NCBI GenBank assembly: GCA_945885625.1
Contig: CAMCYS010000002.1
Location: forward strand, 1 to 64,000
Length of the DNA stretch: 64,000 nucleotides
Reading direction: 5' to 3'
Source: Bifidobacterium breve
GTDB lineage: Bacteria; Actinomycetota; Actinomycetes; Nanopelagicales; Nanopelagicaceae
Every line of letters starts with the position of its first letter. The stretch's first letter is position 1. The position numbers and the translations under genes were made by a program. Shown piece by piece: positions 1-64,000 of the stretch. The notes under the pieces were generated by a model. The model searched no databases. It was not told the DNA's origin and worked only from the letters and a program-made list of their open reading frames with translations.

Positions 1-315
1 GCCCCAGATGCCTAAGCCGCCCTCATAAATCTTCAGCGCATCAAGCGGATTTCCATTCTCGCCAAAGTATTGTGCCGGTGATGAAATGACGTGATAGATA
101 CGGCCACCGATGATTCCGGCAGGAACAGCATAAATCGCTACATCGGCAACAACGCCGATCGATGGTTCACTGCAGTTTGCAAATGCCCGGTAGCGCTTAT
201 TACCTAACCAAATAGCAATAGCAACGCCCGCAATTATGCATAATGCATAATAATGAATAGTTAGCGGTCCAATTCCGATCGCCGAATTACTTGGCGTAGG
301 AATTGCTGTAAGCAT
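1..315 (-). CDS. lgt: Prolipoprotein diacylglyceryl transferase, N-terminal part (cut by window edge)
   Basis: Reading the minus strand from the ATG at 313-315 gives 105 codons with no stop before the window edge, so only the N-terminus is present. It begins MLTAIPTPSNSAIGIGPLTI, runs into a membrane segment, and contains GGRIYHVI and KIYEGGLGIWG, the conserved start of Lgt. Lgt transfers diacylglycerol from phosphatidylglycerol to the lipobox cysteine of prelipoproteins in the cytoplasmic membrane. It starts 3 bases after the stop of the DsbA-like gene, so it looks like the distal part of the trp run; lgt downstream of trpA is a common actinobacterial order. The catalytic core lies outside the window. 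Confidence 0.9.
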   Translation of the reverse strand, partial: MLTAIPTPSNSAIGIGPLTIHYYALCIIAGVAIAIWLGNKRYRAFANCSEPSIGVVADVAIYAVPAGIIGGRIYHVISSPAQYFGENGNPLDALKIYEGGLGIWG

Positions 316-318
316 TAA

Positions 319-987
319 CTATCCTGCGATTGCTTTAGCGAAGGCCTCTGCATTGAAGTACTCAGTATTGCGATCAATTTCTTTGCCGTTTACAAAAACT
401 GTTGGCGTTGAATTCACATTAGCTTTTGCGCCAGCTTCGGCAACGTTCTTAACCCAATCTGAATATCCACCATTGTCAACGCAAGTTGCGAACTCAGGTG
501 AAGTAATTCCGATTGCAGCTCCAATGCTCTTTAGGAAATCGGCATTGATAGCTCCGGCATTTTCAGCTGGTTGATTGGCGTAGAAAGCTTTATGGAAAGC
601 TAAGAACTTATCTTGATCGGATGCGCATGCTGAGGCATTGGCAGCCAAGATTGATTCTGTGCCCAGGAATGAGAGTACGTGATAAACAACTTTGGCTTTC
701 TTCTCTTCAATGGCTTTCTCTAACGTGATTCCATTAATGGCTTCAAATCGCGCGCAAACTGGACATTGGAAATCTTCATAGATATCAATGGTTGGAACAT
801 TTGGTACATCACCATTAAAGACAATTCCGTAACCATCGTCTTTAGAAACACTTGAAGGTATTGCGGCAGTCGTGGATCCCTTTGAGCCGAAGTAAGAGAA
901 ACCTGCGCCTACGACTACAACTAAGGCAACCATTGCGATTACTAAATTGCGGGTGAACTTGTCTCCACCAGATGAACTAGTTGCCAT
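319..987 (-). CDS. Membrane-anchored DsbA-like thiol-disulfide oxidoreductase
   Basis: 222 residues. An uncleaved membrane anchor lies at about 13-33, followed by a DsbA/thioredoxin-fold domain outside the membrane. The active site FQCPVC puts the redox pair at C75 and C78, and the cis-proline loop is STPTVFVNG (P195). Two further cysteines, C121 and C169, could form the second structural disulfide known in some actinobacterial DsbA-like proteins; that is inference. The likely role is oxidation or isomerisation of disulfides in exported proteins. It begins 4 bases after the MauE/DoxX gene, which is the likely membrane partner that recycles it. Whether it acts as oxidase or reductase cannot be read from the sequence. 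Confidence 0.85.
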   Translation of the reverse strand: MATSSSGGDKFTRNLVIAMVALVVVVGAGFSYFGSKGSTTAAIPSSVSKDDGYGIVFNGDVPNVPTIDIYEDFQCPVCARFEAINGITLEKAIEEKKAKVVYHVLSFLGTESILAANASACASDQDKFLAFHKAFYANQPAENAGAINADFLKSIGAAIGITSPEFATCVDNGGYSDWVKNVAEAGAKANVNSTPTVFVNGKEIDRNTEYFNAEAFAKAIAG

Positions 988-991
988 TTGC

Positions 992-1489
992 TTACTCTCT
1001 TTCGGTCTTCGTTAATTTTTCTACTGCAAATCTTGTCAAAGGGTAGCGAAATAAATACAAACCCATCAATGCCAAGCCGATATCACGCAAGATTTCGCTC
1101 AGATATTTAGTTTCACCTGGTTCAACTGTTCCGCCCCCACCGAAACAGCCACAATCTATCGACAGGCCGCGCGCCCAAGCCTGAGAGATAGCTGCGATAA
1201 ATACCACCATCAAGGCGCCACCTAAGAGCGCAGAAAGCTTTACTCCGATTCCTAAAATCAAGAGAACACCTAAGCCCACTTCAAACCAAGGCAAGAATAT
1301 TCCTAGGAAATTAGCTAGCCCGATCGGCAATACCTCATAGGCTCGAACTGCCATCTGAGATTTGGCAGGCGTGAAGATTTTTAACCAACCAGCAGCGAAA
1401 AGCACGCCACCCAAAGTTAGCCGACAAATTAGTCCAAACCATTTTCCATATTTACCTAATGCGAATTTTTCAATTAAGTTCAGAATCAT
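992..1489 (-). CDS. MauE/DoxX-family membrane protein with CxC motif
   Basis: 165 residues with four predicted membrane helices (about 18-36, 58-80, 86-104, 131-148). The loop before the last helix carries IDCGCFGGGG with C113 and C115, as in MauE-type quinone-linked redox proteins that support disulfide formation. The ATG overlaps the trpA stop as ATGA (1486-1489), so translation is coupled to trpA. The DsbA-like gene follows at once, which suggests a two-protein relay passing electrons from DsbA to the membrane, since no VKOR or DsbB is visible here. The family assignment is good; the electron acceptor is unknown. Confidence 0.75.
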   Translation of the reverse strand: MILNLIEKFALGKYGKWFGLICRLTLGGVLFAAGWLKIFTPAKSQMAVRAYEVLPIGLANFLGIFLPWFEVGLGVLLILGIGVKLSALLGGALMVVFIAAISQAWARGLSIDCGCFGGGGTVEPGETKYLSEILRDIGLALMGLYLFRYPLTRFAVEKLTKTERE

Positions 1490-2295
1490 CTGGCTTCACG
1501 AACTCCTTTAGCTAGTTCACTCGCTAAGTGCGCAACCGCAGCTAGCGCACTCTCTTCATCGGGAGCATCTTGAATTGCTTTTATAAATGCCGAGCCCACA
1601 ATTACACCATCGGCAAAAGCGGCAACTTCTTTCGCTTGTTCGCGATTTGAAACACCTAAACCAACGCTGATTGGTTTATTGCTAACCTCACGCAAGCGAG
1701 CAACTAGTTCACCTGCAGCACTTGAGATTCCAGAGCGACCACCAGTCACACCCATCATGCTTGCTGCATAAATAAAACCACCACAATGGTCGGTAACTTT
1801 TACTAAGCGCTCTGGTTTAGTACTCGGTGCAACCACATAAATTGGATTGATTGAACTGGTTTTTACCGCCGCACGCCATTCATCGGATTCCTCAATTGTT
1901 AGGTCGGGCGTAATAACCCCAGAACCACCATTGTCAGCAATTGCTTGGGCAAATTTTGCTACGCCATATCTTTCAATTGGATTCCAATAAGTCATCACTA
2001 CTGCGGCGACACCTTGATCAGTTGCATGCTTAAGGGCGGCAAAAACTTCGGTGACTCCAGTGCCGTTTTCTAGCGCTTGGGTTGCAGCTGCTTGAATTGT
2101 TGGACCATCCATTACTGGATCGCTATATGGGTAACCAATTTCAATGGCATCTACACCAGCTTTCGCCAGAGTTTCAATTACTTTGTGACAACCTGCTTGA
2201 GATGGAAAACCTGCCGGAATATAAGCAATAAGCGCTGCGCGATTTTCAGCTCTAGTTTTAACAAATAATTGATCAAGAGCAGTATTTGTACTCAC
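1486..2295 (-). CDS. trpA: Tryptophan synthase alpha subunit
   Basis: 269 residues, the usual TrpA length. It cleaves indole-3-glycerol phosphate and passes indole to TrpB. The signature IEIGYPYSDPVMDGPTIQ is present, with catalytic E52 and D63 in place, and GVTGGRSGISS plus VSVGLGVSN form the phosphate-binding loops. The start is GTG at 2293-2295 and shares one base with the trpB stop (TAGTG), a tight coupling that fits the alpha-beta complex. The MauE gene overlaps its stop. Nothing unusual. Confidence 0.97.
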   Translation of the reverse strand: MSTNTALDQLFVKTRAENRAALIAYIPAGFPSQAGCHKVIETLAKAGVDAIEIGYPYSDPVMDGPTIQAAATQALENGTGVTEVFAALKHATDQGVAAVVMTYWNPIERYGVAKFAQAIADNGGSGVITPDLTIEESDEWRAAVKTSSINPIYVVAPSTKPERLVKVTDHCGGFIYAASMMGVTGGRSGISSAAGELVARLREVSNKPISVGLGVSNREQAKEVAAFADGVIVGSAFIKAIQDAPDEESALAAVAHLASELAKGVREAR

Positions 2296-3497
2296 TACAG
2301 TGGAATTCCAAAGTAGTCAGCGGCAGTCTGTACATCTTTATCGCCGCGACCAGAGAGATTAATTAACAACGTTGCATCGGGTCCAAGTTCATTTCCGATT
2401 TGAATTGCACCTGCGAGTGCGTGCGCAGTTTCGATTGCCGGAATGATTCCTTCGGTCTGGCAAAGAAGAGCAAATGCGGCCATGGCTTGAGCATCAGTAA
2501 TCGCGCGGTACTCGGCACGGCCAATGTCGTGAAGATATGCGTGCTCTGGCCCAACGCCTGGATAATCTAAACCAGCTGAAATCGAATGAGATTCAACGGT
2601 CTGACCATTTTCATCTTGCAGAACATATGAGCGAGTGCCGTGAAGAACGCCCCGAGTTCCACCCGTAATTGTTGCGGCATGGCGGCCAGTTTCAACGCCA
2701 TCGCCACCAGCTTCGAGGCCAATTAATCGAACATCTATATCTTTAATAAAGTCATGGAAGATTCCGATGGCATTTGACCCGCCGCCAACACAAGCGAGAA
2801 CTGCATCAGGAAGTTTTCCGGTTAATTCAATTACCTGAGCTCGTGCTTCTTCGCCAATAATTTTATGGAAATCACGGACCATAGTTGGGAACGGATGAGG
2901 TCCAGCAACTGTGCCTAATAGGTAATGGGTGTTTTCAACATTAGTAACCCAATCACGCATAGCTTCGTTGATGGCATCTTTTAGCGTGCGCGATCCTGAT
3001 GTCACTGGCACAACCTTGGCGCCTAACAATTTCATGCGTGCGACATTTAGCGACTGACGTTTAGTGTCTTCTTCACCCATGTAAACCACGCACTCAAGGC
3101 CCATTAACGCTGCCGCTGTCGCAGATGCGACACCGTGCTGACCTGCGCCAGTTTCGGCAATGATGCGAGTCTTGCCCATGCGCTTAGTTAGAAGGGCTTG
3201 TCCTAAAACATTATTAATCTTGTGGCTACCCGTGTGATTTAAATCTTCGCGCTTCAAAATGATGCGCGCACCACCGGCATGTTGAGCGAAACGTTTAGCT
3301 TCAGTAATGATGCTGGGACGGCCGCTATATGTGCGATGTAGCTCGGCAAGTTCGGCCTGAAAGATTGGATCTTGTAGCGCTGAAGAGTGTGCGGCCTCAA
3401 GTTCTTCAAGTGCGCCGATTAAAGCCTCAGGTACGAATCGGCCACCATAGGGACCGAAATGACCTAGGCCATCAATAACCAACTTTGGATCGAACAT
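2295..3497 (-). CDS. trpB: Tryptophan synthase beta subunit
   Basis: 400 residues. A PLP enzyme that condenses indole and serine to tryptophan. The PLP lysine is K93 in [12 protein letters not shown], the catalytic acid lies in AETGAGQHG (about E115), and the phosphate loop is GGGSNAIG at 238-245. N-terminal [11 protein letters not shown] and C-terminal LSGRGDKD are typical of TrpB1, the alpha-dependent form. It begins 9 bases after the trpC stop. No regulatory site separates it from trpC, so both should lie on one mRNA. Confidence 0.97.
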
Positions 3498-3506
3498 GGG
3501 GCAAGC

Positions 3507-4280
3507 CTACCTTTGGCCGAATAGTTCGCGCATCGCCAAATTTGGGTCCCCCGCTTTGACCAGAGCTTCACCTACCAAAATCGCGTTAGCGCCAAACTTC
3601 TGAGCAAATTCCACATCACTACGCTGGGAAATTCCTGATTCAGCGACTCGGATTAACTCAACTGGAATCTGTGGCAACAGTTCTGCGAATGCTTTTGGGT
3701 CGACTTCAAGCGTCTTAAGATTTCGAGAGTTAATTCCGATTAGTTCGGGACTAATCGCAAGGGCACGCTCTAACTCGTTATTTGTATGCACCTCAACAAG
3801 TGCTCGCATTCCTAGCTCATTTGTTAGAGCAGCAAATTCATTTAGTTGGCTATCACTTAGGCCAGCCACAATGAGCAGCACTAAATCAGCGCCATGTGCC
3901 CGTGCTTCGAAGAACTGATACTCATCGACCATAAAATCTTTTCGAAGAATTGGCAAAGTTACTCTCTTACGAACTGCATCAAGATCAGCCAATGAACCAC
4001 TAAATCTACGTCGTTCAGTTAGAACGCTAATCGCACTGGCACCAGCTTCTTGGTATTGCTCAGCGAGTGCTGCTGGATCAGCAATTGTTGCGAGTGCTCC
4101 CTTACTAGGTGATGCCCGTTTTACTTCGGCGATAACCGCCATCTCTTGAGCACGCATAATTGGTAAACAATCAATTACTGGGTCTGCCCCATATGCTGCT
4201 GCTTCAATTTCACTTCGTGGAATTTTACGTTCAGCTAAATCTTCTTTAACGCCCGCAATTATTTCGGCAAGAACGCTCAT
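3507..4280 (-). CDS. trpC: Indole-3-glycerol phosphate synthase
   Basis: 257 residues, a TIM barrel without a fused TrpF domain. It closes the ring of CdRP to indole-3-glycerol phosphate. Catalytic lysines are K54 (IAEVKRASPSKG) and K114 (ILRKDFMVDEYQ); the substrate loops GINSRNLKTLEVD and VAESGI are present. The ATG overlaps the stop of the small membrane ORF by ATGA (4277-4280), so it is translationally coupled to it. The missing TrpF function is probably supplied by the PriA-like gene upstream. Confidence 0.96.
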   Translation of the reverse strand: MSVLAEIIAGVKEDLAERKIPRSEIEAAAYGADPVIDCLPIMRAQEMAVIAEVKRASPSKGALATIADPAALAEQYQEAGASAISVLTERRRFSGSLADLDAVRKRVTLPILRKDFMVDEYQFFEARAHGADLVLLIVAGLSDSQLNEFAALTNELGMRALVEVHTNNELERALAISPELIGINSRNLKTLEVDPKAFAELLPQIPVELIRVAESGISQRSDVEFAQKFGANAILVGEALVKAGDPNLAMRELFGQR

Positions 4281-4453
4281 CGGTCGGATTCGCTTTCTTG
4301 AGTTGGGTCAATCCCCTGATCTTGCGCGTTCCAATCAGAGAGTTTTCGAGGCTTACGATCGTATTTAGAAGATAACTTCAGCGAGCGACTTAGTATCAAG
4401 GTAAGTGAAACTACGATAACTACTGAGATCAAAATTTCGATAGTGCGATTCAT
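4277..4453 (-). CDS. Small single-span membrane protein between trpE and trpC
   Basis: 58 codons, too short for a usual ORF cutoff. ATG at 4451-4453 overlaps the trpE stop as ATGA, and its TGA at 4277-4279 overlaps the trpC ATG in the same way, so it is locked into the operon at both ends. The protein starts MNRTIEILISVVIVVSLTLI, one hydrophobic helix, followed by a basic segment (KYDRKPRK) and an acidic tail ending in QESESDR. Actinobacteria often carry a small membrane protein at this place in trp operons, but the HGxxPAAW signature of one such family is absent. Function unknown. Confidence 0.75.
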   Translation of the reverse strand: MNRTIEILISVVIVVSLTLILSRSLKLSSKYDRKPRKLSDWNAQDQGIDPTQESESDR

Positions 4454-5934
4454 TTGCTAACCAAATCATTGGCCGCAGTGATGGCACCTAATACAGCAGC
4501 AGCTTTGTTATGACACTCTTGGTTTTCCGATTCCGCATCTGAATCAGCTACGATTCCAGCACCCGCTTGCACATAGGCTTTGCCATTCTTAATCAACGCA
4601 GTTCTAATTGCGATGCAGGTATCAATATTTCCGGTGAAATCGAGATAGCCAATTGCGCCACCATAAAGGCCACGTCTGGTTGGTTCTAACCCTTCGATAA
4701 TTTCCATCGCTCGTGGCTTTGGGGCGCCAGATAAAGTGCCAGCTGGGAAAGTTGCAAAGAGAGCGTCTATCGGGAGCGCATCACTTGTCAGTTTTCCAGT
4801 TATCGTGGAAACGATATGCATGACATGCGAATAACGCTCTATCTGCATGAAATCAACAACTTCGACACTGCCGGCAGAACAGATGCGACCTAAATCGTTA
4901 CGGCCTAGATCTACCAGCATTAGATGCTCGGCACGTTCCTTGGGATCTGCCAATAATTCTGTTGCCAAGCGAGCATCTTCTTCGGGTGAATCAGAGCGCT
5001 TACGAGTACCAGCAATTGGATGAACCATTACTTCGCCATCGGTGACTTTGACTAGCGCTTCTGGGCTAGAGCCAACCACCGAGACGCCATCGGCGAAATG
5101 AAACAAATACATATAAGGACTTGGATTATGTAAGCGCAACATGCGATAAACGTCGATTGGTTGGGCTTGGCACTCAATCTCAAAGCGCTGGGAAAGCACA
5201 ACTTGAAATGCTTCACCTGCCAAAATCTCTTCTTTGATTGCCGCAACTTTAGCGAGAAATTCTGGGGTTGAAATACTAGAGGCGATCGCACCAGTTGCAG
5301 GTTTACTTAACTGCGAAAGAAATCCAGGAAGTGGCGCAGCTAAATCTTTTTCCATTTGATCTAGCCGGGCAACAGCCGCGTGATAAGCCTCGTCAACTCG
5401 TTCATCGCTCCCATCCCAGTTGATTGCGTTAGCAATCAATGTGATCGTGCCATCGCTGTGATCAAGTACTGCCAAATCTGTAGTTAACATAAAAGCTAGC
5501 TCTGGAATTTGTAAATCATCGATAGCTAAGTTGGGTAACTTTTCTAATCTACGCACAATGTCGTAACCAAGGTAGCCAACTAATCCACCAGTTAGTGGCG
5601 GTAGGCCCGCGATTTTTGGAGATTTCAGATGATTAGCGCTTAGTCGAAGCGCTACTAATGGATCAATGCCGGATGGCGCACCGGCCGGTGGTTTACCTAA
5701 CCACGTTGCTAAACCATTCTCAGCAGTCAAAGTTGCCTCGCAATTTACGCCAATAAATGAATACCTTGACCACGCACCGCCATGTTCGGCAGATTCCAGT
5801 AAAAAGGTAGCTGGTCGATTAGCACCAAGTTTGCGATAAACAGCTAATGGAGTCTCGCCATCGGCTAGTAGTTTGCGGGAAACAGGAACCACGTTGAAAC
5901 TACGGGCATACTCACGAAACTCTGCTAGCTGCAT
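4450..5934 (-). CDS. trpE: Anthranilate synthase component I
   Basis: 494 residues. It converts chorismate to anthranilate with ammonia from a TrpG partner. The N-terminal domain has LLESAE (45-50), the region that binds feedback tryptophan. The chorismate-binding half shows GSSPEALVKV, HPIAGTRKR, LVDLGRNDLGR, FPAGTLSGAPKPRAME and YGGAIGYLDF. No trpG or trpD lies in this window, so those partners must be elsewhere. The gene follows hisI by 5 bases and therefore seems to be read from the his genes; no leader peptide or attenuator fits in that gap. Confidence 0.96.
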   Translation of the reverse strand: MQLAEFREYARSFNVVPVSRKLLADGETPLAVYRKLGANRPATFLLESAEHGGAWSRYSFIGVNCEATLTAENGLATWLGKPPAGAPSGIDPLVALRLSANHLKSPKIAGLPPLTGGLVGYLGYDIVRRLEKLPNLAIDDLQIPELAFMLTTDLAVLDHSDGTITLIANAINWDGSDERVDEAYHAAVARLDQMEKDLAAPLPGFLSQLSKPATGAIASSISTPEFLAKVAAIKEEILAGEAFQVVLSQRFEIECQAQPIDVYRMLRLHNPSPYMYLFHFADGVSVVGSSPEALVKVTDGEVMVHPIAGTRKRSDSPEEDARLATELLADPKERAEHLMLVDLGRNDLGRICSAGSVEVVDFMQIERYSHVMHIVSTITGKLTSDALPIDALFATFPAGTLSGAPKPRAMEIIEGLEPTRRGLYGGAIGYLDFTGNIDTCIAIRTALIKNGKAYVQAGAGIVADSDAESENQECHNKAAAVLGAITAANDLVSK

Positions 5935-5939
5935 CGCGG

Positions 5940-6284
5940 TTACTCGCCAATCAATTCAGTGTGAAAACAAGTGCGATCGCCGGTATGGCAAGCTGGGCCA
6001 ACTTGATTTACTTTGATTAAGAGTGCATCACTATCGCAATCTAGCGAAACCGAAACTACCTCTTGAGTATGGCCTGAGGTGGCACCCTTAACCCAAAGTT
6101 CATTGCGCGAACGTGACCAGTAAGTGGCTGCTTTAGTCTCTAAAGTTTGAGTTAACGCGGCATGATTCATGTAGGCCAACATTAATACTTCACCGGTAAC
6201 GGCATCTTGAGTAATTGCGGGAATTAGGGCGCTGGGATCGCTGAGCCGAACCGATAACTCAGCCGGAAAATCGATTGCGCTCAT
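5940..6284 (-). CDS. hisI: Phosphoribosyl-AMP cyclohydrolase
   Basis: 114 residues, HisI alone with no HisE domain. It opens the adenine ring of PR-AMP, the third step of histidine synthesis. Metal ligands are visible: D82, D84 and D86 around C83 (LDCDSDALL), and C99 and C106 in [11 protein letters not shown] for zinc. The gene lies 14 bases after hisF and 5 before trpE. The separate phosphoribosyl-ATP pyrophosphatase (hisE) and hisG are not in the window, consistent with their separate location in many actinobacteria. Confidence 0.95.
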
Positions 6285-6298
6285 TGGGCAATTCTGCC

Positions 6299-7072
6299 CT
6301 ACGTGAGTGCGCTGGTGCGAACCGAATAGCCTTGTTGGCTCAAATAACGCTTAACATCGCCGATGCGATGAATTCCAAAGTGAAAAACACTAGCTGCTAA
6401 TAACGCATCTGCCCCAGCATCAAGAGCGGCTGCGAAATCAGATAGCGTCCCTGCTCCGCCACTAGCAATCAGCGGGACATTTGCAACTTGGCGGACAGCT
6501 TTGATCATGCCAATGTCATATCCAGCCCGAGTGCCATCGGCATCCATTGAGTTGAGCAAAATTTCACCGATGCCAAGTGCACAAGCTTTCTCTACCCAAG
6601 CCAAAGCATCTAGGCCAGCACTCTCGCGACCGCCATGCGTAGTAACTTCAAAACCAGAGGGAGTATTTGCCCGACGAGCATCAACTGATAAAACTAGAAC
6701 TTGCGAACCAAAACGATCAACAATTTCCGAGATTAACTCAGGTCGAGCAATTGCGGCAGTGTTGATCGAGATTTTATCAGCGCCCGCTCGAAGTAAGTTA
6801 TTTACATCAGCAACACTTCGGATACCGCCACCAACCGTTAGTGGAATAAACACTTGTTCAGCGGTACGTGCAACCACATCGAGAGTTGTTGCTCGATTCA
6901 TGTTACTAGCCGAGATATCTAGAAAGGTAAGTTCGTCAACACCTTCAAAGTTATAAACTTTTGCCATCTCAACTGGATCACCGGCATCAACTAAATCGGT
7001 GAAGTTAACACCCTTTACAACTCGCCCATCAGTTACATCAAGGCAAGCGATGACCCGACTGGCTAGCGTCAT
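6299..7072 (-). CDS. hisF: Imidazole glycerol phosphate synthase, cyclase subunit
   Basis: 257 residues, a TIM barrel. It joins ammonia from HisH to PRFAR to give IGP and AICAR. Catalytic aspartates are D12 ([13 protein letters not shown]) and D131 (LSVDARR); the loops LTVGGGIRS and IASGGAGT bind phosphate. It starts 3 bases after the priA stop. HisH, its glutaminase partner, is two genes upstream in the same run. Confidence 0.97.
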
Positions 7073-7075
7073 TTC

Positions 7076-7807
7076 TTAGGACTTTCCATTGGCAACTACT
7101 AAAGCTTCCGGCAAAGTGAAAGCTCCGGCGTAAAGTGCTTTACCAACAATAGAACCTTCAACCCCGATCTCAACTAGCTCAGCGATCGCAGCAATGTCTG
7201 CCAAGGAAGAGACGCCACCACTTGCCACAACTGGCGCATTTGTCGCAGCGCATACTGATTTCAATAGTTCTAGATTTGGTCCAGTTAACGTGCCATCTTT
7301 TGCTACATCAGTAACGATGTAGCGGGAACAACCATCGCGATCAAGTCGCTCAATAGTTTCAAAAAGTTCGCCGCCCTCTTTGGTCCAGCCGCGAGCAGCT
7401 AGAGTCGTGCCGCGTACATCTAGACCAACTGCGATGCGATCGCCATACTGTTTAATTACACGAGCCGTCCACTCCGGATCTTCCAGAGCGGCAGTTCCTA
7501 AATTGACCCGAGTGCAGCCAGTTGCTAGCGCACGTTTCAGTGATTCATCATCACGAATACCGCCTGAAAGCTCAACTTTTATATCTAATGCCGCGACAAC
7601 TTCGGCCAATAAAGTGGCGTTACTCCCCCTGCCGAATGCCGCATCAAGGTCCACTAGGTGCAACCATTCGGCACCAGCGGATTGAAACTCCAGCGCCACT
7701 TCAAGTGGGGCGCCATAAATACTTTCCTTCTCAAGTGCGCCTTGAACCAAACGAACTGCACGTCCATCTTTAACATCAACGGCGGGTAGTAGTTCTAGTT
7801 TTTTCAC
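7076..7807 (-). CDS. priA: Phosphoribosyl isomerase A, probably bifunctional HisA/TrpF
   Basis: 243 residues, closest in pattern to actinobacterial PriA, with the run [14 protein letters not shown] and [13 protein letters not shown]. Catalytic acids are D11 and D171 (TDVAKDGT). R139 and W141 in [10 protein letters not shown] match the residues that let PriA accept the tryptophan substrate PRA as well as ProFAR. The trp genes nearby have no trpF, which fits a dual role in histidine and tryptophan synthesis. The start is GTG at 7805-7807, overlapping the hisH stop as GTGA. Bifunctionality is inferred, not shown. Confidence 0.93.
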
Positions 7808-8406
7808 AGGCTATTGCTCCAGTTCGCAATCAATTTGAGTCCAGCTTTTCCAGATTTTTCCGGATGAAATTGGGTAGCAGTAAGTGCACCATCTTCGACG
7901 GCAGCTAAAAAAGGTTCCCCATATTCAGACCAGGCTTGATATTGCCCAACTGGCGCAGTCGCTGCATAAGAATGTACAAAATAAAAACTTTCATTTTCAA
8001 CTCCAGCAAAAATTAGCGAGCCCGGAGTTGTTGAAACGGTATTCCAGCCCATGTGCGGCAAGATTGGAGCGCTTAACTTCTTGACCATGCCTGCCCAAAT
8101 TCCAACACCTTGGTGAGCGCCATTTTCAGCATGCTCCAGCCCGCTCTCAAAAAGTATCTGCATACCGATACAGATACCTAGAGTTGGACGACCAAGTGCA
8201 ACACGTTCGCGCGCAATCTCATCGCCGCCCACACTTTTAAATCCACTCATGCAGGCTGCAAATGCGCCAACGCCAGGAATAACTAAACCACCAGCTTCGA
8301 GGGCAATTTTTCGATCAGCGGTTACAACTACATCGTGCCCAGAAGTTGCAAATGCGCGTTCTGCTGAACGTAAATTTCCAGAACCGTAATCAAGAATTGC
8401 GATCAA
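7804..8406 (-). CDS. hisH: Imidazole glycerol phosphate synthase, glutaminase subunit
   Basis: I place the start at TTG 8404-8406, giving 200 residues that begin with the conserved [11 protein letters not shown]. An ATG further out (8457) would add 17 odd residues and overlap hisB by 44 bases. The TTG has an AGG six bases upstream and leaves 7 bases after the hisB stop. It is a class I glutamine amidotransferase: nucleophile C79 in LGICIGMQ, with H181 and E183 in TQFHPEKSG completing the triad. It feeds ammonia to HisF. Confidence 0.93.
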
Positions 8407-8413
8407 TGATGAC

Positions 8414-8998
8414 CTACAACGAACCCTTAGTTGAAGGAATTCCAGAGACCCGACCATCTAGTGAAACTGCATCACGCAATGCACGCGCTACCGCTTTAAA
8501 TTGGGCTTCGAAAACGTGGTGCGCATTTCGACCTTCAAGCACTCGAATATGCAGCGCGATATGAGCTTCGGCCACGATTGATTCCCAGATATGTTTTCCG
8601 AGAGTGGTATCAAAAGTTCCGATTAACTCAACGATCTCTGGTTGGCGATGAACTAAATAGGGACGACCAGAAAGGTCTACGGCAGCTTGAACGAGTACTT
8701 CATCGAGTGGAACCATCGCATCGCCAAAGCGACGGATGCCAGCTTTGTCACCCAGAGCTTCGCGAAGTGCTTGACCAAAAGCGAGTGAGGTATCTTCAAC
8801 TGTATGGTGAGAATCAACTTCAACATCACCTGTGGTCTTAACGGTTAAGTTAAAGCCCGAGTGTTTGCCCAGCTGCGAAAGCATGTGATCGAAAAATGGC
8901 ACGCCAGTATCTACGTTGATTGAACCATTGCCATCTAGATTTAACTCGACGAGGACATGAGATTCCTTGGTCTTTCGTTCGACTCGGGCAGTTCTCAT
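8414..8998 (-). CDS. hisB: Imidazoleglycerol-phosphate dehydratase
   Basis: 194 residues, the monofunctional HisB without the phosphatase domain. It dehydrates IGP to imidazole acetol phosphate using a di-manganese site. Metal-binding segments are [14 protein letters not shown] and [17 protein letters not shown], with the mirrored segments [18 protein letters not shown] and [17 protein letters not shown]. The ATG directly abuts the hisC stop (TAGATG). Nothing odd. Confidence 0.96.
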
Positions 8999-10111
8999 CT
9001 ACTGATCTCCTTCTGCTAGAACTTGCGCTAGGGCGGACAGAAAAGCTTGATTTTCGGCGGCAGTGCCGATGGTGACGCGAAGTTGACCTAATAATCCCAC
9101 ATCTCGAATCAAGATGCCGCGATCTAGCAATTTTTGCCAAAGCTGATTTGCTGGTTGGTTAAAGCCACTAAATAGCAAGAAATTAGCAGCACTCGGCGTG
9201 ATTGATAAACCTAGTTTTGCTAACCCGGTCTGCACAATCTCGCGCTGTGCGATTAAGGAATCAACACCGGCTAATAGTTCATCTGAAAATGATAGTGCGA
9301 CTTCAGCCACCGCCTGAGTGATTGCACTTAAGTGATAAGGCAAGCGAACAAGTTGTAGGGCATCAATCACTCTTTCATCTGCAATCAAATAACCGAGTCG
9401 AGCGCCAGCAAATGCGAATGCTTTACTCATGGTGCGAATCACGATCACGCTCGGGTATTGCGCAATTAAGGTAGCCGCTGAGGTTTCGCTTGAGAATTCA
9501 GCATAAGCCTCATCGACTACGAGCAACCCGCCTACAGCAGCTGCGGCCTTGGCTAATTCAGTAATCTCGGAAATTTTGACTACTGAACCCGTTGGATTAT
9601 TTGGAGTCGTGATAAACGTTAGGGTTGGCTTGGCAGCTAGAACTTGTTGAACAGCTGCAGCCACATCGAGTGAATGATCATCACGGCGTTTTCCATCTAG
9701 CCAATCAACTGAAGTTACCTTGGCAATTAGTGGGTGCATTGAATAAGAAGGCGTGAAACCGAGCGCGCTTTCGCGACCAAATGCCAGAAATATGGATTGA
9801 ATAATTTCATTACTGCCATTGGCCGCCCAGAGATTTGAAAGATCAAAAGCAACACCAGTCTGGCCGGATATGTACTTTGCTAACCCAGCACGCAATGCGA
9901 TTGCATCACGATCTGGATATCGATTAAGGGTCGCGCTAACTTCAGCCACGCGTTTAGTAATTGCGGCAACTAACGCCTTGGATGGCGCGAAGGGATTCTC
10001 ATTGGTATTTAGTTGAGCACTTGTCGGAACTTGCGGCGCACCATATGGCGACATCGGCTTAAGCAGGTCGCGAAGTGGAAGCCAAGCTGGCCAATTAGTT
10101 GAATTATTCAT
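8999..10111 (-). CDS. hisC: Histidinol-phosphate aminotransferase
   Basis: 370 residues, fold-type I PLP aminotransferase. PLP lysine K230 lies in [16 protein letters not shown]200 and Y203 (VVDEAYAEF) contact the cofactor, and N172 sits in TTPNNPTG. It transfers an amino group from glutamate to imidazole acetol phosphate. Its ATG overlaps the hisD stop as ATGA. Paralogous aromatic aminotransferases have similar motifs, but the position inside the his operon makes HisC the best call. Confidence 0.95.
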
Positions 10112-11415
10112 AATTGCTCAAGTCGGGCGGTCATTGCTTCACCGTGCGCTGGCAAATCTTCAGAATTAGCCAGGGTCACCACAGTTGGCACTAGATCAAG
10201 GAAGGACTCTTGATTATAGGAAACAAAGTGCAGGCCGCGTAAGAAAGTTTGTACTGATAAACCACTGGAATGACAGGCACAACCGCCCGTTGGCAGTACA
10301 TGGTTAGAGCCAGCTGCATAATCACCTAATGACACTGGCGTAAATCGACCAATGAAAACAGCGCCGGCATTACGAATAAGTTCGGCATCACTTGCTGCAT
10401 TTTTAGTTTGAATTTCTAAGTGTTCGGCAGCGTATGCATTAACAACCTGCAGGCCTTGCGCAATTGAATCAACTAAAACAATTGCCGATTGGACTCCAGA
10501 GAGCGCTGTAGTGATTCGATCACTATGTTTAGTAGCAGCAACACGAGTCTTTAGTTCACCTTGAACTGCAGTTGCTAATTCGCTGGAAGTTGTTACGAGG
10601 ACCGCAGCTGCAATCGGATCATGTTCGGCTTGACTAATTAAATCAGCTGCAACATCACTGGCGAAAGCACTTTCATCGGCCAGAATTGCAATTTCAGTTG
10701 GGCCCGCTTCAGAGTCAATACCAATCAAGCCGCGAAGTGCGCGCTTAGCAGCAGCTACATAAATATTTCCTGGGCCAGTTACTAGATCGCACTTTTCGCA
10801 GAACCCCGCAATTCCATATGCAAATAGCGCAATCGCCTGAGCCCCACCAACTGCATAAACTTCGGTGATTCCAAGTAGCGCACAAGTTGCCAAAATAGTT
10901 GGGTGTGGCAAACCACCGAACTCACTTTGAGGAGGGGACGCAACAGCAATACTTGGAACTTTTGCAATTTGCGCCGGAACCACATTCATCATGACGCTAC
11001 TTGGGTAAACCGCGCGACCACCTGGAACATAAAGTCCAACGCGATCTACCGGAATCCACTTCTCGGTTACTGTTCCGCCATCTACAACTTGCACGCTTTT
11101 CACGCTGCGCACTTGATCCTCGTGAACTTTGCGGACTCGCGATATTGATAGTTCGAGCGCCGTTCGAATTGCTGGATCTAGATCAGCCAGAGCTTGATCA
11201 AGCGCCGACTGCGGAACTCGAATCTGTTCTGGTCTTACACCATCGAACTCTTGAGCTAAATCGCGCAAAGTTTCTTCAGAGCCACTCTTGACGCGTTCAA
11301 GAATCGGTGCGATCGCAACCATCGCGGTTTCGACATCTAATCGAGCGCGCGGAATCTCGCGGTTAATTTCCGCTTTGCTTAAGGTGCGACCGCGCAGATC
11401 CAGGGTTCGTATCAC
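10108..11415 (-). CDS. hisD: Histidinol dehydrogenase
   Basis: 435 residues. It carries out the last two oxidations from histidinol to histidine, using NAD and zinc. [44 protein letters not shown] (the Glu-His catalytic pair) and [19 protein letters not shown] are all present. It is the first his gene of the run, only 22 bases after the dnaE1 stop, which leaves little space for a promoter. It may depend on read-through from dnaE1 or on a promoter inside the dnaE1 3' end. Confidence 0.97.
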
Positions 11416-11437
11416 TCCCCTATTCTACTTATAAGAG

Positions 11438-14400
11438 CTACACGTTCTGCAGGCAATTAGCCCCGAGTATCGCTTTGAGATCAGCGCTCAAACTTGGTGA
11501 CGATGTGACCTTATATTCCAACTTCATCACAGTATTACCAGTGGGTTCTTCCAACTGTAGATGGACTTCGCGCTTTCCAGGATGAGTGCGCAAGATCTCT
11601 TTTAATCGATCAACAATCGGTGGTGTGCATTGGGCTACTGGCATCGAGATAATCAGTGGACCAGCTGGACCTTGCGTGATGTCTGGAAAAGTTACTTCAA
11701 GGGCAGTAAAGCGAAGTTTATCTTCACGTCGATCCACTCGGCCACGAATTAGCGCAACTCGATCTGTCGTAAGCGTTAGGGCGTATTGATGGTAAGTATT
11801 TGAGAAGAAGAGCACTTCGAGGGCGCCTTCGAGATCTTCAATATTAACTACTGCCCAATTCGAACCAGTCTTAGTGATTTTGCGAGTGATTCCTGTGATC
11901 AAACCGCCGATGGTCACAATCTGCTCGTGATCTCCACCTTCATCGATTAATTCAGAAATTGATTTTGAAACGCTGGCGCGCAGAATATGTTCAACCCCAA
12001 GAAGTGGATGATCAGAAACATAGAGACCTAACATCTCGCGCTCATAGCTCAAGAGCAGCGCTTTATCCCATTCACCAGTTGGCACTTCTACTTCCAAGGT
12101 CACAACTGAAGTAGTGCTATCGCCACCGAATAAGTCGAATTGGCCAATCGCCTCAGCTCGCTTACTTTCAATCACCGAATCAATAGCTTCGAGATGAATG
12201 CTCATTAAACCTTTGCGAGATTCGCCCAGTGAGTCAAAAGCTCCAGCTTTAATCAAAGACTCAATGGTTTTCTTGTTGCAGACTTGTGCATCAACTTTGG
12301 CTAAGAAATCACCGAAGGAAGTAAAGCGACCTTTGGCTTCGCGTGCTGCTTTAATCGAAGCAACGACGCCTTCGCCAACATTGCGGATTGCGGCTAGCCC
12401 AAACCGGATATCGATTCCGCGCGGGGTGTACTCGGCATCTGATTCATTAACATCAGGCGGTAAAACTTTGCTACCCATGCGGCGACATTCCGATAAATAA
12501 AGTGCAGACTTATCTTTGTCATCACGAACACTTGTTAGCAGTGCTGCCATATATTCAGCTGGGTAGTTAGCTTTTAGATAACCGGTCCAATAAGAGACCA
12601 TGCCATAGCCAGCGCTGTGGGCTCGGTTGAAGGCGTAATCCGAGAACGGAATTAGCACATCCCAAAGACGGTTAATTGCTGGCGGTGAGAAGCCATTTTC
12701 GCGCATGCCGCTTTCGAAGTGAACGTACTCTTTATCTAGCACATCGCGATTCTTCTTACCCATTGCCTTACGCAGTAGATCTGCGCGACCAAGTGTGAAC
12801 CCAGCAACCTTCTGGGCGATTGCCATAACTTGTTCTTGATAAACAATTAGCCCGTAAGTGTCACCCAAAATATCTTCGAGCGGTTTTTCAAGTTCAGCAT
12901 GGATCGGCTCAACCGGCTTACGTTTATTCTTACGGTCGGCATAGTTATTGTGCGCATTTTCTCCCATTGGACCTGGGCGATATAACGCAATGACTGCTGA
13001 AATATCTGCAAATGAATCTGGTGCCAAACTCTTTAGCAGTGCGCGCATTGGCCCACCATCGAGTTGAAACACACCCAAAGTGTCGCCGCGGGCTAGTAAC
13101 TCGTAAGTCTTCTTGTCATCGAGTTTAAGAGTTTCTAGGACAACTTCTTCGCCTCGGTTGGCTTTGATATTGAGCAAGCAGTCATCGAGAACTGAGAGGT
13201 TTCGAAGTCCTAAGAAGTCCATCTTTAACAATCCAGTGGCTTCGCAAGCGCCCATATCGAATTGGGTAATGATCGCGCCATCTGCTTCGCGACGATGAAT
13301 AGGAATTACATCAAGTAAAGGTTGGGCCGAGAGAATTACGCCAGCTGCGTGAACACCCCACTGTCGTTTAAGTCCTTCCAGGCCACGCGCGGTATCTACG
13401 ACTATTTTGCTCTCAGGGTCAGTTTCATAAAGTTGGCGGAATTCATTTGCTTCGCCATAGCGTTCATCTTGTGGATTAAAGACGCCACCTAATGAAATAT
13501 CTTTTCCCATCACAGCTGGTGGCAGAGCTTTGGTTAAACGCTCGCCAATTGCATATGGATAACCAAGGACGCGAGTTGAGTCTTTAATTGCTTGCTTCGA
13601 CTTAATGGTGCCATAAGTAATGATCTGGGCAACGCGGTCTTCACCATATTTAGTTGTGGCATATCGGATCATCTCGCTGCGTCGACGCTCATCAAAGTCC
13701 AGATCGATATCTGGCATCGAGATACGTTCTGGATTTAGGAATCGCTCAAATAAAAGTCCATGTTCAATTGGATCAAGGCCAGTAATGCCTAGGGCGTAAG
13801 CAACTAATGAGCCAGCTGCCGATCCGCGGCCAGGGCCAACTCGAATACCTTGACTTTGCGCATGTGAAACTAAGTCAGCTACCACCAAGAAGTAGCCAGG
13901 AAAACCCATTTTATTCATGACTTCAAGTTCGTAATCTAAACGCTCGGAATACGCAGCAGGAACCTCGCCATTTAGTCGGCGTAATAAACCAGCCTTAGAT
14001 TCTTTAACCAGCCAAGTTACTTCAGTTTCCCCTGCCGGTACTGGAAAGACTGGCATTAAATTCTCATTCTCACGCAATTTCACGTCACAGCGAGAAGCAA
14101 CTAGCAAAGTGTTATCGCAGGCTTCAGGTAACTCTTTAAAGAGCTCGCGCATCTCGGCGGGCGTCTTTAAATAAAATTCATCATTATCAAACTTAAATCG
14201 TTTTGGATCAGCCAAGGTCGAACCTGACTGTACGCACAACAAAGCCTCGTGTGACTTGGCATCAGCTTTAGCCGTGTAGTGCAGATCGTTAGTTGCTAGT
14301 AGCGGCAACTTAAGCTCTTTGGCAAGCTTTAAGAGATCTGCTTTAACTCGAGTTTCAATTTCGATTCCATGATCCATTAATTCGAGGTAGAAATTATTGG

Positions 14401-14938
14401 CACCAAAGATATCGCGGTAATCACTTGCGGCACGTAGCGCCTCTTGGTAGGCACCCATACGTAGTCGAGTTTGAATTTCACCACCTGGGCAGCCAGTGGT
14501 GGCAATAATGCCTTCGGCATATTTAGAGAGTAGCTCACGATCCATTCGCGGTTTGTAGTAAAAACCTTCAAGCGATGCCAACGATGATAACCGGAAGAGA
14601 TTTGCGAGCCCTTGATTATTTTCAGCAACCATCGTCATATGGGTATATGAGCCACCACCTGAAACATCATCTTCGCCACCATCGGCCCACTTAACTCGGC
14701 TCTTATTAAATCTAGATTCGGGAGCAACATAGGCTTCGATGCCAATGATTGGCTTAATACCCGCTTTAGATGCCTGCTTATAAAAGTCAAAAGCGCCAAA
14801 AACATTTCCATGATCGGTCATTGCAATCGCTGGCATCTCTAGCTGGGCTGCTGCTTGAACTAATTCGCCAACGCGCGCCGCACCATCGAGCATCGAGTAC
14901 TCGGTATGTACGTGTAAGTGAACAAATGAGTCAGACAT
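11438..14938 (-). CDS. dnaE1: DNA polymerase III alpha subunit (replicative, DnaE1)
   Basis: 1166 residues, full length. Domains: PHP (about 5-290), polymerase palm with catalytic D410 and D412 (MPDIDLDFDERRR) and a third aspartate in LKMDFLGLRNL, fingers, tandem HhH, and a C-terminal OB fold near 1000-1080 (IVTIGGLITGITRKI). The PHP metal ligands look intact: HLHVHTEYS (H7, H9, H11), MTDHGN, TTGCPGGE and NDLHYT, so the built-in 3'-5' proofreading known for actinobacterial DnaE1 is probably active. A second, divergent DnaE lies at 39313-42558. The start is 33 bases after the pseudouridine synthase. Confidence 0.97.
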   Translation of the reverse strand: MSDSFVHLHVHTEYSMLDGAARVGELVQAAAQLEMPAIAMTDHGNVFGAFDFYKQASKAGIKPIIGIEAYVAPESRFNKSRVKWADGGEDDVSGGGSYTHMTMVAENNQGLANLFRLSSLASLEGFYYKPRMDRELLSKYAEGIIATTGCPGGEIQTRLRMGAYQEALRAASDYRDIFGANNFYLELMDHGIEIETRVKADLLKLAKELKLPLLATNDLHYTAKADAKSHEALLCVQSGSTLADPKRFKFDNDEFYLKTPAEMRELFKELPEACDNTLLVASRCDVKLRENENLMPVFPVPAGETEVTWLVKESKAGLLRRLNGEVPAAYSERLDYELEVMNKMGFPGYFLVVADLVSHAQSQGIRVGPGRGSAAGSLVAYALGITGLDPIEHGLLFERFLNPERISMPDIDLDFDERRRSEMIRYATTKYGEDRVAQIITYGTIKSKQAIKDSTRVLGYPYAIGERLTKALPPAVMGKDISLGGVFNPQDERYGEANEFRQLYETDPESKIVVDTARGLEGLKRQWGVHAAGVILSAQPLLDVIPIHRREADGAIITQFDMGACEATGLLKMDFLGLRNLSVLDDCLLNIKANRGEEVVLETLKLDDKKTYELLARGDTLGVFQLDGGPMRALLKSLAPDSFADISAVIALYRPGPMGENAHNNYADRKNKRKPVEPIHAELEKPLEDILGDTYGLIVYQEQVMAIAQKVAGFTLGRADLLRKAMGKKNRDVLDKEYVHFESGMRENGFSPPAINRLWDVLIPFSDYAFNRAHSAGYGMVSYWTGYLKANYPAEYMAALLTSVRDDKDKSALYLSECRRMGSKVLPPDVNESDAEYTPRGIDIRFGLAAIRNVGEGVVASIKAAREAKGRFTSFGDFLAKVDAQVCNKKTIESLIKAGAFDSLGESRKGLMSIHLEAIDSVIESKRAEAIGQFDLFGGDSTTSVVTLEVEVPTGEWDKALLLSYEREMLGLYVSDHPLLGVEHILRASVSKSISELIDEGGDHEQIVTIGGLITGITRKITKTGSNWAVVNIEDLEGALEVLFFSNTYHQYALTLTTDRVALIRGRVDRREDKLRFTALEVTFPDITQGPAGPLIISMPVAQCTPPIVDRLKEILRTHPGKREVHLQLEEPTGNTVMKLEYKVTSSPSLSADLKAILGANCLQNV

Positions 14939-14971
14939 TTAGTTAGAGATCTACTTTCCAGAAGCCGTTAA

Positions 14972-15940
14972 TTATGGAAGAACCGCATCGCTGAGCAGCC
15001 CCAATGATGCTTGCAAGTCACTTGGATAGGGTGCCTTGAACGACATTGGTGCCCCAGTAATCGGGTGGGCAAATCGTAGTTCTAAGGCATGGAGCCAAGG
15101 TCGCGCCATGCCTAAGCTTTTCGCTAATACTGGATCTGCGCCATATGTCGTGTCACCAACTAGTGGATGATGAAGCGCCGAGAAGTGAACCCGGATCTGA
15201 TGAGTTCGGCCAGTCTCTAGTTCTACTTGAACTAGCGAAACAGATCGATAATATTCAATAACTTCGTAATGTGTAATGCTGATTTTGCCATTAGCTACTA
15301 CGCCAAATCGATGATCCTCTTTTGGGTGTCGATCAATCGGTGCATCAATCGTGCCACTTGAAGGATCAATGTGTCCTTGAATTAGTGCGTGATAAATTTT
15401 TTCGACAGTGCGATCGCGAAATGCATCCTTTAATACATGATAGGCCTGATCAGACTTTGCAACCACCATTAACCCAGATGTTCCGACATCAAGTCTATGA
15501 ACAATGCCGGCACGTTCAGCGGGTCCAGTTGTAGTAATCGTGTAACCGGCGGCAGTTAGCGCACCAACGACAGTCGGGCCAGTCCAACCAGGACTTGGAT
15601 GCGCTGCGCAACCAACTGGTTTATCGATAACTACAATTGCATCATCATCGTAAATAACAGTCAGACCTTCAATTGGGGTCAACGGAATTGGATCAGGATT
15701 AAGCGGTGCCGGCAAAAGTACTTCAATGATTTGGCCAGATTCAACGCGTTCAGACTTTAGAAGGGCTCGGCCATTGGTAGTTATGTCGCCGTCTTCAAGA
15801 AGTCGCACTACTGCAGTTCGTGATAGTCCTAAGACGCGAGTTAGCGCGCTATCAATTCGTTCGCCTGCAACTCCTTCGGGTACAGCCAGAGTCCGCATTT
15901 CCCGGCCATTGTTATCCAAACCAAAATTACTTTGCGGCAT
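14972..15940 (-). CDS. RluD-family 23S rRNA pseudouridine synthase
   Basis: 322 residues from the ATG at 15940, which overlaps the lspA stop by 14 bases; a second ATG at 15898 (MRTLAVPEGVAG) gives 308 residues and is also credible. An N-terminal S4 RNA-binding domain (about 28-75 of the long form) precedes the catalytic domain. The catalytic aspartate is D151 in HRLDVGTSGLMVVAKS, and the motif LETGRTHQIRVHFSALHHPLVGD follows (shown in parts: GRTHQIRVH). RluD-type enzymes modify uridines of large-subunit rRNA. lspA-rluD is a common gene pair. The exact target position is not determined by the sequence. Confidence 0.92.
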   Translation of the reverse strand: MPQSNFGLDNNGREMRTLAVPEGVAGERIDSALTRVLGLSRTAVVRLLEDGDITTNGRALLKSERVESGQIIEVLLPAPLNPDPIPLTPIEGLTVIYDDDAIVVIDKPVGCAAHPSPGWTGPTVVGALTAAGYTITTTGPAERAGIVHRLDVGTSGLMVVAKSDQAYHVLKDAFRDRTVEKIYHALIQGHIDPSSGTIDAPIDRHPKEDHRFGVVANGKISITHYEVIEYYRSVSLVQVELETGRTHQIRVHFSALHHPLVGDTTYGADPVLAKSLGMARPWLHALELRFAHPITGAPMSFKAPYPSDLQASLGLLSDAVLP

Positions 15941-16394
15941 CTATTGGCCCAACTTTTCTAATTGTTAAAACTATTGCTAGGAACGCAGCAATTACGATCG
16001 CGCTGTCGGCTAAGTTAAACACTGGCCAATTGGTTATTTCGAGCCAATCAATTACTTCGCCCTTAAAGAAGCCTGGGCTTCGAAATAGTCGATCAGTTAA
16101 ATTGCCTAGAACGCCACCAAGGAGTAATCCGAGAACGGTTGCCCAGCCCAACGACGTTATTTTACTGCTGTAATAAACGATCACGATTACAGCCGCGATG
16201 GCTACGCCAGTTAGGACAACTGTCGCCCCAGTCGCAAAACCAAAAGCTGCCCCTGGGTTTCGAACCAACGTTAACTGGAAAAGGGAACCGAGGATTTCAA
16301 CTGGATTGCGAGCCGAAAGATTATTTACTGCCCAAATCTTGGCGGATAAGTCCAGCCCCCATGTAAGTGCCGCGACTAAATAGAGGCGGCGCAC
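15927..16394 (-). CDS. lspA: Lipoprotein signal peptidase (signal peptidase II)
   Basis: 155 residues, four membrane helices. It removes signal peptides from lipoproteins after Lgt has acted. Catalytic aspartates are D101 (GNLTDRLF) and D130 (FNLADSAI); VRNPGAAFG is the conserved substrate-facing segment. The start is GTG at 16392-16394, one base after the stop of the DksA-like gene. Lgt lies about 16 kb further down the same strand. Confidence 0.95.
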   Translation of the reverse strand: MRRLYLVAALTWGLDLSAKIWAVNNLSARNPVEILGSLFQLTLVRNPGAAFGFATGATVVLTGVAIAAVIVIVYYSSKITSLGWATVLGLLLGGVLGNLTDRLFRSPGFFKGEVIDWLEITNWPVFNLADSAIVIAAFLAIVLTIRKVGPIDAAK

Positions 16395-16395
16395 G

Positions 16396-17214
16396 TTAGC
16401 GCCGTTCTTCCTTAGCTTTGCAGATCATGCAGAGCGTTGCGCGTGGGAAAACTTGTAAGCGAGCTTTGCCAATTGTGTTGCCACACTCTTCGCAAAGACC
16501 ATAACTCTTGGTATCGATTCGCTCGAGAGCACGTTCAGTTTGTAGGACCATATCGCGCGCATTAATCACGAGTGACATTTCATGTTCGCGTTCGAAAGTC
16601 TTGGTACCTGCATCTGCCTGATCATCACCAGCGCCTTCAGATGATGAATGAATCAGGTCATCCATTTCGATTTCAACTTTTGCTAATTCATCTTTCAAGC
16701 GGAGAAGTTCTTTTGAAATCTCGGCACGGATTGCTTTAAGTTCAGCCGCAGTCCAGGCTCCTTCGTTTTCAGCAGCGATCAAAGGTGATGGCGCCGCTTT
16801 CAAAGGCTTAAGTGGTGCAATTTTCTTACTACTCTTATTCGGGCGTGGTGGCGGTGGCATGACTAGACGTCGTTCTTCAACCACAACTTCAACTGGAGCG
16901 ATTACAACAGTATTAACACTTACAGTTTGGGATTTTTCATCAACGCTAATTGTGGTTTTTGATCCTGCTTTAGCCGGAAATGGTTTGCCGATGGTTTTAC
17001 TAGAAGCTGGCTTAGTGGCAGCAGGACGAGCAACACTGGTCTTGGCCTTTTTTGCTGGAGCGGCTTTCTTCGCTGGCGCTTTTTTAGCTATGGCTTTCTT
17101 AGCTGGGGCAGCTTTCTTCGCTGGCGCTTTTTTAGCTACCGCTTTCTTAGCTGGGGCTGCCTTTTTGGCAGGGGCTTTCTTCGCAGCGGGTTTAGCACTT
17201 TTTTTGGTAGGCAC
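16396..17214 (-). CDS. DksA/TraR-type zinc-finger protein with lysine-alanine-rich N-terminus
   Basis: I favour the GTG at 17212-17214 (272 residues, starting PTKKSAKPAAKK), because an AAGG lies 8 bases upstream; the frame is open further to a TTG at 17379, so the start is uncertain. The N-terminal third is built of AKKAPAKKAAPAKKA repeats resembling histone-H1-like tails, followed by a linker, a helical segment, and a C-terminal C4 zinc finger (CEECGNTIGKARLQVFP then CMIC). DksA/TraR proteins act in the RNA polymerase secondary channel; the basic tail probably binds nucleic acid. It heads the lspA run and lies divergent from ileS. Confidence 0.8.
   Translation of the reverse strand: MPTKKSAKPAAKKAPAKKAAPAKKAVAKKAPAKKAAPAKKAIAKKAPAKKAAPAKKAKTSVARPAATKPASSKTIGKPFPAKAGSKTTISVDEKSQTVSVNTVVIAPVEVVVEERRLVMPPPPRPNKSSKKIAPLKPLKAAPSPLIAAENEGAWTAAELKAIRAEISKELLRLKDELAKVEIEMDDLIHSSSEGAGDDQADAGTKTFEREHEMSLVINARDMVLQTERALERIDTKSYGLCEECGNTIGKARLQVFPRATLCMICKAKEERR
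17063..17158. repeat. Two tandem 48-bp direct repeats inside the DksA-like gene
   Basis: The units 17063-17110 and 17111-17158 begin with the same 28 bases and differ at only 3 of 48 positions by my count. Each encodes 16 residues of the lysine-alanine tail. The near identity at DNA level, beyond what the protein needs, points to a recent in-frame duplication. A more diverged third unit follows from 17159. Confidence 0.85.
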
Positions 17215-17404
17215 GCGGGGCACCTTATGCCCAATAAGCTCGAAATGCCACTCGCGCCACCGCGCTGCGACCAATTCAGGCAAATTTTGGTTGCCAGCCT
17301 TTGCTTGGAATAGAATTTCCTCAGGTTCAAAGCGCATTGACCAGGCCATCACCTGAGAGCGTTCCAGAAGAGGCGGCAACTGCCGCGGTAGAACTGGAAA
17401 CTGA

Positions 17405-17540
17405 ACGCTACTAAATAAGTGATCTATCGCTTCTTCTAATTTTCAGTATAAGCAATAGATAAGGCGGGTGGTACCGCGGTGATCGCTAAGTTGCGAAACC
17501 CGTCCCTCCATTTTCGAAAGTTATGAAGATGGAGAAGTAA
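17405..17540 (+). promoter_or_regulatory. T-box riboswitch, translational type, upstream of ileS
   Basis: A short stem I pairs 17422-17432 with 17450-17460 (ATCTATCGCTT and AAGCAATAGAT, one mismatch) around a 17-base loop. The T-box GGGTGGTACCGCG follows at 17466-17478; its TGGTACC bulge would pair with the NCCA end of uncharged tRNA. Next comes a sequestering hairpin: CTCCATTTTC (17506-17515) pairs with GAAGATGGAG (17525-17534), masking the GGAG ribosome-binding site 6 bases before the ATG. This layout matches actinobacterial ileS T-boxes that control translation. Isoleucine codons (ATC at 17422 and 17426, ATT at 17439) are available, but I cannot say which is the specifier. Confidence 0.9.
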
Positions 17541-20500
17541 ATGACATTTCGCGCTATCCCAGCAGCTATTGATCTACCTGCCATGGAGCGTTCCATCCTA
17601 ACTTTCTGGCAAGAAAACTCGGTTTTCGAAAAGTCAGTTAGCAACCGAGATGGCGCTGATACTTGGACTTTCTACGAAGGCCCACCGACTGCCAATGGCC
17701 TACCTGGAACTCACCACATTGAAGCGCGCGTTTTTAAAGATGTCTTCCCACGCTTTCACACCATGAAAGGTAAGCAAGTAATTCGCAACGCTGGTTGGGA
17801 TTGCCATGGTTTGCCCGTTGAGATTGCAGTAGAAAAAGAACTTGGATTTGCGGGCAAAGGCGATATTGAAAAATTTGGTATCGCTGCGTTTAACGATAAG
17901 TGTCGCGAATCAGTTCAACGTCACGTAGGTGCATTTACCGAGATGACCAATCGCATGGGATTCTGGGTAGATTTCGAAGAAGCTTATTGGACTATGTCAC
18001 CACAATATGTAGAAAGCGTTTGGTGGAGCTTAAAAGAGATCTGGCAAAAAGGTTTGCTCGTACAGGATCATCGCGTCGCGCCATATTGTCCTCGTTGCGG
18101 AACTGGCTTATCAGATCATGAGTTAGCGCAGGGCTACGAAACTGTTACTGATCCATCGGTATTCGTACGTTTCCCAGTAACCAGCGGCCCCCTTCAAGAG
18201 CTAGGCGCTGCGCTTCTCGTTTGGACTACCACTCCTTGGACTCTGGTTTCGAACACGGCAATTGCGGTGCATCCCGAAGTTATTTATGTTGTTGCAAAGG
18301 TGACAACGGTAAAGGACGAAGTTTCTAGCAGTGAAGTTTTAATCGTTGCTGAAAATTTGATCTCTGCCTTAACTGGTGAAATTGAGATCCTGCAGAGCAT
18401 GCCAGGCAGCACGCTCGAACATACTAAATACCAACGCCCCTTTGATTTCGTAGACATTCCAGATTCGCATTTCGTAGTTTTGGCTACTTATGTAACCACT
18501 GAAGATGGCACAGGTTTAGTGCATCAATCTCCCGCCTTTGGTGCCGATGACTTAGCGGTCTGTCGTTCTTATGGTTTACCGGTTGTTAATCCAATTGCTC
18601 CTGATGGCAAGTTCTTGCCTGAAGTTAAATTAGTTGGCGGGCTCTTCTTTAAAGATGCGGACAAAACATTAGTTAAAGAACTCAAATCTCTCGGCGTTCT
18701 CTACAAGCATGTGCAGTACGAGCACTCTTACCCGCACTGCTGGCGTTGCCACACTGCTTTGATTTACTACGCACAACCTTCTTGGTACATCCGCACGACT
18801 TCAATCAAAGATGCCCTTATTCGTGAAAATGAAAAGACTGACTGGCATCCAGAAACAATTAAGACTGGACGCTACGGCGATTGGTTAAATAACAATATTG
18901 ATTGGGCGCTAAGCCGCAATCGTTTCTGGGGTACTCCGCTACCGATTTGGCGCTGCGAGAATAGACATGAAGTTTGTGTTGGTTCATTGGCTGAACTTGG
19001 TGAACTAGCTGGACAAGAACTCTCTAATCTTGATCCGCACCGTCCATTCGTTGACGATATTTCATTTAAATGTGCTGAATGTAGTGAGCAGATGACTCGA
19101 ACCCCTGAAGTAATTGATTGTTGGTATGACTCTGGCGCAATGCCTTTTGCCCAATTCGGCTACCCACATAAAGAAGGCTCTAAAGAGAAGTTTGCAGCTG
19201 CCTACCCAGCTGACTTTATTTGTGAAGCAATCGATCAAACTCGAGGTTGGTTTTACACGTTAATGACTATCGGAACCCTAGTTTTCGACAAGTCCTCATA
19301 TAAGACAGTTCTCTGCCTTGGTCATATTCTGGATAAAGATGGCCGCAAGATGAGTAAACACTTAGGTAATGTTCTAGAGCCAATGGCGCTAATGGAACAA
19401 CATGGCGCCGATGCTATTCGTTGGTACATGCTCGCAGCTGGCTCGCCATGGTCTGCTCGTCGAGTTGGGCACGAAGCGATCACTGAAGTTATTCGCAAAA
19501 CGCTACTGACTTATTGGAACACCGTTTCATTCCACGCTCTGTATGCGCAAGCCGCAAACTTTGAACTCTCACAAGCTCCGGCAATGGCCACTCGCCCACT
19601 TATGGATCGCTGGATCAATAGCGAATTACAATCATTAATTATTGAAGTTGATGAGGCGCTGAGTGATTTTGATTCGCAGCGTGCTGGTAAAGCACTAGCT
19701 GCTTTTATCGATGACCTTTCTAATTGGTATGTGCGTCGATCAAGGCGCCGCTTCTGGGACGGTGATGTTGCGGCCATGGCAACACTGCATGAATCGCTGG
19801 TAGTTCTTACGCAATTAATGTCACCAATGGTCCCATTTATTACTGAGGAAGTCTGGCAAGTGCTAGTGCGTCCAGTAGATGCGAGCACAAGTAGCTCTGT
19901 TCACTTAACTGATTTCCCTGTTGCCGATCGCAGCCAGATTGATCTCACGCTATCTGCTCAAGTTGCTTTAACTAAACGGATCGTTGAACTAGGAAGAGCG
20001 GCCCGAGCCGAAAGTGGCGTCAAGATTCGTCAACCACTGCAGCGTGCATTGATTTCAGCTAAAGGCTGGGCAGCTCTACCTGTTGCCATGAAAGAACAGA
20101 TTGCTGAAGAGTTAAATGTGATTGACCTTGAAGATATTGCTAGTGCCGATGGCGAGTTAGTGGATATCTCGATCAAAGCTAATTTCCGTACTCTCGGTAC
20201 GAAATTTGGTGGTGCCGTACAAGATATCGCTAAAGCGATCTCAGTGCAGAGCCCATCTGAATTAGTCGCAACATTGCGTTCAAATAGTTCAACCAAAGTT
20301 AGCGAGTGGGAAATTACCCTTGATGACCTAGTCGTTACCGAAACTCCTAAGAGCGGTTGGAATGTCGCCAGCCATGATGGTGAGAGCGTTGCTCTTGATT
20401 TAGCTTTAAGTCCAGCACTTATTAGTGCCGGACTCGTACGTGAAGTTATTCGCTTTATTCAAGATGCTCGCAAAACTAATGGTTTCGATATTTCAGATCG

Positions 20501-20666
20501 AGTAAATATCTCTTACAACGCAAATGATGACGTGTTGGCTGCGATCGAAGCAGACTTGTCTCATATCCAAGGCGAAGTACTCGCGACTCAGATGCGTGCC
20601 GAAAAGACTCTAGCTCTTGGCGATAACGAACTTGGTTTAACAGTTAAGTTAGTCAAAGATAGTTAA
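17541..20666 (+). CDS. ileS: Isoleucyl-tRNA synthetase
   Basis: 1041 residues, class I synthetase. The HIGH-like motif is ANGLPGTHHIEA (HHI at 58-60) and the KMSKS-like motif is KMSKH at 603-607. Between them lies the CP1 editing domain (about 195-400) with TTPWTL and EDGTGLVHQSPAFG. Cysteine pairs CPRC, CWRC and CAEC could bind zinc. The length, GTHHI and KMSKH suggest the eukaryote-like type 2 IleRS found in many actinobacteria, which are often naturally mupirocin tolerant; that is inference. The T-box and masked Shine-Dalgarno upstream couple its synthesis to uncharged tRNA-Ile. Its stop abuts the yggT stop with no gap. Confidence 0.96.
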   Translation: MTFRAIPAAIDLPAMERSILTFWQENSVFEKSVSNRDGADTWTFYEGPPTANGLPGTHHIEARVFKDVFPRFHTMKGKQVIRNAGWDCHGLPVEIAVEKELGFAGKGDIEKFGIAAFNDKCRESVQRHVGAFTEMTNRMGFWVDFEEAYWTMSPQYVESVWWSLKEIWQKGLLVQDHRVAPYCPRCGTGLSDHELAQGYETVTDPSVFVRFPVTSGPLQELGAALLVWTTTPWTLVSNTAIAVHPEVIYVVAKVTTVKDEVSSSEVLIVAENLISALTGEIEILQSMPGSTLEHTKYQRPFDFVDIPDSHFVVLATYVTTEDGTGLVHQSPAFGADDLAVCRSYGLPVVNPIAPDGKFLPEVKLVGGLFFKDADKTLVKELKSLGVLYKHVQYEHSYPHCWRCHTALIYYAQPSWYIRTTSIKDALIRENEKTDWHPETIKTGRYGDWLNNNIDWALSRNRFWGTPLPIWRCENRHEVCVGSLAELGELAGQELSNLDPHRPFVDDISFKCAECSEQMTRTPEVIDCWYDSGAMPFAQFGYPHKEGSKEKFAAAYPADFICEAIDQTRGWFYTLMTIGTLVFDKSSYKTVLCLGHILDKDGRKMSKHLGNVLEPMALMEQHGADAIRWYMLAAGSPWSARRVGHEAITEVIRKTLLTYWNTVSFHALYAQAANFELSQAPAMATRPLMDRWINSELQSLIIEVDEALSDFDSQRAGKALAAFIDDLSNWYVRRSRRRFWDGDVAAMATLHESLVVLTQLMSPMVPFITEEVWQVLVRPVDASTSSSVHLTDFPVADRSQIDLTLSAQVALTKRIVELGRAARAESGVKIRQPLQRALISAKGWAALPVAMKEQIAEELNVIDLEDIASADGELVDISIKANFRTLGTKFGGAVQDIAKAISVQSPSELVATLRSNSSTKVSEWEITLDDLVVTETPKSGWNVASHDGESVALDLALSPALISAGLVREVIRFIQDARKTNGFDISDRVNISYNANDDVLAAIEADLSHIQGEVLATQMRAEKTLALGDNELGLTVKLVKDS

Positions 20667-20951
20667 TCAAAACGAGCGCAGAAGTGGGACTACTCGCGAG
20701 ATTACGATAAAGAGAATTAACATTGAAAGATCAATGTTAATTCCGCCAATTCGAAGTGGTTTCACAAAGCGCCGCACAAAGCCAAGCGGCTTATCAGTTA
20801 CGGCATAGATAAAATCAGCCACAATCAAAACGATGCCACTTGGCCGCCAAGAAGGTTTTGCCATTCGAACATAATCGAGAATTAAGCGGAGGAATAAACA
20901 GAGTAAAAAGAGTTGAAGTAAATCGGCGATTACTCCGCCAATGCTAAACAT
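20667..20951 (-). CDS. YggT-family membrane protein
   Basis: 94 residues with two hydrophobic segments (about 5-25 and 72-92) and the family segment FVRRFVKPLRIGGINIDLS between them. YggT proteins accompany sepF in the division clusters of Gram-positive bacteria and cyanobacteria and are linked to cell or plastid division in some species. It is the last gene of the dcw run, 8 bases from sepF. Its exact task is unknown. Confidence 0.88.
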   Translation of the reverse strand: MFSIGGVIADLLQLFLLCLFLRLILDYVRMAKPSWRPSGIVLIVADFIYAVTDKPLGFVRRFVKPLRIGGINIDLSMLILFIVISRVVPLLRSF

Positions 20952-20958
20952 CTAAAAA

Positions 20959-21426
20959 TCAGCTCTGATTGAAAAAGGATGCTTCAGCCGCTGCTGTTTT
21001 AGCATCATTACTAACGCTGACATTTTCAGGTGAGAGCAAGAATACTTTTGAAGTAACACGTTCAATGCTTCCGTGTAGCCCAAAAACTAGACCACTTGCG
21101 AAGTCAACTAAGCGCTTGCGCTCTGTTTCTTCCATATCACTCAGATTCATAATTACTGGATTGCCTTCGCGGTATTGTTCGCCAATTGCGCGCGCCTCGC
21201 TATAAGTGCGTGGGTGCAGAGTAACGATGCGATCCATAGTTGAGAGTTCAGGTTGTACGGCCACAGCTACCGGACGTGAGGCAACATTGCGCACAACTGC
21301 ACCACGAGGTTCACGAACTGATACCGCACCACTGCGCACAGGTTCTTGTGCAACTGCCACTTGATCTAACTCTGGATCATCTTTAAGACCTAAGAAGGTC
21401 GCCACTTTGCCTACTGAAAATGCCAT
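20959..21426 (-). CDS. sepF: Cell division protein SepF
   Basis: 155 residues. The N-terminus MAFSVGKVATFLGLKDDPE is the membrane-targeting helix, a variable linker follows, and the SepF core spans about 65-145 with TLHPRTYSEARAIGEQYREG and NLSDMEETERKRLVDFASG. SepF polymerises and ties FtsZ to the membrane, and is the main FtsZ anchor in actinobacteria that lack FtsA. It sits between yggS and yggT as in other actinobacteria, 12 bases after yggS. Confidence 0.94.
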   Translation of the reverse strand: MAFSVGKVATFLGLKDDPELDQVAVAQEPVRSGAVSVREPRGAVVRNVASRPVAVAVQPELSTMDRIVTLHPRTYSEARAIGEQYREGNPVIMNLSDMEETERKRLVDFASGLVFGLHGSIERVTSKVFLLSPENVSVSNDAKTAAAEASFFNQS

Positions 21427-21438
21427 AGAGAAAGGTTA

Positions 21439-22110
21439 CTAGTGGGGTGATCTGGAACCGAGGATTGAACTACCTACCCGAATATGTGTCGCACCAAACT
21501 TGATGGCCGCTTCGAAGTCACCACTCATGCCGGCCGATAGATATTTAGATTTTGGAAATTGGCGCTGAAACCCCTGATTTATCTGGGCTAAATCGGCAAA
21601 TGCTTTTTCCGGCTCTACTCCTAACGGAGCAACTGCCATTAACCCCAAGAGCTCTAAGTTGCTGCTCTCATTTACTAATTCAGCCAACTGGGCCAAAACT
21701 GCTGGACTGGCTCCCCCGCGACCTAGTTCTCCATCTAGGGAAACCTGTAAGAAAACTTGGTGCCGACGTGGGCTCTGAGCAAATTTTAGAATTTCTCTCT
21801 CACTCGAGATGGAGTGAATCACATCGGCCCACCCACAGATAGATCTAATTTTATTGCTCTGGATCTGTCCTTGAAAATGCCAGGTAGCGCTAACCAATTG
21901 AGCTTTGGGCCCAGCCTCTTGATCTCGATTTTCGCCAAAATTCACTTCACCTAATTCGCGCAGAGTCTCGATATCAGAAATTGGAAAAGTCTTAGTAACT
22001 ACTATCAACTCAATCTCAGCTGGGTCTCTATCAACAGATTGAGCGGCACTATTAATGCGCTCCCTAACTTCTTGCAGATTACGAGCGATCTCAGCTTTAC
22101 GAGTACTCAT
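21439..22110 (-). CDS. PLP homeostasis protein, YggS family
   Basis: 223 residues, a single PLP-binding alanine-racemase-type barrel. The PLP lysine is K40 in IVVTKTFP; GEVNFGENRDQE and LSAGMSGDFEAAI are family segments, and the latter binds the phosphate. These proteins buffer free PLP and are not racemases. The ATG overlaps the pgeF stop as ATGA. The position between pgeF and sepF is typical for Gram-positive dcw clusters. Confidence 0.94.
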   Translation of the reverse strand: MSTRKAEIARNLQEVRERINSAAQSVDRDPAEIELIVVTKTFPISDIETLRELGEVNFGENRDQEAGPKAQLVSATWHFQGQIQSNKIRSICGWADVIHSISSEREILKFAQSPRRHQVFLQVSLDGELGRGGASPAVLAQLAELVNESSNLELLGLMAVAPLGVEPEKAFADLAQINQGFQRQFPKSKYLSAGMSGDFEAAIKFGATHIRVGSSILGSRSPH

Positions 22111-22769
22111 AATTTTATGACACCAGCTTGACGACCCGTAATCTGATTGCGGCGATAGGAGAAATAGTTCTGATCTTCCAAGGTGCAGCCAGCTGATATT
22201 CCAACGGGCACATCTACTTCAGCCAGCGCCGCTATTAACGCTTTTGGTAAATCTAAAGCAGGCATTCCGGTTTTAGTTGTACTCCTTGCTAACGGATGTC
22301 TCGCAATCACTTCATCATGCAGTTCTTGCGGAACTTCATAACACTTTCCACAAATTGCCGGCCCAATAGATCCCATAATTTGCGTTGCGCCAAGAGCGCT
22401 CATCATGGCAACAGTTTTTACTGCGATTGAATTCATTAACCCGGCTCGGCCAACATGAACGGCCGCAACTAACTTTTCGCTGCGCAAAAGAAGTGGGATG
22501 CAATCAGCGACCATTACGACTAAAGCTATCTCTGAGTTAGCAGTAATCAAGGCATCAGCAACCGGGACTTGCGCCGGAATTTGATCAATTACAAAAACTG
22601 TATCGCCATGAACTTGCGACATTACGGCAAAATCGCCAACTCGCTCTCGCAACTTTTCTCGATTTCTTTCGACATCAGCTGGGTCATCGCCTACATGACT
22701 GGCTAGATTCCAGGAAGAGTAATCGCCATGGCTAAAACCACCATGGCGATTAGTAAAGAAACTTTCCAT
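22107..22769 (-). CDS. pgeF: Peptidoglycan editing factor PgeF / YfiH laccase-domain protein
   Basis: 220 residues. Conserved motifs are SHGDYSSWNLASHVGDDP, MSQVHGDTV, VADCIPLLL and VAAVHVGRAGLM, which hold the His-Cys-His zinc site of the DUF152/laccase-domain fold. In E. coli PgeF clears muropeptides carrying L-serine in place of alanine; some homologues act on purine nucleosides. It lies 2 bases after ftsZ, which favours a role linked to cell-wall quality control. The ORF lacks the longer N-terminus of some homologues but covers the core. Confidence 0.88.
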   Translation of the reverse strand: MESFFTNRHGGFSHGDYSSWNLASHVGDDPADVERNREKLRERVGDFAVMSQVHGDTVFVIDQIPAQVPVADALITANSEIALVVMVADCIPLLLRSEKLVAAVHVGRAGLMNSIAVKTVAMMSALGATQIMGSIGPAICGKCYEVPQELHDEVIARHPLARSTTKTGMPALDLPKALIAALAEVDVPVGISAGCTLEDQNYFSYRRNQITGRQAGVIKL

Positions 22770-22771
22770 CT

Positions 22772-23905
22772 CTATTTCATAAAGTCAGGTACATCAATAT
22801 CGTCCTCGGAGACTAACTCTTCAAACTTTACGCGAGGTCGCAATGGCCGATCACCATCTAAATCAAGTGCAACTGAGATTGGATCATTGGATGGAAGTGG
22901 GTCAGCATTGCCAGAGAGGGCTGCTGCGTTAATCACTGGGACCGAGACTTTCTTTGGTTCGCCACCAGAAAAACCAGCTGCAATAACAGTTATGCGTACT
23001 TCATCGCCAAGTGCGTCATCAATGGTGGTTCCGAAAATAATGCGAGCATCTGGATGTGCCGAAGCTTGCACGAGTTCGCAAGCTTCGTTTATTTCGAATA
23101 GACCGAGATCTGAGCCGCCGGCAACCGAAAGCAATACACCCATTGCACCATCTATCGAAGCCTCAAGCAAAGGACTTGAGATAGCTAGTTCGGCAGCGCG
23201 ACGAGCACGATCTTCGCCACGAGCAGAACCGATACCCATCAGAGCCGAACCAGCATCAGTCATGACAGTTTTAACATCAGCAAAGTCCAAATTAATTAAA
23301 CCTGGTTGGGTGATGATTTCAGTAATGCCTTGAACACCAGAGAGCAGAACTTGATCAGCAGATCTAAATGCATCAACTGCAGTAATGCTGCGATCACTAA
23401 TTGCGAGTAAGCGATCATTAGGAATAACAATCAGAGTGTCTACTTCGCTGCGGAGTTCTTCGATTCCAATATCTGCTTGCGATTGGCGAATCTTTCCTTC
23501 AAAACTAAATGGCCGAGTAACTACCCCAATTGTTAAGGCACCTAAATCGCGAGCAATCTTGGCAACTACTGGAGCACCGCCGGTACCAGTACCGCCACCT
23601 TCGCCGGCAGTTACAAAAACCATATCTGCTCCACGCAAAATTTCTTCAATTTCATCTGCATGATCTAGAGCGGCTTCGCGTCCCTTATCGGGTGCAGCTC
23701 CCGCACCAAGACCCTTAGTTGATTTTCGACCAATATCTAATTTCACATCAGCATCACTCATCAACAAATGTTGTGCATCTGTATTAATTGCAATGAACTC
23801 GACACCCTTTAAGCCAACATCGATCATGCGATTGATTGCATTAACTCCACCGCCACCAATACCAACAACCTTGATGACCGCTAAATAATTCTGTGGTGAA
23901 GCCAC
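22772..23905 (-). CDS. ftsZ: Cell division GTPase FtsZ
   Basis: 377 residues. GTP binding: [10 protein letters not shown] (16-24), tubulin signature GGGTGTG (103-109), and the T7 synergy loop [11 protein letters not shown]. The C-terminal peptide [10 protein letters not shown] is the tail that binds SepF. The start is GTG at 23903-23905 behind a perfect AGGAGG (23913-23918), the strongest ribosome-binding site noted in the window and suited to high expression. A 31-bp dyad lies just upstream. No ftsA is present, so SepF probably anchors the ring. Confidence 0.98.
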
Positions 23906-24054
23906 TTTTTATCCTCCTAAAGAACAGTAAACCTCAAGTTGAGAATCACTGTTATGCCTGATATATAGGCGAAAGTATTCTTTGTAGGTCAGGTAGGCAA
24001 AGACCGCCACGCATCTTTTTTATTTTTTATTTTAACTATTTTTGGAACAATTAT
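23906..24054 (-). promoter_or_regulatory. ftsQ-ftsZ intergenic region with 31-bp dyad and probable ftsZ promoter
   Basis: This 149-bp gap is long for this genome. Next to the AGGAGG (23913-23918) is a symmetric element centred on 23938: AACAGT, 4 bases, CTCAAGTTGAG, 4 bases, ACTGTT (23923-23953). On the minus strand a possible -35 TTGCCT and -10 TACTTT are 17 bases apart near 23965-23995. An AT-rich block at about 24017-24060 could act as an UP-like element. The dyad could be an operator or an mRNA hairpin that tunes ftsZ translation. The dyad is seen directly; the promoter is tentative. Confidence 0.5.
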
Positions 24055-24723
24055 TTATTTCACAATTGGTGAACGAGGTTCGGTTAAATCAATTCTTTTT
24101 ATTTTTGAATTCTCGGGCAGGGCCACTAAAGCCCTATAAACCTTTAGTTTTAGATCAATTTCAAAATCAGATCCCCAGATAACGAAGAGCGAGCGTTTAC
24201 CTTCGGTAATTTTGAAAGAAATATTCTCGGGCGAAGCAGCAGTAAAGGCTGAAGTACGGGTTGAGAATTCTGCCGGTAATTTAGTAAATAACTCGATCGC
24301 AGCCAAACCGCTCTTGGTATCCCTGGCGAAAACTGACGGTAATTCTGATTCAAACCCGCCTGGCAATTCAAATCGTATGCCAGCTGCATCCATTAGCTGC
24401 CCATTGAAAGTTGCAATTGGGATCCTTGGCGTGACTGCAACAACAATTTTTCCAGAAATCCAGTTACGTGACAAATCAGCACTTTTAATCCAAGGCAAAG
24501 TTTCTAAGCGAGCTGCAATCTTGCGAGTTTCAACGCGAGCTAATTTCTCTCCAACTTTCAAGTTGGTCAAATACCTAATTGTTGATTCGCTACTTTTTGT
24601 TGGCGCACCCGCGTAGTTTATCTCTTTGATGGTTAGGACATTCGACCAACCAAGCAAGTAAGCCAATCCAGTCGTTAGCAGTATTACGAAAACTGTAATT
24701 ACTCGATGCCTGCGCAAGAACAT
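24055..24723 (-). CDS. ftsQ: Cell division protein FtsQ/DivIB
   Basis: 222 residues: short basic cytoplasmic N-terminus (FLRRHRVI), one membrane helix (about 10-27), a POTRA domain (about 30-100, starting TIKEINYAG) and the FtsQ beta domain, ending in PRSPIVK. It is part of the FtsQLB complex that licenses septal wall synthesis. It abuts murC (ATG at 24723, murC stop at 24724). It is shorter than many actinobacterial FtsQ proteins because the cytoplasmic tail is minimal. Confidence 0.9.
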   Translation of the reverse strand: MFLRRHRVITVFVILLTTGLAYLLGWSNVLTIKEINYAGAPTKSSESTIRYLTNLKVGEKLARVETRKIAARLETLPWIKSADLSRNWISGKIVVAVTPRIPIATFNGQLMDAAGIRFELPGGFESELPSVFARDTKSGLAAIELFTKLPAEFSTRTSAFTAASPENISFKITEGKRSLFVIWGSDFEIDLKLKVYRALVALPENSKIKRIDLTEPRSPIVK

Positions 24724-26106
24724 TTACTTGGCTAATTCTTCCACGATGATTGGCGCTAAGGAACTTACGTCACCAGCGCCAAGAGTAATTACCACATCAC
24801 CTGGTTTCGCTGACTTCACAACTGATTCCACAGCGGCCATAAAATTGGGAATAAACTTACCTCGGCTCATCTTTTCAACAATTGCCGCTGAACTGACTCC
24901 TGCTATCGGCTTCTCGCTGGCGGCGTAAATTTCAAGCACAATTACTTCATCGGCTAAATCTAAAGCAGCCGCAAAGTTATCAATAAACGCTTTAGTCCGT
25001 GAGTACCGATGTGGTTGGAAAATTACGATTATTCGGCCATCGCCGGCAAATCTGCGCGCTGCAGTCAAGGTAACTTCAATTTCAGTTGGGTGATGGCCGT
25101 AATCATCGACTACCCGGATACCGTTTATGGTTCCTTTTATTTCAAAACGTCGACCAGCTCCCTTAAATGTCGCTAAGCCATCGATCATTTCACTAGGGGT
25201 TAGTTCAAGAACGATTCCGGCTGCAAGGGCTGCGGCTGCATTCATTAAATTATGGTGGCCAGGCACATTTAGCTCTATTTTGCCAATTACTTTTCCGTGC
25301 CAGATAGCGCGAGCGCTTGAGCCGAGGGGCAATAGAACTATTTGATCGATGACTAAGTCAGAATCTGGTGAGGTGCCATAAGTAAAGGTGCGCGTGCTCT
25401 TTACTGCACTGCCTAGTTTTCGAGCGCCCTTATCGTCATTACAGTAAATTAGAAAACCGTCGCTGGATATGGTCGCAATAAAGTCAGTAAAGACTTCAAA
25501 AACTGCACTCTCATCAGCAAAGTAATCCACATGATCGAACTCAATATTTGTAATAATCGCGCCGTAGGGTTGATATGCAATGAACGAGCCATCAGATTCA
25601 TCGGCTTCGGCTACAAAAAAATCACCTGTGCCTCGATGTGCATTCGAGCCAGATGCCGTAATTGTGCCCCCGATGGCAAAAGATGGATCTACACCAGTTG
25701 CTTGAAGAGCTACAGTTAGCATTGATGAAGTAGTAGTTTTTCCGTGCGTACCCGCTACGGCAATACTTTTAGACTCTGACATCAAAAGTGCCAGCGCCGT
25801 TGCTCGAGGAATTAGTGGGATTCCTAATTCGATTGCGCGCAATTTCTCTGGGTTACCCTCAGAAATTGCAGTAGAGAAAACAACCAGATCAGCCCCATCA
25901 ACGTTCTCGCGTTGGTGACCTACCGAAACACTTGCACCCAAGGCGGTCAGAGCGACAACGACATTTGAGCCCTTGGCATCAGAGCCAGAAACTTGAATTC
26001 CATGTGAAAGTGAGATCCGCGCTAACCCGCTCATGCCAGCTCCGCCAATGCCGATGAAGTGCACGCGCTTACCAATCAACTCTGGCAAAGTTAGATTTGG
26101 CTTCAT
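24724..26106 (-). CDS. murC: UDP-N-acetylmuramate--L-alanine ligase
   Basis: 460 residues. ATP-dependent ligase adding L-Ala to UDP-MurNAc. N-terminal HFIGIGGAGMSGLARI binds UDP, the P-loop GTHGKTTTS is at 119-127, and the central and C-terminal Mur ligase motifs EADESDGSF, DDYGHHPTEIE and FQPHRYSRT are present. It sits directly between murG and ftsQ without gaps. Confidence 0.97.
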   Translation of the reverse strand: MKPNLTLPELIGKRVHFIGIGGAGMSGLARISLSHGIQVSGSDAKGSNVVVALTALGASVSVGHQRENVDGADLVVFSTAISEGNPEKLRAIELGIPLIPRATALALLMSESKSIAVAGTHGKTTTSSMLTVALQATGVDPSFAIGGTITASGSNAHRGTGDFFVAEADESDGSFIAYQPYGAIITNIEFDHVDYFADESAVFEVFTDFIATISSDGFLIYCNDDKGARKLGSAVKSTRTFTYGTSPDSDLVIDQIVLLPLGSSARAIWHGKVIGKIELNVPGHHNLMNAAAALAAGIVLELTPSEMIDGLATFKGAGRRFEIKGTINGIRVVDDYGHHPTEIEVTLTAARRFAGDGRIIVIFQPHRYSRTKAFIDNFAAALDLADEVIVLEIYAASEKPIAGVSSAAIVEKMSRGKFIPNFMAAVESVVKSAKPGDVVITLGAGDVSSLAPIIVEELAK

Positions 26107-27177
26107 TTAACCAATTCTGGCATGACGGCGCATTAAGTTAACAATATTTGTGACAGCGGCGCGATCACTTTCGTCACCAGCCATAAATATTTGGGATTTT
26201 GCCAGCGCACTAGACAAATTATCGGCCAGCCACTGCTTGTTAAATTCACTTTGCGGCACAATTTCCGCACGACCTTGTTCAATAAGAAAGTCCGCATTGC
26301 GCGCTTGCTCGCCATTGCCAATTGCCAGTGGGATAAAGATGGCATATTTGCCTAGCGCGTTGAATTCAGCACAAGTAATTGCGCCACTCCGACCAATAAC
26401 AAGGTCGGCAGCCAAGTAGGCAGTAGCCATATCTTCAATGTAGGGAACTGGGTGGTACCCAACACTTGCAATTGGTAGTTCATTATTTCCACCAACTGAG
26501 TGAAGAACCTCAAAGTCGATGAGTAAACTTGAAATTGAGCTGGCAACAATTGAGTTGATGGCAGCTGAACCTTGTGAACCACCCATTATTAATAACAAAG
26601 GTTTGCCAGATTTGATTCCGAGTTTCGCTTTGGCTGCGCTTCGAGCTCCAGGCCAATCACTCTTGGCGCTATCTAAAGCTGCGCTAATGGCTGGCTTCAG
26701 CGGTAGCCCAACAACTTGAGCAGCTCTAAATTTTCCAGCTTTAACTGGTTTGCCGACCGCCATCGCTCCACCCAAAAATGCGCCAAATTTATTAGCCCAA
26801 CCAGGTATGGCATTTGCTTCATGCACCACAAATGGAGTTCTGCGCAAAGCGGCAGCTAGATAAACGGGAGCTGATACATATCCGCCAAATCCAATTACGC
26901 AGTCAGCGCCTTTTACTATCTGCAGCGATTTTGAGAGAGCTTGGCCGAAACGTGTAGGTGCCAAGAGTCCGGCTAGTGAAAGTGATCGCGGCAAAGTAAC
27001 TTTTGGAATAACACTGAGTTTGTATCCAGCACTAGTAACCAAGACATTTTCTAAGCCGGTGGCGGTGCCAACAAATTCAAACTTGCTGGCCGGGAATTCC
27101 TTTTGCCAAGTATCGGCCACAGCTAAAGCTGGTTCGATATGACCAGCAGTACCCGCGCCTGCGAAGACAATCTTCAT
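26107..27177 (-). CDS. murG: UDP-GlcNAc transferase MurG (lipid II synthase)
   Basis: 356 residues, GT-B fold. It adds GlcNAc to lipid I on the inner face of the membrane. The N-terminal loop FAGAGTAGHIEPALA (a variant of GGTGGH), the second G-loop MGGSQGSAAIN, and the donor-site segment IGRSGAITCAEF are visible. Its ATG overlaps the ftsW stop as ATGA, and its own stop abuts murC. The first glycine loop reads GAGTAGH rather than GGTGGH, but with the glycines mostly kept. Confidence 0.95.
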   Translation of the reverse strand: MKIVFAGAGTAGHIEPALAVADTWQKEFPASKFEFVGTATGLENVLVTSAGYKLSVIPKVTLPRSLSLAGLLAPTRFGQALSKSLQIVKGADCVIGFGGYVSAPVYLAAALRRTPFVVHEANAIPGWANKFGAFLGGAMAVGKPVKAGKFRAAQVVGLPLKPAISAALDSAKSDWPGARSAAKAKLGIKSGKPLLLIMGGSQGSAAINSIVASSISSLLIDFEVLHSVGGNNELPIASVGYHPVPYIEDMATAYLAADLVIGRSGAITCAEFNALGKYAIFIPLAIGNGEQARNADFLIEQGRAEIVPQSEFNKQWLADNLSSALAKSQIFMAGDESDRAAVTNIVNLMRRHARIG

Positions 27178-28346
27178 TTTGAATTAGACTTTCGGAATTC
27201 TCGGATTCCGCGAGCGACTTCAGGATCACGAAGAGCTGCGCCTAAAACAAAGCCCAAAGCCAAATAAGTAGAGATCAGAGATGAGCCTCCGTATGAAATT
27301 AACGGCAAGGTAACTCCAACTACCGGAACCAAACTAACAGCAGAGCCGATGTTAAAGAAACATTGAATCGAGATCCAAACGCCAATGCCCGCACAAGTGA
27401 ATCTGACCATTGGATCATTTGCGCGGATAGAGATGCGGAAGATGGCAAATATCAGACCACAGAAAAGCAGAATTGTTCCGATAGTGCCAACTAGACCTAG
27501 TTCCTCACCAATCACCGAGAAAATAAAATCCGTATGAGCTTCAGCTAAATTACCCCACTTTTGCCGACTTGCGCCGAGGCCAACGCCTAGTAGCCCGCCA
27601 GTTGCCAGGCCCATCAAACTATGTGCTGGTTGCCAACCATAATTTTTATAGTCACCTTCAGCGAATGGATTAAGAACTACTAAGAATCGAGCTGCCCGAT
27701 AAGGAGCGCTAATAATAAGCACACTAATGCCGGCCATACCTAGCGCTGAAATAGTTCCAAAAAGTCGCAGCGGAATTCCAGAGACAAAGAGCAAGCCAGC
27801 CATAGTCGCACCGATTACGGCTGCTGTGCCGAGATCCTTGCCAGCTAATACAAAGATGATAACTCCCAAGTAGCCAGGGACAATTAGTTTTAGGACATTT
27901 GTTCGTACAATTCCAGCACTTTCATACCGCGCTAACATGGTTGCCGCCCAGAGAATCATAAGAAACTTTGCAAACTCAGATGGCTGAACAACAAAAGGAC
28001 CGAAATCAATCCAATTTCGGTTTCCATTAACAGAATAACCAACGCCTGGAATCAGCAACACAGCTAACATGCCGATAGAAACTAGTAGTGAAATTCGGCC
28101 GATTGCTCGCCACAAGTTAAGTCGTAACTTAGCTGCTACCCAACCAATAGGTAGAGCCAGAATCAGAAATACCAACTGTCTTACAAATGTTCCATAGGTG
28201 TTGCCATTAACTTTGGTTGAGTAAATGGTTGAGGCCGAGAAAACCATTATCAAACCTAAGATACTCAGCGCTGTTACGCAGATGGCAAAGAGCGCAAAAG
28301 TATTAAATGGCTGAAGTAACTTGCTGCGCTTAACTTGCGTTGTCAT
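27174..28346 (-). CDS. ftsW: Septal peptidoglycan glycosyltransferase FtsW (SEDS)
   Basis: 390 residues with about ten membrane helices. SEDS polymerase that works with FtsI. Conserved segments include VNGNRNWIDFGPF with QPSEFAKF, the large loop with GLGASRQKWGNLAEAHTDFIFSVIGEE (key part AHTDFIFSVIGEELG), and the C-terminal GVTLPLISYGGSSL. The aspartate of AHTDFI is in the expected catalytic region. It overlaps the murD stop by 17 bases. RodA is the main alternative, but the dcw position favours FtsW. Confidence 0.95.
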   Translation of the reverse strand: MTTQVKRSKLLQPFNTFALFAICVTALSILGLIMVFSASTIYSTKVNGNTYGTFVRQLVFLILALPIGWVAAKLRLNLWRAIGRISLLVSIGMLAVLLIPGVGYSVNGNRNWIDFGPFVVQPSEFAKFLMILWAATMLARYESAGIVRTNVLKLIVPGYLGVIIFVLAGKDLGTAAVIGATMAGLLFVSGIPLRLFGTISALGMAGISVLIISAPYRAARFLVVLNPFAEGDYKNYGWQPAHSLMGLATGGLLGVGLGASRQKWGNLAEAHTDFIFSVIGEELGLVGTIGTILLFCGLIFAIFRISIRANDPMVRFTCAGIGVWISIQCFFNIGSAVSLVPVVGVTLPLISYGGSSLISTYLALGFVLGAALRDPEVARGIREFRKSNSK

Positions 28347-29763
28347 TTTTACCCACTATTTCTCGAACTGATTTGGCAAAACGATCACCGCGATCGCCGT
28401 ATGAAATAAATTGATCCATGGATGCACATGCTGGCGCTAGTAAAACTGCATCGCCATGTTCAGCAAGTAACTTGGCCTGCTCAACTACCTGATTCATGAA
28501 GGTGTTATCCGCACTGCTTCGATCATAGCCAGGGTCTGGATCTACTCGAACTAAAGTGACGGTTGGGAATCTGCTCTGCATCTCGTGGGCAATTAATTCT
28601 CTATCTGCACCTATTAAAATCACTGCTCGCAAACGTGAACCCACTTGAGCAATCAAGTCGCCCATTTCGGCACCTTTAGCTAATCCGCCCGCAACCCAGA
28701 CCACACTGAGCTCAGACATTAACGATGCTTGGGCAGCATGCGGGTTAGTTGCCTTGGAATCATCAATCCAGCGAATCCCATTCTGCTCCAAAACTGTCTC
28801 GATGCGATGGCGCCCTGGTCGAAATTTCTTAATTGCATCTCGAATTACCGCATGGTCGATTCCAATAGACCGCGTCAACCCGGCAGCCGCTAACGCATTG
28901 GAAACCGCATGTGGCGCTGTTGGCTGCACTTCGCTCAACTCACAGAACATGGCAGCTTCCATCGGATCTTCGACAAAAGCTCGGTCAACTAAGAGATCTT
29001 CAACTAACCCGATCTCGCCTGGCTTGGGAGTCTGCAGAGTGTAGAAAACTTTTCGACCCTGCCAATGCGCGCATCCTTCGACCACATTTGCGTCATCGCC
29101 ATTTAAGATCGCAGTAACTGAACGTTCAAGTAAATCAAGTTTTGCTTTGGCATACTCAGCAAAAGAGCCATGCCAATCAATATGATCTACTGCGATATTA
29201 AGAATTGAGCCGGCGACAAATTCAGCTGATTCTGCCCAATGTAATTGGAACGAGGAGAGCTCTAGAACTAGATACTCATATTTCTGTTCAGAAATTACTG
29301 CATCGATGACAGGTGTTCCGACATTGCCACATGCGAAAGCGCTGATACCAGCAGCTTTAAGAATTGATTCGGTGAGTTCAACCGTAGAAGTTTTACCATT
29401 AGTACCAGTGACTGCTAGCCACTTTTGCTCAGGTGCTATTTGTTGCTTAATTTCCCAAGCCAGATCAATTTCATTGAGTAACGGGATCTCACGATTTCGA
29501 AGATCCGCAATTATCGGATGACTAGGTCGCCAGCCTGGAGAAACAACGACAGCCGCCCAGTTGATATTTGATAGATCGCTAAGTGTCGCACGCTGAAAAT
29601 CAATTTCGCTGATCTCGTTTTCATCAAATACCGAAATCTCAGCACCCATGTTGCTTAGAACTTGCGCAACCGATCGACCAGTAACTCCGCCACCCAATAC
29701 CAACACTCGTGCACGAGCGATCGTTAAACCGCCCAGTGTTGTCAAAGTAGAGGTATTGGACAT
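28330..29763 (-). CDS. murD: UDP-MurNAc-L-alanine--D-glutamate ligase
   Basis: 477 residues. Mur ligase that adds D-Glu. The N-terminal Rossmann-like segment is VLVLGGGVTGRSVAQVL, the P-loop VTGTNGKTST covers 118-127, followed by LELSSFQLHW, NIAVDHIDWH and WIDDSKATNPHAA. It starts 3 bases after the mraY stop. Ordinary. Confidence 0.96.
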   Translation of the reverse strand: MSNTSTLTTLGGLTIARARVLVLGGGVTGRSVAQVLSNMGAEISVFDENEISEIDFQRATLSDLSNINWAAVVVSPGWRPSHPIIADLRNREIPLLNEIDLAWEIKQQIAPEQKWLAVTGTNGKTSTVELTESILKAAGISAFACGNVGTPVIDAVISEQKYEYLVLELSSFQLHWAESAEFVAGSILNIAVDHIDWHGSFAEYAKAKLDLLERSVTAILNGDDANVVEGCAHWQGRKVFYTLQTPKPGEIGLVEDLLVDRAFVEDPMEAAMFCELSEVQPTAPHAVSNALAAAGLTRSIGIDHAVIRDAIKKFRPGRHRIETVLEQNGIRWIDDSKATNPHAAQASLMSELSVVWVAGGLAKGAEMGDLIAQVGSRLRAVILIGADRELIAHEMQSRFPTVTLVRVDPDPGYDRSSADNTFMNQVVEQAKLLAEHGDAVLLAPACASMDQFISYGDRGDRFAKSVREIVGKNDNAS

Positions 29764-29766
29764 GAC

Positions 29767-30837
29767 TTAGCCCGCAAGGCTTAACCATTGGGCGTAGAAG
29801 AGACCCAAACCAAGTGCTACACACAGGCCGGAAATGATCCAGAAACGCAGGACGATGGTTACTTCGCCCCAGCCCTTTAATTCAAAGTGGTGATGTAATG
29901 GTGCCATTCGAAAGATTCTTTTTCCGCCAGTTACCTTAAAGTACAGAGTCTGGATAATTACCGACATCGTAATAATTACGAAAAGTCCTCCAAGAGGGAT
30001 CAATAAAAGTTGAACTCTTAAAGTGCTGGCTAAACCTGCCAGCGCGCCACCGAGAGCCAAAGATCCGGTATCGCCCATAAATATTTTTGCTGGTGATGCA
30101 TTCCACCATAGAAAACCGGTACAGGCACCTGCGAACGCAGCCGCCAAAACTGCTAAGTCCAACGGATCACGCACTGAATAGCATCCGCTAGATATGTCGG
30201 CAGCAATCGCACAGCCTTGTCCAAACTCCCAGATTCCAATCAAAATGAAGGCCAAGAAAGTCATCACGGAAGCACCAGTTGCTAAACCATCTAAACCATC
30301 AGATAAATTAACGCCATTACTTGTAGCAGTTACCATTAACGCAATCCAGATAACTACGACTACACCACCAAGCACGATGCTGGTATCTCTAACTACTGAT
30401 AAGTTCAAGGAGATTGGTGTTAGACCTTCGTTATCAGCAAATTGAATTCCGAAATATCCAAAGGTAGCCGCTATTATTACCTGCCCAAGAATTTTATAAC
30501 GTCCCTTTAAACCCAAGGATTTTTCTCTAGAAACCTTTAGCCAATCATCCAAGAATCCAACGAATCCAAGTCCCACTACTAACGCAATCACCAATAGCGC
30601 TGAAATCGTTGTGGCCGTCTGCGTTATTCCATGGCTTACTAAATATCCCGCAATAGCCGCGAAAATAATAATTAAGCCACCCATAGTTGGAGTTCCACGT
30701 TTGGTGTGGTGCGAGGCTGGCCCATCATCGCGAATGATTTGCCCATATCCTCGCGCGGCTAACAAACGAATCAAAACCGGGGTGCCGAATAATGCGAAGA
30801 AGAGCGCTACTGCTCCCGAGATTAAAATCTGTCTCAT
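29767..30837 (-). CDS. mraY: Phospho-MurNAc-pentapeptide transferase (lipid I synthase)
   Basis: 356 residues, about ten membrane helices. It moves phospho-MurNAc-pentapeptide to undecaprenyl phosphate. Magnesium and catalytic residues are visible as D97-D98 (FLDDWLK), D180 and D183 ([10 protein letters not shown]) and the [12 protein letters not shown] segment. The ATG abuts the murF TAA directly. Ordinary. Confidence 0.97.
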
Positions 30838-32229
30838 TTATTCGTCATCCTTCTTTCCTGCCTCAGTTTGCCAGTTCGCTACTACTTCTTGCGCTATTTC
30901 TTCAAAGTGTTCGGCTCGCGATGCTTTAACCAGCAATACATCACCAGATTGCATCTCTTTTAGCACTGCGACAACTGAATTCTTATCATTTAGTTCATGC
31001 ACTTTTGTGTCACTATCGCTTGGGACACCATCGCTATAGGCCGGCATTGAAACTGTAAGCAGGTGATCAATTGCGAGATCGCTAACCAATTTTCCAATCG
31101 CGGCATGGTCTGCATTCTCGGAACTCCCTAATTCATGCATCTTTCCTAACGCTGCCCAGGATGATCCACCACGCTCTTGCGCGAATAGAGCCAATGTTCG
31201 TAACGCTGCAGCCATTGATTCAGGGTTAGCGTTATATGAGTCATTAATCATTAATCGACCAGCTAACTCAAAAATTTCCATTCGCCACTTGCTGGCTAGC
31301 TCGGCCATAGACAGAGAGCCGGCTATTTGATCAACAGATAATCCCAGCGCGCTTGAGATCGCAGCAGCAGCTAAAGCATTAGGAATTTGATGTAGCCCGA
31401 CCAACCGCATCCCAACAGCTGCACGGCCAGATTTTGTCACTAGATCAAAGTGCGGGCGTCCCTCGCGAATCTCAACATCAGCAGCCCGCACATTACAATC
31501 ACTTCGCTCGCCAAAAGTTAGAACTGATACCCCATTGGCAACTTTCATAGCAGGTGTGAATTGATCATAAGTTCCCAGAACAGCCGTACCGCCACTGACG
31601 AGTGAAGTAATCAACTCTGATTTTGCTTGCGCAATTGCTTCGCGAGATCCAAATTCACCAATATGAGCGTTGCCAACTTTAAGAACTGCGCCAATTCTTG
31701 GTTTAGCTATTTCGCACAGAAGAGAGATATCTCCGATGTGACGAGCGCCCATTTCGACGATGCAGTACTTAGTTTGACCGCTGCACTCTAATATTGTCAG
31801 AGGAACACCCAGCTCATTATTATATGAACCAACTGGCGCAACAGTCTCGCCAACTGAAGAGAGTATGTAGTTAAGTAAGTCCTTGGTGGTGGTCTTACCT
31901 TGGGAGCCAGTGATTCCGATAACCGTTAAATTCTCTAATTGAACTCGCACGAATTTGGCTAGATCGGCCACAGCCTGAGTTACATCTGAAACAACCACGC
32001 AAGGTTGATCAACTATTTGAGTAGTAAACGCCAAGACTGCTCCGTTTGCGAAAGCATCAGAGCAGAAATTGTGACCATCTGTGTTCTCGCCAACTAGAGC
32101 CAGAAAGAGAGAGCCCGGTTTAGCTCTACGCGAATCAAATACTGGTGCCTGTGTAACCATAATGTTTTCATCACCATGAAGTGAGCCATTAACAATGAGT
32201 GAGATTTCACGAGCTGATAATTTGATCAT
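30838..32229 (-). CDS. murF: UDP-MurNAc-tripeptide--D-alanyl-D-alanine ligase
   Basis: 463 residues. It adds D-Ala-D-Ala. The P-loop ITGSQGKTTTKD lies around 106-117, preceded by the N-terminal FDSRRAKPGSLFLAL; LEMGARHIGDI is present as VEMGARHIGDI, and the C-terminal domain includes NDSYNANPESM. The ATG overlaps the murE stop as ATGA. Ordinary length. Confidence 0.96.
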   Translation of the reverse strand: MIKLSAREISLIVNGSLHGDENIMVTQAPVFDSRRAKPGSLFLALVGENTDGHNFCSDAFANGAVLAFTTQIVDQPCVVVSDVTQAVADLAKFVRVQLENLTVIGITGSQGKTTTKDLLNYILSSVGETVAPVGSYNNELGVPLTILECSGQTKYCIVEMGARHIGDISLLCEIAKPRIGAVLKVGNAHIGEFGSREAIAQAKSELITSLVSGGTAVLGTYDQFTPAMKVANGVSVLTFGERSDCNVRAADVEIREGRPHFDLVTKSGRAAVGMRLVGLHQIPNALAAAAISSALGLSVDQIAGSLSMAELASKWRMEIFELAGRLMINDSYNANPESMAAALRTLALFAQERGGSSWAALGKMHELGSSENADHAAIGKLVSDLAIDHLLTVSMPAYSDGVPSDSDTKVHELNDKNSVVAVLKEMQSGDVLLVKASRAEHFEEIAQEVVANWQTEAGKKDDE

Positions 32230-33719
32230 GGAGTCGCCTCAATAGCAGCTGCTAACACGAGACGATCATCAAAGTTGTGCTTTACACCAGCTATCTCTTG
32301 CCCTGACTCATGTCCCTTTCCTAGGAGTACAACTACGTCATCAGGTTTTGCTGCTGCCACTGCTAACTCAATAGCTCGCTTGCGATCAACTTCAACGACA
32401 CTATTGGAAGGCAGAGTTAGTCCAGAGATCATCTCGTTAATAATTTGAGTTGGATCTTCGCTTCGAGGATTATCACTGGTAAAAATTGCTAAATCAGATC
32501 CAGCTAATAACGCAGCTCCCATTAATGGGCGCTTGCTTTTGTCACGGTCGCCACCACAACCTAATAATGCAATAACTTTTCCAGAAGTGCCTTTCCGTAA
32601 AGTTTCCAAGACACTTTTCACTGAATCTGGTGAGTGCGCATAATCAACTAATGCAGTGAAAGACTGACCCAGATCAACTTTCTCGAGTCGACCTTCAGCG
32701 CCGGATAGTGTTGGCGTAATCGCTGCAATATCAACTGGATCAATACCGCTAGCAACACAAATTGCTATCGCCATTAAGAGATTATCTAAATTGAAATCGC
32801 CCACTAGTTTTGTTGATGTTTCAATCAATATTCCACCAGTGCCTCTAATTGCAATCGAAGTGCCGCGAGCACCACTTTCAATTCGATCAAAATACCAATC
32901 TGCCGACTTTGTGTGGCGTGAAATTCGGACTACTGGTAATTCTTGAATTTCCAATAATTTCTTTGCCCATGAGGAATCAATATTTATATAGGCGGTATCG
33001 GCATATTTATGGGTAAATAGCGCAGCTTTTGCAGCAAAGTAGGAATCCATATCAGTATGAAAATCCAAGTGATCTTGGGACAGATTAGTAAAAGCAGCGA
33101 TATCAAAATGTGAGCCACCGATTCGATTTAGTGAAACTGCGTGGCTAGAAACTTCCATGAAAATATTGCGTATGTGACGTTCACGCATAACTGCGGCTAA
33201 AGATTGCAGTTCTGGTGCTTCAGGGGTAGTGCGAAGCGTTTCAATGACCTCACTACCGATTCGAGTTTGGACAGTTCCGATTAGGCCACTTTGTTGGCTA
33301 GCTGCCATTGCGATCTGATACAGCAATGTTGTTACAGTGGTTTTGCCATTGGTGCCAGTTACTCCAACGCTAAACATGTCGCGCATCGGTTCCTTATGTA
33401 ACCAGGCTGCAATCGCCCCTGCTGTTGCTCGAGGGTTAGCGACAGCCAATACTGGTAGATCAGTGATGATGCCAGCACCCACTTCATCAGTTAGAACTGC
33501 TACCGCACCGTTTAATTTTGCGTTACCAGCATAAGTTGCCCCATGGACTTTAGCACCAGCAACTGCGACAAATAAATCACCGGGCTCAACTTGATGTGAA
33601 TCAATAGCGACACCAGTGATCGTAATGCTCTCTAAATCTGGATACTTTGAAAAAGCTGAAGTAAGTTCACTGACCGCACGAAGAGTTCGTCCAGTAATAG
33701 GATCGTGTGGTCGCAACAT
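32226..33719 (-). CDS. murE: UDP-MurNAc-L-Ala-D-Glu--meso-DAP ligase
   Basis: I start it at ATG 33717-33719, one base after the ftsI TAA (497 residues); an upstream ATG at 33773 would overlap ftsI by 53 bases. P-loop GTNGKTT lies at 122-128 and the substrate motif DNPRSEDP at 416-423. DNPR marks ligases that add meso-diaminopimelate rather than lysine, so this organism probably has a DAP-type wall. The lysine to be carbamylated lies in the central domain. Coupled to murF by ATGA. Confidence 0.95.
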   Translation of the reverse strand: MLRPHDPITGRTLRAVSELTSAFSKYPDLESITITGVAIDSHQVEPGDLFVAVAGAKVHGATYAGNAKLNGAVAVLTDEVGAGIITDLPVLAVANPRATAGAIAAWLHKEPMRDMFSVGVTGTNGKTTVTTLLYQIAMAASQQSGLIGTVQTRIGSEVIETLRTTPEAPELQSLAAVMRERHIRNIFMEVSSHAVSLNRIGGSHFDIAAFTNLSQDHLDFHTDMDSYFAAKAALFTHKYADTAYINIDSSWAKKLLEIQELPVVRISRHTKSADWYFDRIESGARGTSIAIRGTGGILIETSTKLVGDFNLDNLLMAIAICVASGIDPVDIAAITPTLSGAEGRLEKVDLGQSFTALVDYAHSPDSVKSVLETLRKGTSGKVIALLGCGGDRDKSKRPLMGAALLAGSDLAIFTSDNPRSEDPTQIINEMISGLTLPSNSVVEVDRKRAIELAVAAAKPDDVVVLLGKGHESGQEIAGVKHNFDDRLVLAAAIEATP

Positions 33720-33720
33720 T

Positions 33721-35547
33721 TTAGAGTCTGCCGCTCGCAGAGTTAGTTTTTTCTTTGGCCTTAGCCTTGGCAATTGCTTTCTTTAATTGCTTTTCATCTA
33801 GCGCCACTGGAACTATCTTTGTGCCGGTAGGCGGAATGCGCTTTGACTCTAGAACAAATGACATTACCTTTTTAAATACTGGTCCGCCCAGGTATCCGCC
33901 CCAGTGCATTCCTTTGGGATCTTGGATGGTTACTGAAATTACATATCTAGGTGCATCAGATGGCGCAAACCCAATGAACGAAGCTGTGAATCCGCTATAG
34001 CAGCCACAAATATCGTTATATCGTTGAGCGGTTGCAGTCTTTCCCGCCACTCGGTAGCCAGGAATAGCTGCAGATGGGGCGGTTCCATTTGAAGAGACCA
34101 CGCTCTCCATCATCAGGCGTACTTTTGTGGCTGTTTCAGCACTGACTACTCGCACAGTTGTGCGAGGTTTAGCTGGTGTGAAATTTCCGTTTGCTTCATT
34201 TGTGCCCGCAATAACAGTTGGCGATACTCGTACTCCATTATTCGCGATGGTAGCAAACACGCTAGTTGCCTGCATAGCGGTAACTGAGTAACCCTGGCCA
34301 AATGAAATAGTTGGCGCTGAAGTGCCTGACCAATCTGAGACTGGACGGAGAATGCCTCTTGATTCACCAGGTAAACCCGAACCAGTACTCTCGCCGATAC
34401 CAAATTTGCTTAAGTAATCGTGTAACTGATTATTAGATAGTTTCTCGCCGATCATAATGGTGCCAGTGTTACTAGAGACTGCCAAAATGCCTGAGGTTGT
34501 TAGTCGCCAGTCGGCATGATTTTTGTGATCATGGAATTTGGATCCACCACGCTTAATCACATCAGGAACTGTGAATACCGTTGTTGGCGTAACTTTATTT
34601 TCTTCAATTGCAGCCGCAACGGTCATGATTTTTCCAGTTGATCCTGGTTCAAAAACATCCTGAACTGAGGGGTTGCGCATTTTAGCTAGCGATACGTTGT
34701 CCCGATTGTTTAAGTCAAAGGTAGGCGCTGTTGCATGAGCCAAAATTGCACCAGTCTTTGGGTCCATCACAATTACAGTGCCACTACTCGCATTAGCTGA
34801 TTTGACCGCATCGGCAATAGCTTTTGAGGCAACCCACTGGATATCGCGATCGATAGTTAATCTGATCGAGGTTCCAGCCTTAGCTGAGATGATCTCGGAT
34901 TGAGAGCCTGGAATTTCAGCACCATATCCATTGGCATACGAATACTTACCATCAGTTCCCGTGATAATCGAATTCATGCTCGATTCCAGACCGGTTGCGC
35001 CTTTACCTTCCTGATTAACAAAGCCAATTAGTGAAGCTACTAAAGAGCCAGATGGGTATTCGCGAATGTAAGCGCGCTCTGGATAGAAAGCAGTGATGCG
35101 TTGATCAAATTCTTTTGGTTCTAGCGAACTATTGTGTTCCGCAATTGCTGCCTTTAAGGCGCTCCAAACAGCTGGCTGGGCATTGCGATAAATCAATTTC
35201 CACTTTAATTCACCGGTATACAACTCTTGAAGTTCTGAAACCGGCATTCCCAAAATAGGAGAAGTAAATTTGGCAGTGAAAGCAGGGTTTGAAATCGCAC
35301 TCTGATCGATCACGATATTAATGGCATTTACGCTCTTTGCTAACGCAACGCCATTTACATCGGTAATTGTTCCACGAGGCGCTTGCAGCGTAGCCACATT
35401 CTCCATCTCATTAACAGCCCAAGTTCTAATTGACTCGGCAGTTATTACCTGCACCCAGATTACCTTTACGACGAATATCGCCATAAAGACAAATGTCAAC
35501 GCAATTAGAACCTGAATGCGCTTACGAACTAGTGCGAAATTACCCAA
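33721..35547 (-). CDS. ftsI: Septal transpeptidase FtsI/PBP3
   Basis: The best start is TTG at 35545-35547, five bases after GGAGG and overlapping the FtsL-like stop by 8 bases; this gives 608 residues. An ATG at 35586 would overlap by 47 bases. One membrane helix (about 12-34), a dimerisation domain with APRGTITDVNG, then the transpeptidase domain: SxxK is S303-TGK in FEPGSTGK, SxN is 358-360 (SSNTGT), and the third motif reads KTAT at 503-506 instead of the usual KTGT. A CGCY pair follows, as in actinobacterial FtsI. It cross-links septal wall with FtsW. Confidence 0.94.
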   Translation of the reverse strand: MGNFALVRKRIQVLIALTFVFMAIFVVKVIWVQVITAESIRTWAVNEMENVATLQAPRGTITDVNGVALAKSVNAINIVIDQSAISNPAFTAKFTSPILGMPVSELQELYTGELKWKLIYRNAQPAVWSALKAAIAEHNSSLEPKEFDQRITAFYPERAYIREYPSGSLVASLIGFVNQEGKGATGLESSMNSIITGTDGKYSYANGYGAEIPGSQSEIISAKAGTSIRLTIDRDIQWVASKAIADAVKSANASSGTVIVMDPKTGAILAHATAPTFDLNNRDNVSLAKMRNPSVQDVFEPGSTGKIMTVAAAIEENKVTPTTVFTVPDVIKRGGSKFHDHKNHADWRLTTSGILAVSSNTGTIMIGEKLSNNQLHDYLSKFGIGESTGSGLPGESRGILRPVSDWSGTSAPTISFGQGYSVTAMQATSVFATIANNGVRVSPTVIAGTNEANGNFTPAKPRTTVRVVSAETATKVRLMMESVVSSNGTAPSAAIPGYRVAGKTATAQRYNDICGCYSGFTASFIGFAPSDAPRYVISVTIQDPKGMHWGGYLGGPVFKKVMSFVLESKRIPPTGTKIVPVALDEKQLKKAIAKAKAKEKTNSASGRL

Positions 35548-35953
35548 TTGATCCTCCCGCAACTGCTTCAGGAACAAGTGGCTCATCTAAATTTAAAAAT
35601 GCCGGAGTCGCAGAAGGAGCCATACCCATTTCAATTGCTGCAGCTGCCAGTGCGTTCGGTGAAGAGATGCGATCTAACTCGCGAATGTAAGCTTCTCGCT
35701 GATCGGTTAGTAAACGCGCTTCAAGTTGTAACTTTGAAAGCTTGAATGCGTCTTGCGCAAGTAAGGTATTTACGAAGAGAAGTGAAACTAAGCCAAGCGC
35801 ACCAATGCCGGTTAGAAAGAGTATAAAAACTTTCTGATCGGCTCGCTTGTCAATATCGATCTTGGGAACCAGGCGAAGAGCGACTTCAGAAGAACGCTCG
35901 ATCACTTTCTGCTTTGATCGGCTGATTGCTGGAGCGAGAGCTGTAATTGCCAT
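35540..35953 (-). CDS. FtsL-like septum protein
   Basis: 137 residues with the FtsL layout rather than strong sequence identity: a basic cytoplasmic tail (about 1-40), one membrane helix (41-64), and a short outside coiled-coil (66-97) followed by SSPNALAAAAIEMGM, a typical FtsL/DivIC stretch that precedes the end. The position between rsmH and ftsI is that of ftsL. The ATG shares a base with the rsmH TAA (TAATG). It would join FtsQ and DivIC in the complex that activates FtsWI. Confidence 0.8.
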   Translation of the reverse strand: MAITALAPAISRSKQKVIERSSEVALRLVPKIDIDKRADQKVFILFLTGIGALGLVSLLFVNTLLAQDAFKLSKLQLEARLLTDQREAYIRELDRISSPNALAAAAIEMGMAPSATPAFLNLDEPLVPEAVAGGSIG

Positions 35954-36897
35954 TATGCGGCCAACCGTTCTATTGCACGTAGACGAACAGATTGCGCACG
36001 CGAGTTCGCAGCAATCTCTGCTTCACTTGGTAAAACCGAACCACGAACCAAAAGCGCAAATTTCGCAGCAAATTCAGGTAGATCGATTGGTAGGTCGCGA
36101 GGCGTACCAGAGGTAGTAGCTTGAGCAAAAATCTCTTTTACGATGCGATCTTCGAGAGATTGAAAAGACATAACCACTAACCGGCCACCGACTTTAAGTA
36201 GCTCAAGGGCCTGTGGAATAGCTCGATTAACCGCACCCAGTTCATCATTGGTTTCAATGCGAAGAGCTTGGAATGTGCGCTTGGCTGGATTGCCACCGGT
36301 GCGACGAGTCGCTGCCGGAATGCTTTCTTTAACTAAAGTGGCAAGCTGGGCAGTTGAGTTAAGCGGTGCTTTAGCTCGCTCTTTAACAATATTCTCAACA
36401 ATACGAGTGGCGAATTTTTCTTCACCATAGGTACGCAAAATTCGTACTAACTCACCAGGTGCATAAGTGTTTACGATTTCGCTCGCGGTAATTCCAGTTG
36501 AGCGATCCATGCGCATATCAAGAGGTGCGTCTTGTGAATAAGAAAACCCACGATCGCTCTGATCAAGCTGCATTGATGAGACGCCTAGATCAAAGAGAAT
36601 TCCATCAACTTTGTTATAGCCAAAGCTATTGACTACTTCAGTAATTTCATCAAAAATTGCATGATTTAGTTTTGTGCGGTTTTCAAATTTTGCTAAACGA
36701 TTCTTGGCTTTAACGATTGCATCTAGATCACGATCGATTCCAATTAAAACTAGATTTGGATTTGATTCAAGTAAAGCTTCACTATGTCCGCCGAGACCAA
36801 GAGTTGCATCGACAGCAACTGGAGTTTCAGATTTATTTAATGCGGGGGTTAACAGATCAATGCAGGTATCGCGCATTACTGAAATGTGTTCTAGCAT
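35953..36897 (-). CDS. rsmH: 16S rRNA (cytosine-1402-N4)-methyltransferase
   Basis: I choose the ATG at 36895-36897 (314 residues), because AGGGGG lies 5 bases upstream; a GTG sits just before it. It begins MLEHISVMRDTCIDLL. SAM-binding DATLGLGGHSEALL and the later FDLGVSSMQLDQSDRGFS and DMRMD are RsmH hallmarks, with VVMSFQSLEDRIVK near the C-terminus (usually SFHSLEDR, here SFQS). It methylates C1402 of 16S rRNA. It follows a structured leader (36977-37073) after mraZ. Confidence 0.96.
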   Translation of the reverse strand: MLEHISVMRDTCIDLLTPALNKSETPVAVDATLGLGGHSEALLESNPNLVLIGIDRDLDAIVKAKNRLAKFENRTKLNHAIFDEITEVVNSFGYNKVDGILFDLGVSSMQLDQSDRGFSYSQDAPLDMRMDRSTGITASEIVNTYAPGELVRILRTYGEEKFATRIVENIVKERAKAPLNSTAQLATLVKESIPAATRRTGGNPAKRTFQALRIETNDELGAVNRAIPQALELLKVGGRLVVMSFQSLEDRIVKEIFAQATTSGTPRDLPIDLPEFAAKFALLVRGSVLPSEAEIAANSRAQSVRLRAIERLAA

Positions 36898-36976
36898 CAC
36901 TTCCCCCTTTCGTTAATATCTTTCACTAGCTTTACTTCTTTACTGCTTGTGTTCCATGTTCTGTTTTTCGTTATCG

Positions 36977-37073
36977 CTATCTCTTCTGGTCACCGCCGGC
37001 CGACGGATTTTCTTAAACGGCACCGGGGAAGGGGCGCCGTTTTCGTAGGGTCGACGGTGGCCAAAAGAGATAG
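36977..37073 (-). ncRNA. mraW RNA motif, structured leader between mraZ and rsmH
   Basis: On the minus strand the outer arms 37073-37051 and 36999-36977 pair over 23 positions with about two mismatches and two G-U pairs. Inside, AAACGGCGCC (37042-37033) pairs with GGTGCCGTTT (37024-37015) around the loop CCTTCCCC. The location in the 5' UTR of rsmH (mraW), in an actinobacterial dcw cluster, matches the known mraW RNA motif, a presumed cis-regulator. I identify it from structure and position; the family consensus was not compared base by base. Confidence 0.75.
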
Positions 37074-37081
37074 TGGTTAGA

Positions 37082-37513
37082 TCAAAAGAGACCTGGGAAC
37101 ACCTCCTCGGAAACTTCAGCGAATCCCTTTTCGCGATCGCTTAGGTATTGGTTCCAAGAAGTTAAATCCCAAATCTCGACCCGAGTATTTGCGCCGATAA
37201 CAACGCAATCGCGATCGAGTCCGGCATAGGTACGAAGTCCTTGCGGAATAGTTATGCGACCTTGACGATCAGGAATTTCATCGTGAGCGCCGGCAAACAT
37301 CACGCGCATGTAGTCACGTGCACCTTTAACAGTTACAGGTGCTTGTCGTAGTTGTTCAGTAAGAGTTGCGAATTCAGCTGATGGAAATACATAAAGACAA
37401 CGCTCTTGGCCTTTGGTAATTACTAGGCCGGCAGAAAGATCTTCACGGAACTTGGCAGGAAGGATTAAGCGACCCTTTTCATCAAGGCGAGGCTCGTGAG
37501 TGCCGAGAAACAT
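37082..37513 (-). CDS. mraZ: Transcriptional regulator MraZ
   Basis: 143 residues from the ATG at 37511-37513, which has GGGGGAG three bases upstream. Two SpoVT/AbrB-like halves are visible, [15 protein letters not shown] and [15 protein letters not shown]. MraZ forms rings and binds repeats upstream of its own gene, usually repressing the dcw operon. Matching 10-bp-spaced repeats lie at 37552-37597. It is the first gene of the dcw run. Confidence 0.95.
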
Positions 37514-37551
37514 GAGCTCCCCCTTCCCCAAGGTTTGAATGCTCTAGTTCC

Positions 37552-37597
37552 CCACTTTACTCCATTTTCCTCCATTTACAACCACCATTCGCCACTT
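37552..37597 (-). promoter_or_regulatory. Probable MraZ operator: 10-bp-spaced AA(A/G)TGG repeats
   Basis: On the plus strand, CCACTT at 37552, CCATTT at 37562, CCATTT at 37572, CCACCA at 37582 and CCACTT at 37592 recur at exactly 10 bp; on the gene strand this reads AAGTGG/AAATGG with 4-base spacers. One helical turn between direct repeats is the layout bound by the MraZ ring, and AAAGTGG-type boxes are described for MraZ in mollicutes. A further CCACTT at 37634 is out of phase. The array lies 39-84 bases upstream of the mraZ start. Confidence 0.75.
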
Positions 37598-37660
37598 TTT
37601 TCCCTAATCCCCCCCTTTGACAGACAGATCCCGCCACTTTTCCAAACTGATTTCAGGCAT

Positions 37661-37686
37661 AAAAAAAGACCCCCAAATGGGGGCCT
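37661..37686 (-). terminator. Rho-independent terminator after the DUF3040 gene
   Basis: On the minus strand GGCCCCCATTTGGGGGTC forms a GC-rich hairpin with a 3-4 base loop, followed by seven T residues (37667-37661). It lies just downstream of the DUF3040 stop and upstream of the mraZ promoter region, so it isolates the dcw run. It is the only textbook terminator I found in the window. Confidence 0.9.
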
Positions 37687-37701
37687 TATCTGTAGTAGAA
37701 A

Positions 37702-38073
37702 TTAATCCATTGAATCTCGACCGCGATCATCCCAACGGTTATCCATACGCTCTTTAAAGCCCTTTTTAACTGGCTTTGCCGGACGTTGCCCATTTGCCAG
37801 TGCTATAACTTTGCCCTTAAGGCCGGCAGCTAGAATCGACAAACCAGTTAAGCAAATTAGAAATCCGAGCCAACTAATTGGATAGATCTTGCTAAATAGA
37901 CCACCAAAAACTGCGCCAAAACCAGCGAAAAACAAGAGCACTGCTAGGCCCAAGTTACGGCGGCTAGATTTTGTGGGAGCCCCAGTTAAAGCTGAAACTA
38001 GGCGTGGGTCATCGGCCAACATGGCTTTTTCCATCTGGGCCAGTAGCTTCTCTTCACGCTCGGAAAGTGGCAT
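37702..38073 (-). CDS. DUF3040 membrane protein
   Basis: 123 residues from ATG 38071-38073, starting MPLSEREEKLLAQMEKAM, the DUF3040 signature. The start is supported by TATTGT at exactly -12 to -7, a leaderless-type promoter. Two membrane helices (about 45-63 and 66-86) separate the acidic N-terminal helix from a basic C-terminal tail (RPAKPVKKGFKERMDNRWDDRG). The family is restricted largely to actinobacteria and its function is unknown. It lies between the SOS cassette and mraZ and has its own terminator. Confidence 0.85.
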   Translation of the reverse strand: MPLSEREEKLLAQMEKAMLADDPRLVSALTGAPTKSSRRNLGLAVLLFFAGFGAVFGGLFSKIYPISWLGFLICLTGLSILAAGLKGKVIALANGQRPAKPVKKGFKERMDNRWDDRGRDSMD

Positions 38074-38079
38074 AAGGCC

Positions 38080-38085
38080 ACAATA
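38080..38085 (-). promoter_or_regulatory. -10 element TATTGT of a leaderless DUF3040 transcript
   Basis: TATTGT on the minus strand ends 6 bases before the ATG at 38073, with no Shine-Dalgarno sequence in between. The spacing equals that before aroG, ogt, metF, pknB and the ybaK-like gene in this window. Confidence 0.5.
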
Positions 38086-38098
38086 GAACATGTAAGCG

Positions 38099-39316
38099 TT
38101 ACTCGCTACTTTTTTCGCCCTCTGCCGCCTTTGGATCTGCTGAGGATTTCCTAATCAAGCGCCCTGGCCTCACGCTAGCCCCGCCAAAGCGCAATTTGGC
38201 CCGGTCAATGGCGGTATCTGCCTCGCGCCAGCCTTTCTCGCGGGCTCCCAATAGCAATTGCTCTGGGGCAGCCTCACTTAAGTTATCAAGTGAGATGCCA
38301 ACTAATCGCAAGCGAGCTCGGTCGAGGTTGAGCGCCAAATAAAGTGTTTTAGCGATTTCATAAATTTCATGAGTGCTATCGATTGGCAGCGGTAAAGTTT
38401 TTGAACGCGAGATAGTAGAAAAGTCAGCGAAGCGAACTTTGATTGAAATAGTTTTGGCATAGTAATTGTTTTCACGTAATCGGGCCGCAGCCTTTTCAGT
38501 AAGACGCAAGAACTCTTGCAGAATTTCTTCAGGATCATCTATATCTTGGGCAAAAGTTTCAGCTGCCGAAATGCTTTTATCTGGTTCATTCGGTGTTACA
38601 TCACGATAGTCACGACCCCAAGCTAGTTCATAGAGTGAAGCTCCACTTGCTTGACCAAGAGCGCGAATTAATGTGGCGCGAGGCAAGTTGGCAATATCAG
38701 CAACGGTACGCAAACCTAATCGTTCAAGGGTTTCAGCTGTTTTTGGACCCACGCCCCAAATGGCAGTTACTGGCAAGGGATGTAAAAAATTTAGAATGCG
38801 ATCCGCTGGAATTTCCAGAATTCCATTTGGCTTGCAATGGCCAGATGCTAACTTGGCAATGAACTTAGATGGTGCGATACCAACTGAACAAGTAATGCCT
38901 TCGCTAGCTTCGACTTGGCGACGAATCTCAACTGCAATTTCACGCCCTGTGCCCAATAGTTTTCGTGCACCTGTTACATCAAGAAATGCTTCGTCTAGCG
39001 AAATTGGTTCAACTAGCGGTGTAAATGAATCGAAGATTTGCATAACTTTTGCTGAAACTTCAGAGTATCGCTGATGATCTGGAGTAACAAAAATTGCATG
39101 TGGTGCCATTCGTTTTGCCCGACCAACTGGCATGGCAGCGCGAATTCCATATTTACGTGCGGCATAGTTTGCCGAGAGCACCACACCGCGCGCGCCTGCC
39201 CCAACTACAACAGCTTTGCCGCGCAGTGATGGGTCATCTCGTTCAGCAACGGAGGCATAGAAAGCATCCATATCAACATGGAGAATCGTCGCCGTTGCCT
39301 CTGGCTCGCTGCTCAT
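38099..39316 (-). CDS. dinB: DNA polymerase IV (Y family)
   Basis: 405 residues, translesion polymerase. Catalytic acids are D15 (HVDMDAFYASV) and D108-E109 (ISLDEAFLDVTGA); CSVGIAPSKFIAKLAS and the HhH segment AIWGVGPKTAETLERLGL follow, then the little-finger domain and a basic tail. Its ATG overlaps the dnaE2 stop as ATGA, so it is the last gene of the DUF6504-dnaE2-dinB operon behind a LexA box. It occupies the position that imuB takes in mycobacterial mutasomes, but it keeps the catalytic residues and is therefore not ImuB. Confidence 0.94.
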   Translation of the reverse strand: MSSEPEATATILHVDMDAFYASVAERDDPSLRGKAVVVGAGARGVVLSANYAARKYGIRAAMPVGRAKRMAPHAIFVTPDHQRYSEVSAKVMQIFDSFTPLVEPISLDEAFLDVTGARKLLGTGREIAVEIRRQVEASEGITCSVGIAPSKFIAKLASGHCKPNGILEIPADRILNFLHPLPVTAIWGVGPKTAETLERLGLRTVADIANLPRATLIRALGQASGASLYELAWGRDYRDVTPNEPDKSISAAETFAQDIDDPEEILQEFLRLTEKAAARLRENNYYAKTISIKVRFADFSTISRSKTLPLPIDSTHEIYEIAKTLYLALNLDRARLRLVGISLDNLSEAAPEQLLLGAREKGWREADTAIDRAKLRFGGASVRPGRLIRKSSADPKAAEGEKSSE

Positions 39317-42300
39317 ATCGCCACCTTATTAGATAACCATTGGCTATAGATATCAGATAGCGACCAAGCAGCATCGGCGCGTAGCGATACTCCCCTAGCG
39401 CCAGTTCGACGAACTTCGCCGCGTACTAATAATAATTGCGAGTTATAAAGCGTGCCAGCGTAATCAGTTTGGGCATCGGGAAAGAAGGTGGCATCACTGC
39501 AGCCATAGCCATCGTCTAACGTTAAGAAAATTACTCGCTTACCCGATCGCACTGGTGGTGTCTGCAGAGTTACTTTAACGCCGGCAACCAAGATTGAAGT
39601 TCGTGAACGTTGTTTTAAAAGTTCAGATGAGCGAACTGCGCCAATTGCATTTAGAAACTCACCATAGAACTCGATCATATGATGCGTTATATCCATACCA
39701 AGGCGCTCTACTTCATGTTGCACTTTTTCACTCTCGCGCAGTTCGGGCAAGCCACTTGGGATCAGCGCAGGGGGCGCAAAACCAAAAGTTAATTGCGAAC
39801 CAGAGATTGCTTGCACTGGCCCTTGTTGCAAATCACTTAAGTGCAGTAAGAGATCACGACGATTTAGTTCGGTACTAGCTAAATTATGTATCGCATCGAA
39901 AGCCCCAGTAAGAATTAGCGATTCAATCGTTGGCAGAGCTGCACCAGAACGACGGAAGAAATCTGCTAGATCAACATAAGGTCGAGCTGCAATAATGTTT
40001 TGAATTTCACGATCGCTGATGCCGCTAACTGTCGATAGTGAAATGCGAATTGCACTGCCGTTGCCTTCAACTCGATACACCCGATCAGAGTGATTAACAT
40101 CAAGAGGCGCAATCGTTAAACCTAATTGGCGCACCTCATCGAGAATTAGCCGCTTCGGATACATGCCCGGGTCATGTGTTAAAACACCAGCTAAAAATGC
40201 GGCTGGGTAATGAGTTTTTAACCAAGCTGATTGATAAGTGGGCAGTGCAAAGGCTGCAGCATGTGCTTTACAAAAACCAAAGGAGGCAAAAGCGCGCAAA
40301 ACTTCCCAGACCTCATTTATTACCGGCAGCTCAAAGCCGGCTTCGGTAGCAGCTGGAAAGAACCAATCACAGACCTCTTGTTGGCCATCGCGATCGCCAA
40401 GTGCGCGCCGCTTTTCATCGGCTTGGGCCAAGGAGACCCCAGCCATTTCAGCAATGATGCGGATTACCTGCTCGTGAAAGACCACCACGCCTTCGGTTTC
40501 AGCCAAAATATCGTGCAGCCTGGGATGAATTAATTTAGCTGGCGACCAACCATGCCGGGCTTTTAGAAAGGGCGTGATCATGTCGCTTTTAACTGGCCCT
40601 GGGCGAAAGAGTGAGATCTCGATAATTAAATCATTAAAAGTATTTGGTTCGAGTTTACCCACTAGTTCGCGCTGGCCCGGACTTTCAATTTGAAATATCC
40701 CCAGCGTCTTAGTTGATTTAATCAGTTCAAAAGTTTCATCATCAGCTAAAGAGACGGCATCGATATCAATACTTTTAGCTTCAGTGCGTTCGATCTCAGA
40801 GAGGGCAAAAGAAATACTTGATTGCATGCGTACGCCCAAAATATCTAACTTCAATAACCCAACTGCTTCGACATCATCTTTATCAAATTCAACCATCGGA
40901 TAACCAGCAGCATTTAGCGTTAGCGGTGCGCGATCTAGTAAACCGCCATCAGATAACACCACTGCACATGGGTGCATTGCTAAGTGGCGTGGCAAGCCAT
41001 CGAGACGCTCGGCTAATGAAATTGTCATAGCAGTAAGAGGCGCTGATAAATTTAAACTTTTTAGTTCGGGCAAGTTGACTAAAGCTTGGGAAATATGGCG
41101 TGCTCGCACATGTGGCAAAGATTTCGCGATTAGATCAATCTCGCCAAGTGACATGCCCATGGCGGCGCCAGTATCACGAATCGCATGACGAGCCCGATAG
41201 GTATCAACCATTGCCACAGTTGCGCAACGTGAGTTGTTACCCGGTTTACTCCAGTCACTATCGCCATAGCGCTTGAAAACTAAATCATAAATTTCAAGTC
41301 TGCGATCAGATTCCACATCGATATCAATATCTGGCAGTGCCCGACGAAGTGGTGAGCAGAAACGTTCCATCAATAACCCGTGAGTCATCGGCTCAACCCC
41401 TGAAACGCCGAGTAGATGACAGATCAACGAACCAGCACCTGAACCACGAGCTGCAACGCGAATCGAACGTTCACGTGCCATATCGGTAATGTCAGCAACG
41501 GTTAAGAAATATGACTCGTAACCAAGCGTTGCCACAGTTGCTAGTTCGTCATCTAGCCGCTGTTTTGCTTTAGCAATCGTTGAACTATCGCGATATCGCC
41601 AGTTAAGCCCTGATTCGCAACGGCTACGCAATAACGTGCGCATCTCCTGTTGATTATTAGCGCCAACTACATGAGCTTCAGGTAAATGAATGCCGCCTAA
41701 ACCGATATCTCGAGTTGGTGAAAGTAGTGCGCGTTCGGCCCACTTACGAGTGGTCTTTAATAGATAGCGTGGTGTTCGCTCACCCGCTGCTAACGCTATT
41801 TCAGCAGCCAGGGCTGCCATTACATCGGTTGACTTTAGAAATGCTTCGGCATTGCGTCGTTCGATATGGCGTGGATGCAGTGGCACTAACTGCCTAGCCG
41901 CATCGAGAATGTCAGCAATCGGGCCATCTTCACGATCGCGCATTCGTACTGCATTACTAAGCACCGCATCTAGATCATGATCGCGCGCAAAGATTAGCGA
42001 ACGGGCTGCATGTGGGGTTGATCTAGGGCCGCTGCCAGCAACTAAGTGCGAAACAATTTCGATTGCATGATCACCAAAGAGATCACGGGTTTTATTGAAA
42101 ACTTCAATTGCTAAATCAGGTCGCTTATCAGCGATGGCATAACTAACTGGTGATTCGGGGCCATGTAGAACTTGTAAGCCTAAGCTGTATTCACTAAATC
42201 GTTCGAGTAGATCTAACGTAATAACTGGCGTGCGATCAACTGCATTTAAATTCAAGCTGGTCATGAAGCGACAGAGTGATCGCCAACCACCATCGCCATT

Positions 42301-42558
42301 TGCCAACAGTGTTAGCCGTGGCAACTTCTTACCCACAAAGCCCGGTAACTTAATTGCTAAATCAACCCCGATGATCGGCGCGATTCCTTCGGCCACACAA
42401 CTTTGTGCGAAACGAATTGCACCCGCCAAACCATTGCGATCAGTTATTGCTAGAGCTGGCATATTAAATTCGCGAGCCCTAGTAACTAAATCGGCAGGTT
42501 GCGTCGTGCCATACTTAAGTGAGTACGCGCTAGCAACATGTAGGTGAATAAAACTCAT
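39313..42558 (-). CDS. dnaE2: Error-prone DNA polymerase DnaE2 (ImuC)
   Basis: 1081 residues. The polymerase core is intact, with D410 and D412 in ALPDIDIDVESDRR and KLDILGVRM carrying the third aspartate. The N-terminal PHP domain has lost metal ligands: HLHVASAYS replaces HxHxHxxYS and ITDRNGL replaces TDHN, so proofreading is unlikely. The length and lack of a long C-terminal tail separate it from DnaE1 (11438-14938). The gene is second in an SOS-type operon after the DUF6504 gene (15 bases) and before dinB. Expected role: damage-induced, mutagenic synthesis across lesions. Confidence 0.93.
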   Translation of the reverse strand: MSFIHLHVASAYSLKYGTTQPADLVTRAREFNMPALAITDRNGLAGAIRFAQSCVAEGIAPIIGVDLAIKLPGFVGKKLPRLTLLANGDGGWRSLCRFMTSLNLNAVDRTPVITLDLLERFSEYSLGLQVLHGPESPVSYAIADKRPDLAIEVFNKTRDLFGDHAIEIVSHLVAGSGPRSTPHAARSLIFARDHDLDAVLSNAVRMRDREDGPIADILDAARQLVPLHPRHIERRNAEAFLKSTDVMAALAAEIALAAGERTPRYLLKTTRKWAERALLSPTRDIGLGGIHLPEAHVVGANNQQEMRTLLRSRCESGLNWRYRDSSTIAKAKQRLDDELATVATLGYESYFLTVADITDMARERSIRVAARGSGAGSLICHLLGVSGVEPMTHGLLMERFCSPLRRALPDIDIDVESDRRLEIYDLVFKRYGDSDWSKPGNNSRCATVAMVDTYRARHAIRDTGAAMGMSLGEIDLIAKSLPHVRARHISQALVNLPELKSLNLSAPLTAMTISLAERLDGLPRHLAMHPCAVVLSDGGLLDRAPLTLNAAGYPMVEFDKDDVEAVGLLKLDILGVRMQSSISFALSEIERTEAKSIDIDAVSLADDETFELIKSTKTLGIFQIESPGQRELVGKLEPNTFNDLIIEISLFRPGPVKSDMITPFLKARHGWSPAKLIHPRLHDILAETEGVVVFHEQVIRIIAEMAGVSLAQADEKRRALGDRDGQQEVCDWFFPAATEAGFELPVINEVWEVLRAFASFGFCKAHAAAFALPTYQSAWLKTHYPAAFLAGVLTHDPGMYPKRLILDEVRQLGLTIAPLDVNHSDRVYRVEGNGSAIRISLSTVSGISDREIQNIIAARPYVDLADFFRRSGAALPTIESLILTGAFDAIHNLASTELNRRDLLLHLSDLQQGPVQAISGSQLTFGFAPPALIPSGLPELRESEKVQHEVERLGMDITHHMIEFYGEFLNAIGAVRSSELLKQRSRTSILVAGVKVTLQTPPVRSGKRVIFLTLDDGYGCSDATFFPDAQTDYAGTLYNSQLLLVRGEVRRTGARGVSLRADAAWSLSDIYSQWLSNKVAI

Positions 42559-42573
42559 AACGGTTGAGCGCAG

Positions 42574-42864
42574 CTAAACGCTACGAATAATCCATTGCCC
42601 TGAGATCTCATCGCGTTCGAGTTCGAAAGTAGTTAGCGCCCCAATCGGGGCTGCCTCAACGCGCCAAAGTGCGCGAGCTCGGTCATCGGGGCGATAGATG
42701 CCATCGCTAATGCGATTCCACCAACCACCTGCTTCGCACCATCTAGTAAGCACTGCGTGAATTCGAAAGCGTCGACCGCGATAAGTAAATTCAATTGGGG
42801 TGGCTGCGCCATCGGTCATAACTTCTGGCCCGGCAACGACGATAGGTGCGGTATTGGCTGACAT
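42574..42864 (-). CDS. DUF6504 family protein, first gene of SOS cassette
   Basis: 96 residues. The core EFTYRGRRFRIHAVLTRWCE, then WWNRISDGI and a C-terminal YELERD-like segment (TFELERDEISGQWIIRSV), matches the small actinobacterial DUF6504 proteins found beside dnaE2 and Y-family polymerases. It begins 32 bases downstream of the LexA box and precedes dnaE2 by 15 bases. An AGGAG lies 10 bases before the ATG. The function is not known; the gene order suggests an accessory factor of the polymerases. Confidence 0.8.
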   Translation of the reverse strand: MSANTAPIVVAGPEVMTDGAATPIEFTYRGRRFRIHAVLTRWCEAGGWWNRISDGIYRPDDRARALWRVEAAPIGALTTFELERDEISGQWIIRSV

Positions 42865-42895
42865 TTTGCTAGAGCTCCTGGTTTTCCTGTGGATA

Positions 42896-42913
42896 TTCGA
42901 ACAGATGTTCGAA
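42896..42913 (-). promoter_or_regulatory. LexA/SOS box upstream of DUF6504-dnaE2-dinB
   Basis: TTCGAACAGATGTTCGAA is a palindrome with 7-base arms around a 4-base core, matching the actinobacterial LexA consensus CGAAC-N4-GTTCG with extra flanking bases. It lies 32 bases upstream of the DUF6504 start and would overlap the promoter. The gene on the other side (DoxX, from 43049) starts 135 bases away and probably has its own promoter. Confidence 0.9.
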
Positions 42914-43048
42914 AAGTACCGCTAGTCACTGACAGAGGCAAGTGGCCTTTATCTGGGCGGAAACACACCCCAAAATAGTTTAACTTTCAACTACTTTTGC
43001 CCTATTCTTGCTTTGTTATACGGAACAAACCACAAACTAAGGAGAACC

Positions 43049-43468
43049 ATGGACGTAGTACTAGTAATCGGCCGCGTACTTTTCGCGCTGCTATTCATCA
43101 ACTCAGGTATCGCACACCTCACCAAACTTGAGGCAATGACTGGCTATGCAAAATACAAGAAGGTTCCAGCCGCCAAACTAGGCGTGATCGTTTCTGGTCT
43201 CATGATTCTAGTTGGTGGCCTATACGTAGCACTTGGAATTTATGCTGACTTAGGCGCACTTCTAATCGCGCTATTCCTAATTCCAACCTCATTCCTAATG
43301 CATGCGTTCTGGAAAGAGAGTGATGCGACTGCAAAGCAGAATGAGACCATCGCCTTCTTTAAGAACCTATCAATGGCTGGTGCAGCACTAATCATCTTCG
43401 CCCTTGTAGCGACAGGTACCGATTTTGGCCCAAGCATTACATCTGCATTCTTTAGCCTCACTAGATAA
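43049..43468 (+). CDS. DoxX-family membrane protein
   Basis: 139 residues from ATG 43049, preceded by AAGGAG with 5 bases of spacing; an in-frame start at 43013 has no such site. Four membrane helices (about 5-20, 45-65, 70-88, 112-130), with GIAHLTKLEAMTGYAKYKKVP after the first, typical of DoxX. Some DoxX proteins act in quinone or thiol redox, but there is no cysteine pair here, so no role can be assigned. It starts a plus-strand series and is divergent from the SOS cassette. Confidence 0.8.
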   Translation: MDVVLVIGRVLFALLFINSGIAHLTKLEAMTGYAKYKKVPAAKLGVIVSGLMILVGGLYVALGIYADLGALLIALFLIPTSFLMHAFWKESDATAKQNETIAFFKNLSMAGAALIIFALVATGTDFGPSITSAFFSLTR

Positions 43469-43493
43469 ACAATCAAATATCTCTAGAAGTACC

Positions 43494-43525
43494 AGAACGC
43501 CCCCAGATATTTCCGGGGGCGTTCT
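43494..43525 (+). terminator. Strong hairpin after doxX, weak terminator
   Basis: AGAACGCCCCC and GGGGGCGTTCT form a perfect 11-bp stem around a 10-base loop. Only a weak T-tract follows (GTCATTATC), so termination may be partial. It ends 14 bases before the GTG of the TauE/SafE gene. Confidence 0.65.
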
Positions 43526-43539
43526 GTCATTATCTACCA

Positions 43540-44286
43540 GTGCTAATCATCGAAGGGCTAATTGCTGGCGTACTGATTGGCGCGGTCTTAGGTTTCATTG
43601 GCGCAGGTGGCGCGATGCTGTCGGTACCGATTCTGATTTATGGCTTTGGTTTCTCGGCCAGCCACGCAACAACTGCCGCACTCGCTGTTGTATTACTTGC
43701 TGCGGCATCAGGGCTAGTTCCAAAATTCAAAAGTAAAGATGTATTGGTTAAAGAAGCGCTAATTATTTGTGTTCTTGGTTTAACTACCAATATCTCAATA
43801 TCACTCATTGCATACCGACTTAGTGAACGTTTCATCTTAACCGGCTTCTCGCTAGTTCTTTTAATTGCCGGGATCTCAATGTTAATAAAACCTTTTACCT
43901 CAGGACCAGAACGAAAGATGCCGGTATCGGTGCTGGTATTGGTTTCTCTTGTTATCGGCTCAATAACTGGATTATTTGGAATCGGCGGCGGCTTCTTGGC
44001 AATTCCAATTCTTGTTCTCTTCTTCCAAGTACCTCAAAATAAAGCTGCTGGTACTGCACTTTTAATAATTGTGCTTAACTCAACTATCGCTTTCTTAGGC
44101 CATTATAAAATTTGGTCTGAAGTTAATTGGGCAACGCCAATAACAATGGCTATCTCCGCCGTCATTGTGGCTCAATTAGCCTCAGGCAAAAGTGCACATA
44201 TTTCGCCAGAAATATTAAAACGCGCTTTTGCAGCTCTGCTCTTTACTATCTCAGTTATCACGCTATTAAATGCGTGGGTCCTCTAA
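43540..44286 (+). CDS. TauE/SafE (TSUP) family anion exporter
   Basis: 248 residues from GTG 43540. Seven to eight membrane helices arranged as two repeats, GFIGAGGAMLSVPILI (18-33) and GLFGIGGGFLAIPILVL, each with the glycine-rich TSUP motif. Family members export sulfite, sulfoacetate or related organic acids. No sulfur-metabolism gene is nearby, so the substrate is open. There is no clear Shine-Dalgarno; CATTAT at -12 to -7 may be a leaderless -10. Confidence 0.85.
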   Translation: MLIIEGLIAGVLIGAVLGFIGAGGAMLSVPILIYGFGFSASHATTAALAVVLLAAASGLVPKFKSKDVLVKEALIICVLGLTTNISISLIAYRLSERFILTGFSLVLLIAGISMLIKPFTSGPERKMPVSVLVLVSLVIGSITGLFGIGGGFLAIPILVLFFQVPQNKAAGTALLIIVLNSTIAFLGHYKIWSEVNWATPITMAISAVIVAQLASGKSAHISPEILKRAFAALLFTISVITLLNAWVL

Positions 44287-44292
44287 AGCAGG

Positions 44293-44298
44293 TATTTT
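44293..44298 (+). promoter_or_regulatory. -10 element TATTTT of a leaderless ybaK-like transcript
   Basis: TATTTT ends 6 bases before the ATG at 44305, in the 18-base gap after the TauE/SafE gene, with no Shine-Dalgarno sequence. Same spacing as five other starts in the window. Confidence 0.5.
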
Positions 44299-44304
44299 GT
44301 AGCC

Positions 44305-44790
44305 ATGGATGGCGTACTTGAGAAAGCGGCAGTAAAGCGAGTTGTTGCTGCCCTGGCCGAACACGGCTGTTCTGGTGAAATCAAAGTTCTATCCGATAGT
44401 GCCCGAACTGCCGCCGAAGCGGCTTCTGCTCTTGGTATCGAAGTTGGCCAAATTGCATCATCGCTAATCTTCAAACTGCCTGATGGTTCACCCCTTTTAG
44501 TTATCACCAGTGGTCGACATCGAGTTGATACTGATTTGGTGGCAAGTAAGTTAGGAATTGAAAAACTTGGTCGAGTTGATGCCGATTACGTAAAAGAAAT
44601 ATCTGGCTTTTCGATTGGCGGAGTGGCGCCAATTGGCTGGGTCTCCCCAGCAACTATTCTGATTGATCAAGCACTCAATGATTACGAAGTGGTCTGGGCA
44701 GCTGCGGGTCACCCGCATGCGGTTTATCCAACATCTTTTTCTGAGTTAGTTGCGATTACTTCGGCTAAGCCCATGGTGGTTGGCGAATAA
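44305..44790 (+). CDS. YbaK/EbsC-family aminoacyl-tRNA editing protein
   Basis: 161 residues. The YbaK fold segments are GQIASSLIFKLPDGSPLLVI, GRHRVDTDLVASKLG and GFSIGGVAPIGW. Family members hydrolyse mischarged tRNAs such as Cys-tRNA-Pro. The lysine of IFKLPDG corresponds to the usual essential lysine. Located 18 bases after the TauE gene, with a possible own promoter. Which mischarged tRNA it cleans is not decidable from the sequence. Confidence 0.85.
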   Translation: MDGVLEKAAVKRVVAALAEHGCSGEIKVLSDSARTAAEAASALGIEVGQIASSLIFKLPDGSPLLVITSGRHRVDTDLVASKLGIEKLGRVDADYVKEISGFSIGGVAPIGWVSPATILIDQALNDYEVVWAAAGHPHAVYPTSFSELVAITSAKPMVVGE

Positions 44791-45579
44791 TTGATTCTTA
44801 ACTTTAAAGAATACGGTTCTAGTAATTCTGGCCTGCCGCTAATCCTGATTCATGGCATGGGTTCAGCAGCTACCGCTTGGCAATTAGTGGTACCCGAGCT
44901 TTCCAAAACTCATCGCGTTTTAACGGTTGATCTGCCTGGTCATGGTGAAACGCAATTGCCAGCTGGTATCGATATGAGTCCTAAATCTTTAGCAGGGTAC
45001 GTTCTGGAAACAATGGATTCGTTGAAGATTGAGAAAGCACATCTAGTTGGCAACTCATTAGGTGGCTGGACTGCGTTAGAGCTTGCCGCAATGAAACCTG
45101 AGCGCGTTGCTAGTATTTTAGGTTTAGCCCCAGCCGGGCTTTGGTTAGCACCCTTTAATGTGCGCTATCCGGGCACGGCAATTGCGCGAACTTTAGCGAG
45201 TAGTTTGAAAGTTGTGTCACCGTTTGGACTTAAATACGAATGGGGCCGCAAACTGGGCTTTGGCGATGTCAGCCCACAATGGCAAAAGTATTCATATCAA
45301 CTTTGTTTAGATGCCACTTTAGCCTTAGGTAATGCTGCTGGTTATTTTCCGGCTTGGGATGCCATGTTAAAAAAGCGCTTCGACGAGCAAGTTTCAACAA
45401 CCGTGCCAATAACTATTGTCTTTGGTGATAGTGATAAGACTTTGCCGACTAGTTCTTGTCAAGAAAAATCATTAGCCCCAAAACATGCCACCTGGATCAA
45501 TTGGGAAAATTGTGGACATGCCCCAATGTGGGATTACCCCGAACGCGTTGTTGCTGAAATTGCAAAGTTGGCTAAATGA
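44791..45579 (+). CDS. Alpha/beta hydrolase
   Basis: 262 residues from TTG 44791, immediately after the previous TAA; no better start is visible. HGMGSAATAWQ is the oxyanion region, the nucleophile is S89 in VGNSLGGW, the acid D213 or D215 (FGDSDKTLP) and the base H243 (NCGHAPMW). The cap is short and helical. The stop overlaps the CrtA-like start as ATGA, which ties it to the carotenoid locus, but hydrolases of this type act on many esters and the substrate is unknown. Confidence 0.82.
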   Translation: MILNFKEYGSSNSGLPLILIHGMGSAATAWQLVVPELSKTHRVLTVDLPGHGETQLPAGIDMSPKSLAGYVLETMDSLKIEKAHLVGNSLGGWTALELAAMKPERVASILGLAPAGLWLAPFNVRYPGTAIARTLASSLKVVSPFGLKYEWGRKLGFGDVSPQWQKYSYQLCLDATLALGNAAGYFPAWDAMLKKRFDEQVSTTVPITIVFGDSDKTLPTSSCQEKSLAPKHATWINWENCGHAPMWDYPERVVAEIAKLAK

Positions 45580-46238
45580 TTACCGTTATCTATTTCTGGC
45601 AGATCGAACGAGTTGATATTCCGTTCGCGCTTTTTCGTATGGCAATTGATCGCACGCTCTTGCGCAGAAGTAAAGGAGTTACTTTCGCCAAAATGTTGGG
45701 TTGCGGAAAAGGTGAAACTTTCACACCCACTGATGCTGACCCAACTCGCTGGGGTTGCTTGGTAGTGATCTCGCAAAACGAATTAGCTGCCCTTGATAAC
45801 TCACCGACTATTCAGGCCTGGCGAACAAAATCAGTATCTGAATTTCGAGTTGTGCTAGATCCAATTGCTTCGACCGGAATGTGGTCAAAGCAAAAACCAT
45901 TCCAACCAAGTGTGCCGACTAATTTCGAAGGTCAAGTTGTTGCCATTACACGTGCTCGCATCAAAGCTAGCCAGACCATGCGATTCTTTAAGTCGGTGCC
46001 ACCCGTAACTGCGAGTCTGCATTCCAGCCCTGGCTTGATTTCAACTATCGGTATCGGTGAAGCCCCGATTGGGTTACAGGGCACTTTCTCACTTTGGGAG
46101 TCAATGCAGGCAATCAAAGATTTCGCTTATAAGGGTGCTGCGCATCAAAAGGCGATTGCCCAAACTGCTGAATTTGATTGGTATGCCGAGGAGCTCTTTG
46201 CCCGATTCGCCGTGCGCGAGATACGGGGCAAGATTTAA
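45576..46238 (+). CDS. CrtA-like (spheroidene monooxygenase family) carotenoid oxygenase
   Basis: 220 residues. The pattern FRMAIDRTLLRRSKGVTFAK then GCGKGETFTP, RWGCLVVISQNE, VVAITRARIKASQTMRFFKS, GIGEAPIGLQGTFSLWES and WYAEELFARF matches CrtA, a haem enzyme that puts keto groups at C2 of acyclic carotenoid ends. It is coupled to the hydrolase by ATGA and lies just before CruF. Its neighbours act on the acyclic end of a carotenoid, so a C2' oxygenation of a gamma-carotene-type product is plausible. Specificity is inferred. Confidence 0.78.
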   Translation: MITVIYFWQIERVDIPFALFRMAIDRTLLRRSKGVTFAKMLGCGKGETFTPTDADPTRWGCLVVISQNELAALDNSPTIQAWRTKSVSEFRVVLDPIASTGMWSKQKPFQPSVPTNFEGQVVAITRARIKASQTMRFFKSVPPVTASLHSSPGLISTIGIGEAPIGLQGTFSLWESMQAIKDFAYKGAAHQKAIAQTAEFDWYAEELFARFAVREIRGKI

Positions 46239-46265
46239 GTTGCCCACATAGGGCAGACTAGGCAC

Positions 46266-47066
46266 ATGTCCATCCGCAACTACGCTCCTCGCCGTCAGCG
46301 CCGTGGCGTATCGCCCTTTGCCAATGGCCTCCAAGTCGGCACCATGGTTGCAGCCCTATTTCTCCAGATGTCCTACCCGCTACTCTCTGGCGAAGCACTT
46401 CGAGTTGTCACTATCGCAACTGTTTATTTCGGCACCGCTGCCATGTGCGTTCATGCTCGTCTCGCTTATGGCTGGAAATATACGCGCCGCTACTTACTAA
46501 TCACTTTGCCATTTGCATTCTTCATAGAACTCATTGGCGAAAATACTGGTTGGCCGTTTGGAACTTATTCTTATGATGCCTCTCTCGGCCCGCAGTTACT
46601 AGGAATTCCAATAGTTGTTCCGTTTGCTTGGGCAATGATGGCTCACCCGTTGCTAATCGTGGCAAGACGGATGACGAAGAGATGGACATTCCTCTACGGT
46701 GGATTTGCGTTGATGTCATGGGATCTTTTTCTTGATCCACAGATGGTTGGCGATGGTCGCTGGACATGGGAAGTTACTGGCTCGCATGTACCATTTCAGC
46801 CCGATATTCCGCTATCAAATATGTTTGGCTGGTTATTATCCGGAATTGCCTTAATGGCTATCCTCAATTTTTCCTTACCTAAAGAGCAACGCAAATACGG
46901 TTCCTCGCTTCTGGCAGCTGATGTCTTCTTAGCTTGGAGTTGGTTCGGTGGAATTATCTCAAACTTACTCTTCTTCGACCGCCCAGGTGTTGCGCTATTT
47001 GGTGGCCTCTTCTACACCTTGGTACTAGCGCCTTATGTATTTGCTCGCTGGCTCGGGCGTCCTTAA
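46266..47066 (+). CDS. cruF: CruF-like carotenoid 1',2'-hydratase
   Basis: 266 residues, about seven membrane helices. The family signature ELIGENTGWPFGTYSYDA (from about 88) and the later PLLIVARRMTKRW and DLFLDPQMVGDGRWTWE mark the DUF422/CruF family. CruF adds water to the psi-end double bond of gamma-carotene-type carotenoids, producing the tertiary hydroxyl that CruG then glycosylates. cruG is 9 bases downstream, the usual pairing. CAGACT at -12 to -7 may be a weak leaderless -10. Confidence 0.85.
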   Translation: MSIRNYAPRRQRRGVSPFANGLQVGTMVAALFLQMSYPLLSGEALRVVTIATVYFGTAAMCVHARLAYGWKYTRRYLLITLPFAFFIELIGENTGWPFGTYSYDASLGPQLLGIPIVVPFAWAMMAHPLLIVARRMTKRWTFLYGGFALMSWDLFLDPQMVGDGRWTWEVTGSHVPFQPDIPLSNMFGWLLSGIALMAILNFSLPKEQRKYGSSLLAADVFLAWSWFGGIISNLLFFDRPGVALFGGLFYTLVLAPYVFARWLGRP

Positions 47067-47075
47067 CTATTTAAC

Positions 47076-48149
47076 ATGCTGACTTTTTCCCTGGCGCTAA
47101 CGCTGTTAATGGTCTTGCTCACCATTGTTAATTCTCAGTCAATTCGTATCCCCCGCAACGGCCGAGACTTATCGGCATCTGTTGCAGTGCTGCTACCGGT
47201 ACGTAATGAAGCTGCGAACATTGCAGAATTAGTTAAATCTCTTAAAGCTCAAATTGGTATCTCCGACCTTCAATTCTATTTTTTGGATGATAATTCGGAT
47301 GATGAAACCGTTGAGCTTTTAAAACGTGAGGTGGCAGGGGATAAAAGATTTAGCATCTCAAGTGGCCAGCAGTTACCTGAAGATTGGCTCGGAAAACCTT
47401 GGGCACTAGAGCAACTACGTAATCAAGCCAAAGCCGATTTCCTGGTAAATATTGATGCAGATGTGCGATTAGAACCACGGGCAATTTGTGTAACTATAAA
47501 TTTGCTAATTGATAAAGAGCTCGATTTTGTCTCGCCATACCCAAAACAGCTTGCCACATCTTTTACTGAGCGATTGCTCCAGCCCCTACTTCAATGGTCT
47601 TGGCTATCGACCGTTCCACTTCGGCTTGCTGAAAAGTCAGGCAAGCCATCACTTGCAGTAGCAAATGGACAATTTTTTGCGGTGCGCGAAAGTGCACTTA
47701 GTGCGGTCTCTGGATATTCAGCATCAAAGAACGCTGTCTTAGATGATCTAGAGCTAGCGCGCGCATTATTGCGAAAAGGATTTAGCGGCTGCGTTGCTGA
47801 AGGTTCGCATATTGCAACCTGCCATATGTATAACTCATGGGCCGAAGTTAAGGCTGGCTACGGTAAATCTCTCTGGGCAGCTTTCGGATCTAAATCGGGA
47901 TCATTCATCGCGATTGCTTTCTTATTTGTAACTGGAATTCTTCCGCTGTTGGCAGCGACCGGCGGTTACTCCGCCGGCGTTTATGCATTGGAGTTTGTAA
48001 TTATTTCACGAATCATCGCCGCTCGTGTTTCGCGTGGCAGATTTCTAGATGCTCTCTTGCATCCGATCTCGGCTTTGCTGTTAATTTACTTGATTATTTA
48101 CTCCTGGAGCGCCCGCGGGAAAGTGCAATGGAAGGGGCGCACTCTATGA
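47076..48149 (+). CDS. cruG: CruG-like carotenoid glycosyltransferase (GT2)
   Basis: 357 residues. A membrane helix at about 1-18, then a GT-A family 2 domain: LLPVRNEAANIAELV, DDNSDDET (71-78), DADV (127-130) and LDDLELARALLRKG, the metal and acceptor loops. Two C-terminal membrane helices (about 285-345) follow. CruG attaches a sugar to the hydroxyl made by CruF. Its stop overlaps the ATG of the desaturase as ATGA. The sugar used is not evident. Confidence 0.83.
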   Translation: MLTFSLALTLLMVLLTIVNSQSIRIPRNGRDLSASVAVLLPVRNEAANIAELVKSLKAQIGISDLQFYFLDDNSDDETVELLKREVAGDKRFSISSGQQLPEDWLGKPWALEQLRNQAKADFLVNIDADVRLEPRAICVTINLLIDKELDFVSPYPKQLATSFTERLLQPLLQWSWLSTVPLRLAEKSGKPSLAVANGQFFAVRESALSAVSGYSASKNAVLDDLELARALLRKGFSGCVAEGSHIATCHMYNSWAEVKAGYGKSLWAAFGSKSGSFIAIAFLFVTGILPLLAATGGYSAGVYALEFVIISRIIAARVSRGRFLDALLHPISALLLIYLIIYSWSARGKVQWKGRTL

Positions 48150-49651
48150 GCAAAGTAATTGTTATTGGCGCTGGCGTTGGCGGCATGAGCGCCGCAGCCC
48201 GAATTGCTAAAGCCCGCCATCAAGTTGAAATATTTGAAGCCGCAAACTTTGTGGGCGGAAAGTGTCGCACCGAATGGATTGGTCGTTATGCCTTTGATAC
48301 CGGGCCATCACTACTAACTCTGCCTGCTGTCTACCGCGACTTCTTTCTGAAAACTGGTTCAATTATGGAAGAAGTCTTAACTCAGATTCCAGTTGATCCA
48401 GCTTTTGACTATCGATTTACCGATGGTTCAAGCGTTAAATTTGCCAACCTCTCGCGCTACCAAACTCTGCAGGCAATTAGCGCTTCATTTGGAAGTGAAG
48501 CGGCGGCGCAATGGGATCACATCATGAAGCGCGGCGAAGCAATGTGGGATGTTTCGCGCGAACCGTTTATTGAATCTGAACTTACTTCGATTGCGGCTCT
48601 CTTGAAGCGAGCCACCTTGTTACGCGACCTACTTGTCATCGCCCCACATAAATCATTACGACAGATAGCAACCGAGAAGCTGACCGATCACAGGCTGCGT
48701 TACATCGTAGATCGCTATGCCACATACAGTGGTTCTGATCCACGTAAAGCGCCGGCAGTATTACTAAGCATTGCATTCGTGGAAGAAGCGTTCGGTGCCT
48801 GGCATTTAGCTGGCGGTGTTGGCCAGCTAGCCGTTGCCATTGAAAAACGCTGTTTAGATCTAGGTGTCAAAATTCATCTGAACTCACCTGTTTCAAAGAT
48901 AAATACTTTAAAGGGCATAGCGCAAGGAATCACTTTGGCCGATGGCAGGGAAATTGCGGCTGATTACATTGTTTCGAATAGTGACGCCAGCCTTACTTAT
49001 CACCAACTAATTGGTCCAGCTGAAAAACGCGTAAAGAGCGAACGTAAGAACATAGCAAAGACTCAAAAGTCACTCGCTGGATTTTCAATACTGCTTGGCT
49101 TGCGACCATCTGATTCTGCTGAAAAGTTAAATCACCACACAATACTTTTCCCGACTGATTACGATGCTGAGTTCGAAGCTATTTTTACAGAGAAGAGACC
49201 AGTAGAAAGCCCCACCATCTACATTTGTGCTCCCAATGATCCGCTAATGGTTAAGGATCCCGGGCATGAAAGTTGGTTTGTTTTAGTAAACGCCCCACCT
49301 CACGATGAGAGTGGCAAGGATGGATTTGATTGGCGCGATGAAAATTTCAAACATAAATATGCCAATTCGATTATTTCTCAGATCGAAGCACGCGGCATCA
49401 AAATTCGCGAACGGCTAGATGTCTTAGAGATTCGCACTCCCCTAGATTTGCAGGAGTCCGTCATGGCACCTGGTGGTTCAATTTATGGTACTTCGAGTAA
49501 CAGTGCATCGGCTGCGTTCTTACGCACGAAAAATCGTTCACCGATTAAAAACCTATTCTGCGTCGGTGGTTCAACTCATCCAGGTGGCGGATTACCGTTA
49601 GTTGGAATTAGCGCCGAAATTGTGGCAAATGCGATTGGGCGTGCGCGCTAG
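48146..49651 (+). CDS. CrtI/CrtD-family carotenoid desaturase
   Basis: 501 residues from ATG 48146. FAD site VIGAGVGGMSAAARIA near the N-terminus, FDTGPSLLTLP shortly after, and the C-terminal GGSTHPGGGLPLVGIS typical of CrtI-type desaturases. It differs clearly from the second paralogue at 52249, which lies with crtE and crtB. Beside cruF and cruG, a CrtD-like 3',4'-desaturase or a related end-group enzyme is likely. It ends in a convergent 4-bp overlap with the next gene (CTAG at 49648-49651). Confidence 0.8.
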   Translation: MSKVIVIGAGVGGMSAAARIAKARHQVEIFEAANFVGGKCRTEWIGRYAFDTGPSLLTLPAVYRDFFLKTGSIMEEVLTQIPVDPAFDYRFTDGSSVKFANLSRYQTLQAISASFGSEAAAQWDHIMKRGEAMWDVSREPFIESELTSIAALLKRATLLRDLLVIAPHKSLRQIATEKLTDHRLRYIVDRYATYSGSDPRKAPAVLLSIAFVEEAFGAWHLAGGVGQLAVAIEKRCLDLGVKIHLNSPVSKINTLKGIAQGITLADGREIAADYIVSNSDASLTYHQLIGPAEKRVKSERKNIAKTQKSLAGFSILLGLRPSDSAEKLNHHTILFPTDYDAEFEAIFTEKRPVESPTIYICAPNDPLMVKDPGHESWFVLVNAPPHDESGKDGFDWRDENFKHKYANSIISQIEARGIKIRERLDVLEIRTPLDLQESVMAPGGSIYGTSSNSASAAFLRTKNRSPIKNLFCVGGSTHPGGGLPLVGISAEIVANAIGRAR

Positions 49652-50268
49652 CGAAGTTGGTTATAACCAAAGCGCATTACTTGAATTACGCCGATAATCT
49701 GCATTACCAAGAATGCGCCGGCTACTGCTGCTAGGCCCGGAATATCTAATTGCCAAGCAATTAAAATAATAAATAAAAGACTGGCTCGCATTGGGCGTTC
49801 TGCGAAGGTAACAATGCCTAAATCTTTGACTTCAAAAGCAGCCAATCTGGCACGGGCATACTCTTGAACCGAAGCTGCCAGCCATAACCCAACTGCTATC
49901 TCGAGCGGAATTCCGACTTGGTAGAGCGCATATGCCCAAGCTGCTTCGCTAATTCGATCGGCTACTGAATCTAGGATCGCACCCCATGCGCTTTCGCGAC
50001 GTTGGAAAATCGCAACACTGCCATCAACGCCATCAAAAAGCAGTGATAACACAACTAAAGCAATCGCCCAATAAGACTCTGGAATTATTGCGGTACCGAT
50101 TGCTGAGATTAATCCTAAAAGCGTTAACACATTTGGTGAAATACGAAGCAGAGTAGCAATTAATGCGAATCGGTAAGAGATGGCCAGCCAAGCATGCACG
50201 ATGCCCGCTATTTCGGCGTTGCCGTGAAGTTCACTCCAGCGTTTATAGAATTCTTTCTTGGTGATCAT
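49648..50268 (-). CDS. CDP-alcohol phosphatidyltransferase family protein
   Basis: 206 residues, six membrane helices. The CDP-alcohol motif is readable as D79-G-V-D82-G-S-V-A-I-(8)-G96-(3)-D100-(3)-D104, so all four metal-binding acids and both glycines are kept, but the usual AR is AI (I87). The enzyme joins a CDP-activated alcohol and a phosphate alcohol in lipid synthesis; substrate unknown. The ATG overlaps the metF stop (ATGA-type, 50265-50268). Its position within the carotenoid locus seems incidental. Confidence 0.8.
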   Translation of the reverse strand: MITKKEFYKRWSELHGNAEIAGIVHAWLAISYRFALIATLLRISPNVLTLLGLISAIGTAIIPESYWAIALVVLSLLFDGVDGSVAIFQRRESAWGAILDSVADRISEAAWAYALYQVGIPLEIAVGLWLAASVQEYARARLAAFEVKDLGIVTFAERPMRASLLFIILIAWQLDIPGLAAVAGAFLVMQIIGVIQVMRFGYNQLR

Positions 50269-51119
50269 TTAGTAACCAGCTTTCGATAAATCTCGAGTGT
50301 GGCAGATGAAGTATTCATAGTGTAGAAATGCAGACCAGGGACACCTAGTTCAAGAAGTTGTTCGCAGAGTTCGGTTGCAATCTCGATTCCAAGTTTTTGA
50401 ACTGCATCCTGATCATCTTCAATTGCCGAGAATTTCTCCAGGATCTTGGTTGGAATTGCAGTCCCGCTTAATTCAGACATCCGCACTAATTGCTTAACAT
50501 TGGTAACTGGCAAGATACCCGGAATAATTGGTAACTTCGATCCTTTGGCAGCCAGTGCTTCAACTAGTCTTTGATAACTTTTTGCTTCAAAGAAAAATTG
50601 GGTAGTTGCAAAACTGGCACCGAGTGATTCTTTGCGAATCAAAACATCGATATCTTTCGCTAAGTCTCCTTGCGATGCCGGGTGTCCATCTGGAAATGCC
50701 GCAACGCCGACTTCAAAGCCGCCAACTTCAATAGCTAATTCGACTAACTGATCGGCATGGCTAAACCCACCAAAGGTTGGCACCCAAGGAGCACTCGGAC
50801 CGCCAGTTGGATCACCGCGCAAGGCAAGTATGCTATTAATGCCCGCGTCTTTATATTTTTGCAAAATCTCAATCAATTCTCCGCGGGTTGAACCAACGCA
50901 AGTTAAATGGGCAACGGTGGGAATTGAGGTTCGTTCAGTGATCTGCGAAGTTATGCGAATTGTGCGATCGCGGGTTGACCCGCCTGCGCCATAGGTGACT
51001 GATATGAAATTTGGGGCAATTGGTTCAAGCGCTGACATGGCAGCCCAAAGGCGCTCTTCGCCAGCCTCATCTTTGGGCGGAAAAAACTCAAATGAGTATT
51101 TTGTTTCGCTGATTACCAC
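50265..51119 (-). CDS. metF: 5,10-methylenetetrahydrofolate reductase
   Basis: 284 residues from GTG 51117-51119. FAD TIM barrel: FEFFPPKDEAGEERLW at the start, FISVTYGAGGSTRDRT, HLTCVGSTRGEL, LALRGDP and FATTQFFFEAKSY. It makes 5-methyl-THF for methionine synthesis. It is divergent from crtE with a 23-base gap and a TACGCT at -12 to -7, so the mRNA may be leaderless. Confidence 0.95.
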   Translation of the reverse strand: MVISETKYSFEFFPPKDEAGEERLWAAMSALEPIAPNFISVTYGAGGSTRDRTIRITSQITERTSIPTVAHLTCVGSTRGELIEILQKYKDAGINSILALRGDPTGGPSAPWVPTFGGFSHADQLVELAIEVGGFEVGVAAFPDGHPASQGDLAKDIDVLIRKESLGASFATTQFFFEAKSYQRLVEALAAKGSKLPIIPGILPVTNVKQLVRMSELSGTAIPTKILEKFSAIEDDQDAVQKLGIEIATELCEQLLELGVPGLHFYTMNTSSATLEIYRKLVTK

Positions 51120-51125
51120 TAGGTC

Positions 51126-51140
51126 AGCGTATCGTTACGC
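51126..51140. promoter_or_regulatory. Compact divergent promoter between metF and crtE
   Basis: In the 23-base gap, TACGCT (minus strand, 51131-51126) lies 6 bases before the metF GTG, and TATCGT (plus, 51130-51135) lies 7 bases before the crtE GTG. Both fit TANNNT, and the two overlap within the perfect inverted repeat GCGTA-TCGT-TACGC (51127-51140). Neither gene has a Shine-Dalgarno sequence, so both mRNAs may be leaderless and the two genes may compete for polymerase. Confidence 0.5.
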
Positions 51141-51142
51141 GC

Positions 51143-52240
51143 GTGAAACCTGAGGCATCTGTGCAACCGCTTGAGCAGCTCAAATCTTTGCGCGAACAGG
51201 TCGAGGCCGAACTCCAGGATTTCCTCACTGCCCAATCGAATTACTTCACCTCAATTGCCCCAGAATTGAAACCGGCTGCAGGCAGTTTGAGCGCCTTTGT
51301 CATCAATGGCGGAAAACGATTTCGACCGCTCTTTGCTGCAGTTGGCGCAATGGGTGCTGGTTCAAAGTTAACGAAATCAGAGATTCGTGCATTCGCCAGC
51401 CTAGAACTTTTACAAGCATGCGCGCTGATACATGACGACTTAATGGATGCATCCGATACTCGACGTGGTGAACCCGCGATTCATAAATTGTTTGAACTGA
51501 TGCACTCAGCCGAAAAGTATCAAGGTAAAGCAACTCAATTTGGTTTGTCGGCAGCTGTCTTGATCGGTGATCTGGCACTTATCTGGTCAGATCAAATGTT
51601 GAATAGTTCTGGGATTGGCAACGATTCACTTCTTGCCGCGCTTAGCGTTCATGATGAAATGCGAGTTGAGTTAATCGCCGGTCAGTATCTTGATGTATTC
51701 GAACAAGCTCGCGGAACTCAAAGTGTTGCTCAGGCGCTAAACATTGCTCGCTACAAGTCTGCCAAGTACACAATTGAGCGCCCGCTTCACCTTGGTGCTG
51801 CGATCGCAATCCCTGATGTAACTAAGCGCGCGCAATTAGTCTCCATCTATTCCGAGTTTGGCTTACCGCTCGGCGAAGCGTTTCAATTACGCGATGACTT
51901 ACTTGGTGTTTTTGGCGATCCTAAAGTTACCGGAAAGCCGGCTGGTGATGATCTGCGCGAAGGTAAACGCACAGTTCTCATGGCAATGACCCATGATCGA
52001 ATATCTGGGGCGGCCGAAGCGGAGTTTGAGCGGGAATTCGGAAATCACGATATTTCTGAGAGCGCAATCGCCCGGCTACAGGAGATTATCGCTGAAACTG
52101 GGGCCGCCATGCATGTTGAAGATCTAATTGAAGAATTAACTTCCACCGCGCTAGAAGCCCTAAATCGTGATGAAATAGTGCCACAAGCTAGAGAACTGTT
52201 AACCGAGATGGCAATCATCGCTACAAAAAGAAACACGTGA
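51143..52240 (+). CDS. crtE: Geranylgeranyl diphosphate synthase (polyprenyl synthase)
   Basis: 365 residues from GTG 51143. First aspartate motif DDLMD at 98-102 followed by RRGEPAIH, with GGKRFRP upstream, and the second motif QLRDDLLGVFGDP at about 248-260. It extends prenyl chains from IPP and DMAPP to GGPP. The position before crtI and crtB assigns it to carotenoids, though it may also feed other C20 needs. Ends 8 bases before crtI. Confidence 0.93.
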   Translation: MKPEASVQPLEQLKSLREQVEAELQDFLTAQSNYFTSIAPELKPAAGSLSAFVINGGKRFRPLFAAVGAMGAGSKLTKSEIRAFASLELLQACALIHDDLMDASDTRRGEPAIHKLFELMHSAEKYQGKATQFGLSAAVLIGDLALIWSDQMLNSSGIGNDSLLAALSVHDEMRVELIAGQYLDVFEQARGTQSVAQALNIARYKSAKYTIERPLHLGAAIAIPDVTKRAQLVSIYSEFGLPLGEAFQLRDDLLGVFGDPKVTGKPAGDDLREGKRTVLMAMTHDRISGAAEAEFEREFGNHDISESAIARLQEIIAETGAAMHVEDLIEELTSTALEALNRDEIVPQARELLTEMAIIATKRNT

Positions 52241-52248
52241 AAAAATAA

Positions 52249-53733
52249 ATGGTTAAGCAAATAAAAGGTCCGAGTGATCATGTCGTTGTAGTTGGTGCCG
52301 GTTATGCGGGACTGAGTGCAGCGCTACGACTTGCTGGCGCTGGCCGCAAAGTAACAATCATTGAACGCGAGTCTGTCCCTGGTGGGCGTAGTGGCTTACT
52401 TCAGAGCAATGGCTACTCATTCGATACCGGCCCAAGTGTATTAACGATGCCTTCGCTTATTAACGATGCATTTAATTGCGTTGGTGAAGAGCTAAAAGAC
52501 TGGGTTGACTTAATGCCGTTGAAGCCGCTTTACCGAGCTTTCTATGACGATGGTTCTCAAATCGATGTTCACGCGAACACCGAGGAAATGGAAGCCGAGA
52601 TTGCGCGCACCGTTAGTTCTAGCGAAGCAGCTGGCTATCGTCGATATGTGGAATTCGTAACTAAGTTATACAAGTATGAAATGAATGACTTTATCGATCG
52701 CAATATCGATTCACCATTGAACTTGTTAACACCGAACTTAGCTCGCTTAATTGCCCTCGGCGGTTTCCGCAAGCTGCAACCAAAAGTTAATCAGTATTTG
52801 AAGGACCCTCGTCTGCAAAAGGTTTACTCTTTCCAAGCCATGTATGCCGGGGTTAGCCCACAGCAAGCACTGGCTATCTACGCCGTAATTGCATATATGG
52901 ATTCAGTAAATGGGGTTTTCTTCCCTAAAGGCGGAATGCACGCAGTACCTGTTGCATTAGCCGCAGCTGCCCAAAAGCATGGTGTTGAAATTAAATACAG
53001 CACCACCGTCACCAAGATTGATTTTGAGAATGGCCGCGCAAAAGCGGTAATGACCGACAAAGGCGAGCGAATTACCTGTGATGCGGTCGTGCTAAATCCT
53101 GATCTGCCCGTTGCTTGGCGTGATCTTTTGGGTCAGACGCCACGTTCGGTAAAGCGTCTGCGCTACTCACCATCTTGCGCAACTATGTTGATCGGATCCA
53201 GCAAGAAATACGATCACATCGCGCACCACAATATTCACTTCGGTAAATCCTGGGATGGCGTCTTTAATGAACTAATCAATAAGAAGCAGTTGATGAGTGA
53301 TCCAAGTGTTCTAGTAACCGTGCCGACTCATGATGATCCAAATTTAGCCCCTGCCGGAAAGCAGAGTTACTACGTTCTATTCCCAACTCCGAACTTAACT
53401 GCCGATATTGATTGGCGCACAGAGTCAAAGCCTTATCGCGATCAAATGATTGCCACTCTTGAAGAGCGCGGCTATGACGGATTTGGCGATGCGATTGAAG
53501 AAGAACACTTAACTACTCCACTGGAATGGGAGGCAATGGGCTTGGAAGCTGGTGCGCCGTTCGCTAGTGCGCATACTTTCTTCCAAACTGGTCCGTTCCG
53601 CCCAAGTAATCTGGCTAAAGGTTTTGAGAATGTAGTTTTCACCGGCTCTGGTACTCAACCAGGTGTAGGCGTCCCAATGGTTTTGATCTCTGGCCGCTTA
53701 GCTGCTGAACGAATCGTGGGTCCGGTTAAGTAA
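52249..53733 (+). CDS. crtI: Phytoene desaturase
   Basis: 494 residues. FAD motif VVVGAGYAGLSAALRLA (14-30), then GRSGLLQSNGYSFDTGPSVL, and the C-terminal GSGTQPGVGVPMVLISGRLAAE typical of bacterial CrtI. It converts phytoene to lycopene in several steps. The final A of its TAA is the first base of the crtB ATG (TAATG). A second, more distant paralogue lies at 48146-49651. Confidence 0.93.
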   Translation: MVKQIKGPSDHVVVVGAGYAGLSAALRLAGAGRKVTIIERESVPGGRSGLLQSNGYSFDTGPSVLTMPSLINDAFNCVGEELKDWVDLMPLKPLYRAFYDDGSQIDVHANTEEMEAEIARTVSSSEAAGYRRYVEFVTKLYKYEMNDFIDRNIDSPLNLLTPNLARLIALGGFRKLQPKVNQYLKDPRLQKVYSFQAMYAGVSPQQALAIYAVIAYMDSVNGVFFPKGGMHAVPVALAAAAQKHGVEIKYSTTVTKIDFENGRAKAVMTDKGERITCDAVVLNPDLPVAWRDLLGQTPRSVKRLRYSPSCATMLIGSSKKYDHIAHHNIHFGKSWDGVFNELINKKQLMSDPSVLVTVPTHDDPNLAPAGKQSYYVLFPTPNLTADIDWRTESKPYRDQMIATLEERGYDGFGDAIEEEHLTTPLEWEAMGLEAGAPFASAHTFFQTGPFRPSNLAKGFENVVFTGSGTQPGVGVPMVLISGRLAAERIVGPVK

Positions 53734-54632
53734 TGGATGAATTAACTGCTGCTGGGATCACAGATCCGCAGCTGCGTACTTCATACGAAGAATGCAAGCG
53801 ACTAAATGCGCTGCACGGTAAAACTTATTACTTAGCCACTCTACTTTTGCCTAAAGCTAAGCGACCTTTCGTTCACGCTCTTTACGGGTTTGCTCGCTAT
53901 GCCGATGAAATTGTCGATGACCTGGCTTCGACTTTAACGGAAACTGAAAAAGCTACTGAATTAAAGACTTGGGGCGATCAAGTTTTGTCGGGGTTAAAAA
54001 GTGGCGATTCCAACGATCAAGTTGGTCGTGCTCTGATTGATACGGTAAATCGCTTCAATATCCCGCACGAACACTTTGTAGCCTTCCTGCACTCCATGAC
54101 TATGGATTTAACGGTTACTGAATATGCCAATTACGAAGCCTTAATGGAATATGTCTATGGTTCGGCAGCCGTAATCGGCCTTGAAATGGTGCCAATTTTG
54201 GGTGCTTTAAGTGAGGCAGCATATGAGCCAGCTGAAAAGTTGGGCGTTGCATTTCAATTAGCAAACTTCATTAGAGACGTTGGCGAAGATTTAGATCGTG
54301 GTCGGGTTTACCTGCCGCAAGATGAATTAGCCCAGTTTGGCGTAGATCACGAGATGTTAGCGGCTCGTAAATTGACTCCAGAAATTACCGCTGTGCTAAA
54401 GTTTCAAATTGAGCGGGTGCGGCAACTACAGCGCGAGGCCGCGCCTGGAATTCTGCAGCTAGAACCGGCCAGTCGACCTTGTATCGAAGCAGCGGGTGAG
54501 CTCTATTGCGGCATAGTCGATGAAGTTGAAGCAATCGGATATGACATCTTTAATAAGCGAGCAAAAACTTCCACCGCACGTCGAATGCGAGTGGCGGGTA
54601 AAGCTTATGTAAAGGCGATAGCTGCTCGTTAG
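53733..54632 (+). CDS. crtB: Phytoene synthase
   Basis: 299 residues. It condenses two GGPP to phytoene. First motif D58-E-I-V-D62 (RYADEIVDD), second motif NFIRDVGEDLDRGRVYLP with R181-D182 and D186. The ATG shares one base with the crtI TAA. The TAG stop overlaps the convergent crtYd TAA within TTAG (54629-54632), leaving no room for a bidirectional terminator. Confidence 0.96.
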   Translation: MDELTAAGITDPQLRTSYEECKRLNALHGKTYYLATLLLPKAKRPFVHALYGFARYADEIVDDLASTLTETEKATELKTWGDQVLSGLKSGDSNDQVGRALIDTVNRFNIPHEHFVAFLHSMTMDLTVTEYANYEALMEYVYGSAAVIGLEMVPILGALSEAAYEPAEKLGVAFQLANFIRDVGEDLDRGRVYLPQDELAQFGVDHEMLAARKLTPEITAVLKFQIERVRQLQREAAPGILQLEPASRPCIEAAGELYCGIVDEVEAIGYDIFNKRAKTSTARRMRVAGKAYVKAIAAR

Positions 54633-54931
54633 TTTTTATGCGCTTTGCGACCTAAATAAACCCAGGTTGCCATTACCGAAAGAATTAGCGCAAAGCCAAA
54701 AAATAAGTCTTCCATTGGTGCAGATGCAATACGAATTCCCAAAATAGCATCTTTGCTATACATGACAATATTTCTCGAAGTTAGCCACCAATTTGTTAGC
54801 AACTGAAATAGCAAAATAATTGCATACGAAGTCCAGAACACTTTTCGTTTTAGCAGCTTTGTCTTAAGCACTGCTAAATCAATAAAGGCGGCAAGTAAAA
54901 CGGCGATGAAAGCTATTTGAGTGTAAGTCAT
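54629..54931 (-). CDS. crtYd: Lycopene cyclase subunit CrtYd
   Basis: 100 residues from ATG 54929-54931, which overlaps the crtYc stop as ATGA; a start further out (54952) is less likely. Three membrane helices, with ASAPMEDLFFGF holding the conserved PxE(D/E) of the heterodimeric cyclases. CrtYc and CrtYd act together to cyclise lycopene ends to gamma- or beta-carotene in actinobacteria. Confidence 0.9.
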   Translation of the reverse strand: MTYTQIAFIAVLLAAFIDLAVLKTKLLKRKVFWTSYAIILLFQLLTNWWLTSRNIVMYSKDAILGIRIASAPMEDLFFGFALILSVMATWVYLGRKAHKN

Positions 54932-55260
54932 GACTCGTCTCCTACTACCCAATGCTTTTTGACTGTTCGGACCGCTTCGATGGTTAGCAAAGCGGCTAGT
55001 GGCACAATTAGAAAAAATAAGAACTCTTCTAGTGGAATACCAAATGGTCCGAATATTCCCAAGATTTGTTTCTCATCAAAATACCAATGGCCACTACGAA
55101 TGGCATAGGCATCCCAGATCAGGAAGAAGAGCGCGGTCGGTAAAATACTTAAAATTACTCGTTTAAATCTCCGAACAACACCGACCTTTAAAAATACTTC
55201 TAGCCAGATTGACCCCAATAGCGTAAAGGCCAACATCGCCAGGTAGCCATATTTCTGCAC
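54928..55260 (-). CDS. crtYc: Lycopene cyclase subunit CrtYc
   Basis: 110 residues from GTG 55258-55260. Three membrane helices and the segment FGIPLEEFLFFLIVP with the PLEE motif near the third helix. Partner of CrtYd (ATGA overlap). These subunits are encoded opposite to crtE-I-B and meet crtB tail to tail. A CAGAAT at -12 to -7 may be a weak leaderless -10. About 57 bases separate it from the TPP riboswitch that reads the other way. Confidence 0.9.
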   Translation of the reverse strand: MQKYGYLAMLAFTLLGSIWLEVFLKVGVVRRFKRVILSILPTALFFLIWDAYAIRSGHWYFDEKQILGIFGPFGIPLEEFLFFLIVPLAALLTIEAVRTVKKHWVVGDES

Positions 55261-55315
55261 GGTTTAATTCTGTCGTAAAGCAGCGCAATTTGCTTACTAA
55301 ATCGCTATAGTTTGC

Positions 55316-55406
55316 GATGCGGGAGCCGACAGAAATTGGCTGAGAGGATCTGTAATTCACAGATCGACCGCTTGACCGGTCCGGTAATGCGGACCTGGAA
55401 CGGAGT
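55316..55406 (+). promoter_or_regulatory. TPP riboswitch (THI element)
   Basis: The aptamer core is complete: GGGAGCC, GGCTGAGAGGATC, a P3 extension GATCTGT-AATTC-ACAGATC (55347-55365), GACCGCTTGACC, and GGTCCGGTAATGCGGACC followed by TGGAACGGAG. CTGAGA and GGTAATGC match the pyrimidine-sensing and pyrophosphate-sensing parts. The GGAG at its 3' edge (55402-55405) is also the ribosome-binding site of the next gene, six bases before the ATG, so control is probably by hiding the site when TPP is bound. Confidence 0.93.
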
Positions 55407-55411
55407 TAATT

Positions 55412-56002
55412 ATGTCCTATTCACTTTTTACTGCCTGGGGCTATCAAGTTTCGATTTTGGAATTTGTCGCTTCAGTTACAGCATTAATCGGAGTTTGGCT
55501 AGGCACCACAGGCAAGCGAATTACTTGGCCGTGGTGGGGTCTAAGCAGCGCACTTTATGCCGTCTTCTTCTACCAAGCTAACTTACTTGCCAGCGCTGCT
55601 CTACAGTTTGTATTTATCGCCGCTGCGATAAGTGGCTGGCGAGGTTGGGCGCCGACTGGTGCGAAACCTGGCAACTTGAGCACACGTGGCCGCATCTATT
55701 CAATTCTGGCGATACTTGGTTTGTGGTTGGCACTGGCACCGTTGCTCTCTCGAATTGGTGCGGCAGCGACAGTAGTTGATTCATTTCTATTTGTTGGCTC
55801 ATTGACCGCACAGATCTTGATGGTCTTAGAAAAATATGAGAGTTGGATAATCTGGTTAGTTGTGGATATAGCGGGCACGGCTCTCTACTTCAATCAAGGT
55901 TACTATTTCACCTCTTTCCTATATGGAATTTTCACACTAATTGCTCTTCAAGGTTGGAGGCGTTGGTATGCAGATCAACGAAGCGCTCCGCGACCTATTT
56001 AG
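55412..56002 (+). CDS. pnuT: PnuC-family transporter, probable thiamine transporter PnuT
   Basis: 196 residues, seven membrane helices. The sequence FTAWGYQVSILEFVASVTAL and then TWPWWGLSSALYAVFFYQ, and later WIIWLVVDIAGTALYF, follow the PnuC family. PnuC members carry nicotinamide riboside, whereas TPP-riboswitch-controlled members (PnuT) carry thiamine; the riboswitch right upstream makes thiamine the likely cargo. It overlaps the next gene by 35 bases. Confidence 0.88.
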   Translation: MSYSLFTAWGYQVSILEFVASVTALIGVWLGTTGKRITWPWWGLSSALYAVFFYQANLLASAALQFVFIAAAISGWRGWAPTGAKPGNLSTRGRIYSILAILGLWLALAPLLSRIGAAATVVDSFLFVGSLTAQILMVLEKYESWIIWLVVDIAGTALYFNQGYYFTSFLYGIFTLIALQGWRRWYADQRSAPRPI

Positions 56003-56510
56003 CGAATCAGCTAAACCACTTGTCCTAGCAATTGACGGCCCAGCAGGTTCTGGAAAGAGCACGTTAGCCGGTGAGATCGCTCGTGCCTTTTCTGGCACTT
56101 ACGAGATTGAAGTTATACATCTTGACGAGTTATATAACGGTTGGGATAACGCACTTTCAGAAGAACTATTTCAGCGCATCGCTCAGCTAATTGCGGCTCA
56201 GCGAGCAGGCCAGGTTTCCGAACTAGCTATTTATGATTGGTCGGCAGGAACTTTTTCTGGTTCGCGGGAGATTAAGGCTGCACAACTTCTAATTATTGAA
56301 GGCGTAGGCAGCTCAAATCAGCTGCTTCATAAGAGCTTCACAACTTCGATCTGGCTAGACATTGATCAAAGTATTGGATTGGCGCGGGTTTTAGGGCGCG
56401 ATGGCGAAGAGATACGTGATGAGATGGTCAAGTGGCAGCAGATGGAAAGTGAATATTTTGCACGCGACTTAACTCGCGAAAGAGCGGATTTCATCCTCTC
56501 TACGCAATAG
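55968..56510 (+). CDS. P-loop kinase of the uridine-kinase superfamily in the TPP operon
   Basis: 180 residues from ATG 55968, with GGAGG seven bases upstream; a start at 55941 lacks that site. Walker A is DGPAGSGKST (23-32), the following acidic loop is HLDELYNGWDN (51-61), and the lid region near RVLGRDGEEIRDE is arginine-rich. The family phosphorylates small hydroxyl substrates such as nucleosides or vitamins. It overlaps pnuT by 35 bases under the same TPP riboswitch, so thiamine or a thiamine precursor is a candidate substrate. This is inference; no family member of known substrate is recognised. Confidence 0.7.
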   Translation: MQINEALRDLFSESAKPLVLAIDGPAGSGKSTLAGEIARAFSGTYEIEVIHLDELYNGWDNALSEELFQRIAQLIAAQRAGQVSELAIYDWSAGTFSGSREIKAAQLLIIEGVGSSNQLLHKSFTTSIWLDIDQSIGLARVLGRDGEEIRDEMVKWQQMESEYFARDLTRERADFILSTQ

Positions 56511-56516
56511 CTAGCC

Positions 56517-56522
56517 TAAGAT
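56517..56522 (+). promoter_or_regulatory. -10 element TAAGAT of a leaderless pknB transcript
   Basis: TAAGAT lies at exactly -12 to -7 of the GTG at 56529, with no Shine-Dalgarno between. It falls in the 18-base gap after the kinase gene. Confidence 0.5.
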
Positions 56523-56528
56523 TTAGCT

Positions 56529-58457
56529 GTGTCTGATCTAACTGGCGAATTAATTGATGACCGTTACCAGTTAACGGCGCTGCTTGCGACAGGTGGCATG
56601 GCAACAATTTACAGTGGCATCGACACTCGGCTAGATCGCAAGGTTGCCGTCAAGATCATGCACCCGCATCTCGCACAGGATGAAGATTTCGTTGGTCGCT
56701 TTATTCGTGAAGCAAAAGCCGCCGCCTCACTATCGCATCCAAATATTGTGACAGTACAAGATCAAGGTTGGAATCAGAGTGGCATTCCGGCAGTTTTCAT
56801 TGTGATGGAACTAGTCGAAGGCCACACTCTTCGTGATTACATTCATGAACGAGGCAAACTCGCAATTGATGATGCGCTTTCATTTATCGAACCTGTCTTA
56901 AGCGCACTAGCCGCCGCTCACAATATTGGGATCATTCATCGTGACATAAAGCCAGAAAATATTTTGATCTCAAAGGAAGGCCGCGTAAAGATCGCCGACT
57001 TCGGCTTAGCCCGAGGCAATATGTTGGGTACGACAATGACGGCTGAATCCAGCGTGATTCTTGGCAGCGTGTCATACCTATCCCCTGAGCAAGTTCAACG
57101 AGGTGTTGCAGATTCGCGTAGCGATGTTTACGCCGCGGCGATTGTGTTATTCGAAATGATCACTGGCGAAAAACCATTTGCTGCCGAAACGCCAATCCAA
57201 ATCGCCTATATGCATGTAAACGAGAAGATCCCATTATTGAGTAGCAAGCTAAAAGGCGTTCCAACAGCTCTTGAGAACCTGGTTGCCAAAGCTACAAGCG
57301 CTAACCCAGATGATCGACCACGTGATGCCGGTGAATTTCTGGCTGAGCTCGAACGTGTACGCAGTGAAATTGATCCGAAACGTAAGCAGATGAGTCTTCA
57401 GTTAGATCTGCCAGTTGCTCCAATTCGAGAAGAAGTGCGAGATAGATCTCGTGCTGCCAAGCGTGCCGAAGCTGCGAAATCAGCGCAAGCAACCGAGATA
57501 GTTGCCCCCATGACCGAGAGCACTGCAGGCACTAAGAATGATCGCGCCGAAGAGCGCCGCCGCGTAAGTAAACGAGTTCGTCGCAATCGCATCATCGCGT
57601 TACTGCTAGCTGTAACTGTTGGCGCTTCCGGTTGGTGGATCATCCTTGGTCCAGGCGCAAAAGTCAGCGTGCCTTCAGTCATTGGTGCTTCAGTTGATAA
57701 AGCTAATTCTCTGCTAACTCCACTTGGACTTAAGAGTGAAGTTACCGATCGAGTTTATAGTGAAGAAGATGCTGAAGGATTGATCATCGCGCAAAACCCA
57801 GCCGGCGGCGACAAGACTGATCCAAATGGCACTGTGAAATTAACCGTCTCTAAAGGTGCTGAGCGTTATTTAGTCCCACAACTCGTTGGCTTAACACCAG
57901 AGGCTGCCGTAAATGCCATCGCTAAATTTCCGATTAAAACCGGAACAATTACGGAAGTATTTAACTCGCAAATTCCGAAAGGTTTTGTAATTTCGGCTAA
58001 ACCTGCACCAGGTACAAAAGTACGTCGTGATGCCACAATTGATTTGGTAGTCAGCAAGGGTATTGAAACCCTGGCGCTAGCTTCATACGTTGGGAAAATT
58101 GGTGAAGAAGCTCTTACAGAGTTAACTGAGGCTGGCTTTGATGTAACGGTCACATATGCCTTTGATGAAAAAATAATTCCGGGTGGCGTAATTTCACAGA
58201 ACCCCGCTACTGGCGACATTCCTAAAGGTGCAAAAATTGAATTAAAGATTTCTAAAGGTTCATCACTTATAACTATCCCAACTAATGGAATTATTGGGCA
58301 GACCCAAGCCAAAGCGACTCAAATTCTTGAGGATCTTGGTTTGGTAGTTAAAGTGAAAACTCTTGGCGCTAATAGGGCGAAAAAGGTAATTAATGTTTCA
58401 CCGAAAGAGGGCACCAAGGTCAAACGTGGCGACACTGTGACCATCACAGTAGGCTAG
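56529..58457 (+). CDS. pknB: PASTA-domain Ser/Thr protein kinase (PknB-like)
   Basis: 642 residues from GTG 56529. Kinase domain 13-275: glycine loop LLATGGMATIYSG, K42 (VAVKIM), HRD at 137-139 with KPEN, DFG at 157-159, activation loop ending in SPEQ. A basic juxtamembrane segment (RVSKRVRRNR), one membrane helix (about 355-372), then four PASTA repeats of about 65 residues, each ending in SKG or TVG. PASTA repeats sense muropeptides or lipid II and regulate wall growth and division. It is not beside the dcw genes but probably serves them. The gene has its own leaderless-type promoter. Confidence 0.95.
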   Translation: MSDLTGELIDDRYQLTALLATGGMATIYSGIDTRLDRKVAVKIMHPHLAQDEDFVGRFIREAKAAASLSHPNIVTVQDQGWNQSGIPAVFIVMELVEGHTLRDYIHERGKLAIDDALSFIEPVLSALAAAHNIGIIHRDIKPENILISKEGRVKIADFGLARGNMLGTTMTAESSVILGSVSYLSPEQVQRGVADSRSDVYAAAIVLFEMITGEKPFAAETPIQIAYMHVNEKIPLLSSKLKGVPTALENLVAKATSANPDDRPRDAGEFLAELERVRSEIDPKRKQMSLQLDLPVAPIREEVRDRSRAAKRAEAAKSAQATEIVAPMTESTAGTKNDRAEERRRVSKRVRRNRIIALLLAVTVGASGWWIILGPGAKVSVPSVIGASVDKANSLLTPLGLKSEVTDRVYSEEDAEGLIIAQNPAGGDKTDPNGTVKLTVSKGAERYLVPQLVGLTPEAAVNAIAKFPIKTGTITEVFNSQIPKGFVISAKPAPGTKVRRDATIDLVVSKGIETLALASYVGKIGEEALTELTEAGFDVTVTYAFDEKIIPGGVISQNPATGDIPKGAKIELKISKGSSLITIPTNGIIGQTQAKATQILEDLGLVVKVKTLGANRAKKVINVSPKEGTKVKRGDTVTITVG

Positions 58458-58461
58458 CCAA

Positions 58462-59328
58462 ATGTCTAAAGCGAAAATTAATGGCCCCCGGCTTGGTGCA
58501 CACACTCCTACTTCAGGTGGAATGGCCAAACGCTCAATCGCCTATGCCGAACTAACTGGCGCTGAAGTTATTCAAGTTTTCGCATCTAACCCGCGTGGTT
58601 GGGCAATGCCGGAAAGTAACCCAGTAGCTGATGAAGAATTTCGTAGCAAAGCCGCTGCGCTAGATATTCTCACTTATGTTCATGCGCCCTTCTTAATTAA
58701 TTTGGGTTCGCCAACTGTTGGTACCTACGAGAATTCAGTTGCCTCCACTGCTTATTCGCTAAAGCGCGGTGCCGAAATTGGTGCTCTTGGCGTGGTTATT
58801 CACACTGGGTCTGCGGTTGATGTGAATAATGTTGAGAATGCCTGGAAACAGATTCACGAAGGCATGATGCCGGTTCTTAATGCTTTGGGTGACCATGCCC
58901 CAATGCTTTTACTCGAACCAACTGCTGGGCAAGGTCAATCACTAGTTAAGAAGTTAGATGATCTAACAAATTATTTGAAAGCTTTGGAATATCACCCAAA
59001 GGTCGGAATCTGCCTTGATACCTGCCATGTATTTGCAGCTGGGCATGACATTGCCAAAAAAGGTGGCATGACTGAAACTATTGATCTGTTAATTGAAATT
59101 GCTGGCGCCGAGCGTTTCCAACTTGTCCATGCAAATGATTCAATGGATGTTTGTGGTGCGCTTAAGGATCGCCACCAAAATATAGGTGAAGGCCATATCG
59201 GCTTGGCCGCTTTCCAAGAGATGCTTGATCACCCCGTAATGAAAAATGTACCCATGGTTCTAGAAACTCCGGGCATGGAACCAGAACATGGCAAAGAGAT
59301 TGCGATGCTAAAGAAAATGCGTGGATGA
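58462..59328 (+). CDS. nfo: Endonuclease IV (AP endonuclease family 2)
   Basis: 288 residues, TIM barrel for abasic-site incision. Metal-site segments: HAPFLINLGS, VIHTGSAVD, LLLEPTAGQG (usually ENTAGQG, here P for N), GICLDTCHVFAAGHD, LVHANDSMDVCGALKDRHQN and GEGHIG, and VLETPGM. All His, Glu and Asp ligands appear present. It starts 4 bases after pknB. The N-to-P change sits beside the metal-binding glutamate. Confidence 0.88.
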   Translation: MSKAKINGPRLGAHTPTSGGMAKRSIAYAELTGAEVIQVFASNPRGWAMPESNPVADEEFRSKAAALDILTYVHAPFLINLGSPTVGTYENSVASTAYSLKRGAEIGALGVVIHTGSAVDVNNVENAWKQIHEGMMPVLNALGDHAPMLLLEPTAGQGQSLVKKLDDLTNYLKALEYHPKVGICLDTCHVFAAGHDIAKKGGMTETIDLLIEIAGAERFQLVHANDSMDVCGALKDRHQNIGEGHIGLAAFQEMLDHPVMKNVPMVLETPGMEPEHGKEIAMLKKMRG

Positions 59329-60185
59329 ACGCGCGCCATAATCTGCAGTTGAGGCTGGCGCCATGGGCGCTATTAACGGTCTCAGCTGCTTGGGGTCTTT
59401 CCTTTGTAGTTATGAAGCCAGCGATTGAGCGACAAAGTGTAAATAATTTCCTTTTTACCCGTTTCGTCTTGGCCGTCTTAGTAATGATTCTGATTCGCCC
59501 GCAAGTAGTAAAACTTTTCAATAAGGATTTACTCTTACGCGGCTTCGGCGCTGGCTTCCTCCTTGGCGGTGGCTATATCTTTCAAACTATAGGTCTAGCC
59601 AATACCGGCGCAGCTATCACTGGTTTTGTAACTGGCTTATATGTGATTCTTACACCACTTTTTGCCGCCGTAATCTTTAAAGATCGAATTTCAAAGACCA
59701 CCTGGCTCTACGTTCTAATGGCCACCATTGGCTTGGCCCTACTCTCATTGCAGGGTTGGACGGTGGGTTTTGGTGAGCTAATGGTTTTCTTTAGCGCCAT
59801 CGCATTTGCGGCACACATAACTGCGCTAAGTAAGTGGTCATCTGGGCGAGACGTTTATGCCATGACAATTACCCAGTTAATGATGTGCGCAATGATAACC
59901 GGCGTTGCATCTGCATTTGAAGGTTACTCATTGCCGCCAGATAATGGGGTTTGGGGAGTCGTGATTTTCACCGCTGTATTTGCGACTGCGATTGCCTTTA
60001 TTGTGCAGACTTGGTCGCAAGCACATATGTCAGCAACTAAAGTGGCAGTGATTCTGACTATGGAGGTAGTTTTCGCCGCGATCTTTGCAGTGATCTTTGG
60101 TGGAGAGCGATTATCTTTACAAGAAGCACTCGGTGGAATTTTAGTAGTCACTGCTATGTACTTAATAGTTCTAAAGGAATCGTGA
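59325..60185 (+). CDS. EamA/DMT-family transporter
   Basis: 286 residues, ten membrane helices in two EamA repeats. The segment AAWGLSFVVMKPAIE starts the first repeat and GFVTGLYVILTPLFAAVIFKDRIS ends it. The second repeat ends ILTMEVVFAAIFAVIFGGERLS. Members export amino acids, nucleotides or other metabolites; the substrate is unknown. Overlaps nfo as ATGA. Threonine aldolase follows by 12 bases. Confidence 0.87.
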   Translation: MNARHNLQLRLAPWALLTVSAAWGLSFVVMKPAIERQSVNNFLFTRFVLAVLVMILIRPQVVKLFNKDLLLRGFGAGFLLGGGYIFQTIGLANTGAAITGFVTGLYVILTPLFAAVIFKDRISKTTWLYVLMATIGLALLSLQGWTVGFGELMVFFSAIAFAAHITALSKWSSGRDVYAMTITQLMMCAMITGVASAFEGYSLPPDNGVWGVVIFTAVFATAIAFIVQTWSQAHMSATKVAVILTMEVVFAAIFAVIFGGERLSLQEALGGILVVTAMYLIVLKES

Positions 60186-60197
60186 GAGACTAACCGC

Positions 60198-61232
60198 ATG
60201 AGAGTTGATCTTCGTTCTGACACTGTCACTGCCCCATCGGCTGCGATGCGTGAGGCAATTGCTAACGCACCGGTTGGCGATGATGTTTATGGTGATGATC
60301 CAACTGTTAACTCACTTGAAGAACGAGTTGCTGCGATGTTTGGTAAAGAAGGAGCTGTTTTCACGCCAACTGGCTCACTTGCTAACCAATTAGCTATTCG
60401 TATGTTGGTTGCTCCAGGTGAAGAACTATTGGCTGAAACTAATTCACATATCGTTCGCGCCGAACTTGGGGCTGCGGCAGTTTTCTCTGGTATTACAACT
60501 CGAACTTGGCCAGCAGTAAATGGTTTACTTGAAGCGAAAGCTGCTCTGGAAATCGCACGCCCGGAATCTGGCCCATATTTAGTTTCAACTACCGCAATTG
60601 CGGTGGAAAATACCCATAACTTTGGTGGCGGCACTGTTCAGCCAATTACTGAGATTGCCACCCTTGCCGCAGGTGCTCAAAAGCTAGGTTTAGCGCTGCA
60701 TCTCGATGGGGCTCGTATCTGGAATGCCCACGTGGCCAGTGGCGTCTCTTTCCTCGAATATGGCAAACACTTCGACACCATCAGCGTCTGTTTATCTAAG
60801 GGACTAGGCGCACCGATCGGTTCGGTAATGATCTCAACTAAAGAGCGCGTTGCTAAAGCTCGAGTATGGCGTAAGCGGTATGGCGCAGGTATGCGCCAAG
60901 TTGGTTTGCTCGCAGCCGCTGGTCACTACGCGCTTGATCACAATATTGCGCCCCTGGCTGAGGATCATCGCCGCGCAAAAGAGATTGCAATTGCTTTGAA
61001 TTCATTAATTCCCTCGTTGATTAATCCGGCAACCGTGCAGACAAATATTGTTGGTCTTGATTTAACTGCATTAAGTATTTCGGCAGCCGAACTAGCTACT
61101 CGCTGCAAGGCTGAAGGTTTGTTGATTGGCGCACTTGGGCCAAAGTATGCGCGTCTAGTTACACATTTAGATATTGATGACGCAGGAACAGCTCATGCAA
61201 TCGATGTTTTAAAGCGCACCCTCGTGGCTTAA
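60198..61232 (+). CDS. ltaE: Low-specificity L-threonine aldolase
   Basis: 344 residues, PLP fold type I. The N-terminus MRVDLRSDTVTAPSAAMREA and GDDVYGDDPTVNSLEE are diagnostic; ENTHNFGGGTV and HLDGARIWNAH lead to the PLP lysine K201 in CLSKGLGAPIGSV. It splits threonine and allo-threonine to glycine and acetaldehyde. GAGACT at -12 to -7 may be a -10. It overlaps the convergent ogt by 24 bases at the 3' end. Confidence 0.94.
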   Translation: MRVDLRSDTVTAPSAAMREAIANAPVGDDVYGDDPTVNSLEERVAAMFGKEGAVFTPTGSLANQLAIRMLVAPGEELLAETNSHIVRAELGAAAVFSGITTRTWPAVNGLLEAKAALEIARPESGPYLVSTTAIAVENTHNFGGGTVQPITEIATLAAGAQKLGLALHLDGARIWNAHVASGVSFLEYGKHFDTISVCLSKGLGAPIGSVMISTKERVAKARVWRKRYGAGMRQVGLLAAAGHYALDHNIAPLAEDHRRAKEIAIALNSLIPSLINPATVQTNIVGLDLTALSISAAELATRCKAEGLLIGALGPKYARLVTHLDIDDAGTAHAIDVLKRTLVA

Positions 61233-61703
61233 TAGCCACTCTTTTTTGTTAACACCATAGGCATAGTTTCCTAGTGCGCCACCACTCTTAACAATCCTGT
61301 GGCAGGGCACAACTAACATGATGGCATTTTTCGCACAGGCAGTTCCTGCTGCTCGCACTGCAGCTGCCGAACCAGCCCGATCTGCTAAATCTGCATAAGT
61401 AATAACTACGCCCGCTTTTACTTTGCGCATTGCTTTCCAGGCGGCTTGTGAAAATGTGGCTCCTGGTTGCCTAACTGATATGCCATTAATTGCCGAGATA
61501 TCACCATCAAAGTAGTCTGCAATTAAATCGCTAATAATCGGAATATTTCGGACGACTTTGATTTCACGACCCTGATCGGCGAGATTTAATCCAGCTTTAA
61601 GCGCAGAGATGTTTGAGAGATTTGCTCCGAGCAAGACATGCTCATCGGCAATTAAATTTAGATTGCCAACTGGGGTCTTGCTGGTGGTAATTAAAAGCGT
61701 CAC
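61209..61703 (-). CDS. ogt: Methylated-DNA--protein-cysteine methyltransferase
   Basis: 164 residues from GTG 61701-61703. The acceptor cysteine is C134 in VVPCHRIVKS, and the DNA-reading helix has RAAGTACAKNAI. It removes alkyl groups from O6-alkylguanine. It starts 10 bases after the aroG-type gene's stop, with TAAGTT at -12 to -7 overlapping that stop, so it may have its own leaderless transcript. Confidence 0.95.
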   Translation of the reverse strand: MTLLITTSKTPVGNLNLIADEHVLLGANLSNISALKAGLNLADQGREIKVVRNIPIISDLIADYFDGDISAINGISVRQPGATFSQAAWKAMRKVKAGVVITYADLADRAGSAAAVRAAGTACAKNAIMLVVPCHRIVKSGGALGNYAYGVNKKEWLLSHEGAL

Positions 61704-61706
61704 AGG

Positions 61707-61715
61707 TGAAACTTA
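61707..61715 (-). promoter_or_regulatory. -10 element TAAGTT before ogt
   Basis: TAAGTT on the minus strand (61715-61710) ends 6 bases before the GTG and includes the TAA stop of the DAHP synthase gene. No Shine-Dalgarno sequence is present. Confidence 0.4.
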
Positions 61716-63059
61716 ACGGTCGCGCAACATCTCCGCTACTAAAAATGCCAACTCAAGTGACTGTGAATGATTTAGGCGTGGATCGCAGGCACTCTCATAA
61801 CGTGAAGCTAGATCTTCGTGCGAGATCTGCTCGCCACCGCCAACGCACTCAGTTACATCATCACCTGTGAGCTCAATATGAATACCGCCCGGGTGGGTGC
61901 CCAGCGACTTATGTACTTCGAAAAAGCCTTTAACTTCATCGAGCACATCATCAAATCTGCGAGTCTTATAGCCACTTGGTGCTTCGTAAGTATTGCCATG
62001 CATTGGATCGCAGACCCAAAGAACTTTAGCCCCCGACTTGGTTACCCCATCGACTAGAGCTGGCAGAACCTCGCGAATCTTGCCAGCGCCCATGCGAGTT
62101 ATAAACGTTAACCGTCCTGGTTCGCGATCTGGGTCTAAGCGATCAATCAAAGTTAGGGCATCTTCTACCGTGGACTTCGGCCCTAGTTTTACGCCGATTG
62201 GATTGCGAATCTTTGATGCGAAATCAATATGGGCGCCATCTAGCTGACGAGTACGCTCGCCGATCCAGAGGAAGTGTGCTGAAACATCGTAAGGTAAGTC
62301 GGTACGTGAATCGATGCGAGTTAGCGCTTTTTCGTATTCCAGAATTAGAGCTTCGTGGCTTGAATAGAAATCAACGGTCTTAAATTCTTCCGGGCTAACG
62401 CCAGCTGATGTCATAAACGCAAGTGCGCGCCCAATTTCTTGAGCCATTGCTTCGTAACGCTCACCGACAGAACTATCGCGAATAAAACCTTTGTTCCACT
62501 CGTGCACTTGGCGCAGATCTGCAAAACCACCTTGGGTAAATGCGCGAACTAAGTTCAGAGTTGCAGATGATGTGTTGTAAACCCGAACTAACCGATCTGG
62601 GTCTGGCGTGCGTGACTCAAGTGTGAACTCAAGATCATTAACCGCGTCGCCTCGGTAAGCTGGCAACGTTACGTCGCCACGAGTTTCATTGTCATTCGAA
62701 CGTGGCTTAGCAAATTGCCCAGCCATGCGACCAACTTTTACAACTGGCAAACTTGAGTAGTATTGCAGAACAGCAGCCATCTGCAGAATTGTCTTGATGC
62801 GATTACGAATTGAGTCAGCAGTTGCTGCCACGAAAGTTTCGGCACAGTCGCCACCTTGTAACCAGAATGCTTTGCCCTCAGCGGCTAGCGCAATCTTTGC
62901 TTTCAAGTTATCGCACTCGCCAGCAAAAACTAGCGGCGGGAAAGCTTTCAGTTGATTTACGGCCTTAGTTACTGGCTCGCCATCTAAGCCACCCGGCCAT
63001 TGCGGTTGTTGGGCCGCAACCAGGCCAGGCGTAAATAGATTATCGAGGGAAGAAGTCAT
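61713..63059 (-). CDS. aroG: Class II DAHP synthase
   Basis: 448 residues, the plant-like type II enzyme usual in actinobacteria. It joins PEP and erythrose 4-phosphate, the first step towards chorismate. Signature segments are WLQGGDCAETF, RMAGQFAKPRS, LPAYRGD, SSHEALILEYE, IGERTRQLDGAHIDF, GVKLGP, ITRMGAGK, WVCDPMHGN and GIHIELTGDDVTEC. The ATG is preceded by TATTCT at exactly -12 to -7, and no Shine-Dalgarno is present. The gene supplies the trp genes at the other end of the window. Confidence 0.96.
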   Translation of the reverse strand: MTSSLDNLFTPGLVAAQQPQWPGGLDGEPVTKAVNQLKAFPPLVFAGECDNLKAKIALAAEGKAFWLQGGDCAETFVAATADSIRNRIKTILQMAAVLQYYSSLPVVKVGRMAGQFAKPRSNDNETRGDVTLPAYRGDAVNDLEFTLESRTPDPDRLVRVYNTSSATLNLVRAFTQGGFADLRQVHEWNKGFIRDSSVGERYEAMAQEIGRALAFMTSAGVSPEEFKTVDFYSSHEALILEYEKALTRIDSRTDLPYDVSAHFLWIGERTRQLDGAHIDFASKIRNPIGVKLGPKSTVEDALTLIDRLDPDREPGRLTFITRMGAGKIREVLPALVDGVTKSGAKVLWVCDPMHGNTYEAPSGYKTRRFDDVLDEVKGFFEVHKSLGTHPGGIHIELTGDDVTECVGGGEQISHEDLASRYESACDPRLNHSQSLELAFLVAEMLRDR

Positions 63060-63065
63060 GGCTTA

Positions 63066-63071
63066 AGAATA
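63066..63071 (-). promoter_or_regulatory. -10 element TATTCT of a leaderless aroG transcript
   Basis: On the minus strand TATTCT occupies -12 to -7 relative to the ATG at 63059, followed by TAAGCC and the start codon. No ribosome-binding sequence intervenes. Confidence 0.55.
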
Positions 63072-63099
63072 GAGAATCTAAGGTATTGGTGTTGACCAA

Positions 63100-64000
63100 T
63101 TATCCGAAGAAGACCTCAGCCTCTGCGTACAGTGAAGGATCAACGGTCTTTAGCTTGTCAGTTGCTGAAGCCAGCGGAACTCGAGCAATCGAGGTTCCGT
63201 GGAGTGCAACCATCTTGCCCCAGTCACTTTCGCTGGCAGCAGTAATTGCCATCAAGCCAAAGCGGGTAGCCAATACGCGATCGAAAGCACTTGGAGTTCC
63301 ACCACGTTGAACATGGCCGAGAACAACTGTGCGAGATTCGTGACCAGTCTTGGCTTCAATTTCTTGAGCTAACCACTCACCGATGCCAGATAGCTTTACG
63401 TGACCGAATGCATCAAGAGTTTGATCCTTGATCACCATGTCGCCATCTTGTGGGATAGCGCCTTCGGCAATAACAATGATTGGAGCTTGTCCTTTTTCGA
63501 AGCAAGAGTTTACATACGCACAAACCTTGTCGAGCGAGAACTTAACTTCGGGAATCAATACGCATGCCGCGCTACTTGCCATACCTGAATGAAGCGCGAT
63601 CCAGCCAGCATGACGACCCATAACTTCGACAACCAAAGCACGGTGATGTGACTGCGCCGTTGTATGCAGGCGATCGATTGCTTCGACCGCGATATTTACT
63701 GAAGTATCAAAACCAAATGTGTAGTCAGTGTTATTTAGATCGTTATCAATCGTCTTTGGCACACCAATAACTTTTACGCCCAGGGCGTCTAACTTGGTAG
63801 CAACCCCAAGAGTGTCTTCACCACCGATTGCGATCAAGGCATCAATGCCAGCAGCAGATAGGTTCTCTTTAATTCGCTCGACGCCATTTTCGATCTTAAA
63901 TGGATTGGTACGTGATGACCCGAGAATGGTTCCGCCAAGAGGCAAGATATCGCGAGTGTTCTCAAGCGTTAGGGGCATAGTCAGACCCTCAAGTGGGCCT
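63100..64000 (-). CDS. pfkA: 6-phosphofructokinase, N-terminus beyond the window
   Basis: The frame is open through the window edge (64000); the internal ATG at 63978 is not the start, because the seven codons before it read GPLEGLT, typical of this family. Visible motifs: LGGTILGSSRTNP, IGGEDTLG, GVPKTIDNDL, VVEVMGRHAGWIA, VLGHVQRGG. At the two positions that decide the phosphate donor, this protein has D (GGEDT) and K (GVPK), the pattern of PPi-dependent enzymes. The donor is inferred from these two residues. It lies 40 bases from aroG on the same strand. Confidence 0.93.
   Translation of the reverse strand, partial: GPLEGLTMPLTLENTRDILPLGGTILGSSRTNPFKIENGVERIKENLSAAGIDALIAIGGEDTLGVATKLDALGVKVIGVPKTIDNDLNNTDYTFGFDTSVNIAVEAIDRLHTTAQSHHRALVVEVMGRHAGWIALHSGMASSAACVLIPEVKFSLDKVCAYVNSCFEKGQAPIIVIAEGAIPQDGDMVIKDQTLDAFGHVKLSGIGEWLAQEIEAKTGHESRTVVLGHVQRGGTPSAFDRVLATRFGLMAITAASESDWGKMVALHGTSIARVPLASATDKLKTVDPSLYAEAEVFFG

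Follow-up and report, generated by a model that had tools for sequence, protein, structure and literature searches.

A variant TPP-type aptamer, a PnuC-family transporter and a P-loop kinase form a predicted thiamine uptake-and-trap operon in acI-type actinobacteria

Organization of the locus

The window, a stretch of 64,000 nucleotides from a 1.44-Mb, streamlined actinobacterial genome (91% complete) that probably belongs to the acI/Nanopelagicales freshwater group, carries on its forward strand a TPP-type aptamer, a PnuC-family gene and a P-loop kinase gene that together form one operon (55309-56510). A putative -10 element, TATAGT (55306..55311, +), ends 7 bases 5' of the aptamer core (55319..55402, +), a variant form that is kept in relatives and lies within a match to RF00059 at 55309-55418. 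Immediately behind the core, at the 3' edge where the preliminary description had placed it, the GGAG at 55402-55405 (+) is the Shine-Dalgarno sequence of the transporter gene, 6 bases 5' of its ATG at 55412. The transporter (196 aa; 55412..56002, +) and the kinase (180 aa; 55968..56510, +, from the ATG at 55968 to the stop at 56510) are encoded by overlapping genes; the overlap, described before as a kinase start 35 bases within the transporter gene, is exactly 35 bases. The kinase has the P-loop GPAGSGKST, of which GPAGSGKS forms the Walker A motif (residues 24-31; 56037..56060, +), and G24, G29 and K30 are invariant across 40 relatives.

Beside the operon, putative carotenoid genes occupy 52249-55260, including phytoene desaturase-like and phytoene synthase-like ORFs as well as genes for two lycopene cyclase subunits (PF18916) on the minus strand. 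On the other flank, the gene for a PASTA-domain Ser/Thr protein kinase (56529-58457) begins 18 bases past the predicted thiamine kinase gene. Protein-kinase-like matches are also found near the kinase in G014, G180 and G298.

A predicted PnuT transporter paired with a kinase across relatives

The assignment of the first gene to the PnuC family, made earlier from the letters of the sequence, holds in a profile search, with the product scoring 136.1 bits against PF04973 (gathering threshold 27.3, E = 1.6e-39). From its family, which includes acI orthologues, and its genomic context, we predict that this protein is PnuT, a thiamine-specific facilitator. The available excerpt of Kang et al. (PMC5301498) already proposes that the pnuC gene controlled by a THI element in acI encodes PnuT, and describes acI strains as thiamine auxotrophs without nearly all salvage enzymes. 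The window locus fits the THI element-pnuC arrangement given there, which favours placing its genome with acI.

The preliminary description had proposed asking how often the gene pair is conserved. With tblastn searches using both proteins, we found that the transporter adjoins or overlaps the kinase at all 30 same-genus loci, and that a TPP aptamer is present at 29 of them, the exception (L023) running off its contig. The complete trio also occurs in other genera of the same family (L107, L111, L112, L113), in a second family (L105, from a 1.5-Mb genome) and at three named loci (L121-L123). Because the pairing of PnuC with the kinase recurs throughout the same-genus loci, in other genera and in a second family, it is not a product of chance. 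In one actinobacterial MAG (L124:5977-6531), a close kin of the PnuT-linked kinases has no detectable PnuC gene adjoining it.

Family and fold of the kinase

A search against kinase family profiles, also suggested in the preliminary description, returned as by far the best curated model NF005115/PRK06547, which NCBIfam labels 'hypothetical protein' (96.8 bits, 9.3e-28), in line with the earlier remark that no family member with a thiamine-type substrate is recognized. The window protein lies below the curated cut-off of this model (173 bits), which relatives from other families exceed. Its scores against the uridine kinase model TIGR00235 (36.4 bits, curated cut-off 220.3) and the NadR kinase model TIGR01526 (17.5 bits, cut-off 341) are far lower, and curated family profiles gave no significant membership of the NadR or NRK families. 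The APH family (PF01636), which has the ThiK fold, was not among the best 25 of 33 Pfam families for the kinase, and no match to TPK_catalytic (PF04263) was found. PADLOC matches were rejected as P-loop cross-hits.

The family has conserved motifs of its own, DxxYxGW and W91; besides the three P-loop residues, G58, W59, W91, E111, G112 and R140 are invariant over 40 members. An AlphaFold2 model of the kinase (pLDDT 96.2) is closest, among the families listed, to uridine-cytidine kinases (1uej_B, Z 19.4 over 164 residues at 2.3 A), followed by pantothenate kinase, phosphoribulokinase and nicotinamide riboside kinase. The protein is thus uridine-kinase-like in fold, as had been noted from its P-loop, though far under the Udk cut-off. 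The modelled fold is indicative of a small-molecule kinase and leaves the substrate unspecified. A chorismate-binding enzyme that resembles PabB or anthranilate synthase carries this kinase domain as a fusion partner in two genomes of one actinobacterial family (L089:4826-6934 and L096:4725-6845); given this fusion, the kinase family need not share one substrate.

A missing step in the thiamine pathway

Identifying which thiamine enzymes these genomes retain narrows the choice of substrate considerably. ThiL is kept in the genus, with only fragments of it or no match in a few of the incomplete genomes, whereas thiamine pyrophosphokinase (PF04263) is found in none of 37 genus members (the window genome and 36 congeners) and in none of 16 genomes checked from the same and other families. 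With ThiL retained and the pyrophosphokinase absent, the step that is missing is the conversion of thiamine to TMP. ThiE is absent from the genus, where only marginal matches of at most 20 bits occur, one of them lifted just above the cut-off by in-frame neighbours. ThiC was found in none of 11 genomes searched, nearly all of them complete or near-complete and the window genome among them; for the ThiD family, the same 11 genomes gave nothing above 30 bits and the window genome no match at all. Since ThiE and ThiC are lacking and ThiD is unconvincing, HMP-P and HET-P would be dead ends here, and the TMP used by ThiL must come from thiamine. In G061 (complete) and G162 (near-complete), APH-family (ThiK-type) matches are only of the weak kind that protein kinases give. 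The operon kinase is the only candidate source of TMP common to these genomes. Of the three substrates named in the preliminary description, the pathway gap therefore favours thiamine, while gene content removes HET and HMP.

A comparison of ThiE and kinase presence over 296 genomes gave no discrimination, the kinase family being common both with and without ThiE, and is not counted as support. Four actinobacterial genomes (G040, G068, G099, G209) are among those with neither ThiE nor a clear kinase member, suggesting that another solution for thiamine phosphorylation may exist.

The kinase follows unrelated thiamine importers

Outside the first genus set, a thiamine-type importer lies immediately upstream of the kinase on the same strand at 35 of 120 wider loci. 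The most frequent is YkoEDC (YkoE, PF09819; YkoC, CbiQ), which directly precedes the kinase at 20 of the 120 in hosts including Cryobacterium, Agreia, Leifsonia, Agromyces, Mycobacterium and Corynebacterium. PnuC precedes it at 8, a ThiY-like binding protein at 4 (assigned only as SsuA-like, the weakest class) and ThiB-ThiP at 3, two from Leucobacter and one from Cellulomonadaceae; the ThiB of L168 scores above the TIGR01254 cut-off, and the ThiP assignments are weaker. TPP riboswitches above the gathering threshold precede YkoEDC-kinase operons at L076 and L088, and likewise at L133, L136, L140, L142, L144, L150, L176 and L182. A model built from 20 aptamers (R1) adds further riboswitches, including those of both Leucobacter ThiB-ThiP-kinase loci, L127 and L108; L076 and L088 contributed to this model, so that a match there would be automatic, and were left out of the R1 search. 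In a tree of 119 kinases, whose bootstrap had not settled, the importer contexts occupy several distinct positions (10 changes over five labels, against 39.4 when shuffled). Because the kinase recurs behind unrelated thiamine importers, the simplest reading is that it is a thiamine kinase.

At the remaining 85 of the 120 loci, no thiamine transporter adjoins the kinase. The preliminary description had considered homologues lying mostly outside TPP-controlled operons and acting on nucleosides as the case that would speak against its proposal; these 85 loci agree with the first part of that case, but none of their kinases has a known nucleoside substrate.

Proposed function and its alternatives

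Comparison across many relatives indicates that the kinase is a strong candidate for the missing enzyme that would add the first phosphate to imported thiamine. We propose that the operon works as a unit for thiamine uptake and trapping, with a kinase that makes TMP for ThiL, and we place the probability of this reading at roughly 0.84. Thiamine would diffuse into the cell through the PnuC-type protein, as its family and context suggest; the kinase, a predicted thiamine kinase (thiamine + ATP -> TMP) by family, fold and context, would phosphorylate the hydroxyethyl group with ATP; and the resulting TMP, unable to leave the cell, would be trapped. ThiL, whose gene is present elsewhere in the genome, would then turn TMP into TPP in keeping with the activity of its family. 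The leader RNA would stop translation of the transporter when the vitamin is plentiful, a control that may reach the kinase via the 35-base overlap. More broadly, several actinobacterial lineages appear to draw their thiamine kinase from an unnamed uridine-kinase-fold family that has no relation to the ThiK of enterobacteria.

The closest challenge to this function comes from the uridine-cytidine kinases that are the nearest solved folds: the protein could act on a nucleoside or another metabolite, its adjacency to the importer being incidental, with TMP supplied from outside or by an APH-type kinase. APH-family proteins are indeed present in the window genome, and most members of the kinase family are located away from thiamine transporters. 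However, it would then be left to coincidence that four unrelated thiamine-type importers adjoin the kinase at several places in the tree; the score far under the Udk cut-off also speaks against a nucleoside, and G061 and G162 have no credible APH protein to take over the task. We consider this explanation very improbable.

Annotations often name HMP as the substrate imported by YkoEDC and ThiY-like systems; since some related kinases follow such systems, it could be argued that the kinase phosphorylates HMP or hydroxyethyl-thiazole brought in by the PnuC protein. With the gene content described above, the genus could make no use of either product, and we regard this substrate choice as very unlikely; YkoEDC and the ThiY-like systems, for their part, may import HMP instead of thiamine. 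A new type of one-step thiamine pyrophosphokinase would likewise account for genomes that have no known TPK, but it would leave the retained ThiL idle, and the fold is that of kinases that form monophosphates, so that a one-step enzyme seems to us hardly probable.

The aptamer lacks the pyrophosphate-sensing loop

The RF00059 match at 55309-55418 (+) scores 38.2 bits (E = 3e-6), below the gathering threshold of 54.3 bits, and the aptamers of relatives score 32-46 bits. As a consequence, a default Rfam scan lists no aptamer here; it was detected with the scan in E-value mode, and no other TPP aptamer candidate in the window genome is credible. The preliminary description had called the aptamer complete, which is correct for the pyrimidine pocket (GGCUGAGAGG) but not for the J4/5 pyrophosphate pocket, which the RNA lacks. 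The J3/2 motif that binds the pyrimidine (HMP), GGCTGAGAGG (55338..55347, +), is intact and varies little or not at all across 34 variant and 19 canonical aptamers, the CUGAGA of J3/2 being invariant in alignment A3. The L5 loop is also intact in the variant aptamers.

The P4/J4-5/P5 arm of the TPP aptamer is the pyrophosphate sensor (PMC4775224, PMC4112796). In the variant, the J4/5 internal loop (UGAU / GCGU-A) is replaced by a near-continuous P4-P5 helix (55376..55398, +), whereas the 19 canonical aptamers, from YkoEDC, ThiBP and ThiY loci, retain a loop of the GAACCUGAU...GCGCAGG type; relative to these, the variants have two fewer bases on the 5' side and one fewer on the 3' side. Over 34 sequences of the lineage, the helix comprises 8 pairs with 96.3% of cells paired, and slid controls drop to about 45% paired or less, a contrast that is somewhat favourable as the structure was read from the same sequences. 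Independent of that, 6 pairs are changed on both sides, and the covariation of 0.395 exceeds the shuffled mean of 0.169. For example, alignment columns 82/99 hold CG, GC and AU pairs, and columns 83/98 hold GC, GU and AU.

Given that a covarying continuous helix replaces J4/5 throughout the lineage, the ligand of the variant aptamer is uncertain. With the pyrimidine pocket and L5 kept and the pyrophosphate pocket closed into a plain helix, we tentatively raise the possibility that the TPP riboswitch of this lineage has come to sense another form of thiamine, and may respond to thiamine or TMP and not to TPP. If so, the riboswitch would sense the substrate or the product of the kinase under its control.

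At 34 of the 36 loci with a variant aptamer, a TANNNT sequence precedes P2, ending 5-9 bases (mostly 7) ahead of it. Shuffled sequences would give 4.5 such loci, although the observed count overstates independence because near relatives share ancestry. If these sequences are -10 elements, the transcript begins at the aptamer core without the P1 5' strand. Judging from the sequence, the window transcript probably starts at or beside P2, and no P1 5' strand would be made.

Implications and comparison with known systems

Actinobacteria of the freshwater acI type, which rank with the most common bacteria in lakes, are auxotrophic for vitamin B1, and the previously unexplained gap between the thiamine they import and ThiL now has a candidate enzyme. 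Our analysis also proposes a function for an unnamed kinase family that is spread through Actinomycetia, including relatives in Mycobacterium and Corynebacterium, and, with the variant leader, the loss of the pyrophosphate pocket from a TPP aptamer becomes open to experiment.

The operon has its nearest parallels in the PnuT systems of Bacteroidetes and others, in which a TPP riboswitch likewise controls a Pnu-type facilitator paired with a phosphorylating enzyme; the known partner there is thiamine pyrophosphokinase or ThiK and not a P-loop protein of uridine-kinase fold. ThiK of E. coli carries out the reaction predicted here, from thiamine to TMP for ThiL, but has the APH/choline-kinase fold, whereas the window protein is a P-loop kinase. 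The pairing of PnuC with NadR or nicotinamide riboside kinase also combines facilitated uptake with trapping by phosphorylation, although it handles vitamin B3 and the window pair is predicted to handle B1; the similarity of NRK1 to the window kinase is distant and limited to fold (Z 12.9). The Udk family shares the fold and the P-loop, and differs in score and conserved motifs.

The acI THI element-pnuC locus of PMC5301498 matches the window locus in transporter, leader and type of organism, and the available excerpt of that account makes no mention of the overlapping kinase or the altered aptamer. Searches of the open-access literature found no published P-loop thiamine kinase or TPP aptamer lacking J4/5. 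Vitamin uptake through a Pnu transporter combined with trapping by a kinase has precedents for B3 and, where other enzymes take the place of the kinase, for B1. What is new in comparison, as far as the open-access literature shows, is a TPP aptamer without the pyrophosphate loop and a family of P-loop kinases that probably provides several actinobacterial lineages with their thiamine kinase.
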